Below are positions 1 to 54,063 of a DNA stretch of 54,063 nt, one piece after another (position 1 is the first letter of the stretch; each line of letters starts with the position of its first letter). Source of the DNA: Vallitaleaceae bacterium (GTDB lineage: Bacteria > Bacillota > Clostridia > Lachnospirales > Vallitaleaceae); assembly GCA_028277605.1 (NCBI GenBank), contig JANQFZ010000012.1, forward strand, positions 1-54,063. The letters run 5' to 3'. Below the pieces are notes generated by a model, which searched no databases, had not been told where the DNA came from, and saw nothing but the letters and a program-made list of their open reading frames with translations. Both the position numbers and the translations under genes were made by a program.

Positions 1-60
1 TTTTAGAATTAACTGGTTGGTTGTTTTACTGTTCAGTTGTCAAGGTTCTTTGTCTTAGCG
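1..60 (-). other. Leader of an rRNA operon lying off the left edge
   Basis: Read on the minus strand this stretch contains CCTTGACAACTGAACAG, which resembles the conserved leader and spacer sequence found just before mature rRNA genes in Firmicutes (for example CTTTGAAAACTGAACA in Bacillus). Two strong tandem promoters sit immediately upstream. I infer that a 16S gene begins a short way beyond position 1. No mature rRNA sequence is inside the window. Confidence 0.6.
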
Positions 61-70
61 ACAAGTATAG

Positions 71-99
71 ATTATATCAGCTTTGTTTCCTCTTGTCAA
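71..99 (-). promoter_or_regulatory. Sigma-A promoter P2 of the off-edge rRNA operon
   Basis: On the minus strand there is a perfect -35 TTGACA (94-99), a 17-base spacer and a perfect -10 TATAAT (71-76). Consensus boxes at ideal spacing are typical of rRNA promoters in low-GC Gram-positives. It is the downstream member of a tandem pair. Confidence 0.8.
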
Positions 100-168
100 T
101 ACTTTTTTTGCATTTTTTTATTTCTATCATTGCTGACTTATTAAATTAAATATTGGTCAGTGAGAAAG

Positions 169-197
169 ATTATAGCATCCTAGATATTACTTGTCAA
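169..197 (-). promoter_or_regulatory. Sigma-A promoter P1 of the off-edge rRNA operon
   Basis: The minus strand again shows TTGACA (192-197), a 17-base spacer and TATAAT (169-174), 98 bp upstream of the second promoter and with the same geometry. Paired P1/P2 promoters are usual for rRNA operons. Confidence 0.78.
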
Positions 198-302
198 GGC
201 TTTTTTCAATAAGTTTTTATATTTTTCGTCCAATGCTTTATAACTTGGTTTATATTCTTTAACCTAATTTTAAAATAAACATTTTAGTATTATCAAGTTA
301 TA

Positions 303-358
303 GACAAAAAGAGTGAATAGTGGTGCATTTATAGGATTATAAAGCAACTACTATTCAC
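303..358 (-). terminator. Terminator of the glgA-cvpA operon
   Basis: The arms 313-324 and 346-358 are inverted repeats (GTGAATAGT core). On the minus strand they are followed by TCTTTTTGTC. The hairpin lies about 80 bp after the cvpA stop codon and would separate that operon from the rRNA promoters. Confidence 0.6.
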
Positions 359-436
359 ATTTAATTATAAGAATATCATATAGGTTGGTTGCTAATCCAT
401 AGTTTAATTCCCCCTATATCTTGTGAAAAAGATTTT

Positions 437-1159
437 CTAAACATTTGGTTTCATATTCATTATCGTATTGGTTATATTCGTTACCAATTTCATGAGCATA
501 TTATTTTCATAAAAGAAAATAGCATACTGAGATTGTTCAATAGCCTCGATGACATAACTATACTTTGGATTGGTTACAAGCAGAGAAATACCTAAACATA
601 CGAACCATATAATAACCACCCCTATACCTAAGCCAATAATCAAACCACCCAACTTATTAACCTGATTTAGTACGGGTAGCTTGCTTATAAGGTCAAGTAT
701 ATTAACAATAAGCCTAATGGCAAGTTTAACCAGAATAAATACTACAATAAAAGAAAGTATGTTAATAGTGACCGTCGCTAGTAAACTACCAATATAATCC
801 CCAATATGCTGCACATCTAATAGCTGATAAACCTCACTGTTATTATTCTCTAGCAGCAAATGTTGGATATAGTCAGGAAGCCCAATGTTATTAATAAAAC
901 TAATCTGTTGCTGCGGCGTAGTAACGTTTGCATTTGCTGGCTGAAGGTTCATTGTCTGTATAATAGAATTCTTAATAGCAGTATAAATACCTGTATGATT
1001 GATAATGAACCCACTAAAATATGTATAGATTTGAGAGGTTATAATAATTGCTACAATAAAAGATAAAAAATTAAATAGAGTTCTAATAAACCCTCTTTGA
1101 TAAGAAATAAATCCATTGATTAGTAGAATGATTATAACACCTATATCCAACCAATTCAT
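437..1159 (-). CDS. cvpA: CvpA family membrane protein
   Basis: A 240-residue integral membrane protein of the CvpA family. The family is named for colicin V production in E. coli, but its biochemical role in Firmicutes is not established. The N-terminus has the family hallmark, a short hydrophobic helix (about 3-18) followed by a YQRGF turn (residues 20-24) and a second helix (28-45). Two more helices lie near 124-150 and 170-195. The start is supported by a GGAGTGG ribosome site. It is the last gene of a four-gene minus-strand run, 36 bp after the DUF5711-like gene and just before a terminator. Family assignment is good; function is unknown. Confidence 0.8.
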   Translation of the reverse strand: MNWLDIGVIIILLINGFISYQRGFIRTLFNFLSFIVAIIITSQIYTYFSGFIINHTGIYTAIKNSIIQTMNLQPANANVTTPQQQISFINNIGLPDYIQHLLLENNNSEVYQLLDVQHIGDYIGSLLATVTINILSFIVVFILVKLAIRLIVNILDLISKLPVLNQVNKLGGLIIGLGIGVVIIWFVCLGISLLVTNPKYSYVIEAIEQSQYAIFFYENNMLMKLVTNITNTIMNMKPNV

Positions 1160-1195
1160 ATTCCAACCACTCCTTTCATTAAGGACATCCTGAAC

Positions 1196-2329
1196 TTATC
1201 TTATTTTTATTATTTCATAGTCGTTCTGATATACCATAATATAATCGTGTTTTAATGAATACACTTGTTTTATATCTTTTTTTAAGGTATATTCCCATTG
1301 AAGGGTACCATTCTTACTGAATTTTTTCAGAAAAATATCTGTGCCTATATAGAAGCTCTCTTTATCCACATTTAAATAATGAATACTGTGTGGAAACTCT
1401 TTCGTGTATATCATACTTCCTGTAAGATTATATATCTCCATCAAATCCTGACGATTTGAGGCTACATCTCCTTCATATATAATATAAGTTTCCTTATCAT
1501 TGAAAGCCAATTTTTTTATTTCATGCTCAAGAGCTATTTCTTTAATGCATTGAGGTTTTGGGGAAGTTTTATAAAAAAGAATCTTATTATCACCTACAGC
1601 TATGAGATGATCCTCCCCTAGAAATTTGATTTCTGGTACAATAGATTCTTCTATTATAAATGCAGCTTGTATTTGCTCTTCGTACTCCTTACCATTAGTA
1701 CTAAAATCAAAAAAAGTAATATTGGATTGAGTTGTATTATTTTTTAAATTTAGGTAGCTGGTGACTAAGCTTATTCCATCATTGGATAAATCAAAACCTA
1801 TAGGATATCCATCATTATCGAAATAGGTGACACGTTCAGCAATTATAGTTCCTTTATTATCATATATTTCAAGACTATGTTTTTTATTCTGCTCTAAAAG
1901 CACAGCAATATAACCATTGGTGTTAACATCAAACTGAATAATGGGATAACTAAAGCTGTATCTATGTATAAAGCCTTCTTTATTAAATAAAAATAGCTCT
2001 TTCCCATTAATATCTCCAACCGCAATATAATTGTCTTGTTTTATCATTTTAGGATTTTTAATATTGAGAGTTTTGTCCCAAATCAGCTTGTCTTCTTTTG
2101 TAATCATTGAAATACCATCTCTTGAACAACTTATAATGTTGCCATTTAGCGTATTAAAAGTAGCTTTATTCTCATTATCATACTCATAAGCCCCTATAAC
2201 CTCTATCTCTTTCTCACCAAAATGGATAAAGGCATTATGTTCTCTTGCTAAAAAAAATCCCCCAATAGCGCATAACACTAAAATAAATACAAGGATACCT
2301 AACAAGGGTTTTTTCTTTTGTTTCTTCAT
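1196..2329 (-). CDS. DUF5711-like membrane-anchored beta-propeller protein
   Basis: A 377-residue protein with a lysine-rich N-terminus and one transmembrane segment (about 9-27). The long extracytoplasmic part is made of repeated strands of the type 'value of X at time of Y' with DGIS, NGYIAV and similar turns, as in WD40/PQQ-like propellers. The layout and the position next to cvpA match what I recall as the DUF5711 family of Clostridia. The start is backed by GAGGTGAGGGC directly upstream. It lies 12 bp after the YkvI-like gene. The propeller fold is inferred from repeat texture, and no enzymatic motif is visible; a surface binding or scaffold role is a guess. Confidence 0.6.
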   Translation of the reverse strand: MKKQKKKPLLGILVFILVLCAIGGFFLAREHNAFIHFGEKEIEVIGAYEYDNENKATFNTLNGNIISCSRDGISMITKEDKLIWDKTLNIKNPKMIKQDNYIAVGDINGKELFLFNKEGFIHRYSFSYPIIQFDVNTNGYIAVLLEQNKKHSLEIYDNKGTIIAERVTYFDNDGYPIGFDLSNDGISLVTSYLNLKNNTTQSNITFFDFSTNGKEYEEQIQAAFIIEESIVPEIKFLGEDHLIAVGDNKILFYKTSPKPQCIKEIALEHEIKKLAFNDKETYIIYEGDVASNRQDLMEIYNLTGSMIYTKEFPHSIHYLNVDKESFYIGTDIFLKKFSKNGTLQWEYTLKKDIKQVYSLKHDYIMVYQNDYEIIKIR

Positions 2330-2341
2330 GCCCTCACCTCT

Positions 2342-3460
2342 TTATTTCTGTTTATGATAGGTAAAAACCTTCTTTTTCTTAAGCGTTACAGAATGATTCC
2401 ATACATTTATTTTATATTTTATAAAATATAATAAAATCAGTATTATTTCAAAAACGCCAAAATAGCCAAATAGTGGGTACACCTTACCAACCATATTAGA
2501 AAACCCTATCTGTGAAAAAATAATTGCTATTAATATAAAGAGTGCTAACTTAACTTTATAATGAATACGTATGGTTTTAAGCTCGTTAATTTTATTCAAG
2601 ATACCATAACCATTGGCAACTGCTGTTGTAAACATAGCGGAAATCAAAACCAAGATATAGATATATTGAACAAGGGGCGCATATTTCATCACTATGGTCA
2701 ATAAAGGAATCTCCACTCCTCTTATATCTGAGTAATAAATAAGAACAATTAAGCCTAATACTATACCTAAAAGACCTAAAGCAATTCCTGCTAGGTACGC
2801 ACCAAGCTTCGCTGTTGTTTTGTTCGTAATCAATTTATATAATGTCGTTAAGACAACCACAGCTGTAATGATGTTATAAGACACATAAATAATAGCAGAG
2901 CTGAACCAGTTATCTCGTAGCTGAATAAACGCCTCAACAACACCATTCATAACGGCTGTACTTCTAAAAAACCACATATAAAGCCCTAAAACAAATCCAC
3001 CAATAAGGAGCAGGGGAGCTAGTACCGCATTAACTGCAATAACACCTTTAATATCAAATAAAAAGGTTATAAAACAACAGCCAGCCATAATAAGAACTCC
3101 CACAATATATGGCAATCCAAATCTCTGCTCAAATAATGCACCACAGCCAGCAAACATAGCACAAAAACAAATGAACATAAAAAATATGACAACCCATTCT
3201 AGTATTCGTCCAAAGAAATTACCAGCTATTGGATTGATGAACGACTTATAATTCGTTGCTTTATTTACAAAGACAATTTCAAGAACAGCCCAGCCAACAA
3301 CTGCGAACAAAACTCCAGTTAATAATAATCCAAACATACCCATAGAGCCATAATAAGCAAAAAACTTAACCATTTCCTGACCAGAAGCAAATCCTGCTCC
3401 TAAAACTGTTCCTATATAAACAGAAGCAATTTTAACGGCATTTTTCACATTTTTATTCAA
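2342..3460 (-). CDS. YkvI-like multi-spanning membrane protein
   Basis: A polytopic membrane protein of about 372 residues with roughly ten hydrophobic helices. The N-terminal motif GTVLGAGFASGQE is characteristic of the YkvI group (COG3949), which looks related to amino-acid transporters of the APC/LeuT type. Substrate is unknown. I place the start at the TTG at 3458-3460, because GGAGAG lies six bases upstream; an in-frame TTG at 3481 lacks a ribosome site. The gene sits between glgA and the DUF5711-like gene in one transcription unit. Confidence 0.7.
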   Translation of the reverse strand: MNKNVKNAVKIASVYIGTVLGAGFASGQEMVKFFAYYGSMGMFGLLLTGVLFAVVGWAVLEIVFVNKATNYKSFINPIAGNFFGRILEWVVIFFMFICFCAMFAGCGALFEQRFGLPYIVGVLIMAGCCFITFLFDIKGVIAVNAVLAPLLLIGGFVLGLYMWFFRSTAVMNGVVEAFIQLRDNWFSSAIIYVSYNIITAVVVLTTLYKLITNKTTAKLGAYLAGIALGLLGIVLGLIVLIYYSDIRGVEIPLLTIVMKYAPLVQYIYILVLISAMFTTAVANGYGILNKINELKTIRIHYKVKLALFILIAIIFSQIGFSNMVGKVYPLFGYFGVFEIILILLYFIKYKINVWNHSVTLKKKKVFTYHKQK

Positions 3461-3530
3461 AGCTATCTCTCCAACATTCAACTTAATTATTATATATTTA
3501 TGTTGGAAAAGATAAGTTCATAACAAGCTT

Positions 3531-4979
3531 TTAGCCAATTGATGCATTTAGTATTTCATTGTACAACTGCATATACTCTTTTGCCGATTCATCCCATGAA
3601 AAACATTCTTTCATACCGTTTTGAACAAGCCCATACCACTTTTCTTTATCTTCATATAGAGCTAAGGCTGACCGTATAGCGGATACAAAAGACTGAGTAT
3701 TATAACCTTCAAACAAAAAACCAGTACCCTTTAAAGTTCTCTCATTAAAAGCTTTTATGGTATCTGCTAGACCACCTGTTTTTCTAACAATTGGAACCGC
3801 ACCATAACGAAGACTATAGAGTTGTGATAAACCACAGGGTTCAAATAATGAAGGCATTAAGAACATATCACACCCCGCATAGATTTGTTTTGCTATGGCA
3901 GGACTGAACTCTAGCCTAACTTTAACTTGATTAGGATACCATTCTGCTAATTCCATTAATTTATGCTCATATAGAGGATCCCCTGTCCCCAGTACCACAA
4001 ATTGTATATCATCTTCACGACATGCTTTAATCGCTTCAATAACTAATTCTATACCCTTTTGCTCGGTTAAACGCGTTATTATACCTGCAACTGGTCCGCT
4101 AGCATCAGGTAATTCAAATAACTGACGCAGATGCCTTTGATTAATAGGTTTTTTATCAACAACTGTTCGACTATCATAGCAGGCTTTAATTATCTTATCC
4201 TTCTTAGGATTATAAAGCTCTAAATTAATACCATTTAATATACCACGAATTTTATATTTATATTTCCTTAAAATGCCATCCAATCCATAGCCGTAGATGG
4301 GATTTTGAATTTCTATTGCATATGTCCTACTGACCGTAGTTACTAAATCAGAATAAATAATCCCAGCTTTCATAAAACAGACATTATTATAGTATTCTAA
4401 GCTCTCCATGTTTAAATACGTATTGGATAAATTTAGTCGCTCTAAAATTGATGAATGAAAAGTACCTTGGTACTGAAGATTGTGAATGGTAAAAACAACT
4501 TTAATGTCTTTATAAAAATCAAGTCTATATAGTTCTTCTTTGATCAATAAAGCAACCATTGCAGCCTGCCAATCATTAATATGAACAATATCTGGTTTGT
4601 AATCTAGAATGAGTAACATCTCAACAACCGCTTTACAAAAAAAGCCAAACCTCTCATCATCGTCTGTATACCCATAAAAAGCGTCTCTTTCAAAATAATC
4701 TTCATTACCTATAAAATAAGTTGTTACAGCTTCCTCATCTTTCTTAAAAACATGGGCAATTCTTTCTTTACCGCTTGTTTCAACCATAAAGCTAAATACT
4801 TTCTCTAGATCATAAGTATCTTCTATGCTTTTATATTTTGGTATAATCTTAATGATATGACTGTTATAATGTGATAAGGCCTCAGGCAATGAGCTCACAA
4901 CATCGGCTAAACCCCCTGTAGCCGCATAAGGTCCACACTCTGATGAAACAAACACAACATTTAAAGTCTTTTCTTTCAT
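3531..4979 (-). CDS. glgA: Glycogen synthase (GT5 family)
   Basis: A 482-residue GT5 glycosyltransferase that would extend alpha-1,4-glucan from ADP-glucose in the cytoplasm. The two Rossmann halves are complete. R303 and K308 (RLTEQKG) match the phosphate-contacting pair, E380 in FEPCG is the donor-site glutamate, and the C-terminal KTGGL motif is at 400-404. The N-terminal copy of KTGGL, whose lysine binds ADP-glucose in E. coli GlgA, reads AATGGL (19-24), so that lysine is an alanine. The start has a GAGGG ribosome site. No glgC, glgB or glgP is nearby. It heads the four-gene run ending with cvpA. The fold is certain; full synthase activity is likely but less sure because of the substitution. 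Confidence 0.88.
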   Translation of the reverse strand: MKEKTLNVVFVSSECGPYAATGGLADVVSSLPEALSHYNSHIIKIIPKYKSIEDTYDLEKVFSFMVETSGKERIAHVFKKDEEAVTTYFIGNEDYFERDAFYGYTDDDERFGFFCKAVVEMLLILDYKPDIVHINDWQAAMVALLIKEELYRLDFYKDIKVVFTIHNLQYQGTFHSSILERLNLSNTYLNMESLEYYNNVCFMKAGIIYSDLVTTVSRTYAIEIQNPIYGYGLDGILRKYKYKIRGILNGINLELYNPKKDKIIKACYDSRTVVDKKPINQRHLRQLFELPDASGPVAGIITRLTEQKGIELVIEAIKACREDDIQFVVLGTGDPLYEHKLMELAEWYPNQVKVRLEFSPAIAKQIYAGCDMFLMPSLFEPCGLSQLYSLRYGAVPIVRKTGGLADTIKAFNERTLKGTGFLFEGYNTQSFVSAIRSALALYEDKEKWYGLVQNGMKECFSWDESAKEYMQLYNEILNASIG

Positions 4980-5370
4980 TTTTATCCCTCGCTATCCATA
5001 ATAAAATAACTTTCTCCTAGTTTTGAAAACCTATATACCTTCCTTATTCTTTGATATGCAATGAAATACTATTATGACTTTTTCTATACCGTGATAGTGT
5101 GTATCTATGCTCACTCCCCATCTTATGCTCTCCTAAAAAAAAATGAATAAAACTACCATTTTATAGAAACATTATAGCATAAATGCAATCATAATTAAAT
5201 AATTTCAGAGACTAGCAAGATATTACATTATGTATTATACTACTAACATGAGTTGAAATAGTCTAAACCTAAATAAAATGAGATACAAGCCCTACACGTA
5301 AAAAAAGGACTAACCTACATCCTGATATGGAATTATATAATATTTTTATTATTGAAAGGAGCGTTTAATT
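4980..5370. other. Divergent intergenic region between glgA and pepF
   Basis: About 390 bp with no ORF or RNA that I recognise. On the minus strand a TATAAT (5171-5176) could be the -10 box of the glgA operon, though its -35 region is poor. On the plus strand, weak -10-like boxes near 5234-5239 and 5335-5341 and an AAAGGAGCG ribosome site precede pepF. Confidence 0.4.
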
Positions 5371-7164
5371 ATGTCAAAACTAGCAAAAAGAGAGGAAATC
5401 AGTAACGAATTCAAATGGAGCCTAGAAGATTTAGTTCAATCACCTCAGCAATGGAAAGAGAACTTTAATGAAATTGATAGGCTATCAAAGGATATTGAGT
5501 CTTATCGGGGTCTTCTAGGTAATTCTTCACAATCTCTACTAGAATGTCTCCAAAAGAAAGATGATTTATTACAAAAGCTGGATACACTAGCTGTTTATTC
5601 CCACATGCACTTACATGAGGATACTGCAAAAGGCAGCTCTCAAGCGGACGTTGAAAAGGTAGACGCGTTAAGCACAAAAGTACTGAGTCGGATATCTTTT
5701 ATAGAACCTGAAATATCTGGAATTAAAGATGAAGTTTTAAAAACATATCAAAATGAAAATAAAGACTTAAAACTCTATACGCATTTCTTTGATAACTTGC
5801 TGAGAAAAAAAGAACACATACTAACTCCTGAGCTTGAGCTGATATTAGCACAAGCCCTTGATGTCGCAGAGGGTCCCGGAAAAATATATTCTATGTTTAA
5901 CAACGCAGATATTCAATTTCCAACCGTTATAGATGATACTGGGAATCCAATTGAATTAACCAAAGCAAGGTATATGATTCTTATGGAAAGTCCAAACAGA
6001 GATGTAAGAATTGAGGCATTTAAAGCACTCTATCAAACTTATGAGAGATTCAAAAATACGTTAGCAGCCTTGTTTACATCTAACATAAAGAAAGATATCT
6101 TCTTTATGAATGCTCGTCAATTTAATTCAACATTAGAAACGGCATTATTCTCAAATAATATACCTGTAGAAGTTTATACACAATTGATTGATACAGTCAA
6201 TAAACATAATACCCTAATGCATCGTTATATGTCACTAAGGAAAAGACTATTAGGCGTTGAACAATTGCATATGTATGACCTTTATACACCTATGATCAAG
6301 GATGCAAATAATAAAATCTCCTACGATGAGGCAAAAGAGACTGTCATAAAAGCCTTAAAGCCTTTAGGAGAAGAGTACATCGACCTATTACAAAAAGGTT
6401 TTGATAATCAATGGATTGACGTTTATGAAAACCAAGGCAAAAGATCGGGTGCTTATTCTTGGGGCGCCTATGGAACACACCCATACGTTTTACTTAACCA
6501 TCAAGATAATATTAAATCCATGTTTACGTTAGCTCATGAAATGGGACATACACTTCATACGTATTACACCAATGAAGCTCAGCCCTACATCTACTCGGAT
6601 TATTCTATTTTTGTAGCTGAAGTAGCATCAACAGTGAATGAAGCCTTATTAATGGAATATCTACTTAAGCATACTGAAGATAAAAATCAAAGACTGTATT
6701 TATTGAATTACTTTATGGAACAATTTAGAACAACCCTTTATCGCCAAACCATGTTCGCAGAATTTGAACTGAAGACCCATGAGGCTGTTGAAAAAGGAGA
6801 AGCTTTAACGGCAGAAAGTTTAAGCAGCCTCTATCATGATCTTAATGTTGCCTACTATGGTAAGGAGATGGTAATAGATAAAGAACTAGATATGGAATGG
6901 TCTAGAATTCCACATTTTTACACCAGCTATTACGTTTACCAATATGCAACTGGATATTCAGCTGCTATAGCTCTATCTCAAAAAATTCTTAAAGAAGGTG
7001 CCGATGCCGTTGAGAAATATAAAGGCTTCTTAAAAAGCGGAAATTCTGATTATCCTATCAATGTTTTAAGAGATGCTGGTGTAGATATGGCAACGCCAAA
7101 ACCTGTTAAAAGCGCATTAAGCGTTTTTGAAAAACTCATTGATGAAATGGAAAACACATTGTAA
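5371..7164 (+). CDS. pepF: Oligoendopeptidase F (M3B zinc metallopeptidase)
   Basis: A 597-residue cytoplasmic zinc peptidase, the usual length for PepF, which cuts short peptides during peptide recycling. The zinc motif HEMGH is at 389-393 and the downstream glutamate ligand is probably E417 in AEVAS. The C-terminal IPHFYTSYYVYQYATG block is the conserved substrate-binding part of M3B enzymes. A GAAAGGAGCG ribosome site supports the start. The gene is monocistronic, with its own terminator 30 bp after the stop. Confidence 0.93.
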   Translation: MSKLAKREEISNEFKWSLEDLVQSPQQWKENFNEIDRLSKDIESYRGLLGNSSQSLLECLQKKDDLLQKLDTLAVYSHMHLHEDTAKGSSQADVEKVDALSTKVLSRISFIEPEISGIKDEVLKTYQNENKDLKLYTHFFDNLLRKKEHILTPELELILAQALDVAEGPGKIYSMFNNADIQFPTVIDDTGNPIELTKARYMILMESPNRDVRIEAFKALYQTYERFKNTLAALFTSNIKKDIFFMNARQFNSTLETALFSNNIPVEVYTQLIDTVNKHNTLMHRYMSLRKRLLGVEQLHMYDLYTPMIKDANNKISYDEAKETVIKALKPLGEEYIDLLQKGFDNQWIDVYENQGKRSGAYSWGAYGTHPYVLLNHQDNIKSMFTLAHEMGHTLHTYYTNEAQPYIYSDYSIFVAEVASTVNEALLMEYLLKHTEDKNQRLYLLNYFMEQFRTTLYRQTMFAEFELKTHEAVEKGEALTAESLSSLYHDLNVAYYGKEMVIDKELDMEWSRIPHFYTSYYVYQYATGYSAAIALSQKILKEGADAVEKYKGFLKSGNSDYPINVLRDAGVDMATPKPVKSALSVFEKLIDEMENTL

Positions 7165-7190
7165 TGTATGTAGACTAAATAGGAACGACT

Positions 7191-7224
7191 ATTAAGAGGC
7201 TGTTAAACAGTCTCTTAATTTTAT
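7191..7224 (+). terminator. Terminator after pepF
   Basis: A compact hairpin (7192-7218) with arms TTAAGAG and CTCTTAA plus inner CTGTT/AACAG pairing, followed by TTTTATTA. It belongs to a GGCTGT-type hairpin group that recurs in this window. Confidence 0.75.
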
Positions 7225-7502
7225 TACTTAGCTCAACCATTTAAAGGAATCATAATTTTGTAGCAATGAGACATCCTATAGATAAGGGCTGTCTAACTGC
7301 TTACCTATGCATTAATCTGCGTAAAAAATAGGTACTGTTATCAAAGCTATTTTGTAACCGATGGGTTAAATTTAGCTTCTTTAGTACCTTGAGCAAGTGA
7401 TGACACCCCTTTTACTCTCCTATGCCATTTAAACTAATTTACTATTTAATATTATTAGTAAATCACTTCTCATATTATGATAATTGGAGTAAATATTTTC
7501 TA
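7225..7502. other. Intergenic region between convergent pepF and the LysM gene
   Basis: No gene is visible. An 8-bp inverted repeat ATTTACTA/TAGTAAAT (7437-7444 and 7456-7463) lies just past the stop of the minus-strand LysM gene and may end its transcript, but it lacks a clear T-run. Confidence 0.35.
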
Positions 7503-8648
7503 TTATTCTGCCTCTGGCAGAATTAATTTCTGTCCTATATAGATTCTATCTGGATTAGAAATGTCATTGAGTTCCTGGATTTTTGGAACCATTCCTTTCG
7601 TATGATAAAATCGAATGCTTATAGCATTTAAATTATCCCCAGATTCTATAACATATGTTTTTGGTATACTACCAATCATTTTAGCTGAGTCTTGTGCTTC
7701 ATCTCCTTGAGGGGTATCAGTATTATTATCGTCACCATCCGATACTTTTGGTTTCGTTTCTTCACTAAGACTATTTTCATCTTCTTTAGCTTTGGTTGGC
7801 GATATGTTAACATCTGATACCTGCTGTTTAAGTTTATCATGATCTTCCGTTATGACATGCATGGTGGTCTGCATCTTTTTCATTTTTTCCATATTATTAA
7901 GTAAACCAATACCAATAATGATACAGATGATAACCAGCGCACCACTTATTAGTGAAAGCATATGAATTAATTTTTTTTGATAGTGTTCTTCCTTTCGTCC
8001 GTGTTCTATCCTTCGATAAGCTCTGACTACATCCTGCTGATTATTTTCTTTCCCATCTGTATTTACTATTTTATAATCCATCATATAATCGTGCATCAGA
8101 GTATTCTTGTCATAAAAAATATAAAACCCTGTTTTTTCATGAAGTTCGTTATCCTTAGATATGAAAAATGCATGTTCTTTTTCTACAGGATCAATAACAT
8201 AAAGGACTTGGTATTGATTTTGAAACTGTTTCTGATGCTGTTGACTTAAAAAGGAAGTAAGCAAAATTCCATACCCAGGCTGAGTACACATCCAGCCAAC
8301 GATACTACAGTTTTTAAAATATTGATCCGCTTTTTCTCTAGCATATATCCATGTGTCATCTGTTATGAATAAATTACCGTTCTCTTCCTTAAGAAACTTC
8401 GCTTGAACAGCTCCCGATATGATTAACACAACTTCTTTTTTATATTGATAAACTTGTCCAACTAAGAATGCTATTTGTTCTTGACTCTTTTCCTTAGCGG
8501 CATATTGGTGTAGATAGGTATATGCATAATCCTCCATATATATTCTGTGTTCATTATTTGCGTCGCCAATCTGCTTGACATTTTTAGGCAGTGCTTGGAT
8601 TTTTTTGATCTTTAATTGACTATTAGGCTTATCATAAGTTTCTATCAT
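7503..8648 (-). CDS. Membrane protein with degenerate JAB/MPN-like domain and C-terminal LysM
   Basis: A 381-residue protein in three parts. Residues about 34-175 read like a JAB1/MPN fold: IYM start strand, E57 seven residues before G64, then IVGWMCTQPGYG (117-127), T131 and YVIDP (150-154), which follow the Rpn11-type order of IVGWYHSHPGFG, S and VVDP. The two metal-binding histidines are C121 and Q123 and the aspartate is L134, so the site cannot bind zinc in the usual way. A transmembrane helix follows (230-250), then a coiled coil (251-282), an acidic linker and a LysM domain (331-378) ending IGQKLILP. By the positive-inside rule the MPN-like part is probably cytoplasmic and LysM sits in the wall. 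It is a single gene, divergent from yyaC. LysM is certain; the MPN assignment is my reading. Confidence 0.75.
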   Translation of the reverse strand: MIETYDKPNSQLKIKKIQALPKNVKQIGDANNEHRIYMEDYAYTYLHQYAAKEKSQEQIAFLVGQVYQYKKEVVLIISGAVQAKFLKEENGNLFITDDTWIYAREKADQYFKNCSIVGWMCTQPGYGILLTSFLSQQHQKQFQNQYQVLYVIDPVEKEHAFFISKDNELHEKTGFYIFYDKNTLMHDYMMDYKIVNTDGKENNQQDVVRAYRRIEHGRKEEHYQKKLIHMLSLISGALVIICIIIGIGLLNNMEKMKKMQTTMHVITEDHDKLKQQVSDVNISPTKAKEDENSLSEETKPKVSDGDDNNTDTPQGDEAQDSAKMIGSIPKTYVIESGDNLNAISIRFYHTKGMVPKIQELNDISNPDRIYIGQKLILPEAE

Positions 8649-8907
8649 ATTTTACACACCCCGTAAATACATTAAATATAGGAAGATAATAACACATTAT
8701 GATTAAGAAATTTATCAAAGTCTGTTACATGTCCATAATTTTTATTCGTCATGTTTTATCTGTTATCGGCAGAATATCTTCATAAGCAATCATAAGTTAC
8801 AGTTCCCGATAGGGCTTTTTGGCTTGTATGTAAAGTTCTATGTCTTTTGTTTAAATTTATTTTATTTAGTAAAGACTATTAAGACATACTGTTTTAGGTG
8901 GTGTTAT
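8649..8907. other. Divergent intergenic region upstream of yyaC
   Basis: No gene is seen. The region must hold the promoter of the LysM gene (minus) and of yyaC (plus). I could not identify a convincing sigma-A or sporulation sigma promoter. In-frame codons from a TTG at 8824 extend yyaC but have no ribosome site. Confidence 0.35.
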
Positions 8908-9483
8908 ATGAATACAAGAATCAAACAGAAAAAAGCCTACTATTATAACTCAAACGAAACTTATTCTCTATCTGAATTTAGCCATACATTACATGCCATG
9001 ATACGTAAAAATTTAACTCCTAACTGTACTCTTATTATTTTATGTATTGGTACAGACAGAGCTACTGGTGATGCTTTAGGACCTCTTATAGGTTATAAGC
9101 TCAAAAAAATGTATTTAGATAATATTGTTATATTAGGAACTTTAGAGCATCCTATTCATGCGAAAAACATTGAAGAAACTATAACTTCAATTAAATCCTG
9201 CTATTCTAACCCCTATATTATAGCTATAGATGCTTGTTTAGGAAAAATGGACCATATAGGCTATATTAATATTGGTGAAGGTTCTATTCATCCTGGTGCA
9301 GGGGTCAATAAAAAACTTCCTCCTGTGGGTAATATGTTCATCACAGGTATTGTTAATTTTAGTGGCTTTATGGATATTCTTATTCTTCAAAATACACGAT
9401 TAAATATTGTTATGACAATGGCTGATTTCATTAGTGTTGGTCTTAGGCGAGCAATCAATCTTTTAAAAATGCATGTCTCCTAA
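8908..9483 (+). CDS. yyaC: YyaC family spore protein (DUF1256)
   Basis: A 191-residue member of the YyaC/DUF1256 family, annotated as putative spore protease and related in fold to the germination protease GPR/HybD group. Conserved blocks are CIGTDRATGDALGP (nucleotide- or metal-site-like loop), AIDACLG, and PGAGVNKKLPPVG. The start is the ATG at 8908 because AGGTGGTG is five to eleven bases upstream; the longer TTG frame at 8824 has none. A terminator follows. A role in late sporulation is expected from the family but its reaction is not proven. Confidence 0.85.
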   Translation: MNTRIKQKKAYYYNSNETYSLSEFSHTLHAMIRKNLTPNCTLIILCIGTDRATGDALGPLIGYKLKKMYLDNIVILGTLEHPIHAKNIEETITSIKSCYSNPYIIAIDACLGKMDHIGYINIGEGSIHPGAGVNKKLPPVGNMFITGIVNFSGFMDILILQNTRLNIVMTMADFISVGLRRAINLLKMHVS

Positions 9484-9520
9484 TTTTCATTAAATCAATA
9501 TAACAATAAAAAGATGAATG

Positions 9521-9567
9521 AAAAGATAACTATTTTAGATCTCAACTCTTTATAGGTATCTTTTTTT
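9521..9567 (+). terminator. Terminator after yyaC
   Basis: Inverted repeat AAAGATAACTAT (9522-9533) with ATAGGTATCTTT (9552-9563), one mismatch, ending in a run of seven to eight T. Confidence 0.65.
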
Positions 9568-9690
9568 AATTCTGTAAAAGATTCCAATAGAGGTATGTTT
9601 TTAAAGCATATTTATACTGAACTTGAATTATAATATAGTATCACTGTTAGTAATAGCCGATTAAAGGTTTTATTTAATTTATTCATATGC

Positions 9691-9696
9691 TATAAT
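9691..9696 (+). promoter_or_regulatory. Likely -10 box for the 91-codon gene
   Basis: A TATAAT with no good -35 partner (TTTTAT at the right distance). The rest of the 9568-9785 gap shows nothing else recognisable. Confidence 0.35.
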
Positions 9697-9785
9697 GTAA
9701 GCATTTAGCCAGAAAGATTGGTTTAAGACTATGAGTCAGATACTTAACTACATAACTAGGGGAAACTATAGAAAGGATTATGATT

Positions 9786-10061
9786 ATGTTTAGATTATGG
9801 GGTAAGCTTTATAAAGACAATATATTGGTACAGGATATGGTTATAGAAAACGATAGTAAAGGGGTGTCTAAGCAAGATAAAACCCATCAAGCTTTAGAAG
9901 AGGTATGTTATGCTTTAGATATACAACTACCTATATGGTTAAATGATAATAAAAAAGATTTCCCATTATACAACAAAACTCTTTTTCATCAAGATCATTT
10001 TATTGAGGATATTTCTTTTGATTACCTAGAAATAGAAATTATAGAAGAAGACAAAGATTAA
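9786..10061 (+). CDS. Small conserved-type hypothetical protein
   Basis: A 91-residue acidic soluble protein that I do not recognise. It starts FRLWGKLYKDN and ends in an acidic tail (EIIEEDKD), and has no membrane segment, cysteine cluster or HTH. I choose the ATG at 9786 over the one at 9780 because GAAAGGA is eight bases away from it and only two from the other. It is flanked by terminators on both sides, so it is transcribed alone. Its codon use looks like the core genes around it, which suggests a resident gene. Confidence 0.6.
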   Translation: MFRLWGKLYKDNILVQDMVIENDSKGVSKQDKTHQALEEVCYALDIQLPIWLNDNKKDFPLYNKTLFHQDHFIEDISFDYLEIEIIEEDKD

Positions 10062-10063
10062 GA

Positions 10064-10095
10064 GGCTGTCAAAACCTAAACTTTATTTGACAGCC
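10064..10095. terminator. GGCTGTC-type hairpin after the 91-codon gene
   Basis: A perfect 10-bp stem GGCTGTCAAA/TTTGACAGCC with a 12-base loop, directly after the stop codon. The T-run is weak (CCTTTA), so it may act as a terminator or a transcript-end stabiliser. Confidence 0.5.
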
Positions 10096-10139
10096 CCTTT
10101 ATGATTACTGATTGGATCCATATTAATATAAGATCCCTT

Positions 10140-10196
10140 TTCTATACAAGATATTATGCATCATGACGTTCCAAGATGACCTTATCTTGTATAGAA
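10140..10196. repeat. Long inverted repeat in the convergent gap before pgi
   Basis: A perfect 14-bp inverted repeat, TTCTATACAAGATA with TATCTTGTATAGAA, separated by 29 bases that can pair further (TCAT/ATGA). It lies 27 bp past the pgi stop. It lacks a T-run on either strand, so it is not a standard intrinsic terminator. Confidence 0.6.
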
Positions 10197-10222
10197 TACT
10201 CTTAGTCGGCCTTTACAAAATA

Positions 10223-11662
10223 TTATATGATATATTTATCCCTTTTCTCTGGTCGTGAATCTAATTCCGCTTTCTTTTCTTCATAACCAGGGCGTCCAAA
10301 CATGGCATAGGTAGCATTTTTGCCTTCTTCTACTCCCGGTTGGTCAAAAGCATTAATATTCAATAATTCACCAGCAAATCCAGTTGCAGTCTCAAATAAG
10401 TATAAAAGCTGTCCTATTGTAAAAGCATTCACCTCTGGTAAGGTGATGGTCATATTGGTCTGACCAGCTTTTAGTAACGCATATTCTGTTGCCATTTGTT
10501 CAGTTTTGATAAGCTGATTATGAGTTGTTCCTCCTAAAAAGCCTAAACTTGGTATATCGCTGTACAACTTTGGTATTTCTATACTCGCCTTGTACTTATC
10601 AACACCTAGAAAAACAATGACTTTATCCTTTGGTCCTTCTGCATAAAGTTGTACTTGTGAATGCTGATCTGTCGCTCCAAGTGCTCTTACTGGTGTCTGA
10701 CCTACATTGACTACTTCACCTTCGTTATTAAACTTTTTGCCTAAGGATTCAGCCCAAAGCTGAGCATACCAATCAGATATAAACTTTAAAGCATCGGCAT
10801 AGGGCATTACGATAGAAATATTCTTACCTTGCTGCATGGCTATATAATGTAACACCGCATAAATAGCGGCTGGATTACTAAATGTATTGTCATCTTTACA
10901 AAGCGAATCCATATAAGCAGCACCAGCTAGTAATTCTTCTATATCAATACCGCACATAGCGGCTGGTAACAATCCTACTGGTGTTAATTCTGAAAAACGT
11001 CCACCGACTCCATCTGGAATTACAAAGCTTTTGTAGCCTTCTTGCTCTGCTATAGGTCTTAAGTTCCCCTTACTAGCATCTGTTGTGCACACAATATGCT
11101 CTCTTGCTTCTTCTTTACCAAGCTCATTTTCTAAGAGTTCCTTGATTATCATAAACTGTGACATGGTTTCAGAGGTACTTCCTGATTTTGATACTACATT
11201 AAATAGTGTTGTCTTTAAATCGATAACATCTAATAATGAAGTTAAACGTTCTGGATCTACATTATCAGCTACATATATTCTTGGAAAACCATTTCTTTTC
11301 TCTTTTGGAAGTTCATTGTAGTAGGGATGATTGATTGCTTGCTGTAAAGCAATTGGTCCAAGTGCTGAACCGCCAATACCCAAAACAATAAAGGTATCCA
11401 TCTTATCTTTAACAGATGCAACATAATTTATAATGTCATCTACAATTTCATCTTGGACATAAGGCAAATCCCTAAAATCCATACCACCATTTGCTCTTTT
11501 AAGAGTCATTGCTTGATGTGCAGCATCAAGCTTGGACTGAATACCTGCAATATCCTCTTCTGTGATACCATGAGGACCAACAAACTCTGCCATCATATTA
11601 TTCATATCTAAACGAATCTTCATAGATGACTGCCACTCTTTGTCTTCAAATCTTTTAAGCAT
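10223..11662 (-). CDS. pgi: Glucose-6-phosphate isomerase
   Basis: A 479-residue phosphoglucose isomerase that interconverts glucose 6-phosphate and fructose 6-phosphate in the cytoplasm. The family signatures are intact: LGIGGSALGP, the phosphate-binding SKSGSTSET loop, GGRFSELTPVGLLPAA, and QHSQVQLYAEGP with the catalytic histidine region. The C-terminal NAFDQPGVEEGK signature is also present. AGGAGG lies just before the ATG. It is preceded at 108 bp by the pdaA-type gene on the same strand and may be cotranscribed with it. Confidence 0.95.
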   Translation of the reverse strand: MLKRFEDKEWQSSMKIRLDMNNMMAEFVGPHGITEEDIAGIQSKLDAAHQAMTLKRANGGMDFRDLPYVQDEIVDDIINYVASVKDKMDTFIVLGIGGSALGPIALQQAINHPYYNELPKEKRNGFPRIYVADNVDPERLTSLLDVIDLKTTLFNVVSKSGSTSETMSQFMIIKELLENELGKEEAREHIVCTTDASKGNLRPIAEQEGYKSFVIPDGVGGRFSELTPVGLLPAAMCGIDIEELLAGAAYMDSLCKDDNTFSNPAAIYAVLHYIAMQQGKNISIVMPYADALKFISDWYAQLWAESLGKKFNNEGEVVNVGQTPVRALGATDQHSQVQLYAEGPKDKVIVFLGVDKYKASIEIPKLYSDIPSLGFLGGTTHNQLIKTEQMATEYALLKAGQTNMTITLPEVNAFTIGQLLYLFETATGFAGELLNINAFDQPGVEEGKNATYAMFGRPGYEEKKAELDSRPEKRDKYII

Positions 11663-11770
11663 ACTTATCCTCCTATAACTCTAACAATTTTATTCTTTTT
11701 GACATAATATCCATAATTTCAAATTAAATTATATAGAATTGATGACTTATTGTAAAGGGTTATTCTAACT

Positions 11771-12877
11771 CTACTCTATTTCATAGGCACTACCAAATTG
11801 ATAACCCTCTTCTTTTAACCCCTTAATAATACTGTCCATGGCGTCTGCATTAGATTGTGAAACAACATGAAGTAAAGGAATGGCTCCAGCGTGATGATAC
11901 TGCATCAAAAAATTATAGGCATACTCTTTTCCCTTCTGATTATCCGTCTCCCAATCACGATAAGCTAAACTCCAAAATATAGTTTTATAACCAAGATTCT
12001 TCGTTAGATATAAGGTTCTTTCACTGAACTTCCCTTGTGGTGGTCTAAAAAATGGATCCATCTTATAACCAGTCATTTCTTCAAAATACCTTGCTGTTTC
12101 TTCTATCTCATCAGCCACTTGATCATCTGAAAGTGTTGGAAACTCAGGATGTGACACCGAGTGATTTCCAACCAAATGACCTTCTTCTTTCATACGCTTT
12201 GCTAAATCTAGATGGTCTCTAATAAAGGATTTTGTCACAAAGAAAATAGCCTGTACGTCATTTGCCTTTAATGCATCTAATATTTTACTTGTAAACCCAA
12301 GATCATAACCCGCATCAAAGGTTAAGAAAATCACCTTGTCATCTGTTTTCACAAGATAATAGGCATCATATTTTGCTATATCAACACCTTCAGTATAACC
12401 AACAGGTGGCTTATGCTCCGTATTAGGTCCATAAGACCAGTTAATAGAGGTGTTTGACAAGGTTGATGGATCAAGTTCTGAATCAACTGACTCACTAGAA
12501 GCATCTCCTTGACCTTCTGTTTCAGGCTCATCTGACTCCTCTGTTCCCTCATCTGGTTCATCTATTTCTCCTGTCGATACCTCAGATTCCGTCTCGTCAG
12601 GTTCAGTAACCTCATTCTCTACCGCTTGATTTTCCATTTGATTTTCTGTTTCGTTATTTATAAAATTATTTTCACCAGCTTGCTCGGTATTATCCACGTT
12701 ATTTATGGTTTGTTGTCCTACTGGATTCTGCTCTTCGCTTCCAGTTACCAAACTAGAATCAACAGGTATTGACTCACCATCTAAACAAGTTAATGCAAGC
12801 CATATAAGGAATAAAGCCCCTATCAATACTCCTAAAACACGGATGGACTTATTGTTCTTCTTCTTTTTATTTGCCAT
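11771..12877 (-). CDS. pdaA: PdaA-type polysaccharide deacetylase, membrane-anchored
   Basis: A 368-residue protein with a signal anchor (12-31), a long acidic Asn/Glu/Thr-rich linker (about 40-145) and a NodB-type deacetylase domain. TFDAG (186-190) holds the catalytic aspartate, HSVSH (239-243) the zinc histidines, RPPQG (278-282) motif 3 and LHVVS (336-340) the last motif. The sequence most resembles the delta-lactam de-N-acetylase group (PdaA), which makes muramic delta-lactam in spore cortex. I start at the ATG at 12877 because AGGAGG lies seven bases upstream; the frame from 12916 has none. The acidic linker is longer than in B. subtilis PdaA. A vegetative wall role remains possible. 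Confidence 0.82.
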   Translation of the reverse strand: MANKKKKNNKSIRVLGVLIGALFLIWLALTCLDGESIPVDSSLVTGSEEQNPVGQQTINNVDNTEQAGENNFINNETENQMENQAVENEVTEPDETESEVSTGEIDEPDEGTEESDEPETEGQGDASSESVDSELDPSTLSNTSINWSYGPNTEHKPPVGYTEGVDIAKYDAYYLVKTDDKVIFLTFDAGYDLGFTSKILDALKANDVQAIFFVTKSFIRDHLDLAKRMKEEGHLVGNHSVSHPEFPTLSDDQVADEIEETARYFEEMTGYKMDPFFRPPQGKFSERTLYLTKNLGYKTIFWSLAYRDWETDNQKGKEYAYNFLMQYHHAGAIPLLHVVSQSNADAMDSIIKGLKEEGYQFGSAYEIE

Positions 12878-13103
12878 AAATTTGCCTCCTATATAACGCT
12901 TCTGTTTATATGTCAATTTATATTATACACTTCTTTTCGACATAATTCCATATATGATACTTTTTGAGTTGCTGAAATATATTTTTATTTATTTCATGCG
13001 CTATTGCTACCTATTTATCCATCTAGTATTGAATGTTTTTTATATTAGAAAAGAGAGCTTCTATATTTAATGAACGTATCGGAGTGAAAACAGCACAAAT
13101 CCA
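12878..13103. other. Intergenic region left of the IS30 relic
   Basis: It contains the pdaA ribosome site and presumably its promoter. No ORF, terminal inverted repeat or RNA gene is recognisable. Confidence 0.3.
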
Positions 13104-13495
13104 GTGTTTTGATGACACTAATAGAACGCATCCAAAGTAGAGATAATAAAGAAATTACCTGATAAAACCAGTCGTTCAGTTCAAACTGCTCTAGAGTAAT
13201 TAAAAGACACCTATGGGGGATTCTTTTCATAAATATTTCAAAAGTATAACGTGTGATAATGGTAGTGAATTTAGTTTTGATAAAGCATTTAAAAATACAA
13301 TAAGTTAGAACTATTTTATACCCATCCATATTCGTCCTTTGAAAGAGAAACTAAAAGGAAATTTTATAGAGGATATCCCACAGGAATTAAATGATAGAGT
13401 GAGTTATTGGATGAACACACTACCAAGAACATCTTTAAATTAAATAACACCACTTAAAGCCTTTACTCTTTTTCAGTATCAGCTTAAAGAGATTA
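13104..13495 (+). pseudogene. Decayed IS30-family transposase (C-terminal half)
   Basis: No intact frame exists, but translating the three plus frames gives successive pieces of an IS30-type DDE transposase in order: VLMTLIER (from 13104), ITCDNGSEF (DNGSEF from 13254), HPYSSFER (from 13323), SYWMNTLPRTSLN (about 13400-13440) and TPLKAF (about 13450). These match the family blocks TLIERK, DNGSEF, AHPYSSFERG, WMNxLPRK and TPxEAF. Stop codons and at least three frameshifts separate them. The N-terminal HTH half and terminal repeats are not found. It is a dead insertion that marks the start of a variable islet. Confidence 0.82.
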
Positions 13496-13927
13496 GTGAA
13501 TAGGTTTTTCTCTTAGCTTTCGCCAAAAAAAAGAAAGCATACACTATAGTAATAAGGCTTCCTTACTTATAAAGATAGCTAAATGCTCAAGTTGAACCTA
13601 TAGTATACCTCTTTGATTTGACTTAAACACAATACTAATTATTTTTTGTGCAAAATTATATTTTGTTGCACTTAGTTTTTAAATTCGGGTTTATGATTTT
13701 ATAATTTGACTTTATTGAATAATCATGTTATTATTAACTATATTTTTGCATAAGGTGGTGATAAAAAGTAAAATAGTATAAGTCAATTCTTTTTTTATTT
13801 CAATCAGCTAAATATATACAATATATAACTATAATTTGACAACATGTAATTACTTATAATTATATAACTAATTAAATAGAAGCAAGCTATAAAAGCAACT
13901 TGCAAATAAAAATCAAAGGAGATATAT
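13496..13927. other. AT-rich gap between the IS30 relic and the secreted-protein gene
   Basis: No gene is seen. An imperfect inverted repeat (GCATACACTATAG near 13537 with CTATAGTATACC near 13600) could be what is left of an IS end. A GTGCAA/TTGCAC hairpin lies near 13650-13672. TTGACA at 13836-13841 followed by TATAAT at only 13 bases, or TATATA at 19, is a possible but non-ideal promoter for the next gene. Confidence 0.35.
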
Positions 13928-14797
13928 ATGAGAACAAAAATCATATTAATATTAAGTATTATTTGTATTATGCCGACTTTATCTTTTGCAAACACAAACG
14001 ATTATGATCATAGTCTTGAAAAAATAGGAATAGATTATGAGACTTATAGAAATATGCCTGATAATAAGCAAAAACTATATAGTGGGATTAAAATCAAAAA
14101 TACAGAAAAATGTACTAAATACTATAAAATTGTTGAGCCTAGTATTGATGAACAAGATTTAAAACGTAATAATATTAATACAATGAAAGAAATATCTAAA
14201 GAGCAATTTACATTTGAAGTAAGTAATTATCTTAATAAAAGATATATTAGTTCTTTAAGAAATGAAGATACTGATGAAACAGATACAAGTTGGGTTACAA
14301 TGACAACAAAAATAGGTGAGTGCTTTGATAATGAGTGGGTTTTATCAAATGATGTAACATATATAAAGTGTAATAGCTCCCTTTTATCTCCTATAAGCAC
14401 TCATATTACTGGATTAGGAACTAATCAAAATTTCTCTGTTATAGCAGATAGTGAGTATTGCAAACGTAATTATGATATAATTTCAACAGAGCTAGGTATA
14501 TATATCCCCGATCAAACAGATTATTATTGGGAAGCAGATGAAAAAAGTACTAGTGGTTATGCTTTTACATATAATATCGTTGACACTGAATTAAATAACA
14601 CAGCATTTATGGCACTAAGAATTATACCAAATGTTAGTAATACAACTGTAGCTGATGGTTATGGTCATTATAGTAAATATACTAAATCTGTAACCCCTTC
14701 TCTTTCGTTTTCGTCAGGAGGAGCAAGTTTAAGTATTACGCCTACTTCTAAATTATCTACAGCTCCAAAAACTCATGTACAGTTAAGATACAATTAA
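13928..14797 (+). CDS. Secreted protein of unknown function
   Basis: A 289-residue protein that I do not recognise. Residues 1-21 form a Sec signal peptide with a likely cut after SFA. The mature part is rich in Asn, Thr, Ser and Tyr. Its C-terminal quarter has the texture of extracellular beta-strands (GHYSKYTKSV, SLSFSSGGASLSI). AAAGGAG lies eight bases before the ATG. The start of the next gene is 14 bp away, so the two form a pair: secreted product plus small membrane protein. Base composition is visibly more AT-rich than the flanking core genes, and an IS30 relic lies on the left. The layout would suit a secreted bacteriocin-like or adhesin product with an immunity or export partner, but nothing in the sequence proves that. 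Confidence 0.65.
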   Translation: MRTKIILILSIICIMPTLSFANTNDYDHSLEKIGIDYETYRNMPDNKQKLYSGIKIKNTEKCTKYYKIVEPSIDEQDLKRNNINTMKEISKEQFTFEVSNYLNKRYISSLRNEDTDETDTSWVTMTTKIGECFDNEWVLSNDVTYIKCNSSLLSPISTHITGLGTNQNFSVIADSEYCKRNYDIISTELGIYIPDQTDYYWEADEKSTSGYAFTYNIVDTELNNTAFMALRIIPNVSNTTVADGYGHYSKYTKSVTPSLSFSSGGASLSITPTSKLSTAPKTHVQLRYN

Positions 14798-14810
14798 GGG
14801 GATAATTATA

Positions 14811-15239
14811 ATGCTACAAAGAAGAAGAATCATGATAATAATTTCCTTACTTCTATATCTAATCTTATTGATTTATGGCATAATATTAGCAGATATATAT
14901 ACAACTGATATATTCCAAGATAGCAATTTTGAAAAAACGTTATTTCTAATTTATAATTTATATATAATAGTGAGTTTTGTTTTGATGATTATAAATTATT
15001 TTAAATCAAAAAAGTCCATCTATAAATTTTATATTATTAGTATTATTAGTTTTATTATAATACGTCTTGCAGCTTTTGGGTGGAATATATATCAGATATT
15101 CACTTTATATAATATACAATATGAAGATGCAAAGGTATTAATAGGCTCAACGATAATTAAGCCTGACGGTTTATTACCTCACATAATGTTCCTATTAATT
15201 ATATTACAATTATTTATAGCATCTTCTTATGATAATTAG
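14811..15239 (+). CDS. Small four-helix membrane protein of unknown function
   Basis: A 142-residue hydrophobic protein with about four transmembrane segments (near 7-27, 43-62, 72-92 and 122-138) and a basic N-terminus (MLQRRRI). No family is recognised. GGGGAT precedes the ATG. It follows the secreted-protein gene by 14 bp and ends with a strong terminator, so the two form a closed bicistronic unit. Its composition is as AT-rich as its partner. An immunity, anchoring or export role is conceivable but is inference from context only. Confidence 0.6.
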   Translation: MLQRRRIMIIISLLLYLILLIYGIILADIYTTDIFQDSNFEKTLFLIYNLYIIVSFVLMIINYFKSKKSIYKFYIISIISFIIIRLAAFGWNIYQIFTLYNIQYEDAKVLIGSTIIKPDGLLPHIMFLLIILQLFIASSYDN

Positions 15240-15268
15240 TATAACATTAGTGACGAACCATCTAATTT

Positions 15269-15308
15269 GGAGACTGATCTAATTGTCAGTCTCCTATTTT
15301 TATTTTTC
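15269..15308 (+). terminator. Terminator of the secreted/membrane gene pair
   Basis: A perfect 9-bp stem GGAGACTGA/TCAGTCTCC with an 8-base loop, followed by a T-rich tract with TTTTTATTTTTC. Confidence 0.85.
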
Positions 15309-15386
15309 AAGCCCTAATCGATATTAGAATCAAATTTTGATTAAATTATATATACATCTGTTAATGTTCAAAATTAAGTAAAACAC

Positions 15387-15417
15387 CAAAAAAGCCCTAA
15401 CCAACTAAAGCTAGAGC
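15387..15417 (-). terminator. Terminator of the fab-acc operon
   Basis: On the minus strand GCTCTAGC pairs with GTTAGGGC (two G-T pairs) and is followed by TTTTTT. It lies 45 bp after accA, the last gene of the fatty acid operon. Confidence 0.65.
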
Positions 15418-15461
15418 CCCACTATATCTTCTAATGCACTCATCTTTTTAAACATATCTAC

Positions 15462-16409
15462 CTAGGAAGAATACATACTACTACCCATCTGTCTAAAACG
15501 GTTAAATCTATTTTCTAATAATACATCTACATCTAAATTTAATAATTCTTTTATTTCTTCAATTAACAGAGCCTTAATAGTATCCGCCATTTCAACCGGC
15601 TGCGCATTGGCGCCTCCTAAAGGTTCAGGGATCACTTTTTCAATCGCACCTAAATCAAGTAAATCTTTAGCGGTCATTTTCATAACCTCAGCTGCTTCTT
15701 TAGCTTTGGAGCTGTCTTTCCATAGAATACTAGCAAAGCCCTCCGGAGTCAATATAGAATAGACCGAATGCTCCAGCATCCAAACTCTATCTCCTGCTGC
15801 TATTGCAAGCGCACCACCGCTGCCGCCCTCTCCAATGACAACAGATATAATGGGAACTTTTAACATAGACATTTCCATAAGATTTCTTGCAATGGCTTCA
15901 CCCTGTCCTCTTTCTTCAGCTCCTATACCGCAAAAGGCACCCGGTGTATCCACAAAGCAAATGATTGGACGATGAAACTTCTCAGCCTGCTTCATTAATC
16001 GAAGGGCTTTTCTATAGCCTTCTGGATGAAGCATACCAAAATTGCGTTCTATATTTTCTTTGGTTGTTGCACCTTTTTGTTGTCCAATTACAGTAACTGG
16101 TATCTTATCAAGGAAACCAATACCACCAATAACCGCTTTATCGTCTTTATGTAATCGATCACCATGTAGTTCAATAAAATCATCTAAGATATGGTCTATA
16201 TAGGTTTTGGCTACTGGTCTAGTTGACATTCTAACTAAACTAACCTTATCCCAAGGAGTTAAATGGCTGTAGTAATTCTCTTTAAGCGTTGTTAATTTTT
16301 TTTCTAGCTCTGATATTTCAAAACTAAAATCTATACTCTGTTCTTTGGTTAATTCGTACAGCTCTTCAAGTTTGTTGTGGAGCTTCTCTATTTTATCATT
16401 ATTATTCAT
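15462..16409 (-). CDS. accA: Acetyl-CoA carboxylase carboxyltransferase subunit alpha
   Basis: A 315-residue carboxyltransferase alpha subunit. With AccD it moves the carboxyl group from biotin on AccB to acetyl-CoA, giving malonyl-CoA. An N-terminal coiled coil precedes the crotonase-like domain. Recognisable blocks are [47 protein letters not shown] and the oxyanion region [17 protein letters not shown] lies inside the end of accD, and the two genes overlap by 8 bp, which suggests coupled translation. It is the last gene of the operon. Confidence 0.96.
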
Positions 16410-17262
16410 AGAAAGCCTCCTTACTATGAAGCAGCAATATTTTATGGAGCTCTTCCTTCATATGCTTTCTCTTAATTATTCTATCGATAAATCCATGTTC
16501 TAATAAAAACTCAGCTCTCTGAAATCCTTCAGGTAGCTTTTGTCCTATGGTTTGCTGAATGACTCTAGGTCCAGCAAAACCAATTAAAGCACCTGGCTCA
16601 GATATAATAATATCTCCTAACATGGCAAAGCTGGCTGTTACACCACCAGTTGTTGGATCGGTTAACACCGTAACATATAAAAGTCCTTGTTGATGATGCT
16701 TAGCTAATGCAGCAGAGGTTTTTGCCATCTGCATTAACGACATAATACCTTCCTGCATACGGGCACCACCCGAAGCGGTAAAAATAAGAATTGGAAGCTT
16801 TTTCTTAGTTGCTGTCTCAATCGCTCTTGTAATCTTTTCACCAACAACATAACCCATACTCCCCATCATAAACCGACTATCCATGACCGCTATAACGGTC
16901 GATAATCCGCCTACTTGACCGATACCTGTTACAACCGCTTCTTCTAGATTTGATTTCTCCTGAGCTTTACTGATTTTTTCTTCATAATTTGGAAAATTTA
17001 ATACATTTAGGGTGGATAACTCTTTATCCATTTCTACAAAGGTACCTTCGTCCAACACTTGACTTAATCGATCATAAGCACCAATTCTATGATGGGCTTT
17101 ACAGAATGAACAAACCCCGTTATTTTTATCAAAATCATCTTTAAAGAGAATTTCTCCGCAGTTTGGACATTTTATCCATACTCCTTCTGGTATGATGTCT
17201 ACTTGCTTTTGCTTAATAGGCATTTGAACATATTTGGTTTTCTTAAATAAATCTCTCATCAT
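16402..17262 (-). CDS. accD: Acetyl-CoA carboxylase carboxyltransferase subunit beta
   Basis: A 286-residue beta subunit, partner of AccA. The N-terminal zinc ribbon is complete (CPNC near residues 33-36 and CSFC near 51-54). The carboxyltransferase domain shows SGGARMQEG and the [12 protein letters not shown] block. Two adjacent ATG codons (17262 and 17259) are possible starts. It begins 3 bp after accC and overlaps accA. Confidence 0.96.
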
Positions 17263-17265
17263 CTA

Positions 17266-18621
17266 TCACGCCTTTAATTGATTGTTCAAAAAGCTTTCTA
17301 TAAAAGAGGTATCATACCGTCCCTCAATAAATGCCTTATGGTTTAACAGATCATATTGAAAATCGATATTGGTATCAATACCTTGGATGATTAATTCTCC
17401 TATAGCACTTTTCATCTTACCTATAGCACTTTTTCTATCTTTATCATATACAATGAGCTTTGCAATCATAGAATCATAGGTAGGAGGAATTGTATAGCCC
17501 TGATACATAGCACTATCGACCCGAATTCCATTGCCGCCAGGAATATGAAGCTGCTCAATAGTTCCTGGTGACGGAGCAAATCCTTTGGATGGATTCTCAG
17601 CATTGATTCTGCACTCTATTGCATGTCCAGATATTTCAATATCTGATTGTTTTAGAAATAATGGCTTTCCAGAGGCAATTTTTATCTGTTCTTTTATTAA
17701 ATCAATGCCTGTTACCATTTCTGTAACAGGATGCTCAACCTGTATTCTTGTGTTCATTTCAATAAAATAAAATTGTTGATCCTTATCTAGCAGAAACTCA
17801 ACCGTTCCTGCATTTCTATATTCAATGGCTTTTGCAGCTTTAATTGCTGTTTCACCCATTTTTTGTCTTAGTTTTTTAGTGATTGCTTTAGAAGGTGCTT
17901 CTTCTATGACCTTTTGATGTCTTCTTTGAAGTGAACAATCTCTTTCTCCAAGGTGAACCACATGACCATGATGATCGGCTAATATTTGAAATTCTATATG
18001 CTTTGGATTTTGTATGTACTTTTCAACATACATTGAGTTATCACCAAAAGCATTTTTAGCTTCCATTTGGGCTGTTGAGAATTGAGATTCAAATTCATCC
18101 GAATGCATAACAATCCGCATGCCTCTGCCTCCACCTCCAGCTGAAGCCTTAACAATAACTGGGTAGCCAATCTTATTTGCAATCTCTTTAGCTTGCTCTA
18201 CAGAAGAAACCTTTCCCTCCGAACCAGGAACCACTGGTATTCCTGCTTCTATCATCGAGCGTCTTGCTTCTGCTTTATTCCCCATTTTATCAATCATTTC
18301 TGACGTGGGTCCAATAAAGGTAATATGACATTCTTCAAGCGCTTTAGCAAATTTGCTATTCTCAGACAAAAAACCAAAACCCGGATGTATAGCAGTTGCT
18401 CCAGTAACACTTGCAGCACTTATAATTCTTTTCATATCTAAATAGCTGTCTCTAGCTTGCGCTGGTCCTATACAAACGGCTTCATCTGCTAATTGGGTAT
18501 GAAGCGCATCCTTATCAATTTCTGAATAAACGGCTACGGATTGAATACCCATTTCTCTACAGGCTCGGATGATACGAACAGCAATTTCACCCCGATTAGC
18601 AATTAATATTTTATCAAACAT
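17266..18621 (-). CDS. accC: Biotin carboxylase subunit of acetyl-CoA carboxylase
   Basis: A 451-residue ATP-grasp enzyme of normal length that carboxylates biotin on AccB using ATP and bicarbonate. The N-terminal FDKILIANRGEIA and the glycine loop GGGGRG (162-167) are present, as are EKYIQNPKHIE, the metal-binding FIEMNTRIQVEH and the QGYTIPPTYDSMIAK region. GAGGTG precedes the ATG. It follows fabZ by 57 bp, the longest gap in the accB-accA part of the operon. Confidence 0.96.
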   Translation of the reverse strand: MFDKILIANRGEIAVRIIRACREMGIQSVAVYSEIDKDALHTQLADEAVCIGPAQARDSYLDMKRIISAASVTGATAIHPGFGFLSENSKFAKALEECHITFIGPTSEMIDKMGNKAEARRSMIEAGIPVVPGSEGKVSSVEQAKEIANKIGYPVIVKASAGGGGRGMRIVMHSDEFESQFSTAQMEAKNAFGDNSMYVEKYIQNPKHIEFQILADHHGHVVHLGERDCSLQRRHQKVIEEAPSKAITKKLRQKMGETAIKAAKAIEYRNAGTVEFLLDKDQQFYFIEMNTRIQVEHPVTEMVTGIDLIKEQIKIASGKPLFLKQSDIEISGHAIECRINAENPSKGFAPSPGTIEQLHIPGGNGIRVDSAMYQGYTIPPTYDSMIAKLIVYDKDRKSAIGKMKSAIGELIIQGIDTNIDFQYDLLNHKAFIEGRYDTSFIESFLNNQLKA

Positions 18622-18678
18622 AAAAACACCTCAATAATGGTTTAAAAATGCTAAACTAGATTACAATAATAGCTCACA

Positions 18679-19104
18679 CTAATCACCAACGTAAAATGTA
18701 AGCTCAGCCTTAGCTACTACTTTATCGTTCACTTTGGCTACTGCACACCCAATTCCAACGGGTCCTTTGGTCTTAGTAATCTCTACTTCCAGCTCCAATG
18801 TGTCGCCAGGACGAACTTTATCTTTAAACCTAGCTTTATTAATACTACCAAAATAAGCCGTTTTGCCCTTCATTTCATCAAGGCTTAGCATAATAACAGT
18901 CCCGACCTGTGCCATAGCTTCGATGATAAGTACACCCGGCATTACTGGTTCCTCAGGAAAATGTCCTTTAAAAAAATACTCGTTATACGTTACATTTTTT
19001 ATACCCTTTGCTCTTTTTCCTTCTTCAAGTTCTGTTATTTTATCTATTAGGAGGAAAGGCGAACGATGGGGTATGATTTTCATAATTTCTGTAATTGTTA
19101 ACAT
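18679..19104 (-). CDS. fabZ: 3-hydroxyacyl-ACP dehydratase FabZ
   Basis: A 141-residue hot-dog fold dehydratase that removes water from 3-hydroxyacyl-ACP. The catalytic pair is H48 in GHFPEEPVMPG and E62 in IIEAMAQ. Length is standard. No fabA or fabM-like isomerase is seen in the operon, so the source of unsaturated chains, if any, must be elsewhere or in FabZ/FabF variants. It lies 8 bp after accB. Confidence 0.95.
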   Translation of the reverse strand: MLTITEIMKIIPHRSPFLLIDKITELEEGKRAKGIKNVTYNEYFFKGHFPEEPVMPGVLIIEAMAQVGTVIMLSLDEMKGKTAYFGSINKARFKDKVRPGDTLELEVEITKTKGPVGIGCAVAKVNDKVVAKAELTFYVGD

Positions 19105-19112
19105 CGAACCAC

Positions 19113-19574
19113 CTACTTTGTTTTAATCTTAAATAATGGCTGCCCATATTCCACCATTTGCTCATTTTCAACGAATACCTCAACAACTTCGCCTGATACA
19201 TCACTTTCAATTTCATTCATAAGCTTCATGGCTTCAATAATACACAGCACATCCCCTTTTGCTACAGCCTGCCCTATTTTAACAAAGTTCTGGGCATCTG
19301 GACTTGGAGAAGCGTAAAACGTGCCCACAATAGGAGCTTTGATTAACGTACCTTCTATCTCAATTTTCTTCTCACCAGCTTCTTGCTCTTGGACTTCACT
19401 CGCTGTCACTGAAATGTCCTGTATCTGTTGCACGGGCTGTTGTAGTATGGGCTGTATCATTGTTTCTTTTTGGTTTTTTAAACAGAATCTAAAATTATCT
19501 TTTTCTATTTCAAGCTCAGTGAATGTCGTATCCTTCATAAGTTCAATTAACTCTTTGATTTCACTTAGTTTCAT
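19113..19574 (-). CDS. accB: Biotin carboxyl carrier protein
   Basis: A 153-residue BCCP. The C-terminal biotinyl domain carries EAMKLMNE with the biotin-accepting K117. A Gln/Val/Glu-rich flexible linker (about 38-72) separates it from the N-terminal region that binds biotin carboxylase. AGGAGG lies just before the ATG. It is embedded between fabF and fabZ, a common Clostridia arrangement. Confidence 0.95.
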
Positions 19575-19583
19575 AACAGCCTC

Positions 19584-20819
19584 CTATCGATATGGTTGTA
19601 TACAGACAGTAGCATTATGTCCACCAAAACCAATAGAGTTTGAAAGCACATAACCCACATCTGCTTTTCGTCCTTCGTGAGGCACATAATCTAAATCACA
19701 TACTTCATCTGGTGTTGTGTACCCAGTCGTTGGATGAATATACTGTTCTTCAATAGATTTAATACAAGCAATCAATTCAACTGCACCTGCACCGCCAAGT
19801 AAATGTCCAACCATGGATTTTGTTGAACTAATTGGCACACGATAAGCATGCTCACCTAATGCCCTCTTAATAGCAATTGTCTCAACTTCATCATTAATCT
19901 GTGTACTCGTTCCATGCGCATTAATATAGGAAACGTCTTCAGGTTCTATTCCAGCATCTTTCATCGCTAATTTCATCGCTCTTGTAGCACCGTCTCCCTC
20001 TGGATGGGATGCTGTTATATGGTACGCATCACAGGTCGAACCATAACCCATAACCTCAGCAAATATGGTAGCACCACGCCTTTTTGCATGTTCTAACTCT
20101 TCTAATACAAGTGTGCCTGCACCTTCACCCATTACAAATCCATCCCTGTTTTTATCAAAAGGTCTTGAAGCATTGAGAGGGTCTGTATTCATACTTAGAG
20201 CATTTAACTTGATGAAGCCGGCTAATCCTAGAGGAACAATGGTGCTCTCTGTCCCACCAGCAATAATGACATCTGCATCTCCATATTGTATCGCTCTAAA
20301 TGCATCTCCTACAGAATGAGTTGAGGATGCACAAGCTGATACCACAGATTTACATATTCCCTTTACACCGAATCGAATTGCTATATTACCTGCTGCCATA
20401 TTGGCAATTATCATCGGAATTAGTAAAGGTGACACCTTGTTAGGTCCTTTAGAGAGTAATTGTTGCTCTTGTATTTCCATAGTACCAAGTCCGCCTATAC
20501 CACTTCCAATAATCACACCGATTCTATCTGGATCTATTTCAGATATATTTATTTTAGAATGCTCTATGGCTTCTTTAGTAGCCGCAATTGCTAATTGGGA
20601 AAAGCGTGACATTCTTCTGGCTTCTTTTTTGTCCATGCAGTCCAAAGGATCAAAACCTTTAACTTCACCCGCTATGTGAACTTTATACGCTTCTGTATCA
20701 AAAGCCGTTATCTCACCTATACCACTTTTACCAGCCTTTATACTTTCCCAAAAGGTATCCACCGAATTTCCTACCGGTGTAATCGCTCCTAATCCTGTTA
20801 CCACAACTCTTTTTTTCAT
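19584..20819 (-). CDS. fabF: 3-oxoacyl-ACP synthase II FabF
   Basis: A 411-residue condensing enzyme that elongates acyl-ACP with malonyl-ACP. The catalytic cysteine is C163 in SACASS; the two histidines lie in NAHGTST and in KSMVGHLLGGAG. The C-terminal NSIGFGGHNA is typical. AGGAGGATAT precedes the ATG. It follows fabG by 11 bp. Confidence 0.96.
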   Translation of the reverse strand: MKKRVVVTGLGAITPVGNSVDTFWESIKAGKSGIGEITAFDTEAYKVHIAGEVKGFDPLDCMDKKEARRMSRFSQLAIAATKEAIEHSKINISEIDPDRIGVIIGSGIGGLGTMEIQEQQLLSKGPNKVSPLLIPMIIANMAAGNIAIRFGVKGICKSVVSACASSTHSVGDAFRAIQYGDADVIIAGGTESTIVPLGLAGFIKLNALSMNTDPLNASRPFDKNRDGFVMGEGAGTLVLEELEHAKRRGATIFAEVMGYGSTCDAYHITASHPEGDGATRAMKLAMKDAGIEPEDVSYINAHGTSTQINDEVETIAIKRALGEHAYRVPISSTKSMVGHLLGGAGAVELIACIKSIEEQYIHPTTGYTTPDEVCDLDYVPHEGRKADVGYVLSNSIGFGGHNATVCIQPYR

Positions 20820-20830
20820 ACATATCCTCC

Positions 20831-21565
20831 TTACATGACCATTCCACCATCAACATTGATGACTTGACCTGTAATATAATTCGCTTTTTCAGAGGCTAAA
20901 AAGGCAACTAAGTGAGCTACTTCCTCACTTTTTCCCATCCTATTTAAAGGAATGTTACTGAGAAAATTTTCTTTTACTTTATCAGCTAAATCCTCTGTCA
21001 TTTCTGTTTCAATAAAACCGGGCGCAATAGCATTTACGGTTATTCCTCTTAATGCAAACTCCTTAGCACAAGCTTTTGTAAACCCTATAACGCCTGCCTT
21101 AGAAGCTGTATAGTTGGTCTGACCAATATTACCGATTAGTCCAACAACAGATGTAATATTAACAATTTTACCAGTTCTTTGTTTTAACATGATTCTACTC
21201 ACATGCTTAGTACAATTAAAGGTGCCTTTAAGATTAACTGCTATAACATCATCAAAAGCTTTTTCATCCATTCTCATTAATAACGTATCTTTGGTAATAC
21301 CTGCATTATTGACGAGAAGATCGATGGAGCCAAACTCATCTTTAACTACTTTTATAAAATCCGCAACCTGATCAAACTGACTTACATCACATTGAAAAGC
21401 TTTTGCCTTTCCACCGTTATTTTCTATCTCTTTAAGAACGGCATCTGAAGCCTCTTGATTGCTTCTATAATTAATTATGATTGTAAAACCTTCCTCTGCC
21501 AGCTTCAAAGCGATAGCTCTACCAATACCTCTGCTTGCACCCGTTATAACAGCTACCTTACTCAT
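20831..21565 (-). CDS. fabG: 3-oxoacyl-ACP reductase FabG
   Basis: A 244-residue short-chain dehydrogenase that reduces 3-oxoacyl-ACP with NADPH. The cofactor motif TGASRGIG is at 8-15, NNAG at 86-89, and the catalytic residues are S139, Y152 and K156. The C-terminal ITGQVINVDGGMVM is diagnostic for FabG. GGGGGAT precedes the ATG, and the gene nearly abuts fabD (2 bp). Confidence 0.95.
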   Translation of the reverse strand: MSKVAVITGASRGIGRAIALKLAEEGFTIIINYRSNQEASDAVLKEIENNGGKAKAFQCDVSQFDQVADFIKVVKDEFGSIDLLVNNAGITKDTLLMRMDEKAFDDVIAVNLKGTFNCTKHVSRIMLKQRTGKIVNITSVVGLIGNIGQTNYTASKAGVIGFTKACAKEFALRGITVNAIAPGFIETEMTEDLADKVKENFLSNIPLNRMGKSEEVAHLVAFLASEKANYITGQVINVDGGMVM

Positions 21566-21567
21566 AC

Positions 21568-22494
21568 TTAGATCCCCCCTAAAAGCGTAATTGCTTTTTC
21601 TAATGTTTTTGAATCTTCAATGTTGACACATGTTTTTTTTCTGTCTATTTTCTTTAAGAATCCACTGAGTACTTTTCCAGGTCCAATCTCAATAAAGGTG
21701 TCTACACCATCTTGGATCATTCTTCTAATGGTATCTTCCCAGTTAACAGGAGATATGACTTGAGCTCTTAACCAACCTTTAATATCTTTAGAGTCTGTTA
21801 CATAATCCGCCGTTACGTTTGTTATATACGGGATGGCTATGTCCCTTAATTCTATCTGTTCTAATTCTTCTTGTAGCCAAACTGCCGCCTTTTCTAATAA
21901 AGGTGTATGGAAAGGACCGCTTACTTTAAGCTTTAGTACTCTTCTTGCTCCTGCTTCTAATAATGCTTCTCCAGCTTTATCTACAGCCTGCTTCTTACCT
22001 GCAATAACTATTTGACCTGGGCAGTTAAAATTAGCAGGATAAACCTCTTTAATTTCACCACATACCTGTTGAACTGTACTTCTTTCACAGCCTAAAACCG
22101 CTGCCATACCGCCAACGCCTTCAGGTACTGCTTCCTGCATATATTGCCCTCTTTTCTTAACCACCTTTACAGCATCAGCAAAGTCAAAAGCACCATTAGC
22201 TACCAAAGCACTATACTCTCCTAAGCTTAACCCCGCAACAACATCAGGCTTAATATCATAAGTATATAAAGCTTGTAATAAAGCAACAGAAGTGGTTAAA
22301 ATAGCTGGCTGAGTATATTCTGTCTTATTGAGTAGGTTCTCTTCTTCAAAGCATAGCTTTTTAACATCCATGCTTAAAGCATCACTTGCTTTTTCAAATA
22401 TATGATCGCTGACCTTAAAATTATGAGAAATATCTTTTCCCATTCCTAAATATTGTGCTCCTTGCCCAGCAAACAAAAAAGCTTTCTTAGACAT
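21568..22494 (-). CDS. fabD: Malonyl-CoA:ACP transacylase FabD
   Basis: A 308-residue acyltransferase that loads malonyl groups onto ACP. GQGAQ is at 10-14, the nucleophile S90 is in GLSLGEYSAL, and the histidine is in GPFHTPLL. I start at the ATG at 22494, which has GGTGG upstream. An in-frame codon at 22518 would add eight residues before the conserved SKKAFLFAGQG start and has no ribosome site. Confidence 0.95.
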   Translation of the reverse strand: MSKKAFLFAGQGAQYLGMGKDISHNFKVSDHIFEKASDALSMDVKKLCFEEENLLNKTEYTQPAILTTSVALLQALYTYDIKPDVVAGLSLGEYSALVANGAFDFADAVKVVKKRGQYMQEAVPEGVGGMAAVLGCERSTVQQVCGEIKEVYPANFNCPGQIVIAGKKQAVDKAGEALLEAGARRVLKLKVSGPFHTPLLEKAAVWLQEELEQIELRDIAIPYITNVTADYVTDSKDIKGWLRAQVISPVNWEDTIRRMIQDGVDTFIEIGPGKVLSGFLKKIDRKKTCVNIEDSKTLEKAITLLGGI

Positions 22495-22537
22495 ATTTCC
22501 ACCACCTATAGGTTTCACTTAATTACTATCTCAGTCC

Positions 22538-23485
22538 TCAGCACGATATGTTTTTTCCTACGGTTTTAATCACTTGGTAAGTTTCTTCCATAAGCTCCTT
22601 AATAATTTCTTCACAGCTCTGTTCCTTAGAAACCATACCCGCTACCTGTCCTGCCATAAAGGAGCCTGTATCTATATCTCCTTCTATAACCGCTTTTCTT
22701 AGTGTACCAGCACCTAATTCATCCAATTTTTCAGGGGATACACCTTCACGTTCTAATTTTAAAAACTCTCTTGACAATTTATTTCTTAGGACTCTTACAG
22801 GATGACCTGTAACTCTCCCTGTCACTTGTGTATCTATATCTTTTGCTTTCTTGACCTTTTGCTTGTAATTGGAATGTATAATACACTCATGAGCCAATAA
22901 AAATCTGGTGCCAATCTGCACACCATCTGCACCCAGCATAAAAGCAGCTGCTACGCCTCTTCCATCAGCAATACCTCCAGCAGCTATTACTGGAATATTA
23001 ACTGCATCTCTTATCTGAGGAACTAAGACCATTGTTGTTAATTCTCCTATGTGCCCGCCTGATTCACAGCCTTCTACAACAACAGCATCCGCCCCATATC
23101 TTTCCATTCTTTTGGCTAACGCAACAGAAGGAACAACAGGAATTACTTTAATTCCAGCATCCTTCCAAAGTTCAAAGTATTTTCCAGGGTTCCCTGCTCC
23201 AGTTGTAACAACTTTTACGCCTTCTTCACAAACCATATGAGCAATTTCATCTGCATAAGGACTTAAAAGCATTATATTAACACCAAACGGTTTTTTAGTT
23301 TTTTCTTTTGTTTTTCTAATTTCTTCTCTAACAATCTCTGTTGGTGCATTACCTGCTGCTATGATACCAAGTCCTCCAGCATTAGAGACCGCAGATACTA
23401 GATTGTGTTCTGCAACCCACGCCATACCTCCTTGAAAGATAGGAACTTCTATATCTAGCATTTCACAGATTTTGTACGCAACCAT
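22538..23485 (-). CDS. fabK: Enoyl-ACP reductase II (FMN-dependent) FabK
   Basis: A 315-residue TIM-barrel flavoprotein of the nitronate monooxygenase/FabK family, the last step of each elongation round. QGGMAWVAEHNLVSAVSNAG, VVEGCESGGHIG, IAAGGIADGRG and the GADGVQIGTRFL phosphate loop are all present. Use of FabK instead of FabI fits Clostridia and predicts poor sensitivity to triclosan-type FabI inhibitors. It follows acpP after a 149-bp gap that holds a long inverted repeat. Confidence 0.94.
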   Translation of the reverse strand: MVAYKICEMLDIEVPIFQGGMAWVAEHNLVSAVSNAGGLGIIAAGNAPTEIVREEIRKTKEKTKKPFGVNIMLLSPYADEIAHMVCEEGVKVVTTGAGNPGKYFELWKDAGIKVIPVVPSVALAKRMERYGADAVVVEGCESGGHIGELTTMVLVPQIRDAVNIPVIAAGGIADGRGVAAAFMLGADGVQIGTRFLLAHECIIHSNYKQKVKKAKDIDTQVTGRVTGHPVRVLRNKLSREFLKLEREGVSPEKLDELGAGTLRKAVIEGDIDTGSFMAGQVAGMVSKEQSCEEIIKELMEETYQVIKTVGKNISC

Positions 23486-23545
23486 TCGATCACCACCTAT
23501 CGATTATCACATAAAGTCTTGTATAGTCTCTTAAACATAAGGAAT

Positions 23546-23601
23546 GTAGTATATAGAAGACGGCTCTTTTATTGAATGAGCATTATATCTTTATATACTA
23601 C
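23546..23601. repeat. Long inverted repeat in the acpP-fabK gap
   Basis: Perfect 10-bp arms GTAGTATATA (23546-23555) and TATATACTAC (23592-23601), with further inner pairing AAGA/TCTT and GCTC/GAGC. On the operon strand no T-run follows, so it looks like an mRNA stem that could mark a processing or stability boundary between acpP and fabK. On the other strand it is followed by TTTTT. Confidence 0.6.
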
Positions 23602-23634
23602 TTTTTAATAGATATTCTTCAGTTAATTCACGAC

Positions 23635-23856
23635 TTACTTATCAATATAATTTAAAGCATCTTGAACTGTTTTTATGGAAGCTAAATCATCATTATCAAT
23701 TTCTACGCCAAAGGTCTCTTCAATTGCCATAACTAATTCAAATAAATCTAATGAATCAGCACCTAAATCATCATTGAAGCTAGCTTCTAACTTAACTTCA
23801 TCCTCCTCAACGTCTAATTGTTCCACAATAATGTCTTTAAGCTTTTCAAAATTCAT
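23635..23856 (-). CDS. acpP: Acyl carrier protein
   Basis: A 73-residue acidic protein with the phosphopantetheine-attachment motif GADSLDLFE; the modified serine is S35. Helix [10 protein letters not shown] and the end helix are normal. AGGAGG precedes the ATG. It lies second in the operon after fabH, with a 115-bp gap before it and a hairpin-containing gap after it, which may let ACP reach a higher level than the enzymes downstream. Confidence 0.97.
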
Positions 23857-23971
23857 TTGTTTCTCCTCCTGATTAATAATATATCATAATGATTGAGAGA
23901 ATAGCATACATTCGTATATGAGTTCTCTAAATCCATTTAACTAGGTTTAATCAATTTAAGTCCTAAATTTA

Positions 23972-24940
23972 TTATATGGTTATAACGCCTGCGCCATAAG
24001 TAAGCCCACCGCCAAAACCTGCAATAACAATAGTATCGCCCTTCTTCAACAGACCTTTATTAAACATTTCTGTGAGTGCAATAGGAATGCTTGCTGATGA
24101 AGTGTTGCCATAGCTTTGAATATTCATATAGCACTTCTGTAACGGTACATTAAGGCGTTTTGCAACTGATTTAATGATTCTTTCATTTGCGTGGTGTAGC
24201 ACGAAGTATTTAATGTCTTCTATCTTCAACCGACACTTTTCAACTGCTTTTTCGATAGCTTCTGGAACAACACTACAGGCAAACTTATATATTTCTCTGC
24301 CATCCATTTCAATATAAGGGTGCTCTGAATCTTTATTAACAAAAATATTCTTTAATGGTCGTGATTCACATAGTAAATATTTGCCTTTACTACCATCACA
24401 TCTACAAAGAAAATCAAAATAGCCTTTTTCCTCTGTGGCTTGAATAATTGCAGCTCCTGCGCCATCACCTAATAATACGCAAGTACTTCTATCTTCCCAG
24501 TTAGTCAACTTAGAAAGAAGTTCAGCGCCAATGACTAAGGCTGTTTTACACATACCCGTCTTAATATACTGGGCAGCCGTACTTAATCCAAAAACAAACC
24601 CTGAACAAGCAGCTGATAGATCAAAACACATCGCCTTATCTGCGCCTATTGCTTCTTGAACCTGACAGGCGGTAGAAGGGCAAAAATGATCTTGTGTTAT
24701 CGTTGAAACAATAATCAGGTCTATAGTTTCACTTGATACGCCTGCTTTTGCAATGGCTTCTTTTGCTGCCATCACTGACATATAAGTAGTTCCTTCCCCT
24801 TTACTAATTCTTCTTTCACTGATACCTGTTCTGCTTTTTATCCATTCGTCACTGGTGTCTACTATTTTTGCTAAATCATCGTTCGTTACGATGTTATCAG
24901 GAAGATAGCTCCCCATTCCGGCAATTTTTATATTCAACAT
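23972..24940 (-). CDS. fabH: 3-oxoacyl-ACP synthase III FabH
   Basis: A 322-residue initiating condensing enzyme that joins acetyl-CoA or branched acyl-CoA with malonyl-ACP. The catalytic cysteine is C112 in AACSGF; the histidine is in LHHANERI and the asparagine in the NTSSASIP region. I place the start at the ATG at 24940 because AGGAG precedes it and the family begins at this point; codons up to 24970 run back toward the promoter. It is the first gene of the fatty acid operon and lies about 40 bases after the predicted transcription start. Confidence 0.95.
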   Translation of the reverse strand: MLNIKIAGMGSYLPDNIVTNDDLAKIVDTSDEWIKSRTGISERRISKGEGTTYMSVMAAKEAIAKAGVSSETIDLIIVSTITQDHFCPSTACQVQEAIGADKAMCFDLSAACSGFVFGLSTAAQYIKTGMCKTALVIGAELLSKLTNWEDRSTCVLLGDGAGAAIIQATEEKGYFDFLCRCDGSKGKYLLCESRPLKNIFVNKDSEHPYIEMDGREIYKFACSVVPEAIEKAVEKCRLKIEDIKYFVLHHANERIIKSVAKRLNVPLQKCYMNIQSYGNTSSASIPIALTEMFNKGLLKKGDTIVIAGFGGGLTYGAGVITI

Positions 24941-24974
24941 AATTTTAACTCCTAATGATTTGCAATGCAAATAT

Positions 24975-24987
24975 TTTGATAATCAAA
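24975..24987 (-). promoter_or_regulatory. FabT-like operator at the fab operon promoter
   Basis: A perfect 13-bp palindrome TTTGATAATCAAA, which fits the TTTGA-N3-TCAAA pattern known for FabT, the MarR-family repressor of fatty acid synthesis in Lactobacillales. It touches the last base of the -10 box and covers the start site. The identical palindrome with the same -10 occurs upstream of the MarR-type gene at 39350-39790. Confidence 0.72.
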
Positions 24988-25015
24988 GTATATACATTTA
25001 CCCATATCTTGTCAA
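24987..25015 (-). promoter_or_regulatory. Sigma-A promoter of the fab-acc operon
   Basis: On the minus strand TTGACA (25010-25015), a 17-base spacer and TATACT (24987-24992). Transcription should begin near 24980, about 40 bases before fabH. Confidence 0.8.
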
Positions 25016-25111
25016 GTTATAATTCCTATTGAGAACAATTAATTACTTTTGGTTAACCGATGGCTATTTGAAAAAGTAAGAACTAGTAGAAAGTAAAAGC
25101 TTAATCTATGA

Positions 25112-25117
25112 TATAAT
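25112..25117 (+). promoter_or_regulatory. Likely -10 box of the 128-codon gene
   Basis: TATAAT without a clear -35 box, about 65 bases before the ATG of the gene that runs divergently from the fab operon. Confidence 0.4.
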
Positions 25118-25182
25118 AGTATTGGAACTATGGGGTGAACATCAATACTTAACTATACTTTACTTACTAAGGAGGAAATCAT

Positions 25183-25569
25183 ATGCTAATTAAAGACACA
25201 CAAGGTAAATATGAAATAAAGGTTGATAAGCAAAGAAGGGTGATTTATGAACGATGTATAGGGTTACTTAAGGAAGAAGATACTCAAAGATTACATAATG
25301 AATATATGAAAAAAATTGTTCCCTTATTTAATGGGAAATCGTGGGCTAAATGTTCAGATCTTAGAAATTACAAAACTTCAACAGTTGTTGATGCAATGAA
25401 TACTCATATCAATTGGTGCGAACAGCACGGTTTAGTTACTGGAGCAATTATTGTAGATCAAATGATTGTAAAAATGCAAATGAATAGAGTATCAAAAAAT
25501 ACAGTTCAGCCAACCGCTTTTAAAAGTGTTGAAGAAGCTGATAAATGGTTAAAGGAACAAGGATTTTAA
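25183..25569 (+). CDS. STAS/SpoIIAA-like small protein
   Basis: A 128-residue soluble protein. The pattern of a beta strand GKYEIKVDKQRRVIYERCIG, a helix, SWAKCSDLRNYKTS and a final helix EEADKWLKEQGF resembles the SpoIIAA-like/STAS fold group, seen as small stand-alone proteins in many bacteria. AAGGAGG supports the start. The gene stands alone, divergent from fabH, with its own terminator. Its role is unknown; the fold call is from pattern only. Confidence 0.55.
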   Translation: MLIKDTQGKYEIKVDKQRRVIYERCIGLLKEEDTQRLHNEYMKKIVPLFNGKSWAKCSDLRNYKTSTVVDAMNTHINWCEQHGLVTGAIIVDQMIVKMQMNRVSKNTVQPTAFKSVEEADKWLKEQGF

Positions 25570-25597
25570 ATAGATTGAATGATGATGAATCTCTATT

Positions 25598-25632
25598 AAA
25601 GGGCTGTCATATCAAGTAATCGACAGCCCTTT
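25598..25632. terminator. GGCTGTC-type bidirectional hairpin
   Basis: A perfect 11-bp stem AAAGGGCTGTC/GACAGCCCTTT with a 13-base loop, between two convergent genes. It resembles the hairpins after pepF and after the 91-codon gene. Confidence 0.6.
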
Positions 25633-25711
25633 ATTAAATATCTCATGCTATTGGAGATACTATTAATATCATCCCTTATAAACGAGTTATTAAGTCTATA
25701 TTGTATTTTTA

Positions 25712-27862
25712 TTATTCCTGTGTAGGGTGAATCTTAAAATGCTCTAAGCTTTGATTCATCTCATCGATCATAGAAATTAATTGTTCAGACATGCTTACCA
25801 TTTTTTCAGCGGATGTTGTCTGTTCCTCTCCAGTTGCCAGTACTTCTTCAATAGCTGCTGCTGACTCCTCTGCTATAGAAGCTATACTTGTAATAGAATC
25901 TGTTGCTTTATCTTCGATGTCACTTAATTGGTTTAACATAGCATAAACGTTGTTAACCTCTTGATTAATACTATCCATGTTACTCTCAACACCTTGAAAG
26001 GTACTGTCTGTTTTAATGACTGCGTTTTCTTGTCTTTCATAAATCTGTGAGCTGTCATCTAACAGCTTAGAGGTTTTATTAGTTATTTGATGTACATTAT
26101 TAATGATTTCGGATATATTTTTTGCTGCGTCCTTTGACTGAACTGCAAGCTTACCAACTTCATCAGCAACAACAGAAAACCCCTTCCCTGCTTCTCCAGC
26201 ACGAGCAGCCTCTATTGCCGCATTAAGTGATAATAAATTGGTTTGTTCACTAATTTCATCAATGATACTAATACTATTAAGGACTTTAGAAAATTGTCCT
26301 AGCAAATTCATAATATCCTTTTTTATCGTATCAGATAAATGGGTCGTCTCTTTCGTACTATGATTTAATTCTCCCATAATGGTCATGGCTTCTTTTATTG
26401 CTTCCTTGGTTTTATTAGTCGCTTGTATAACATGATTAAAGGAGGCTTCAGTTTCATTCACTTTGCCTACCAATTCTTTCACAGTATAAGAGGCTTTTTC
26501 AGCATCACTCGCCTGCTCCATTGCTCCTGTCGAAATAGATTCTACCGCTATCATAACCTCTCTAGAACCAGCCGCACTATTCTGAGCTATCTCACTAACC
26601 GTATTTGAATTATCAGCAACGGCTAGAGTTAGCTTCTTAGTATTATTAATTAAAGCATTAATTCGATCAGCCATAGAATTAAAGCTATGAGATAGTTGTC
26701 CCATCTCATACTTACCGATAATACTGGATCGAATCGTTAAGTCACCCTCTTCAATTTCTTTCATTTTATTTTTTATATGTTTGATAGGTTTTGTGATGTT
26801 GTTAGTGATAAATATGGCAATAGCAATGACTAAAAATGCAATGATAATACTAACAATATAAGTAAATCGTTTAATCGTCTCAGCAGATTCTAAAAAAGAA
26901 CGTGTAGGCACCTCAAGTACAATGGACCAGCCATTTGCTATTTCTGAATATGCTGTCATGATTTTTCTATTAACATAATACCCATTATTGGAATCTTGAT
27001 TAGATTCACGATGATTTATAATAGTATCCAACTGGCTATATTGCGTCCCTATCAAAGATTCGTCTGTATGGGAGATAATAAGACCCTGCTCATCAATAAT
27101 TGATACCTGAGAATCCTTGTGTACAGCATTATTCTTCCCAACTTTATCAATATGTTTTTTATCCACTTCTAGAATTAGTACTCCTATTTCCGTACCCGTT
27201 GACATACTTCTTATCTGCTTCATCAGATAGATGCTTTTCGGGTTATCATATAGATGGCTGAACCAAACTGTACCTCCTTTTTTTGCCTTAACTTTTTCAT
27301 AGATCTCTGACTTAAAGAAAGAAACTCTGAATTCATCTGTGAATATCCGAGAAGTACCTATAGGATCAATTAATTCATTAGATTTGATGACCAATGTGTT
27401 AGTGATATGCGGATTAGCAAACCGTATAGAGTTCAATTGATTATTAATATTCAAATCTCTTTCTTTCAACATTTCGTATAAATTGTCATAATCTGACGAA
27501 CTCTTATTCAATGTCTTTATAAAGGTTGTATCCGAAATAAGCATCATGGATGTCTTCTCTACTTCTTGCAACCTAGAGCTTATAGCGTTACTTTCCCTGT
27601 TAATAAGCTCTGCACTAGAGTCTTGTATACCATCAATAATTGCATCCCTAGCTTGCCCTAATGTAGCTGTTGCAATAATTAATATGGGTATAATGGCTAT
27701 TAACATATGAGATAAAACAAGCTTGACTTTAATTGGTAGATGTTCTCTAATACTTTTATTTCTTTTAGATTGGTAGTTCGATTTCTTTTGATTTTTAGTT
27801 ACGACATTGCGACTTAGTTTAGTTAGAAATTTTACTTTTTTTAGTTTGTTTACCCATCTCAT
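25712..27862 (-). CDS. Methyl-accepting chemotaxis protein with Cache sensor
   Basis: A 716-residue chemoreceptor. A basic cytoplasmic N-terminus (about 1-42) leads to TM1 (near 47-67), an extracellular Cache-type sensor of about 270 residues, TM2 (near 335-357), a HAMP domain beginning NNITKPI, and the signalling coiled coil. The hairpin tip [20 protein letters not shown] is the invariant CheA/CheW contact. The C-terminal part holds methylation helices with [11 protein letters not shown] start at the ATG at 27862, eight bases after AAAAGGTG, rather than at the GTG nine bases upstream. The gene stands alone. The ligand is unknown. Confidence 0.92.
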
Positions 27863-27977
27863 AAACGACACACCTTTTTTTCTATATTTTTAAATTAATT
27901 ATAACCTCTAAAGTATCTTAGATCAATTTAAATAGTAAATATTTACTTTTCTATCTTTAAATCCTCCCAGCTAGAAA

Positions 27978-28011
27978 TAAAAAAAGCCTACCTAAATATT
28001 TCATAGGTAGG
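27978..28011 (-). terminator. Terminator of the metG-tatD-rsmA operon
   Basis: 8-bp arms CCTACCTA/TAGGTAGG (27987-27994 and 28004-28011). On the minus strand they are followed by CTTTTTTTATTTC. Confidence 0.82.
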
Positions 28012-28109
28012 ACTTGCATTGTATTTATTAAAAATAAAAGGGGGATAGTTTATAAGCTCAATATAGCATGACCATATGTATATTTTATGAATTCTTGATT
28101 ACAATTAGG

Positions 28110-29192
28110 TTACACAGTACAGCTTATTTCGACAATCCAATACCCGTATTCACCTGCTTTTGGTTTTACTTCTTTACAGCATACAAATTTCTTAAATCCA
28201 TAAATATAAGCGGCTACTTTATCCTTTGGATAGAATATAGCAGGAACACCTAATATAAAATAGTATTCATCTGTTAATTGCTCTTTTTCTCTACCTAACA
28301 AAAGATGTTTATATTTTCTATATCCATTTAACAAAAAAGGATTGTTGGTAAACATCCATGTTTGAATAGGTAAATAGATGATGTCTGAAGGTTCAATTCT
28401 AATAAAAACATGACTCTTAAATTTGTTTTCAAAAGGAGACATGCTTGGATATTCTCTAAAAATGTTATCGTAGATTTCCTTTAACTCTTTTTTATCAAAA
28501 TGGCTCTTTATAATATCAAAGGTCTGATCAGAAATATCCTTAACCTCAATAGCCTCTTCACTTTCGATTTGCTCTTTTCTTATTTTCTTACTTAATTCTT
28601 CGTCTTTTTCTTTGTGTATTTCTTTAACCTCTTCTTTATCAATTTTTTTATTGACCTGCTTCTTAACCTCTTGTTCCTTATCACTATGGGATGGTTTAGT
28701 GTTACTAACGGGTTCCTCTTTTTCTTCTTGAGAATTGGAAACAACAGAGCTGTCTAGAGTATTTAGATGAATGGAATTTTTCCAATTGACTTCTTCATTT
28801 ATAAATCCCACAAGTGGTGTTATGACGCCTATAGTTGGATCTTCTGGAGAAATTAGAAAAACAGCCACTACCCCAAACTCTTCTATGGTATGATCGGTCT
28901 CCATTACATGATTGGTTTTAGTAGTTATCTTTAATGTTCCACAATTGGCATCATCAATCTCTAAAACTCCTAGGGTAATCATTTTTATCTCATGTTCTAA
29001 GACTTTGATTAGATTAACTTTATAAACATGTTGTGTCTGAGGTTTTAAATCATGTATCGTTATATTAATTCTACATTTGTCATTACGTGCTTCAATTTTA
29101 CAGTAGCCATAGTTAGGCTTAGTCTTCATTGTATACCCTAACATATCTTCTTTAAGCTCAGTAATACGTCTATAAAACTTACTTGCGCTCAT
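28110..29192 (-). CDS. Hypothetical two-domain protein with charged linker
   Basis: A 360-residue soluble protein that I do not recognise by name. Residues about 1-135 form a beta-rich N-terminal domain (YGYCKIEARNDKCRINITI). A long Lys/Glu-rich linker follows (about 148-222). The C-terminal domain (about 225-360) has WMFTNNPFLLNGYRKYKHLL, YYFILGVPAIFYPKD and GEYGYWIVEI. No signal peptide or membrane helix is seen. It follows rsmA by 30 bp and ends at the operon terminator, so it is expressed with metG, tatD and rsmA. Proteins of this layout seem to recur beside rsmA in Clostridia, but I cannot give a function. Confidence 0.6.
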   Translation of the reverse strand: MSASKFYRRITELKEDMLGYTMKTKPNYGYCKIEARNDKCRINITIHDLKPQTQHVYKVNLIKVLEHEIKMITLGVLEIDDANCGTLKITTKTNHVMETDHTIEEFGVVAVFLISPEDPTIGVITPLVGFINEEVNWKNSIHLNTLDSSVVSNSQEEKEEPVSNTKPSHSDKEQEVKKQVNKKIDKEEVKEIHKEKDEELSKKIRKEQIESEEAIEVKDISDQTFDIIKSHFDKKELKEIYDNIFREYPSMSPFENKFKSHVFIRIEPSDIIYLPIQTWMFTNNPFLLNGYRKYKHLLLGREKEQLTDEYYFILGVPAIFYPKDKVAAYIYGFKKFVCCKEVKPKAGEYGYWIVEISCTV

Positions 29193-29222
29193 AATAAAAG
29201 ACCCCCTTTTATATATTTATAT

Positions 29223-30113
29223 TTATAGCAAGGGGTTTTTATTAACTAATTCATAAATAACATCGGTAAGACGAGCGAATTGTGATAAAGAAATAGCTTC
29301 TCCTCTTATTTTTAAATCAAGTTCTGCTTTCTGTAAAGCATTGCCAATCTGATCTTTAGATAAATTGAGTCCTGCCATGTTAAACAAACTATTAATCAGG
29401 GTTTTTCTACGCTGATTAAAAGCAGCTCTTATCAATTTAAATAGCAGCTTAGAATCTCTTACTTGTATATTCGGCACATCATACTTGGTCAGCTTGATGA
29501 CAGCAGACCCTACTTTAGGTCTAGGAATAAAACAATTAGGCGGCACATTAGCTACCAAATAAGGCTCCGAATAGTATTGAACAGCTAAAGACAAAGCGCC
29601 ATAATCTTTAGTTCCCGGTTGAGCCTTCATTCTCTGCGCAACTTCTTTTTGAACCATAACCGTCATACTATGAATTGGAATACCCTTCTCAAATATATTC
29701 ATAATGATAGGCGTCGTAATATAATAAGGTAGATTAGCAACTACCTTTACTTTTGAGCCATCAAAAGAATTATTTTCAAGCAGTGCCTTCAAATCTACCT
29801 GTAGAATATCTTGATTTAATAGCTCTAAATTCTCATAATCCCTTAAAGTCTCTTTCAAAATAGGTATCAAACTACTATCAATTTCAACAGCAATAACCTT
29901 ACCCGCTCTCTCTGCCAGCATCTGAGTAAGACTTCCAATACCCGGTCCTATCTCAATTACCAAGTTATCCTTACCAATATCAGCCGATCGAATAATTTTA
30001 TCTAATACATGCATATCAATCAAAAAATTCTGCCCATATTTTTTCTGGAAAACAAATTGATAATCAGTAAGAATCCTTTTCGTTATGCTGGGTGAAGCAA
30101 TCCTGTCTTTCAT
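29223..30113 (-). CDS. rsmA: 16S rRNA (adenine1518/1519-N6)-dimethyltransferase
   Basis: A 296-residue RsmA (KsgA) that dimethylates the two adjacent adenines of the 3'-terminal 16S hairpin during small-subunit assembly. KYGQNFLID at the N-terminus, the SAM motif VIEIGPGIGSLT, NLPYYITTPI (motif IV) and the C-terminal FNQRRKTLIN are all present. The ribosome site is weak. It lies 32 bp after tatD in the metG-tatD-rsmA order that is conserved in Bacillus and Clostridia. Confidence 0.95.
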   Translation of the reverse strand: MKDRIASPSITKRILTDYQFVFQKKYGQNFLIDMHVLDKIIRSADIGKDNLVIEIGPGIGSLTQMLAERAGKVIAVEIDSSLIPILKETLRDYENLELLNQDILQVDLKALLENNSFDGSKVKVVANLPYYITTPIIMNIFEKGIPIHSMTVMVQKEVAQRMKAQPGTKDYGALSLAVQYYSEPYLVANVPPNCFIPRPKVGSAVIKLTKYDVPNIQVRDSKLLFKLIRAAFNQRRKTLINSLFNMAGLNLSKDQIGNALQKAELDLKIRGEAISLSQFARLTDVIYELVNKNPLL

Positions 30114-30145
30114 ATCAGCCCTCTTTTAACAACACATTCTTTAAT

Positions 30146-30943
30146 TTACTTATTTTCATCCGTTAAAGCATTCGTATGATAATTTAAGAACAACTTCATT
30201 CCATTATCCCTAGTAACCTTAACCACTTCATCATAATCTATTCCCTTTAGCTCCGCTATCTGCTTAATAACATATACCAAATTTGTAGAATCGTTCCTCT
30301 TGCCTCTCTTAGGGACAGGTGCTAAATATGGGCTATCCGTCTCAATCAATAGATGCTCTAAGGGAATTTGCTCAACAACACGTTTTAATTTTTTCCCATT
30401 TTTATAGGTAACCACTCCACCAACACCAATATAAAACCCGAGTTTAACATACTCAACAGCCATTTCTGCACTACCACCAAAGCAGTGAATAACACCCCCA
30501 ACCTCTTTTGCATTCGTTTCCTTAATAATGTTGAAGGTATCCTCCTCTGCCTCCCTAGAATGAACAACAATCGGCTTCTTTACTTCTTTAGCTAACTCAA
30601 TCTGCTTTTTAAACCACAGCTTTTGAACATCTCTGGGAGAATGATTGTAGTAGTAATCCAAACCAATCTCTCCAATAGAGACAACTTTTGGCTCCTTCGT
30701 CATCTCTTTAATCTGCTCTAACTTGTCATCATCCATATTAGAAACCTCATGAGGGTGGACGCCAATAGCCGCATATATATAATCGTACTTATTAGCTAGT
30801 TTGATGCACTGCTTTGAAGAATTAACCGTAATACCAATATTGATAACCGTTTTAATTCCTTCCTTGGGCAGTCTTTTAAGAAGCTCTTCTCTATCCTCAT
30901 TAAATCCTTCATCATCATAATGTGCATGACTTTCAAAGATCAC
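30146..30943 (-). CDS. tatD: TatD family metal-dependent hydrolase
   Basis: A 265-residue TIM-barrel hydrolase of the TatD/YabD family, metal-dependent DNases. The metal ligands are visible in ESHAHYDD (HxH), GEIGLDYYY, VVHSRE, GGVIHCFGG and LIETDSPYL. The start codon is GTG, supported by AGGTGAT upstream. It lies between metG and rsmA. Confidence 0.92.
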   Translation of the reverse strand: MIFESHAHYDDEGFNEDREELLKRLPKEGIKTVINIGITVNSSKQCIKLANKYDYIYAAIGVHPHEVSNMDDDKLEQIKEMTKEPKVVSIGEIGLDYYYNHSPRDVQKLWFKKQIELAKEVKKPIVVHSREAEEDTFNIIKETNAKEVGGVIHCFGGSAEMAVEYVKLGFYIGVGGVVTYKNGKKLKRVVEQIPLEHLLIETDSPYLAPVPKRGKRNDSTNLVYVIKQIAELKGIDYDEVVKVTRDNGMKLFLNYHTNALTDENK

Positions 30944-30973
30944 TTTATCACCTGCTTTCTCATGAGTTAATAT

Positions 30974-32914
30974 CTATTTAACCGATGATCCGCTCTCTAT
31001 ATCTTTATCAATCGTTCCTAAAACTAGATGATCATGTGTATCAGAAGCCGCGAGAATCATGCCCTCAGATAACACTCCTCTTAGCTTTACAGGCTTAAGA
31101 TTGGTTACAACTATAACTTTCTTACCTATCATCTGTTCTGGAGAATAATGTCTCGCTATGCCTGATACAATCTGCCTGATCTCATTTCCTATTTTTATCT
31201 TAGAAACTAACAGCTTATCGGCACCTTTAACCTTATTGCATTCTAACACTTCTCCTACTTTTAACTCTACTTTTTCAAAATCGTCAATGCTAATCAAACC
31301 ATCCTCTTCACCAACTATGTCATCAGATTCCTGCTTCTTACCTAAATTTTGCGTCTTTTTTAAACTCTCTAATTCTTTTTCCATATCAATCCTAGGAAAA
31401 ATAATATCTCCTTTTTGAACTATTACATCCTTTAAGCATCCCCATGTTCTAGTTGACTCCCATGTGAGACATTGGCTCTGAGTAATACCCAGCTGCTCTC
31501 TCATCAATGATGGTGTCTGTGGCATAAATGGTTCTATTAAAATAGATATAATTCTTAAATTCTCTACTAAATGGTAAAGTACATTCATCAGCTTATCCTT
31601 GCTATCACTATCCTTTGCCAGAATCCAAGGGGTTGTCTCATCAATATACTTATTAGTCCTTCTAACTAAATGCCATATTTCAACCAGAGCATGGCTAAAG
31701 AATAACTGTTCCATAGCATCTTCAACTTTTTTAACCGTCTCTACTGCCATGGTTTCAATTTCTTCGTCAAATTCTGTCCTAGCTCGCTCATTACTGAGTC
31801 TGCCATCACAGTATTTGATAACCATAGCTACCGTTCTTGACACAAGATTACCCAAATCATTGGCTAGATCAGAATTAATTCGTTGTATTAATGCCTCATT
31901 TGTAAAATTACCATCTTGTCCAAAAGCTATTTCTCTCATAAGAAAATAACGTATGGCATCTGAACCATAGCGATTAACCAGAAGCTTAGGATCTACGACA
32001 TTCCCTTTAGATTTTGACATCTTCTCTCCATCAATAACCAACCAGCCGTGTCCAAATATCTGCTTAGGTAACGGCAGGTCAAGAGCCATTAAAATTGCAG
32101 GCCAAATGATGGTATGAAATCTCACAATTTCTTTGCCCATTAGATGAACATCTGCCGGCCAGTATTTCTGGTACTCCGTATCATCTAAGCTGCCAAAGCC
32201 TAATGCTGATATATAGTTGGATAATGCATCAATCCATACATAAACAATATGTCCTTTATCAAACTCAACAGGAACTCCCCAATCAAAAGAAGTCCTAGAA
32301 ACGCATAGATCTTCTAATCCTGGTTTTAAGAAATTATTAATCATTTCATTTTGTCTGGATTGAGGCTGAATGAAGTCTGGATGCTTTTCAATATATTCAA
32401 TAAGCTTATCCTGATATTTAGATAGCTTGAAAAAATAAGCTTCTTCTCTAACTTTTTCTACTGGTCTGCCGCAATCGGGGCATTTCCCATCTTTTAACTG
32501 CCTCTCTGTATAGAAGGATTCACATGGTGTACAGTACCATCCTTCATAATAACTTTTATAAATATCTCCTTTTTCATATAGCGTCTTAAAGATTTTTTGA
32601 ACTGTTTGAATATGATTGTCATCGGTTGTTCTTATAAATCTATCATAAGAGATATCCATAACTTTCCATAGATCTTTTACCCAATCTACAATATTATCCA
32701 CATACTTCTTAGGCGTGGTTCCATTTTCTTTTGCTTTTTTCTCAATTTTTTGCCCATGTTCATCTGTCCCAGTTAAAAACATGACATCATAGCCTCTAAG
32801 CTTCTTATATCGAGCCATAGTATCTGCTGCAACCGTAGTATAAGAATGACCAATATGCAGCTTATCACTTGGATAATAAATAGGTGTGGTTATATAATAA
32901 GTTTTCTTTGACAC
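30974..32914 (-). CDS. metG: Methionyl-tRNA synthetase
   Basis: A 646-residue class I synthetase. HIGH is in LHIGHSYT and the second ATP motif is KMSKS. A zinc-knuckle insert has CTPC and CPDC pairs. The C-terminal 110 residues form the EMAP/Trbp111-type tRNA-binding domain (DFEKVELKVGEVL onward). The start codon is GTG with AAGGAGG upstream. No T-box structure is evident in the short leader. It is the first gene of its operon. Confidence 0.96.
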   Translation of the reverse strand: MSKKTYYITTPIYYPSDKLHIGHSYTTVAADTMARYKKLRGYDVMFLTGTDEHGQKIEKKAKENGTTPKKYVDNIVDWVKDLWKVMDISYDRFIRTTDDNHIQTVQKIFKTLYEKGDIYKSYYEGWYCTPCESFYTERQLKDGKCPDCGRPVEKVREEAYFFKLSKYQDKLIEYIEKHPDFIQPQSRQNEMINNFLKPGLEDLCVSRTSFDWGVPVEFDKGHIVYVWIDALSNYISALGFGSLDDTEYQKYWPADVHLMGKEIVRFHTIIWPAILMALDLPLPKQIFGHGWLVIDGEKMSKSKGNVVDPKLLVNRYGSDAIRYFLMREIAFGQDGNFTNEALIQRINSDLANDLGNLVSRTVAMVIKYCDGRLSNERARTEFDEEIETMAVETVKKVEDAMEQLFFSHALVEIWHLVRRTNKYIDETTPWILAKDSDSKDKLMNVLYHLVENLRIISILIEPFMPQTPSLMREQLGITQSQCLTWESTRTWGCLKDVIVQKGDIIFPRIDMEKELESLKKTQNLGKKQESDDIVGEEDGLISIDDFEKVELKVGEVLECNKVKGADKLLVSKIKIGNEIRQIVSGIARHYSPEQMIGKKVIVVTNLKPVKLRGVLSEGMILAASDTHDHLVLGTIDKDIESGSSVK

Positions 32915-33249
32915 GGACGTTCCTCCTTCTTTTCATTTCTCTCTATTATATAGTTTTAGCAAAGAGCTTGTAAAGTATTTCTTGAATAACCAGCATTTCA
33001 CTTTCATTTAAAACAAAAAATAACATATATTTATAATAGTACCTTTTACTTACCTTGCATTTAAATACTACACCTTAACATTTCTTTAATATCCAGTAAA
33101 TGGCAAGATGTATGTTTTGCTTTTTTAAGTTAACCACTGAATTATATGCTATAATATTGGCTATGTTGAATAAGTACAAACGAACCCTTTTAGAGGTTGA
33201 TTCTACCACTTAATTAAACTTTTTACATAACGAAGTAAAGGAGAAACCC
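32915..33249. other. Divergent region between metG and the DUF885 lipoprotein gene
   Basis: No gene is seen. TATAAT at 33150-33155 is a likely -10 box for the lipoprotein gene; its -35 is unclear. Confidence 0.35.
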
Positions 33250-35040
33250 ATGACTACAAAAAAATATATTGTTGCCATTCGCTCCGTTTTATCTCCATTG
33301 TTAATAGCTCTGCTGATTATCACTGGATGTTCAGACAAAACCCATTCCCCTTATCAAGATAACGAGGGACAAACATTAGATGATACAGTAATATTTAATG
33401 AGCTTTTAGATGATCTCTTTTTAGAAACTCTAGAAAGCTCTCCTATTAATGCTTCTTTGTCTATCGGTTCATTAGAAACATACAATTTAGGGTATTTGAA
33501 TAGCCAGCTAGATAATCTAAGCGATAAAGCAATATTAGCGCATTATGATAGAACAAACACTATACTAAAAAAATTGAATGCCATTAATGATGATAGATTA
33601 TCAGAGGATGACCAATTTACTTTAGAGCTCTTAAAATACTATTATGAACTATATGCAGAAGGCAAAAACTATTACCAGCATCCCTATGAGCTGCAGCATA
33701 CCTTAGGTGTTCATATTTCTATTCCTTTAACACTAACACAAATACCTATTGATACTCAAGAAGAAGCACAGAATTTTATCACTCGATTAACCTTATTTCC
33801 TACAGTCTTCACCCAATTGTTAGACGGTCAAAAAGAACAAGCACCTAAAGGGCTTCTTCCTCCTGAATATATTCTAGATAAAGTTATAGAACAATGTACT
33901 TCCTTTATGACAGAGCCCACAAGCAATATACTGTATCTATCTTTTATGGATAATCTTAGCCATTTAGATTTAGCCGAAGAAATCAAATTAGAGCTAAGCA
34001 ACCAGTGTATTGATGCAATTAATCTCTACGTTTATCCCTCTTATCAAACGTTAATAGAAGGACTTAAGGCAATCAAAGGACAGTCCACTGTTCATACAGG
34101 TATTTATGAACTTCCTGATGGTAAAGGCTATTATGAATATTTAGTAAAATATCATACCGGCGTAGATATTACCCCAGATGAGGTCTATCAGTGGGCAATC
34201 GATGCTTTGTCTCATGCTATTACTCAAACTCAAATTATAATCAATGGTAATCCAGATTTACTAGAAGCTTCAGAAGATTTTATGACCATCCAGTTTGAAA
34301 CTACTAAGGATATTTATGGTATCTGTGATACAATACTGGATGAAATGTTTCTAGATTATAATATACCACCTATTAAAGACAAAACTATTCCAGATTATTT
34401 AGAAAAAGATTTACCACCAGCGTTTTATTTACCGATTACCCTTGATATGAAAAAATACGGTAATATGTTTTTACAAAAAAGTTCATACGAAGATTTAGAT
34501 ATAGAAACTTATATTACCATATGTCATGAAGCAATACCTGGTCATCACTTTCAATATTGTGTTGCTTATCAGCAAGAGGATCTTCCTAAAATAAGAAAAC
34601 TAATAGACTTCACCTGTTTTGCAGAAGGATGGGCTGCTTATATTGAGGGAGTTGCCTTACATTACATTGACTTTGATCAGCCAGAAATGATAGAGCTTCA
34701 AAAGCATAATTTAGATACCATTTATGCTCTTCAAACGGTTATTGATATAGCAATACATTATTATGGTCATACGCGTGATGAAATTGTTCAGCAATACAGC
34801 ATGTACTTTGGTGAAGCTGTTAATGACATTGTAGATAGAACCATTGCTAATCCTGGAGAGGTTCTCCATTATGCCTATGGAAGATTCGTATTTAATGAGC
34901 TTAGAAAGCAAGCAGAAGATGAATTAGGTGAGAATTTTGATATAAAAGAATTTCATGACGTCGTTTTAAATAATGGACAGATTCCATTATATTTATTACA
35001 AGAGGTTGTTAGACACTATATTGATGAGAAGAGCTTATAG
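33250..35040 (+). CDS. DUF885 family lipoprotein, putative zinc peptidase
   Basis: A 596-residue secreted lipoprotein. The signal peptide ends in the lipobox ITGC, so C27 would be lipidated and anchor the protein outside the cell. The DUF885 domain carries CHEAIPGHHFQ, an HExxH-type zinc motif extended by GHH, and a downstream glutamate in FAEGWAAYIEG, as in M3-like gluzincins. A peptidase role on extracellular peptides is inferred. AAAGGAG precedes the ATG. The gene is monocistronic. Confidence 0.85.
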   Translation: MTTKKYIVAIRSVLSPLLIALLIITGCSDKTHSPYQDNEGQTLDDTVIFNELLDDLFLETLESSPINASLSIGSLETYNLGYLNSQLDNLSDKAILAHYDRTNTILKKLNAINDDRLSEDDQFTLELLKYYYELYAEGKNYYQHPYELQHTLGVHISIPLTLTQIPIDTQEEAQNFITRLTLFPTVFTQLLDGQKEQAPKGLLPPEYILDKVIEQCTSFMTEPTSNILYLSFMDNLSHLDLAEEIKLELSNQCIDAINLYVYPSYQTLIEGLKAIKGQSTVHTGIYELPDGKGYYEYLVKYHTGVDITPDEVYQWAIDALSHAITQTQIIINGNPDLLEASEDFMTIQFETTKDIYGICDTILDEMFLDYNIPPIKDKTIPDYLEKDLPPAFYLPITLDMKKYGNMFLQKSSYEDLDIETYITICHEAIPGHHFQYCVAYQQEDLPKIRKLIDFTCFAEGWAAYIEGVALHYIDFDQPEMIELQKHNLDTIYALQTVIDIAIHYYGHTRDEIVQQYSMYFGEAVNDIVDRTIANPGEVLHYAYGRFVFNELRKQAEDELGENFDIKEFHDVVLNNGQIPLYLLQEVVRHYIDEKSL

Positions 35041-35460
35041 AGTTTATCCAGTTCTTCTACCCTACAATTAATAGAACAGCAGTCATAAATAGCCAAGAAA
35101 ACCTAGTGTTTTGGGATATTTATTGACTGCTAATTTCTTTAAACAAAAATCTACATATTTCTAATATAAAATTTAGGAAACTCAATAAAATGTATTGAAT
35201 TCACAGATTGGTAATGATAAAATACAAACGATGGGTATAAGCTTTATGCTCATATTTGTCCATAAAACAACAAACACCCTTACAGAATAGAAACCTCTTA
35301 TCTTGGAAGGAAGTTTTTGTATACGACGATATTTTTATTGTATATAAGCTTTCCCAAAAGGAAAGTTTTTTTTAGTGGGCTTCAAAGGTCATACACTCGT
35401 TTTCCGTAATGTAAACCATATAGTTGAATAAGTAACATCAGCTTAATATCTCTATGATCC
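35041..35460. other. Gap between the DUF885 gene and the regulator relic
   Basis: Apart from the terminator at 35349-35373, no gene is recognisable. Short open stretches without starts near 35270-35375 could be gene debris but match no family that I know. Confidence 0.3.
35349..35373 (+). terminator. Strong hairpin-T8 terminator in the 35-kb gap
   Basis: CTTTCC (35349-35354) pairs with GGAAAG (35360-35365), extended outward by A-T pairs, and is followed by eight T. It lies 300 bp after the DUF885 gene with no intact gene between, so it may serve that gene or a lost one. Confidence 0.75.
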
Positions 35461-35595
35461 AATAATTATAGCTGCACAATTATATGTATCACGGTTTTAG
35501 GAGAAATTAATGAAATTAATAGCTTAACTGGAAGATTAGATCGACTTGATAATGTCTTAGTTAAAACTTCTATATCTAAGAAAAAATTACAGTAA
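35461..35595 (+). pseudogene. Relic of TM1266-type [FeFe]-hydrogenase-associated regulator
   Basis: The frame ending at 35595 encodes IICITVLGEINEINSLTGRL followed by DRLDNVLVKTSISKK. This matches my recollection of the C-terminal half of the small ACT/NikR-like TM1266 family, annotated as a putative iron-only hydrogenase system regulator and usually found beside hydE/hydF/hydG. An in-frame stop lies directly upstream at 35455 and there is no start codon, so the N-terminal half is lost. It sits 90 bp before hydG, the expected neighbour. Confidence 0.6.
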
Positions 35596-35685
35596 TTAAC
35601 AAATATTGTTTAAATGTATAGAAGTGTACGATTATGGACATAACGATAAAATATAAAGTTCTTACAAATATTTGGGAGTGATAGG

Positions 35686-37062
35686 ATGTTTATTAACCAT
35701 GATTACATTAACGGATTACTAGAAAAAACTAAAAACCCCTCTGAAGAAATCATTCAAAGTATTCTTACTGCTGCTAAAGAACAGAAGGGCTTAAGTCAAG
35801 AGCAGATTGCAACATTATTAAATGTTGATGATCGAGATCTTATACAGGAATTATTAGAAATCGCTGGTGAGATAAAAAATGATATCTATGGTAATAGAAT
35901 CGTTGTGTTTGCACCATTATATATCAGCAATCATTGTGTTAACAATTGTACTTACTGTGGTTACAGAAGAGATAATAAATTCTGTAGAAGACGTTTAACT
36001 CAGGATGAAATTCGCAAACAAGTAGAAGCTATGCAAAGTATGGGACATAAAAGACTAGCTTTAGAAACTGGTGAAGATCCTAAGAATTGTGATATGGAAT
36101 ACATATTAGAATCTATTAAAACCATATATGAAACTCAAAACAAAAATGGAGCGATTAGACGAATCAATGTTAATATTGCTTCTACGACTAAAGAAAACTA
36201 TAAGAGATTAAAAGAATCTGGAATAGGAACCTATATTTTATTCCAAGAAACGTATCATAGACCCACCTTCAAAGACGTTCATCCTACCTCTATTAAGGGA
36301 GATTATGATTATCACTTAACATCCTTTGATAGAGCAATGGAAGCAGGCATTGATGACGTTGGCGGTGGAGTATTATTCGGACTATATGATTATAAGTTTG
36401 AGGTTCTTGGATTAATGCTGCATAATCAGCATTTAGAGGACAGATTTGGCGTTGGTTTTCATACAATTTCTGTACCAAGACTTAAAAAAGTAGAAGGTGT
36501 TTATCTTGAAGATTTTCCATATGTTATTGACGATTTCACTTTCAAAAAAATAGTAGCTATTATACGCTTAGCAGTTCCTTATACAGGTATGATTTTATCA
36601 ACAAGAGAAAGTGCCGAAATCAGAAAAGAGCTGTTAAAGCTTGGTATATCTCAAATCAGTGCTGGATCGTGTACAGATATTGGTGGATATGGGCTTCAAG
36701 AACGTAATCAGCATGTGACTCAACTCTCACTTGAAGATCATAGAAGTCCAATAGAGGTTATTAAATCATTAGTAGCAGATAATTACATTCCAAATTATTG
36801 CACAGCTTGTTATCGTATGGGCAGAACGGGTGAGGCATTTATGAATCTAACAAAATCAGAAAAAATTCATAATATCTGTACTCCCAACGCTATTCTAACA
36901 CTAGCAGAATATATTTTAGATTATGGCGATGAAGAATTGAAAGAAACAGGTTTTGATTTTATAGATAGACAGATTGATGCTATGAAAAATGAAGGTGTTA
37001 AGAAATTTATTAGAAAAAGTATTGTTAAAATGAAACACGGGGAACGAGATCTATACTTATAA
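35686..37062 (+). CDS. hydG: [FeFe]-hydrogenase maturase HydG (tyrosine lyase, radical SAM)
   Basis: A 458-residue radical SAM enzyme that splits tyrosine to supply CO and cyanide for the hydrogenase H-cluster. The N-terminal cluster motif CVNNCTYC is at 84-91 (CX3CX2C). The C-terminal auxiliary cluster motif CTACYRMGRTG continues to a final cysteine in the exact CX2CX22C spacing of HydG, which separates it from the related ThiH. Blocks TGEDPKN, LFQETYHR and GVLFGLYDYKFE are intact. No hydE, hydF or hydA is in the window. It is followed by its own terminator. Confidence 0.95.
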   Translation: MFINHDYINGLLEKTKNPSEEIIQSILTAAKEQKGLSQEQIATLLNVDDRDLIQELLEIAGEIKNDIYGNRIVVFAPLYISNHCVNNCTYCGYRRDNKFCRRRLTQDEIRKQVEAMQSMGHKRLALETGEDPKNCDMEYILESIKTIYETQNKNGAIRRINVNIASTTKENYKRLKESGIGTYILFQETYHRPTFKDVHPTSIKGDYDYHLTSFDRAMEAGIDDVGGGVLFGLYDYKFEVLGLMLHNQHLEDRFGVGFHTISVPRLKKVEGVYLEDFPYVIDDFTFKKIVAIIRLAVPYTGMILSTRESAEIRKELLKLGISQISAGSCTDIGGYGLQERNQHVTQLSLEDHRSPIEVIKSLVADNYIPNYCTACYRMGRTGEAFMNLTKSEKIHNICTPNAILTLAEYILDYGDEELKETGFDFIDRQIDAMKNEGVKKFIRKSIVKMKHGERDLYL

Positions 37063-37088
37063 AGAGGTGATGTTTAACCTCTTTTTTT
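37061..37088 (+). terminator. Terminator after hydG
   Basis: AAAGAGGT/ACCTCTTT stem (37061-37068 and 37077-37084) running into eight T. The first bases overlap the hydG stop codon. Confidence 0.8.
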
Positions 37089-37254
37089 TATATTTTTTTA
37101 ATATCAGAATTTTCTGTTATAATATGGCTTAACACAAGCATTGAACTAATAGAATAAGTATAACAAGTCCAACCAGCTATTCACCTCTTATATTTTTTCA
37201 TTATAGTTATAGGTTTTTAATATTATAATATTGTTAAAAAATTAATTTAAACGA

Positions 37255-37283
37255 TTGACATTTACAAATGCTTTAATTATAAT
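37255..37283 (+). promoter_or_regulatory. Sigma-A promoter of pckA
   Basis: Perfect TTGACA (37255-37260), 17-base spacer and TATAAT (37278-37283). It implies a long leader of about 240 bases before pckA. Confidence 0.75.
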
Positions 37284-37423
37284 TATTATGGGGAAGGATT
37301 TAAAATTTATAAAAACAATCTAAATGAGACAACGTCTCCTGAAAATCATTTATCCAATTACCATTATTAATATTGACTATGATGAATCACAAAAAAGATA
37401 TGTTTTACATCTTATTACACTAT

Positions 37424-37467
37424 AAACAATATACGACCTATTTTTTCTATAATATTCTATATTGTTT
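37424..37467 (+). repeat. Inverted repeat in the pckA leader
   Basis: AAACAATATA (37424-37433) and TATATTGTTT (37458-37467) form a perfect 10-bp inverted repeat, 11 bp with the flanking T/A. The 24 bases between contain a second TATAAT-like box. It could be a regulator site or an mRNA stem; there is no T-run after it. The remaining leader holds only a small GAGAC/GTCTC hairpin near 37325-37338. Confidence 0.5.
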
Positions 37468-37532
37468 ACAAAGATCTGTATGACACTTTTTGGGATTTAA
37501 TCAAAATACAACCATAAAGGAGGAAACACTTA

Positions 37533-39257
37533 ATGGCTACAAAAGCAAATTACAAATGGGAAGAAATAAAAAAAGAAAATCCTATTTTTTCTCAAATCAG
37601 AGTTACGATTGAAACACCTTTTTACGGTAACAATGTCGTTAACGTTAGTTCAGTTAAAGAAGCTTACAAATTAGCTGCTGCTTCACCTGGAACTATCGTA
37701 ACAGATATACCTATCTACGAACCAGAAAAAAATGGTTTGGATCCAGATGCTAAAGTATTATTATTCAATGATGGAGCGGTTAAAGGTCGTTGTGCTGCTG
37801 CTAGAAGAATCATTGGTGAGCCTAATGTTGATCAAGAAGCTTATGCTTCAAAAATTAGAGAAGCTATCTATAACACTAGATTTCGTAAGCTATATCATGC
37901 CGAAGCCTATGTTGGTCTAGATAAAGACTTTATGGTTAAAGCACATCTTTTAATGCCAGAAGGCCACGAAAACATCTTATATTCATGGCTATTAAACTTC
38001 CAGTATATAACGGAAGCTTATCATAAAATGTATTTAGAATCAAAAGATATTGAGAATGAAGGGGATATTTACATTTTCTCTGATCCTGATTGGAAGCATG
38101 AAGAACATCCACTTGGATTATCTTTCTTCGATCCAACTCATAACTGCGCGGCGTTACTTGGTATGAGATATTTTGGAGAACACAAAAAAGCAACCTTAAC
38201 ATTAGGATGGGGAACAGCTAACAGACATGGATATGCAGCATGCCATGGCGGTCAGAAGCGATATAACTTATCTACTGGCAAAAAGTTCGTTGCTGGTGTA
38301 TTCGGTTTATCCGGTTCAGGTAAATCAACGATTACACACGCTAAACACGGTGATAAGTACGATGTAACTGTTCTTCATGATGACGCGTTTATTATTTCTA
38401 CAGAAAATGGATCTTCAGTAGCATTAGAACCTTCCTATTTTGACAAAACTCAAGATTACCCAATGGCTAATGATGATAATAGATTCTTACTTACGGTACA
38501 AAACAATGCAGCAACACGTGATGAAAATGGAAAAATTGTATTAGTTACCGAAGACATTAGAAATGGAAACGGACGTGCTGTTAAATCTAAATTATGGTCT
38601 CCTAACCGTGTTAATAAGTTTGAAGAACCCGTTAATGCTATTTTCTGGTTAATGAAAGATCCAACCTTACCACCAATTATTAAATTAAGCGGTTCAGCCC
38701 TAGCTTCTGTTATGGGTGCTACTCTAGCAACTAAGAGAACATCTGCTGAAAGATTACCAGAAGGTGTTGATCCAAATGCACTTGTTGTTGAGCCTTATGC
38801 TAATCCTTTTAGAACTTATCCATTAGTCAATGATTTTACTAAGTTCAAAAAATTATTTGATGATAATGATGTGGATTGCTATATCTTAAATACGGGTTCC
38901 TTTATGGATAAAAATGTAACACCTGCCATTACTTTAGGCGCATTAGAATCTGTTATTGAAGGAACTGCAACATTCAAGCCTTGGGGTGAATTCTCCGATA
39001 TTCAAATTATGGATGTAGAAGGTTATGTTCCAGATATGAAAGATTCAGAGTATGTTACTCAGCTTTATTCTAGAATGTTAGATAGAGTTAAATATGTTAA
39101 ATCAAGAGATTTCGAAAAAGGCGGATTTGACAAATTACCAGAAGAAGCAATTGGTGCATTGGTAAGAGTTGTCAATGAATTAGAAAAACTTAACTTTTCC
39201 TTTTCTAAATCAGTAGATGACGCCATTAAAGAAGTTGTTGAAGAATATAATAACTAA
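37533..39257 (+). CDS. pckA: Phosphoenolpyruvate carboxykinase (ATP)
   Basis: A 574-residue ATP-dependent PEP carboxykinase, linking oxaloacetate and PEP. The kinase P-loop reads GLSGSGKST. HDDAF gives the metal-binding aspartates. The C-terminal FWLMKDPTLPP block and the SGSALASVMGATLATKRTSAE region are typical of a longer Clostridia branch of the family (most are near 530-540 residues). AAAGGAGG precedes the ATG. It is monocistronic with a long leader and a strong terminator. In fermenters the enzyme often runs in the ATP-forming direction. Confidence 0.94.
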   Translation: MATKANYKWEEIKKENPIFSQIRVTIETPFYGNNVVNVSSVKEAYKLAAASPGTIVTDIPIYEPEKNGLDPDAKVLLFNDGAVKGRCAAARRIIGEPNVDQEAYASKIREAIYNTRFRKLYHAEAYVGLDKDFMVKAHLLMPEGHENILYSWLLNFQYITEAYHKMYLESKDIENEGDIYIFSDPDWKHEEHPLGLSFFDPTHNCAALLGMRYFGEHKKATLTLGWGTANRHGYAACHGGQKRYNLSTGKKFVAGVFGLSGSGKSTITHAKHGDKYDVTVLHDDAFIISTENGSSVALEPSYFDKTQDYPMANDDNRFLLTVQNNAATRDENGKIVLVTEDIRNGNGRAVKSKLWSPNRVNKFEEPVNAIFWLMKDPTLPPIIKLSGSALASVMGATLATKRTSAERLPEGVDPNALVVEPYANPFRTYPLVNDFTKFKKLFDDNDVDCYILNTGSFMDKNVTPAITLGALESVIEGTATFKPWGEFSDIQIMDVEGYVPDMKDSEYVTQLYSRMLDRVKYVKSRDFEKGGFDKLPEEAIGALVRVVNELEKLNFSFSKSVDDAIKEVVEEYNN

Positions 39258-39290
39258 TAATATTGTAAAGTAAAACAGTGCAAATCACCA

Positions 39291-39325
39291 AAATAAGACG
39301 CTCATGAGCGTCTTATTTTTTGTAA
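39291..39325. terminator. Bidirectional terminator between pckA and the MarR gene
   Basis: A perfect 14-bp palindrome AAATAAGACGCTCA/TGAGCGTCTTATTT (39291-39318), with T-runs on the plus strand and A-rich flanks that give T on the minus strand. Confidence 0.85.
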
Positions 39326-39349
39326 AAACAATTCAATAATAGTATTTCT

Positions 39350-39790
39350 TTATTTTTTTTTCTTAAAATAAGCATTTATTTTTTTTAGCCCTTTAATGAA
39401 TACTTCTAACTCGTCATCCTCTAACATCTTAATGATTTCTTGGATCATCTGTTTGTGGAAATTAGCATGATGAATAAAGGCTTTCTTCCCTTTTCTTGAA
39501 AGTGATATAAGTACCACTCTTCTATCCTTAGTACTTCTCTCTCTTTTTACATAATCCTTTTTAACAAGATTATTAATAGCAATGGTAAGTGTCCCAACGG
39601 TAATATCTAAATCTTTAGCAATAGAGGACATACTTCTAGAGTTCTCAAATCCTATAACTTCAATAATATGCATATCAGTTATTGAAATATCCTTGAACTC
39701 ATCCGTTATAAGTGCTTTTTCTTCTACTGTAAATATACCATTAAACAATAAAACTAATGCCTCATTGAGTGTTGCATAAGCACTCTTCAC
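39350..39790 (-). CDS. MarR family regulator, probably FabT-like
   Basis: A 146-residue winged-helix repressor. The recognition helix region SMSSIAKDLDITVGTLTIAINNL and the wing RSTKDRRVVLISLSRKG are clear, and size and texture match FabT of Lactobacillales. I start at the GTG at 39790, five bases after GGTGA; the open frame to a TTG at 39868 would run across the promoter and operator and cannot be used. Its promoter carries the same palindrome as the fab operon promoter, so it probably represses itself and fatty acid synthesis, perhaps with acyl-ACP as corepressor as in FabT. The MarR fold is sure; the FabT role is inference from shared sites. Confidence 0.8.
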   Translation of the reverse strand: MKSAYATLNEALVLLFNGIFTVEEKALITDEFKDISITDMHIIEVIGFENSRSMSSIAKDLDITVGTLTIAINNLVKKDYVKRERSTKDRRVVLISLSRKGKKAFIHHANFHKQMIQEIIKMLEDDELEVFIKGLKKINAYFKKKK

Positions 39791-39856
39791 ATGTCTCACC
39801 TTTTTCTTAACTTTAGATTTCACCTTTAATTTATGTAAATCATATCTTGCAATTAG

Positions 39857-39869
39857 TTTGATAATCAAA
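39857..39869 (-). promoter_or_regulatory. FabT-like operator upstream of the MarR gene
   Basis: The palindrome TTTGATAATCAAA, identical to that at the fabH promoter and placed identically, touching the -10 box. Confidence 0.72.
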
Positions 39870-39897
39870 GTATATAATAAATGTTTATTATTGTCAA
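39869..39897 (-). promoter_or_regulatory. Sigma-A promoter of the MarR gene
   Basis: Minus strand TTGACA (39892-39897), 17-base spacer and TATACT (39869-39874). Boxes and spacing are the same as at fabH while the spacer sequence differs. Confidence 0.8.
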
Positions 39898-39953
39898 TTA
39901 TTCTGTATTGGAGCTCGTTGAGGTATGGTTAAATTAACACAAAATATCAATAG

Positions 39954-40487
39954 TTAATAACCAAAGACTTTATAAGTTAGTATCACAGAAGCAATAATAC
40001 CTGTTAGAGTCGCTATTAAAGCACCTGTTAACGTATAGCGCGTTTTTTTAATTTTAACCGTCATAAAATAAATAGACATGGTATAAAAAATAGTCTCTGT
40101 ACACCCCATCATAATAGATGTCATTCTCCCTACCAAAGAATCGGGCCCAAATGTTTTAAACAAATCCAGTATAAGCCCAGTCGTAGCAGAAGAAGATATG
40201 GTACGCATTATAGCAATTGGTACCAGCTCTGATGGAAAACCGACATGCTCCATTAACGGTGTTAAAGCCTTTGTAAGTGCATCTAAAAAACCTGAAGCTC
40301 TCAATATACCAACCGCGAGCATCAAACCAATTAAAGTGGGCATAATTTCTACAACAATTCTAAAACCATCTTTAGCCCCTTTAATAAAGGTATCATAGAC
40401 ATTGACATGATTTAACAAACCATAAACAATAATGATAATGAATACAACGGGGATCATAAAATCTGAAAGAAACAACAACAGCCTCAT
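39954..40487 (-). CDS. spmB: Spore maturation protein B
   Basis: A 177-residue membrane protein of the nucleoside-recognition (Gate) family. VEIMPTLIGLMLAVGILRASG and the GCTETIFYTMSIYF block are hallmarks of SpmB. With SpmA it is needed for normal spore core dehydration in B. subtilis. Its start overlaps the end of spmA by 4 bp. Confidence 0.92.
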   Translation of the reverse strand: MRLLLFLSDFMIPVVFIIIIVYGLLNHVNVYDTFIKGAKDGFRIVVEIMPTLIGLMLAVGILRASGFLDALTKALTPLMEHVGFPSELVPIAIMRTISSSATTGLILDLFKTFGPDSLVGRMTSIMMGCTETIFYTMSIYFMTVKIKKTRYTLTGALIATLTGIIASVILTYKVFGY

Positions 40488-41065
40488 CTCATATACCCCT
40501 TCATCATAATTTTAGAAAAAATGATGCCAGCTAAAGTGGAAAACAAAGTGGCAACAATTGCAGGTCCTATAATTTCAGCAGGATTTTCCGAGCCATATTG
40601 AGATCGATAGGCAAGCATATTGACTGAAATCAATTGAACTGAGGATATATTGACAATAAGAAACGTACACATTGCTGTACTTGCTGTTGTTTTGTCTTTA
40701 TTAAGCTCTTGTAATTTTTCCATAGCTTTTAACCCAGGCGGCGTTGCAGCCCAACCGAGACCGAGAATATTTGCAATGATATTGGTAGCAATATACTGCA
40801 TAGCAGGGTGTCTTTCAGGAATTTTAGGAAACAAAAACCTTAAGAAAGGTTTCATTTTATGAGTAAGCTTTTTTATCAGACCGGATCGTTCTGCAATCTT
40901 CATTAATCCCGTCCACATAGCAATAACACCGACTAAGGTAATACATAACGTGATAGCATCCTTAGAAGAGTCTATAGCCGCTTGTGTTATTTCTTGCATG
41001 CGCCCATTGAATGCTCCATAAATAATACCAATAAGGATCATAAATGCCCATAAATAATTTAACAT
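40484..41065 (-). CDS. spmA: Spore maturation protein A
   Basis: A 193-residue membrane protein, partner of SpmB. The N-terminal MLNYLWAFMILIGIIYG helix, the GVIAMWTGLMKIAERSGL segment and NIIANILGLGWAATPPGLKAM are characteristic. GGTGA lies upstream of the ATG. The pair forms a two-gene unit on the minus strand. Confidence 0.92.
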   Translation of the reverse strand: MLNYLWAFMILIGIIYGAFNGRMQEITQAAIDSSKDAITLCITLVGVIAMWTGLMKIAERSGLIKKLTHKMKPFLRFLFPKIPERHPAMQYIATNIIANILGLGWAATPPGLKAMEKLQELNKDKTTASTAMCTFLIVNISSVQLISVNMLAYRSQYGSENPAEIIGPAIVATLFSTLAGIIFSKIMMKGYMR

Positions 41066-41223
41066 ACAGGTTCACCATGATACTATTTTCTATTTAATTA
41101 TTTATATGATAAATCCCTGTGTTTCATGCGATATAGATAATGTATATTATTGTCCACATAACTATCATTTTTTAATAATTTTATCCCCAAATTAAGGCTA
41201 CTCTATTCCTATTATGGGTATAA

Positions 41224-42102
41224 CTATGCTTTTGGCATAATTTCTTCTTTCAGTCTTTGACCCGTTGGTGTTGCTGCTACACCTCCTTCTGCTGTCTCTC
41301 TTAAACAGACAGGCATCATTCTACCTACCCGATCCATAGCATACACAACTTCATCAAAAGGAATTATGCTCACGATCCCTGCTAAAGCCATTTCTGCACT
41401 TATCATAGCATTGGCTGTTCCTATAGTATTTCTCTTAGCACAAGGAACTTCAACTAAGCCAGCCACTGGATCACATACCAATCCCATTATATTCTTAAGA
41501 CACATAGACGCTGCGTGTAGGGCTTGTTCACAGGAACCACCCAGCATTTCTACGACTGCTGCTGCTGCCATAGCAGATGCCGATCCTACCTCTGCTTGAC
41601 ATCCTCCTTGAGCACCAGACAAGCTTGCATTTTTTCCAATAATAATTCCTACCATACTTGAAGTCAATAGACCATGGATAATATCTTTATCCAATAAATT
41701 AAAAGTTTCCTTGGTACTTAATAGTACTGCTGGCAAAACCCCACTAGATCCAGCTGTTGGACAAGCAACAATCCTTCCCATAGAAGCATTAACTTCAATG
41801 ACGCTTAAAGCATAACTAATAGCTTTAGACATAGTTAAGCCACAAACAGAAACATGTGAATCATAGTATTCTTTTAGTTTTTTAGCTTCTCCACCTATCA
41901 TTTTACCTTTAATATTTTGCTTCTTATCCAGTCCTTTTGCAATGGATACTTTCATAACATTCCAGCTTATCATCATTTTATCCAATATCTCTTTTTCACT
42001 CATACCACTATTCTGCTTTTCATAATCTATGGCGGCATGATAGATAGGTACTTTTTTTTCCTCGCAGTAGGATAATAATTCAATACCACTCTTTATATTC
42101 AT
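41224..42102 (-). CDS. sdaAA: L-serine dehydratase, iron-sulfur type, alpha subunit
   Basis: A 292-residue catalytic subunit of the oxygen-sensitive 4Fe-4S serine dehydratase, turning L-serine into pyruvate and ammonia. Cysteines in VACPTAGSSG, GLVCDPVAG and VPCAKRN are the conserved positions for the cluster. SGAQGGCQAEVGSASAMAA is a family signature. AAGAAGG precedes the ATG. It follows sdaAB by 50 bp. Confidence 0.95.
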   Translation of the reverse strand: MNIKSGIELLSYCEEKKVPIYHAAIDYEKQNSGMSEKEILDKMMISWNVMKVSIAKGLDKKQNIKGKMIGGEAKKLKEYYDSHVSVCGLTMSKAISYALSVIEVNASMGRIVACPTAGSSGVLPAVLLSTKETFNLLDKDIIHGLLTSSMVGIIIGKNASLSGAQGGCQAEVGSASAMAAAAVVEMLGGSCEQALHAASMCLKNIMGLVCDPVAGLVEVPCAKRNTIGTANAMISAEMALAGIVSIIPFDEVVYAMDRVGRMMPVCLRETAEGGVAATPTGQRLKEEIMPKA

Positions 42103-42152
42103 CTAAAGCCTTCTTTCTCATGGTCAAATTTAATTATATTTTCTTACTCTAT

Positions 42153-42827
42153 TTAAAGTGCCATTTTTTCAATATAGGCGACTTCTTTTATATATTTGAC
42201 AGCTTTTATTTCCTTTAAAACCTGCCTGGTAATAGAATCATCCATCTCAACAATCAATCGCGCAAACTCACCTTTGGCTTGCCTAAAAAGCTTCATAAAA
42301 GCAATATTAATAGTATGTTCTGCTAAAACAGCCGTTATGCCTGCGATAACGCCTGGTCTATCATAATGCTTTACAATCAAGGTTGTATATTCTCCATCAA
42401 AAGCAACATCAATATCATTGATTTTAAGTATTTTAATTTTACCGCCACCAATAGAAGCACCCATAACCTCAGTTATTTTACCTTCTTTGCTGGTTAGTTG
42501 TATTTTTACAGTATTTGGATGAACTTCTCCCAAATCAGCTTCAATGAATTCATATTCTAACCCTATACTATCCCCTATACTATAGGCATCTTTTATACGT
42601 TCGTCATCTGGTAAAAAGCCCATAACACCAGACAATAATGCACGATCAGTCCCATGTCCAACATAAGTCTTAGCAAAAGAACCATGAAGATAAAATTGTA
42701 CTTTTTTAATAGATTTTCCATGGATTCGCATTGCAATATAACCAATTTTTACAGCTCCAGCTGTATGGGAACTGGAGGGACCTATCATAATGGGACCAAT
42801 AATGTCAAAAACACCGAATTGTTCCAT
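42153..42827 (-). CDS. sdaAB: L-serine dehydratase, iron-sulfur type, beta subunit
   Basis: A 224-residue beta subunit. FDIIGPIMIGPSSSHTAGA is the signature near the N-terminus. The C-terminal third is an ACT domain (YTTLIVKHYDRPGVIAGI onward) that may sense serine. I start at the ATG at 42827 because AGGTG lies five bases upstream; the eight codons further upstream have no support. Confidence 0.94.
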   Translation of the reverse strand: MEQFGVFDIIGPIMIGPSSSHTAGAVKIGYIAMRIHGKSIKKVQFYLHGSFAKTYVGHGTDRALLSGVMGFLPDDERIKDAYSIGDSIGLEYEFIEADLGEVHPNTVKIQLTSKEGKITEVMGASIGGGKIKILKINDIDVAFDGEYTTLIVKHYDRPGVIAGITAVLAEHTINIAFMKLFRQAKGEFARLIVEMDDSITRQVLKEIKAVKYIKEVAYIEKMAL

Positions 42828-42892
42828 ACTTACACCTACTTCTCTAAACATAAATTTACATTTTTATCAATAACTACAAATTAATACTTAAG

Positions 42893-42921
42893 TTGACAGA
42901 TATGCCTATATATGTTATATT
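42893..42921 (+). promoter_or_regulatory. Sigma-A promoter of abrB
   Basis: TTGACA (42893-42898), 17-base spacer and TATATT (42916-42921). The opposite strand holds overlapping TTGACA/TTGACT boxes that probably serve sdaAB, so the two promoters would compete. TTGTCAA and a CTAG...CTAG repeat between 42922 and 42955 are possible regulator sites. Confidence 0.7.
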
Positions 42922-42965
42922 ACAACTAGTCAATTGTCAAAAAAAGTAAACTAGGGGGTATCCAC

Positions 42966-43229
42966 ATGCGTTCAACAGGCATTGTTAGAAAGCTAGACGA
43001 ATTAGGTCGTATAACACTTCCAGTGGAAATCAGAAGAAATTTTGATATTAAAGAGAAAGACGCACTGGAAATTTTTGTTGATCAAGAACGAATTGTTCTA
43101 AAAAAATATCAGCCTGCCGACATATTTTCTGGCGAAATGGAAGACTTAATTGATTATTATGGAAAAAAAGTTTCTAAAAAATCAATTAGAGAAATGGCCA
43201 AACTTGCAGATCTAAATATTAGTGAATAA
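42966..43229 (+). CDS. abrB: AbrB family transition-state regulator
   Basis: An 87-residue swapped-hairpin DNA-binding protein. The N-terminal MRSTGIVRKLDELGRITLP and IRRNFDIKEKDALEIFVD match AbrB/Abh; the C-terminal multimerisation part is divergent and ends MAKLADLNISE. In Bacillus AbrB controls stationary-phase and sporulation genes and its gene lies next to rsmI, as it does here. AGGGGGT precedes the ATG. Confidence 0.93.
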   Translation: MRSTGIVRKLDELGRITLPVEIRRNFDIKEKDALEIFVDQERIVLKKYQPADIFSGEMEDLIDYYGKKVSKKSIREMAKLADLNISE

Positions 43230-43257
43230 GCTGCTTTCCTTGCAGCTTATTTTTTTC
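43225..43257 (+). terminator. Terminator of abrB
   Basis: A perfect 10-bp stem AATAAGCTGC/GCAGCTTATT followed by T5. The first arm includes the abrB stop codon. Confidence 0.88.
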
Positions 43258-43271
43258 TTATATGAAATAGG

Positions 43272-44117
43272 CTATTTCTTTTTAACTAGATAATTATAGA
43301 TTTCTCTTTTAGAAACTCCTCGCTCTTTAGCAGCTGTCTTAATAGCTGTTTTTTTGTCGGCACCTTTATTTAAATATAAATTAACGTGCTCTTCAATGGT
43401 TACATTTTCCCATTGTTTTTGTCTATCCCGTTCCAATTCTTCATTTGACAGAGCTTCGATTACAAGAACATATTCCCCTCTCGGCTGGGTTTGGTCATAC
43501 AAATGTATCGCTCCCTCTAGTGTCGTATATATCATCTCTTCATATTTTTTTGTAAGTTCTCTTGCGAGCGTCAGCCTTCTATTTCCTAAATGTTCATATA
43601 AGCCCTTAAGTGTTTTTTTTAAGCGGTGTGGTGCTTCATATAATATAATGGTTCGTGTTTCATTTAGTAGTACTCCAATTCTTTCATTTCTTTTCTTCTT
43701 ATCGATTGGTAAAAATCCTTCAAAAACAAAGCGTCTGGTGGATAGTCCAGATAATACTAAGGCTTGAATCGCTGCAACTGGCCCTGGCATAGATGTAACA
43801 GGTATGTTATTTTCCACACAAAGTTGAACCAAATCTTCACCAGGATCAGATATACCGGGTGTCCCAGCATCTGTAACTAAGGCAACCGACTTGCCTTCCT
43901 TTATTTTTTTTATAATACTTTGTCCTTTTTCATATTTATTATGCTCATGGTAGCTTATCAGAGGTTTATGAATCTGATAGCAGTTCAAAAGCTTTTTAGT
44001 ATGTCTTGTATCCTCAGCCGCTATAAAATCAACCTCCTTAAGAGTTTTAAGTGCTCTCATAGAAATATCTTCCATATTTCCAATAGGTGTAGCAACTAAA
44101 CATAATCTGCTATCCAT
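43272..44117 (-). CDS. rsmI: 16S rRNA (cytidine1402-2'-O)-methyltransferase
   Basis: A 281-residue RsmI of the tetrapyrrole methylase fold. LVATPIGNMEDIS, AAEDTRHTKKLL, TDAGTPGISDPGE and FEGFLP are diagnostic. The C-terminal end AAKERGVSKREIYNYLV is a helix-turn-helix-like extension common in this family. It is the last gene of the cluster, and AAAAGGAG lies before the ATG. Confidence 0.95.
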   Translation of the reverse strand: MDSRLCLVATPIGNMEDISMRALKTLKEVDFIAAEDTRHTKKLLNCYQIHKPLISYHEHNKYEKGQSIIKKIKEGKSVALVTDAGTPGISDPGEDLVQLCVENNIPVTSMPGPVAAIQALVLSGLSTRRFVFEGFLPIDKKKRNERIGVLLNETRTIILYEAPHRLKKTLKGLYEHLGNRRLTLARELTKKYEEMIYTTLEGAIHLYDQTQPRGEYVLVIEALSNEELERDRQKQWENVTIEEHVNLYLNKGADKKTAIKTAAKERGVSKREIYNYLVKKK

Positions 44118-44179
44118 CCTACATTCTCCTTTTATTAATGAATAAGTCCATTATTCTTGTTGATAGATACTCTGGTTAA

Positions 44180-44935
44180 TTAATCAACCTGATTGGGTTT
44201 GTCATACCCATAAATATCATAGATTTCATCTGTGTAGATATTTTTTTCTTGATAGACAATGAGAGGAGCTTCTACCTTTAGCATAGGGCGACCATGTCTT
44301 ACAGCTTCTATTAAAACCATATTAGGCTCTTTATCCCTATAAGGATAAACCAACCGCATTCTTTTAGGCTCAAGCTTATATTTAGTTAGGAGTGTCATCA
44401 GCTGAACCAGTCTTTGGGGTCTATGCACAATATAAAAACGCCCTCCTACTTTTAGGAGTAAAGAGGCATTATTGATAACATCTTCAAGATTACAGAGTAT
44501 TTCATGTCTTGCTATAGCTTTTGGTGAAAACGTGTTAGTTAGACCTTTTCCTATAGTCATATAGGGCGGATTTGATGCTATTACATCAAAACTAGATAAA
44601 GGAAACAGCTGACCTGCTTCCTTTAAATCGCCTTGTATAATGTTAACTTTATGTTCCAAACCATTCATAGCTACACTTCTTTTGGCCATGTCGGCGCTTT
44701 CAGCTTGAATTTCCAACCCCGTGAAGGAACGCCCTTTAGTCTTTGCTTCTAATAGAATGGGTATAATGCCTGTACCCGTTCCTAAGTCTAATACATTTTC
44801 ATTCTCTTTAACTTCTATAAATCCTGTTAATAACACCGCATCCATGCCAAAACAAAACTTTTTAGGATGCTGAATGATCTTATATCCTTTTCTGTGTAAG
44901 TCATCAACTCTTTCATCATGCTTACGTATTGTCAT
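44180..44935 (-). CDS. yabB: tRNA1(Val) A37 N6-methyltransferase-like protein
   Basis: A 251-residue class I SAM methyltransferase of the YabB/TrmN6 group. The SAM loop is LDLGTGTGIIPILL and the catalytic N6-adenine motif is NPPY followed by MTIGKG. The FCFGMDAVLL block near the N-terminus is typical. GAGGGAT precedes the ATG. In B. subtilis the same gene lies between ricT/yabA and rsmI; here yabA is absent. Confidence 0.9.
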   Translation of the reverse strand: MTIRKHDERVDDLHRKGYKIIQHPKKFCFGMDAVLLTGFIEVKENENVLDLGTGTGIIPILLEAKTKGRSFTGLEIQAESADMAKRSVAMNGLEHKVNIIQGDLKEAGQLFPLSSFDVIASNPPYMTIGKGLTNTFSPKAIARHEILCNLEDVINNASLLLKVGGRFYIVHRPQRLVQLMTLLTKYKLEPKRMRLVYPYRDKEPNMVLIEAVRHGRPMLKVEAPLIVYQEKNIYTDEIYDIYGYDKPNQVD

Positions 44936-44950
44936 GTCTTTTAATCCCTC

Positions 44951-45856
44951 TTATTTTTTTCTTTCTTTTTCTTCCATCTCTTGTAACTCTTCTAGCTCTG
45001 CCATATCTTCATCACTAATTTGAACGTTTTCTTTCTTATTTGTTTTCTTAAACTTCAGATCGTCTGCTTTATATTCTATAATTTCAGGATCGCCATCTTT
45101 CTTTCTTATTACAACTTTTACAAGCTGTCTTATGACATTGACATTAATTACTTCCCCATTTTCATCACTTGGGGTTATCACGATATCACCAATATTGGGT
45201 AATGTTTTGTTAATATGTTCATAAGTATCTTCTTCATATCTTAAACAACACATCAATCGACCACATACACCCGAGATTTTAGTTGGGTTTAGTGATAAAT
45301 TTTGCTCCTTAGCCATCTTGATGGACACTGGTTGGAATTCACTTAAATGACTATGGCAGCATAATGGACGTCCACATATCCCTACACTTCCTATCATTTT
45401 TGTTTCATCCCTAACTCCGATTTGTCTAAGCTCTATCCTTGTCTTAAAGACGGAAGCCAAATCTTTAACTAGTTCTCTAAAATCAATTCTTCCATCCGCA
45501 GTAAAATAAAATAAAAGCTTATTATTATCAAAGGTATATTCTGAACCAACTAGCTTCATCTCTAATTGATGTTTTTCTATTTTCTTAAGGCATATAGAAT
45601 AGGCTTCTTTCTCTTTTTCACTATTTTTTTGTGCTCGTTGTTCATCTTCTGCCGTAGCAACTCTGATAACCTTTTTTAGAGGTTGTATGACCTCTTGCTC
45701 GGTTACTTCTTTAGGTGCTATAACAACAAGACCATATTCTATTCCTCTTACAGTCTCTACTATAACATTATCTCTAACATTTATTTCTAAATCACCGGGA
45801 TCAAAATAATATATTTTGCCAGCTTTTCTAAACCTAACTCCAATAACCTTGATCAT
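44951..45856 (-). CDS. ricT: PSP1 family protein RicT (YaaT)
   Basis: A 301-residue cytoplasmic protein. The PSP1 domain contains the conserved cysteines CGRPLCC and CGRLMCC, which in the B. subtilis RicA-RicF-RicT complex help hold iron-sulfur clusters. That complex affects RNase Y mRNA processing and sporulation. The C-terminus is a charged Lys/Glu tail. AAAGGAG precedes the ATG. It lies directly after holB as in Bacillus. Confidence 0.93.
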   Translation of the reverse strand: MIKVIGVRFRKAGKIYYFDPGDLEINVRDNVIVETVRGIEYGLVVIAPKEVTEQEVIQPLKKVIRVATAEDEQRAQKNSEKEKEAYSICLKKIEKHQLEMKLVGSEYTFDNNKLLFYFTADGRIDFRELVKDLASVFKTRIELRQIGVRDETKMIGSVGICGRPLCCHSHLSEFQPVSIKMAKEQNLSLNPTKISGVCGRLMCCLRYEEDTYEHINKTLPNIGDIVITPSDENGEVINVNVIRQLVKVVIRKKDGDPEIIEYKADDLKFKKTNKKENVQISDEDMAELEELQEMEEKERKK

Positions 45857-45882
45857 CTTAACACTCCTTTATCGAATCGTTT

Positions 45883-46881
45883 TTATAACGTTATATTGTT
45901 TTTTATATGAATTAACAGCATTTCTACTAAGAGCTGGAAGTTAACATTATAATTTAATTTGTTTTTTGTCTTAACGAGTTCTTCTAAAATATTACCAATT
46001 TTATCGTAGGATAAACGTTTGGCCTGCTGGAACAAAAGATTATATTTATCTTTATGAATAAGATACTGCTTAGAATTTAAAGACTTTATGATAAAAAGAT
46101 CTCTAAACCACGAAATAAATAGTTCTATCACTTCATCAAATACCTCTTTGAAGGATTCAAGCGCTTTTTGAGAATTAAATATCTGATACATATCTGAATC
46201 AAATAATTGCTGTATAACTTGAATACAGGCTTCTCTCATATCCAAAAATGTACTTGTATTAACCAATTCATGAACTCTGCCTATTCTTCCCTGTGAAAAA
46301 GAGACATATAAATCTGCCTGAGATCCTGGTATATGTAGCTCATTTATTATATACTTTAACATCTCATTATCTGCAATAGGTTTTAACGTTAATATAACAC
46401 ATCTAGATAGTATAGTTGGTAAGAATTTATTTTTATTATTGGATAACAATAGTATTCTAGCATAAGCAGGCGGTTCTTCCATCGTCTTCAATAACGCATT
46501 CTGTGCCTGCTCTGTCATTGTATCAGCATTGTCTATAATATATATTTTATAAGTGTATTGATAGGGCTTGATATTAATATCCTTATTAATCTGTTCTCTA
46601 ATATCATCCACACCGATACCTTTCTTTTTTGAAGGTGAAACCATAATGACATCAGGATGATTGCCTGAGTCAAATGCTCTACAAGATACACAAGTATCAC
46701 AGGGAGCATTCATTGTTTGCTCGCATTGTAATGCTTTTGCGAATGTCATCGCCACAGTCATCTTACCCATGCCCTTTTGTCCATCAATAATATAGGCATG
46801 TGCTATCCTATCCTTTTCTATAGCATTTTGAATATGTTTTATAATTTCTTTTTGTCCAATCATGTCTTTAAAAGTATACAT
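45883..46881 (-). CDS. holB: DNA polymerase III subunit delta-prime
   Basis: A 332-residue AAA+ clamp-loader subunit. GQKGMGKMT is the P-loop, a zinc module has one cysteine followed by CDTCVSC, and NADTMTEQAQNALLKTMEEPP is the Walker B/sensor region. The start is the ATG at 46881 with GAGG a few bases upstream; the GTG at 46899 would place that ribosome site inside the gene. It follows yaaR in the conserved cluster. Confidence 0.93.
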   Translation of the reverse strand: MYTFKDMIGQKEIIKHIQNAIEKDRIAHAYIIDGQKGMGKMTVAMTFAKALQCEQTMNAPCDTCVSCRAFDSGNHPDVIMVSPSKKKGIGVDDIREQINKDINIKPYQYTYKIYIIDNADTMTEQAQNALLKTMEEPPAYARILLLSNNKNKFLPTILSRCVILTLKPIADNEMLKYIINELHIPGSQADLYVSFSQGRIGRVHELVNTSTFLDMREACIQVIQQLFDSDMYQIFNSQKALESFKEVFDEVIELFISWFRDLFIIKSLNSKQYLIHKDKYNLLFQQAKRLSYDKIGNILEELVKTKNKLNYNVNFQLLVEMLLIHIKNNITL

Positions 46882-47071
46882 TGATTCCTCACTCTTCACG
46901 CGTTAAATCTATTAAGTATTTATCCATGTCTATCGTCTATATGAATTTATCTTAAAAATTATTACTTTTGTAACCTTGGGATTAATCTAAAGGATATAAT
47001 ATTAATATTGTAATATAAAATAATTAAATAAGCTAGTACAAATATTTTCTTCAGACCAATGAGGCGTATAT
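46882..47071. other. Gap between yaaR terminator and holB
   Basis: About 190 AT-rich bases with no gene. Because a terminator ends the upstream genes here, holB-ricT-yabB-rsmI probably has its own promoter in this gap, though no clear boxes were found. Confidence 0.4.
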
Positions 47072-47095
47072 AAAAAAACCAGCTTACGCTGGTTT
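47072..47095 (-). terminator. Terminator after yaaR
   Basis: AAACCAGC/GCTGGTTT (47076-47083 and 47088-47095) with a TTAC-type loop and seven T on the minus strand. It overlaps the last bases of yaaR. Confidence 0.82.
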
Positions 47096-47537
47096 ATGTG
47101 ATAATATCAAGAATCAAACCCTTTATCTCATCTACTTTATCTAGTATCGTCATATGATTTTTCTCGTCTTTTATTAACTCTTGAGCAAGTTCATCTAGAT
47201 TGCTGTCTACTTTTTTAATAATACCATAAACTCGATGTCTGCCTCTTCTGTCTAAAAAGTTTTCTCTAGAAAAGTGATGAGAATGTGTTGTCACTTCATA
47301 AAAGAAATCTTTTATCAACTCTCTATACCGTTTCATATCTTTTATATCCGTGTGCTTAGCAATTTTATTCCCTTGCTCTGTTATGTGATGAACCATTGTA
47401 CTTAATTTTTCTTTTAGCTCTGAGGTATCTATTTTACTTAAAAGAGTAAACTTAAAATCAGGTTCTACTTTTTGATCTGATGTTCTAACAACATCATTAA
47501 TATTGGGCATCTGGAGTGCATTGACTTTAACATCCAT
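47094..47537 (-). CDS. yaaR: YaaR family protein (DUF327)
   Basis: A 147-residue helical protein. The middle RYRELIKDFFYEVTTHSHHFSRENFLDRRGRHRVY is the DUF327 core. Its function is unknown. CGGAGGG precedes the ATG. It is located between darA and holB, exactly as yaaR in B. subtilis, which supports the call. Confidence 0.9.
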   Translation of the reverse strand: MDVKVNALQMPNINDVVRTSDQKVEPDFKFTLLSKIDTSELKEKLSTMVHHITEQGNKIAKHTDIKDMKRYRELIKDFFYEVTTHSHHFSRENFLDRRGRHRVYGIIKKVDSNLDELAQELIKDEKNHMTILDKVDEIKGLILDIIT

Positions 47538-47561
47538 TCTTTTTCCCTCCGCAAGTCAATC

Positions 47562-47891
47562 TTAAATCTTAATAAATTGATCAATATCTAAAACAAATAT
47601 AGTTGCGCCACCAACGGTTACTTCTATAGGATATGGAACAAAACCTTCTGCAATACTTGAAGCAGGAGGATTCAATAAGCTTAACTGCTTATTCGTTTTA
47701 CATTGTTCACTTATGATATTAATTACATCCTCTACTTTATCCTTTTGAACACCAACAAAAATTGTGGTGTTGCCAGTCTTTAAAAAACCGCCTGTACTAG
47801 CCAGTTTTGTAGCCATATATCCTGCATTAGCTAATTTTTCAGTTAGTTTATGGGAATCTTCATCATTGATAACTGCTAATACTAATTTCAA
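47562..47891 (-). CDS. darA: Cyclic di-AMP receptor DarA (PII-like)
   Basis: A 109-residue PII-like protein that binds cyclic di-AMP. KLASTGGFLKTGNTT is the diagnostic ligand-binding segment. I start at the TTG at 47891, which follows GGGGGTGA and gives exactly the length of B. subtilis DarA; the ATG at 47906 would put the ribosome site inside the gene. It lies between tmk and yaaR. What DarA controls is still unclear. Confidence 0.92.
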   Translation of the reverse strand: MKLVLAVINDEDSHKLTEKLANAGYMATKLASTGGFLKTGNTTIFVGVQKDKVEDVINIISEQCKTNKQLSLLNPPASSIAEGFVPYPIEVTVGGATIFVLDIDQFIKI

Positions 47892-48144
47892 ATCATTCAC
47901 CCCCATACATCATTTATATCGGAAAAATAAGATGAAATCCTTAATGTATTACGCTCACTACCATCATTCATTACCATCCTACATTTTGTAATTCATTTTT
48001 TAGTCTTTGTTGAATGGATGCTATATAAAGTCTAAAGTTATCTAATGCATCAAAATAGAATACCCTATACTAATAGTATATCAAGTTTATTACGTTTCGT
48101 CTAGGTTTCTAATAATTTGATATTTGTTGTAAATAAAAACCGTA

Positions 48145-48783
48145 TTAGTGATCGGCTAAGTACTTTTGAACATAACTTAAGATTTCTTGATGAACTTCTT
48201 CAATAGATTTAGTGGCATTCACAACTTTTATTCGCTTTGATTCTTTTCTGGATAACGCAAGAAAACCTTCACCAACTTTTTTATAAAAATTGGACCTTTG
48301 CAATTCTAATCGATCTAAATCTCTTTGTTCTTTTTTTCTCTTAAGTCCTTCATCTGCTTGTAGGTTTAGCAGAATAGTTAAATCTGGTTCTAAGCCACCG
48401 GTTGCATATCGGTTAATGACGCTTACAGCTTCTACACCTAACCCTCTTCCGATTCCCTGATAAACAAGAGAAGAATCTACATATCGGTCGCAAATAACAA
48501 TTTTATTTTGTTCTAAGGCAGGCTTTATTAATTGCTGAACATGCTGTGCTCTTGCGGCAGCATATAAAAGAGTCTCTGTCATATCACACATTTCCATATA
48601 TGCTTTGTCTAAAATTATTTCCCGTATAACTTCACTAATAACCGTTCCTCCCGGTTCTCTTGTGAGTAATACATCATAATTATTAGATGCTAAATACGTA
48701 TTTAACAAATCAATTTGAGTGGATTTTCCTGACCCATCTGCGCCTTCTATCGTTATAAATAAGCCATTCACTTCAGCATTCAT
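48145..48783 (-). CDS. tmk: Thymidylate kinase
   Basis: A 212-residue dTMP kinase. The P-loop GADGSGKS is at 14-21, LTREPGG is the DR(E)-type substrate loop, CDRYVDSSLVYQG and a lid with basic residues follow. The ribosome site AAAGG is close to the ATG, so the start could shift by a few codons. A 240-bp gap separates it from darA. Confidence 0.95.
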   Translation of the reverse strand: MNAEVNGLFITIEGADGSGKSTQIDLLNTYLASNNYDVLLTREPGGTVISEVIREIILDKAYMEMCDMTETLLYAAARAQHVQQLIKPALEQNKIVICDRYVDSSLVYQGIGRGLGVEAVSVINRYATGGLEPDLTILLNLQADEGLKRKKEQRDLDRLELQRSNFYKKVGEGFLALSRKESKRIKVVNATKSIEEVHQEILSYVQKYLADH

Positions 48784-48818
48784 CCTTTCGTAGCTTATGT
48801 TTTATTTGTGTTAAATAT

Positions 48819-50237
48819 TTATCCTTCTATAATTTGTATCATTTCGCCACTGGTATCTTTCATTCCTAATATTGATATACCCTGTTTAATAGACTTCCTA
48901 ATTATACGAGTCATTTCTTTAGTTACTATTTCACCAGGAACTATTAAAGGTATACCCGGTGGAAATGGTATAACAAATTCACCTACAGCTTGTCCTATAC
49001 TATCCTTTAAATGTACAAGCTTTTTATCTTTTTGAAGAGCTTCACTGGGTAAGTACTTAGATTCTAATGGTACCATAAAAAAAGGCTTCGTGTTATGTTT
49101 CAAGTGAAGCTCATCATCTATATGAAGCAATGCTTTTGTAAGCTTTTCTATACCCAGACTTGTATCGCTTACAGATGTTAAAGCTATCATATGATTAAGG
49201 CTAGATAGTTCAACCTGAATTTGATACATCTCTCTCAGCTTATTATCTAACACTATACCATTCATATTTGCATTTGTACATATGAGAACTATTTTAGAGA
49301 TATCTATATCATAGACAGCCATTCTTCCGATACAGTCATCATTCAATAGCTTTAAGCAGCTTAAATTCTCTGCCAGTACTTGCCTGTACTTCATTAATAG
49401 ATTAAAGTAAGAATGGAAGAGTTCTCTTCCATGTTGTTTTAGTAAATGACAGCAGTGATCTAGACCACTTAATAGTATATAAGACGGACTACTACTTTGA
49501 TAAATGGATAACTGCTGGCTGATTTCATACCAATTAATTTTGCTGCTTTTTATATGCAGCATGGCACTCTGTGTATAGGCTGGTAAAGTCTTATGTGTGC
49601 TTTGAATTACTATATCCGCTCCCATTTCTAAGGCTGTTTTTGGAAAGCGTGGGTGAAACTTAAAATGAGATCCATGAGCTTCGTCAACAAATAGAATGAC
49701 ATTATTGTGATGAACAATCTTTGCAATCTGTTCTATATCCGATACTATGCCTTCATAGGTGGGACTGGTTATAACCATCATTTTTATTGAATCATTGTCC
49801 TTAAGAATTGTCTCAATCTGATTAGAAGATATGCCTCCTGCTATTCCCGTATTGGGGTTGATTTCAGGGTAACAGTAAATTGGTTTTAATTGATGAATAA
49901 TAATGGCATTATAGACTGCTCTATGACAGTTACGAGCTATGAGGATAGAATCTCCAGGATGGCAAACCGCTGATATAGTAGAAAGAATACCCCCTGTACT
50001 ACCATTAACCAAAAAGTAGGTCTTATCGGCTCCAAATAAATCTGCGGCCTTTTCCTGTGCCTCTTTAATTATTGTCTTTGGATGATGAAGATTATCCGTT
50101 CCTTTTACCTCAGTGACATCTATTTGATGGATATCATTAAGTTTTAAATGCCTACCAAACTTATGACCAGGCATGTGAAATGGATAATTCCTCATACTGT
50201 ATGCTCTTAATGTTTCGGAAAGTAGTTGTTCTTTCAT
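48819..50237 (-). CDS. Orn/Lys/Arg decarboxylase family protein (YaaO-like)
   Basis: A 472-residue PLP enzyme of fold-type I. The PLP lysine is in STHKTLPAYTQ, and DEAHGSH carries the aspartate that binds the pyridine nitrogen. FHMPGHKFG is the N-terminal signature and FPPGIPLIVPGE the C-terminal one. It could make cadaverine, putrescine or agmatine; the substrate cannot be told from sequence. Its place before tmk equals that of yaaO in B. subtilis. AAGGTGAT precedes the ATG. Confidence 0.9.
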   Translation of the reverse strand: MKEQLLSETLRAYSMRNYPFHMPGHKFGRHLKLNDIHQIDVTEVKGTDNLHHPKTIIKEAQEKAADLFGADKTYFLVNGSTGGILSTISAVCHPGDSILIARNCHRAVYNAIIIHQLKPIYCYPEINPNTGIAGGISSNQIETILKDNDSIKMMVITSPTYEGIVSDIEQIAKIVHHNNVILFVDEAHGSHFKFHPRFPKTALEMGADIVIQSTHKTLPAYTQSAMLHIKSSKINWYEISQQLSIYQSSSPSYILLSGLDHCCHLLKQHGRELFHSYFNLLMKYRQVLAENLSCLKLLNDDCIGRMAVYDIDISKIVLICTNANMNGIVLDNKLREMYQIQVELSSLNHMIALTSVSDTSLGIEKLTKALLHIDDELHLKHNTKPFFMVPLESKYLPSEALQKDKKLVHLKDSIGQAVGEFVIPFPPGIPLIVPGEIVTKEMTRIIRKSIKQGISILGMKDTSGEMIQIIEG

Positions 50238-50283
50238 TATATCACCTTTATGTTATACATGTTGTTTATAAGCTATAAGTTTT

Positions 50284-50312
50284 ATTCTATATTAAAAGAT
50301 GTAGAGTTTCAA
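50284..50312 (-). promoter_or_regulatory. Probable promoter of the decarboxylase-tmk-darA-yaaR unit
   Basis: Minus strand TTGAAA (50307-50312), 17-base spacer and TAGAAT (50284-50289), about 50 bases before the first gene. Boxes deviate by one base each from consensus. Confidence 0.55.
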
Positions 50313-50408
50313 TGTAAACCATCTCAAAAGTTATTCACAAGTACATTCTTTTTTTAATATATTATCCTCAATGTTAACATAATCATACACATAAATGGTT
50401 TTAGGTCA

Positions 50409-50444
50409 TAAAAAAACAAAGAAGCTGCTACTAAGCTTCTTTGT
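50409..50444 (-). terminator. Terminator of glnB-amtB
   Basis: 11-bp arms ACAAAGAAGCT/AGCTTCTTTGT (50416-50426 and 50434-50444), then TTTTTTT on the minus strand. It lies 120 bp past amtB; nothing else is seen in the 50445-50565 stretch. Confidence 0.85.
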
Positions 50445-50565
50445 AAATGAAGAATTCCTTGTATGAGAAATATATAAGAGAATATTTATGGTTCTAAGTA
50501 ATGATATAATCAACCTGTATAAAATTCTCTCATATAAATTGATAACTAATAATATTTGGTTAATA

Positions 50566-51810
50566 TTAGTGAACATTGATACCTTTGACTTCAAAATCTG
50601 CATAGCTGTCTATACCGTGCTCTTCTATATCTAAACCAATGTTCTCTTCTTTTTTACTAACCCTTAATCCTATGGTTATATCTACTAATTTAAATATAAT
50701 ATAAGCAGATGCTAATACCCATGCGGCAACTGTAACAACACCTAGAGATTGGATACCTAATTGTTTAAAGCCTCCCCCATAGAATAAACCTAATCCAATA
50801 GCACTATCTGCTGAGAATAGACCAACACATATTGTCCCGAATGCTCCACAAATACCGTGTACCCCTATTGCTCCAACTGGATCATCTACTTTCAATTTGG
50901 TATCAATGAATTCTATACCAAACACAATAACAAAAGCAACTAACAAACCTATGATGACAGCACCAACAGGTGTAACTACTGCACATCCTGCTGTTATAGC
51001 AACCAAGCCAGCCAATGCGCCATTAAGCGTCATTGAAACATCTGGTTTCTTATACCGAATCCATGTAATAAGCATCGTAACAATAGTAGATACGGCAGCA
51101 GCTAGATTAGTATTTACAAATATTTTACTAATAGCTATAGCATCTGATGAAGAGGATGCAGCTAGCTGTGATCCAGGGTTAAACCCAAACCAACCAAACC
51201 ATAGAATAAATACTCCAAGTGCGCCTAAAGTTAAGCTATGTCCCGGTATAGCATTAGATCTGCCATCCTTAGTATATTTACCAATTCTAGGTCCTAGTAT
51301 TGATGCGCCTACTAACGCACACCATCCTCCTACGGAATGAACAACGGTTGAACCAGCAAAATCATGAAAACCTAGCTCACTTAACCAGCCTCCGCCCCAA
51401 ATCCAATGACCAGCTACGGGGTATATAATGACAGATATAAAAAAGCTGTAAACCAAATAGGCAGCAAATTTAGTTCTTTCTGCCATAGCACCTGACACAA
51501 TAGTTGCTGCTGTAGCACAGAAAACAGTTTGAAATATAAGAGCAGTATAATCTCCTGTTCCTAGAAAGAAAAAATCTGGTTTCCCTATGATTTTTCCAAT
51601 AGTGTCTCCATACATAAGACCATAACCAATAGCCCAAAACATTAACGAGCCTACCGCAAAGTCCATTATATTTTTCATAATAATATTACCTGCATTTTTA
51701 GCTCTAGTGAACCCTGTTTCTACCATTGCAAAACCCGCCTGCATGAAAAAAACCAATGCTGTTGCAATTAAAATCCATACTGTATCTAAAACCATTTTTA
51801 TTTCGTCCAT
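50566..51810 (-). CDS. amtB: Ammonium transporter
   Basis: A 414-residue Amt channel with about eleven transmembrane helices. AMVETGFTRAKNAGNIIMKN, the DFAGSTVVHSVGG segment with the first pore histidine and GVHGICGAFGTI with the second are all intact. The short C-terminal tail, which docks PII, ends ADFEVKGINVH. I start at the ATG at 51810, as GGGAGTGG lies upstream; the GTG at 51819 would overlap it. It follows glnB by 84 bp. Confidence 0.95.
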   Translation of the reverse strand: MDEIKMVLDTVWILIATALVFFMQAGFAMVETGFTRAKNAGNIIMKNIMDFAVGSLMFWAIGYGLMYGDTIGKIIGKPDFFFLGTGDYTALIFQTVFCATAATIVSGAMAERTKFAAYLVYSFFISVIIYPVAGHWIWGGGWLSELGFHDFAGSTVVHSVGGWCALVGASILGPRIGKYTKDGRSNAIPGHSLTLGALGVFILWFGWFGFNPGSQLAASSSSDAIAISKIFVNTNLAAAVSTIVTMLITWIRYKKPDVSMTLNGALAGLVAITAGCAVVTPVGAVIIGLLVAFVIVFGIEFIDTKLKVDDPVGAIGVHGICGAFGTICVGLFSADSAIGLGLFYGGGFKQLGIQSLGVVTVAAWVLASAYIIFKLVDITIGLRVSKKEENIGLDIEEHGIDSYADFEVKGINVH

Positions 51811-51893
51811 TCTATCCACTCCCTTTTATATTTTAAATAATCTATATCTATTTTTTGATAAAATTATCGGATGTACAAAGCTCACTTTCATTC

Positions 51894-52241
51894 CTACAAG
51901 GCATCAACGCCTTCTTCTCCCGTTCTTACCTTGATAACATTTTCTACAGGATATATAAATATTTTCCCATCTCCAATTTCACCAGTTCTTAATACTTTCT
52001 TCGCTACTTCTACAACCTTTTCTACTGGTACCTCACAAACGACAACTTCAATTCTTGACTTAGGAAGCAAATCAATACTATATTTGTTACCTCGATAGTA
52101 TTCTGTTTTTCCTTTCTGTAATCCACATCCAAGTACATGTGAAAATGTCATGCCTGTGATACCAATTTCATTTAGAGCTTCTTTAAGCTCTTCCACCTTA
52201 CTTGGTCTTGTAATGATATCAATTTTAGTAATTTTATTCAT
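51894..52241 (-). CDS. glnB: Nitrogen regulatory protein PII (GlnK/GlnB)
   Basis: A 115-residue PII protein. The T-loop carries YYRG, where Y49 aligns with the uridylylated Y51 of E. coli PII. VCEVPVEKVVEVAKKVLRTGEIGDGKIFIYPVE contains the B-loop and the PII C-terminal signature. It senses 2-oxoglutarate and ATP/ADP and gates AmtB, its operon partner. AGGAGGG precedes the ATG. The leader carries a conditional terminator. Confidence 0.95.
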   Translation of the reverse strand: MNKITKIDIITRPSKVEELKEALNEIGITGMTFSHVLGCGLQKGKTEYYRGNKYSIDLLPKSRIEVVVCEVPVEKVVEVAKKVLRTGEIGDGKIFIYPVENVIKVRTGEEGVDAL

Positions 52242-52273
52242 ATTTTGTCTCCCTCCTACTTTTAATTAGAAAC

Positions 52274-52314
52274 AAAAAAGGTCTACATACTCCATGTGTT
52301 GGAGTATGTAGACC
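52274..52314 (-). terminator. Leader terminator (attenuator) of glnB-amtB
   Basis: 15-bp perfect arms (52280-52294 and 52300-52314; GGTCTACATACTCCA and its complement), a 5-base loop and six T on the minus strand, located between the promoter and the glnB ribosome site. A terminator in that position must be bypassed for expression, so it is an attenuator. Confidence 0.88.
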
Positions 52315-52346
52315 ACATTGCCTACTATAAATACTTCCTTGTATTT
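52308..52346 (-). promoter_or_regulatory. ANTAR-type two-hairpin antiterminator
   Basis: In the minus-strand RNA, hairpin 1 (52346-52329) has stem AAATAC/GTATTT and loop AAGGAA. Three bases later hairpin 2 (52325-52308) has stem GTAGGC/GTCTAC and loop AATGTG. Both loops are six bases with A at position 1 and G at position 4, the recognition pattern of ANTAR-domain antiterminators. The GTCTAC arm of hairpin 2 is also part of the terminator's first arm, so the two folds exclude each other. Confidence 0.75.
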
Positions 52347-52367
52347 CATTAGTTTTGATTTGATTTA

Positions 52368-52396
52368 ATTATAGACCTTTTGATCTGCTTTGTCAA
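52368..52396 (-). promoter_or_regulatory. Sigma-A promoter of glnB-amtB
   Basis: Minus strand TTGACA (52391-52396), 17-base spacer and TATAAT (52368-52373). Both boxes are perfect, which suggests that control is exerted at the attenuator rather than at initiation. Confidence 0.85.
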
Positions 52397-52578
52397 TAAG
52401 AAAAGACAAAAACATGAAATCTCATTATATATTTGTTGCATTTGTAAGTTAATTTAAATCAGTATATACGTATAATGTTCATATTTTACATATATTTTTT
52501 GATGTTATCTGCAATATCCAAGCTTATTACTTGCATTTTCTTGTTTTAGGATTGAATGGTTTGTACATATTTTCAAAA

Positions 52579-52607
52579 TAAAAAAACGCTTATATCAAAT
52601 AAGCGTT
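52579..52607 (-). terminator. Terminator of the interrupted tRNA-Lys
   Basis: AACGCTTA/TAAGCGTT (52585-52592 and 52600-52607) followed by six or more T on the minus strand, directly after the tRNA fragment. It shows that the left side is the original 3' flank of the tRNA gene. The 52400-52578 stretch holds nothing that I recognise. Confidence 0.75.
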
Positions 52608-52614
52608 AAACTCA

Positions 52615-52658
52615 TGAGCCACCCGGGACTCGAACCCGGGACACCTGGATTAAAAGTT
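52615..52658 (-). tRNA. 3' part of tRNA-Lys(UUU), attachment site of an integrated element
   Basis: On the minus strand the sequence runs from the anticodon loop CTTTTAA (anticodon TTT, 52652-52654) through the TCCAG stem arm, the variable loop, a perfect T-arm (CCGGG-TTCGAGT-CCCGG) and the acceptor end GTGGCTCA. Upstream of the anticodon loop the sequence (TGTAA) cannot pair with TCCAG, and no D-arm or 5' acceptor half exists. The gene is therefore cut at the anticodon loop, as happens when a phage or integrative element recombines into a tRNA 3' end. The intact copy should be at the far end of the element. Confidence 0.85.
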
Positions 52659-52661
52659 ACA

Positions 52662-52675
52662 CGAACATACGTTCT
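52662..52675. promoter_or_regulatory. LexA (SOS) box 1
   Basis: CGAACATACGTTCT fits the Firmicutes LexA consensus CGAAC-N4-GTTCG with one mismatch. It abuts the attachment site, four bases from the tRNA fragment. No good promoter is attached to it on either strand. Confidence 0.65.
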
Positions 52676-52729
52676 TATTTGCTGAATCTTGTTTCTATCC
52701 AATATTTGCATATATAATCTATGGTTACA

Positions 52730-52758
52730 TTGACACGAACACACGTTCGTGATATAAT
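52730..52758 (+). promoter_or_regulatory. SOS promoter: LexA box 2 inside a perfect sigma-A promoter
   Basis: TTGACA (52730-52735), 17-base spacer and TATAAT (52753-52758). The spacer begins with the perfect LexA box CGAACACACGTTCG (52736-52749). Bound LexA would block RNA polymerase, and DNA damage would open the promoter for the 36-codon gene. Confidence 0.82.
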
Positions 52759-52813
52759 TATACTAAACAGTTAATCGCTACCTAATGGCACTTTTAATAA
52801 TGTGGGTGATAAG

Positions 52814-52924
52814 ATGAGAGTGTTAATAAATACCTTGGAAATGCTTATAATGGTTGATAAAGGTATAAGAAACAAGAAAAAATATATTTATATAATTGAA
52901 CAAATTAAAAGACTAGTAGCCTAG
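52814..52924 (+). CDS. 36-codon SOS-controlled small protein
   Basis: A 36-residue basic peptide beginning MRVLINTLEMLIMVDKG and ending IEQIKRLVA. It is preceded by GGGTGAT and a LexA-controlled promoter 55 bases upstream, and followed at once by a terminator that includes its stop codon. This tight promoter-ORF-terminator cassette argues that it is a real gene. The peptide is an amphipathic helix candidate with no known family. It converges on the CI-like repressor gene. A small antirepressor or toxin-like SOS peptide are both possible; neither is shown. Confidence 0.6.
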   Translation: MRVLINTLEMLIMVDKGIRNKKKYIYIIEQIKRLVA

Positions 52925-52932
52925 TCTTTTTT
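52908..52932 (+). terminator. Terminator of the 36-codon gene
   Basis: AAAGACTA/TAGTCTTT (52908-52915 and 52922-52929) with a 6-base loop and a T-run. Because A and T flank both sides it could also end the convergent repressor transcript. Confidence 0.75.
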
Positions 52933-53253
52933 GTTGTCTAAGTTCTGAATAGCTAGCAGTCCGTTAGCTTCTTTTATTACTAAATATCTGTTGTCATGGT
53001 TTAGCTGCCTAAACGTTTCAATAAGAGCTTTCTCAATTTCATTAGCGTATTCTTCATGACCAAACACTAGAAAATCAGTACTTACATTAAAAACTTTAGC
53101 AATATTACCTAAGATACTAGAATTAGGTAAGCTCTTACCTGTTGTATATTTTGATACAGCTGATTGAGAAATGTTAATTATTTCGCTAAGCTTTGTGGAG
53201 TTAATGTTATTATTTTTCATAAGTTCTTGTAATCTATCAGCAAAAGTATTCAT
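52921..53253 (-). CDS. XRE family (CI-like) phage repressor
   Basis: A 110-residue repressor with an N-terminal HTH of the 434 CI/XRE type (FADRLQELMKNNN, KLSEIINISQSAVSKYTTG, about 4-60) and a short helical C-terminal part (about 70-105). It lacks a LexA-like autoproteolytic peptidase domain, so it cannot be inactivated by RecA-driven self-cleavage. GGGGTGA precedes the ATG. It faces a divergent promoter with three operators, the arrangement of a lysogeny switch. Confidence 0.85.
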   Translation of the reverse strand: MNTFADRLQELMKNNNINSTKLSEIINISQSAVSKYTTGKSLPNSSILGNIAKVFNVSTDFLVFGHEEYANEIEKALIETFRQLNHDNRYLVIKEANGLLAIQNLDNKKD

Positions 53254-53271
53254 GGTTCACCCCAGTTATAT

Positions 53272-53338
53272 TACTTAAGTGGTAAAAAGGTGTTGACATT
53301 ACCACTTAAGTAGTGTATAATATTACTTAAGTGGTAAT
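53272..53338. promoter_or_regulatory. Three 15-bp operators of the CI-like repressor
   Basis: O1 TTACTTAAGTGGTAA (53272-53286), O2 TTACCACTTAAGTAG (53300-53314, the reverse complement with one end mismatch) and O3 TTACTTAAGTGGTAA (53324-53338). O2 lies in the promoter spacer and O3 right after the -10 box, as expected for repression of the early promoter. O1 is placed to control the repressor gene itself. Confidence 0.8.
53294..53322 (+). promoter_or_regulatory. Early (PR-like) promoter of the element
   Basis: TTGACA (53294-53299), 17-base spacer filled by operator 2, and TATAAT (53317-53322). It drives the rightward genes from 53448. Confidence 0.85.
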
Positions 53339-53447
53339 CCTATTACATATTTACTAAATACTAATTTTAACATATCTGTTGGTAAATATCAAATCTATGA
53401 AAAGTCGTTCTGACATTAGCAAGTAAAATATTAAAGGAGTGTATAAG

Positions 53448-53750
53448 ATGGAGGCAATAAAAAAAGTTAGATTAATAAAAGGTGTAGATAACATTATAGA
53501 ATTTTTACGAGAGAGAATTAATAATAACATGAGCATAGTCGTAACAAATGGGTTTGCGTCGGTTTGTTTTTGCTTTGATGACATAGAATTAAGGGATGAT
53601 GCGATAGTCTTTAAGAGTGGGCAATCAGTATTACATTTAGATAAGGATGATAGTTTAAAGATAGATATAGATTGTTATGGTAGTAGTAGATTGTCTAATA
53701 ATGATGGATATGTAGGCAATATATATGGTACTGAGGGGTGGTTTAAATAA
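53448..53750 (+). CDS. First rightward gene of the element, unknown
   Basis: A 100-residue soluble protein starting MEAIKKVRLIKGVDNIIEF. It has a hydrophobic strand core (SIVVTNGFASVCFCFDD) and a glycine/tyrosine-rich end (DGYVGNIYGTEGWFK). AAAGGAG is eight bases before the ATG at 53448; a GTG at 53439 overlaps it. It occupies the cro position but shows no helix-turn-helix. No family is recognised. Confidence 0.6.
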   Translation: MEAIKKVRLIKGVDNIIEFLRERINNNMSIVVTNGFASVCFCFDDIELRDDAIVFKSGQSVLHLDKDDSLKIDIDCYGSSRLSNNDGYVGNIYGTEGWFK

Positions 53751-53752
53751 AA

Positions 53753-53866
53753 ATGATAGCTGAGATAAAGGACAAATATAATCCTGATAAAGTATGGATT
53801 ATTAAAAAGAGTAAATGTAGACATTACTACCTTAATCAAAAAAATAAATGGGAAAATGTTTTATAG
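53753..53866 (+). CDS. 37-codon small phage-type protein
   Basis: A 37-residue basic protein (MIAEIKDKYNPDKVWIIKKS, then KCRHYYLNQKN and a WENVL end), starting 2 bp after the previous stop, with GGGGTGG about a dozen bases upstream. Tight packing and strand suggest translation with its neighbour. Function unknown. Confidence 0.45.
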   Translation: MIAEIKDKYNPDKVWIIKKSKCRHYYLNQKNKWENVL

Positions 53867-53936
53867 AAAATATATAAGGGTAACGTTAGCATTTTTAAAA
53901 CGAATTGGTTTGAGATTTGAATAGGAGGGTAAAGGG

Positions 53937-54063
53937 ATGAAAACAGAACAAAAAATGACATATTTACGAAAAGAGAATCTTAATGGTATAAGTAAAAGAA
54001 CAGGCAAAGAGTATAACATAAATTATCTGTACTTCCTCGATGAAGACCTTGCAGAAGTAAAAC
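53937..54063 (+). CDS. Partial gene running off the right edge, unknown
   Basis: It begins MKTEQKMTYLRKENLNGISK and is still open at the edge after 42 codons. AGGAGGG lies about ten bases before the ATG. It has the Lys/Glu-rich look of small early phage proteins. Nothing more can be said without the rest. Confidence 0.55.
   Translation, partial: MKTEQKMTYLRKENLNGISKRTGKEYNINYLYFLDEDLAEVK

Follow-up and report, generated by a model that had tools for sequence, protein, structure and literature searches.

JAMM/MPN+ deubiquitinases (Rpn11, BRCC36, CSN5 and the archaeal CsRpn11) resemble the protein described here in fold and in the order of motifs, but our protein lacks their zinc ligands H, H and D and has a membrane helix and a LysM domain. 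MPN- scaffold subunits such as Rpn8 and CSN6 likewise have an MPN fold without a zinc site; they belong to eukaryotic cytosolic or nuclear complexes, whereas ours is a bacterial membrane-LysM protein. SipL and SpoVID are not known to have a membrane helix between their domains, the other domain of SipL is DUF3794, and unlike our protein neither contains an MPN domain. Both are LysM proteins of sporulation, as we propose for our protein, and according to the accessible part of one source the LysM of SipL binds SpoIVA in C. difficile while that of SpoVID does not bind peptidoglycan (PMC6436350). Bacterial operons of a ubiquitin-like protein (Ubl), E1, E2 and JAB protease were already known as such, as stated in an excerpt of an earlier study (PMC1779556). 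Bil systems (BilA-D) also carry Ubl, E1, E2 and JAMM protease in one operon, as do the clostridial Ubl operons considered below; they are anti-phage and soluble, and a LysM JAMM is not described for them in the available portion of the source (PMC11354881).

The gene studied here, which we call pseudo-JAMM, lies in a 54,063-nucleotide stretch of DNA from a Vallitaleaceae bacterium of the order Lachnospirales, analysed as a whole and referred to as the window. Its features are the following.

437..1159, minus strand: CvpA (Colicin_V) protein, in synteny with pseudo-JAMM in some members of the order (PF02674, 72.7 bits)
1196..2329, minus strand: DUF5711 protein, likewise in synteny with pseudo-JAMM in some members of the order (PF18975, 277.9 bits)
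7503..8648, minus strand: pseudo-JAMM coding sequence, 381 aa, with pseudo-JAMM (MPN) domain, membrane helix, coil and LysM
7515..7655, minus strand: LysM domain, residues 332-378 (PF01476, 36.3 bits, cut-off 20.9)
7812..7901, minus strand: coil in the structure model, residues 250-279, putatively on the extracytoplasmic side
7902..7970, minus strand: membrane helix predicted by hydropathy, residues about 227-249, within one long model helix (204-279)
8079..8561, minus strand: MPN domain, residues about 30-190
8244..8300, minus strand: former JAMM loop, residues 117-135, GW-M-C121-T-Q123-PGYG...T131..L134
8478..8480, minus strand: E57, position of the JAMM glutamate
8686..8691, minus strand: -10 element TATTAT, with TGn ahead at the end of the 21-bp spacer
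8713..8718, minus strand: -35 element TTGATA of the same promoter
8745..8751, minus strand: TGACGAA, which differs from the 0A-box core at one position; a weak, single site
8824..9483, plus strand: yyaC homologue (DUF1256), divergent neighbour (PF06866, 202 bits over 8947-9435)

The preliminary description had read this protein as a JAB/MPN-like domain joined through a membrane helix to LysM, with the glutamate kept and the metal ligands lost. The predicted structure is indeed an MPN fold, its matches including the MPN- subunits Rpn8 and CSN6, and both the helix and the LysM domain are present. Of the JAMM zinc motif (E, H-x-H-P, S, D) E57 is kept, while C121, Q123 and L134 replace H, H and D, so that the domain combines an MPN fold with a degenerate zinc motif and qualifies as an MPN- pseudo-domain; the fold and the loss of the ligands are near certain. 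Hydropathy reveals no hydrophobic stretch other than the membrane helix, and the charge beside this helix, equal on both sides, does not fix the topology. Since no signal peptide-like stretch precedes the MPN domain, and given its homology to proteases of conjugation operons, this domain is probably cytoplasmic and the LysM outside; we infer an N-in/C-out topology and anchoring to the wall. A second MPN gene that could supply a dimer partner was sought in the same genome with PF01398, which matched only the window locus (10.6 bits). Two sub-cut-off matches to PF14464 (Prok-JAB) occur in this genome, at G000:C75:27783-27920 (L022) and G000:C66:53629-53757 (L023).

We then compared the former active site across a family alignment of 168 rows, a redundant set made of 63 database proteins, the window protein and ORFs from the loci retrieved. 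The frame of the GW...P block, predicted to be conserved among orthologues, is kept in this family, and the pattern of a glutamate, retained in 143 of the rows, with degenerate ligands is seen there too. Whether any orthologue retains HxHP had been raised as a question: H is found at both 121 and 123 in none of the 168 rows, but distant relatives in ubiquitin-like operons do have the motif. Position 121 is variable: H stands there in 50 rows, and the other residues include Y, Q, L and C. D occurs at position 134 in 45 rows. In the 69 rows that pass a 70% identity filter, the ligand columns rank only 62nd to 104th of 171 in conservation, and the best conserved blocks of the domain are residues 20-50 (2.73 bits) and 174-190 (3.0 bits). 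The loop 117-135, at 2.25 bits, lies slightly above the domain mean of 2.09, owing to G118, W119 and P124.

The relatives with intact sites surfaced as distant MPN proteins when the family alignment was searched against the whole class. Three genomes (G322, G136 and G329) contain JAMM-TM proteins in which HTHP, S and D are all preserved. The operons around them also comprise genes for a Ubl of YukD type (39.1 bits), an E1 (ThiF, 193), an E2 (UQ_con, 37.1) and a Prok-RING_1 protein (42.3); two of the three add a trypsin-like protease and another JAMM, and each operon has one JAMM with a LysM domain. The five HxH rows come from exactly the genomes that have an E2 (3 of 291 in the class). These operons lie at L054:6286-9746, L055:4244-11347 and L056:3962-12402; their JAMMs are membrane-bound, the Ubl ends in RLQPEITAG and in two of them an FHA part is fused to the E2. 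Alignment of the pseudo-JAMMs with seven intact JAMMs (L054-L056, L156 and L157 among their loci) gave an hhalign E-value of 3.6e-37 (probability 99.9) over 170 columns, running from an N-terminal LPxN block to a GFYxF block. The LPxN block and the membrane helix are common to both kinds, LysM is found by sequence or Pfam in four of the seven intact rows, and the order MPN-TM-coil-LysM is common to L054, L055, L056 and L156. The difference is that the intact proteins keep HTHP...S..D and sit in conjugation operons, whereas the window gene stands alone beside yyaC: its neighbours are yyaC and pepF rather than Ubl, E1 and E2 genes, and its genome has no E2 match. One genome, G526, carries both kinds as separate genes: L156 and L157 hold intact JAMMs, and the pseudo-JAMM is at L159, next to yyaC. 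Kinship is shown; as the MPN tree (49 rows) is unrooted, drawn by midpoint without outgroup and weakly resolved, the direction of change is left to inference, and we infer that the pseudo-JAMM derived from an active JAMM of the Ubl-operon type by loss of its site.

In B. subtilis, Spo0A activates spoIIG and spoIIE from sigma-A promoters whose spacers measure 22 and 21 bp. We scanned 93 regions upstream of pseudo-JAMM genes, allowing at most one mismatch per element; these were left of 104 labelled ORFs after dropping regions shorter than 120 bases or identical in their last 60 bases. A 21-bp spacing was found in 31 of the 93 regions and in 16 of 868 controls, the latter being upstream regions of mechanical ORFs of at least 150 aa from the same loci, many of them within operons. 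With TGn the numbers were 29/93 and 0/868, while the usual 17-bp spacing was seen in 7/93 and 75/868. Counted by protein cluster (60% identity), the 21-bp spacing occurs in 11 of 41 and its strict TGn form in 9, the scan not finding the latter in the other 32. The spoIIGA loci of the same order (L161-L190) show the same preference, with 21 bp in 19 of 30 and 17 bp in one, and spoIIGA of the window's own genome has TTGACA-N21-TATAAT (L173). The window gene thus has a long-spaced sigma-A promoter of the spoIIGA type, and this common spacer offers a simple signature with which to seek more early sporulation genes in gut Lachnospirales.

The 0A-box core is TGTCGAA (PMC3485338, accessible part), and TGTCRAA occurs in 32/93 upstream regions and 51/868 controls, overlapping the -35 box; the excess of TTTGACA can likewise be read as a -35 or a 0A box. 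TGTCAAA and CGACAG, from a k-mer search upstream, initially resembled Spo0A boxes; once the sites were aligned they resolved into -35 and -10 elements 21 bp apart, so that 0A boxes upstream of the pseudo-JAMM gene are only suggestive. A regex scan for sigma-F, -E, -G and -K sites upstream yielded at most a weak sigma-E excess (8/103; shuffles, mean 3.8, maximum 7).

A yyaC gene lies within 900 bp upstream of pseudo-JAMM in 49 of 99 loci, divergently in 48 of them. Pseudo-JAMM is found next to yyaC on an Epulopiscium contig too (L145). In the window, the yyaC homologue may truly start further in, at an ATG close to 8910. In the available text of one study, yyaC is a sigma-F gene in B. subtilis, and a B. 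anthracis yyaC transposon mutant has collapsed forespores (PMC12700454). DUF1256 is found in 31 of 59 relatives, its matches being YyaC and, at lower scores, probably Gpr. DUF5711 follows within 800 bp downstream of pseudo-JAMM in 15 of 70 loci. DUF5711 and CvpA are directly downstream in many Lachnospiraceae loci and some 5 kb away in the window (437-2329). SpoIIM is reported missing in Lachnospiraceae in the accessible part of another source (PMC3416734); the idea that pseudo-JAMM might stand in for it was set aside.

The link to sporulation is strong. Among 59 relatives, the MPN domain and SpoIVA (PF09547) are each found in 39 (41 for the MPN domain if the LysM-only matches of G014 and G018 were counted): 38 genomes have both, 19 neither, one (G056) only the MPN domain and one (G024) only SpoIVA. 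G056 does have SpoIIGA. Comparison with SpoIIGA over cut-off gives 38 with both, 18 with neither and 1 and 2 discordant, G043 and G024 having SpoIIGA without an MPN match. Flagellin, used as a control and present in 52/59, is not coupled to the MPN domain: 34 genomes have both and 2 have neither, with 5 and 18 discordant. Across 295 Lachnospirales genomes, and among the matches listed, 199 have both pseudo-JAMM and SpoIVA, 68 neither, and 16 and 12 are discordant (phi 0.76, uncorrected for kinship); as these genomes are related, the counts are not independent trials. Here "neither" means appearing for neither domain, assuming that both searches covered the same 295 genomes, and sub-cut-off SpoIVA matches in G487 and G550 were left out, giving 211 rather than 213. 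Of the 28 discordant genomes among these matches, 18 are less than 90% complete and only 2 reach 97%, G428 (100%) and G556 (97%), which have SpoIVA without a pseudo-JAMM match. Pseudo-JAMM is also missing from large, near-complete genomes of the same family that lack SpoIVA, such as G006, G009, G014 and G016.

The Spo0A-type promoter, the coupling to SpoIVA, a dead catalytic site and a pattern of conservation that does not centre on the ligands lead us to lean towards a predicted single-pass membrane protein that connects a cytoplasmic partner with peptidoglycan, without catalysis, early in sporulation. Expression would be switched on by Spo0A~P, either before division or in the mother cell; the MPN domain would stay in the cytoplasm, with the LysM outside binding the wall; a partner would be bound by the best conserved blocks (20-50 and 174-190) and not by the old active-site ligands; and, when the cell divides asymmetrically or during engulfment, the protein would staple a cytoplasmic complex to the wall. 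Linking to the wall is the weakest of these steps. More tentatively, and with somewhat less than even confidence, we suggest an origin: a membrane JAMM-LysM of a Ubl conjugation system may have lost catalysis and become a Spo0A-switched structural part of the endospore throughout the order, a prokaryotic counterpart, across the envelope, of the MPN- scaffolds.

LysM membrane proteins typically serve envelope maintenance, and pseudo-JAMM could be a general envelope or division protein of growing cells, merely lost alongside sporulation in reduced lineages. Its -10 and -35 elements of vegetative sigma-A type would fit, as would a helix and coil that in three homologues resemble DivIC (PF04977, under cut-off), but the gene is absent from near-complete genomes without SpoIVA such as those named above, flagellin shows no such coupling and the 21-bp spacer common with spoIIGA is rare in controls, which makes this account unlikely, if the most serious competitor to a sporulation link. 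Improbable to a greater degree is a coat or basement-layer assembly factor whose LysM binds protein and not peptidoglycan: it draws on the behaviour of the SipL and SpoVID LysM domains (PMC6436350, accessible part) and on the strong co-occurrence with SpoIVA, yet here the LysM sits behind a membrane helix, so that a cytoplasmic MPN domain would leave mother-cell SpoIVA on the opposite side, and Pfam (E <= 10) gave no DUF3794 or SpoVID N-terminal match in the protein.

Two further accounts concern the MPN domain itself. Its kinship to Ubl-operon JAMMs, and the few genomes with both systems (G526, G534), might suggest a pseudo-deubiquitinase that has given up cleavage but still binds a ubiquitin-like protein or conjugates of it; with E2 in just 3 of 295 Lachnospirales genomes (one match weak), the window's not among them, against pseudo-JAMM in 215 of 295 among the matches listed, we consider this very improbable. 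We give least credence of all to a metalloenzyme still active through altered ligands: the frequent E57, the H at position 121 in some rows and the H-x-C plus S and D of distant relatives L063 and L064 speak for it, but the variability of 121, the minority of D at 134 and the middling rank of the ligand columns argue otherwise.

No description of an MPN-LysM protein was found in the literature covered, which mostly excludes subscription journals and preprints. If the proposed non-catalytic link is correct, pseudo-JAMM would be an undescribed early-sporulation gene found order-wide, bacterial deubiquitinase-like domains would have been taken out of enzymatic service and turned into scaffolds, like those of the proteasome lid and the COP9 signalosome, and a ubiquitin-like pathway would be tied to spore development.

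Eight distant rows of the class-wide search have partly changed sites (L057-L060, L061, L062, L063 and L064). L057:3176-4192, L058:6381-7520 and L060:6181-7293 represent another MPN-TM-LysM family, in which GWYG[IV]R replaces the zinc motif, as it does in L059; flaG adjoins this gene in L057 and L058, is about 5 kb off in L060 and is absent from L059. L061:6126-7001 and L062:6911-7768 are MPN-TM proteins without LysM, with STHP at the site and the motif STHPDVHPTEQD, adjoining ligA and gatCAB. L063:704-1870 and L064:5991-7160 are JAMM-TM-LysM proteins outside any Ubl operon seen, with H-x-C for H-x-H and S and D kept, and could be active with altered ligands. Finally, L158:1574-5279, from a Lachnospirales genome, is a distinct Ubl operon composed of an E2, a small Ubl-like protein, an E1 and a JAMM with GWYHTHP.
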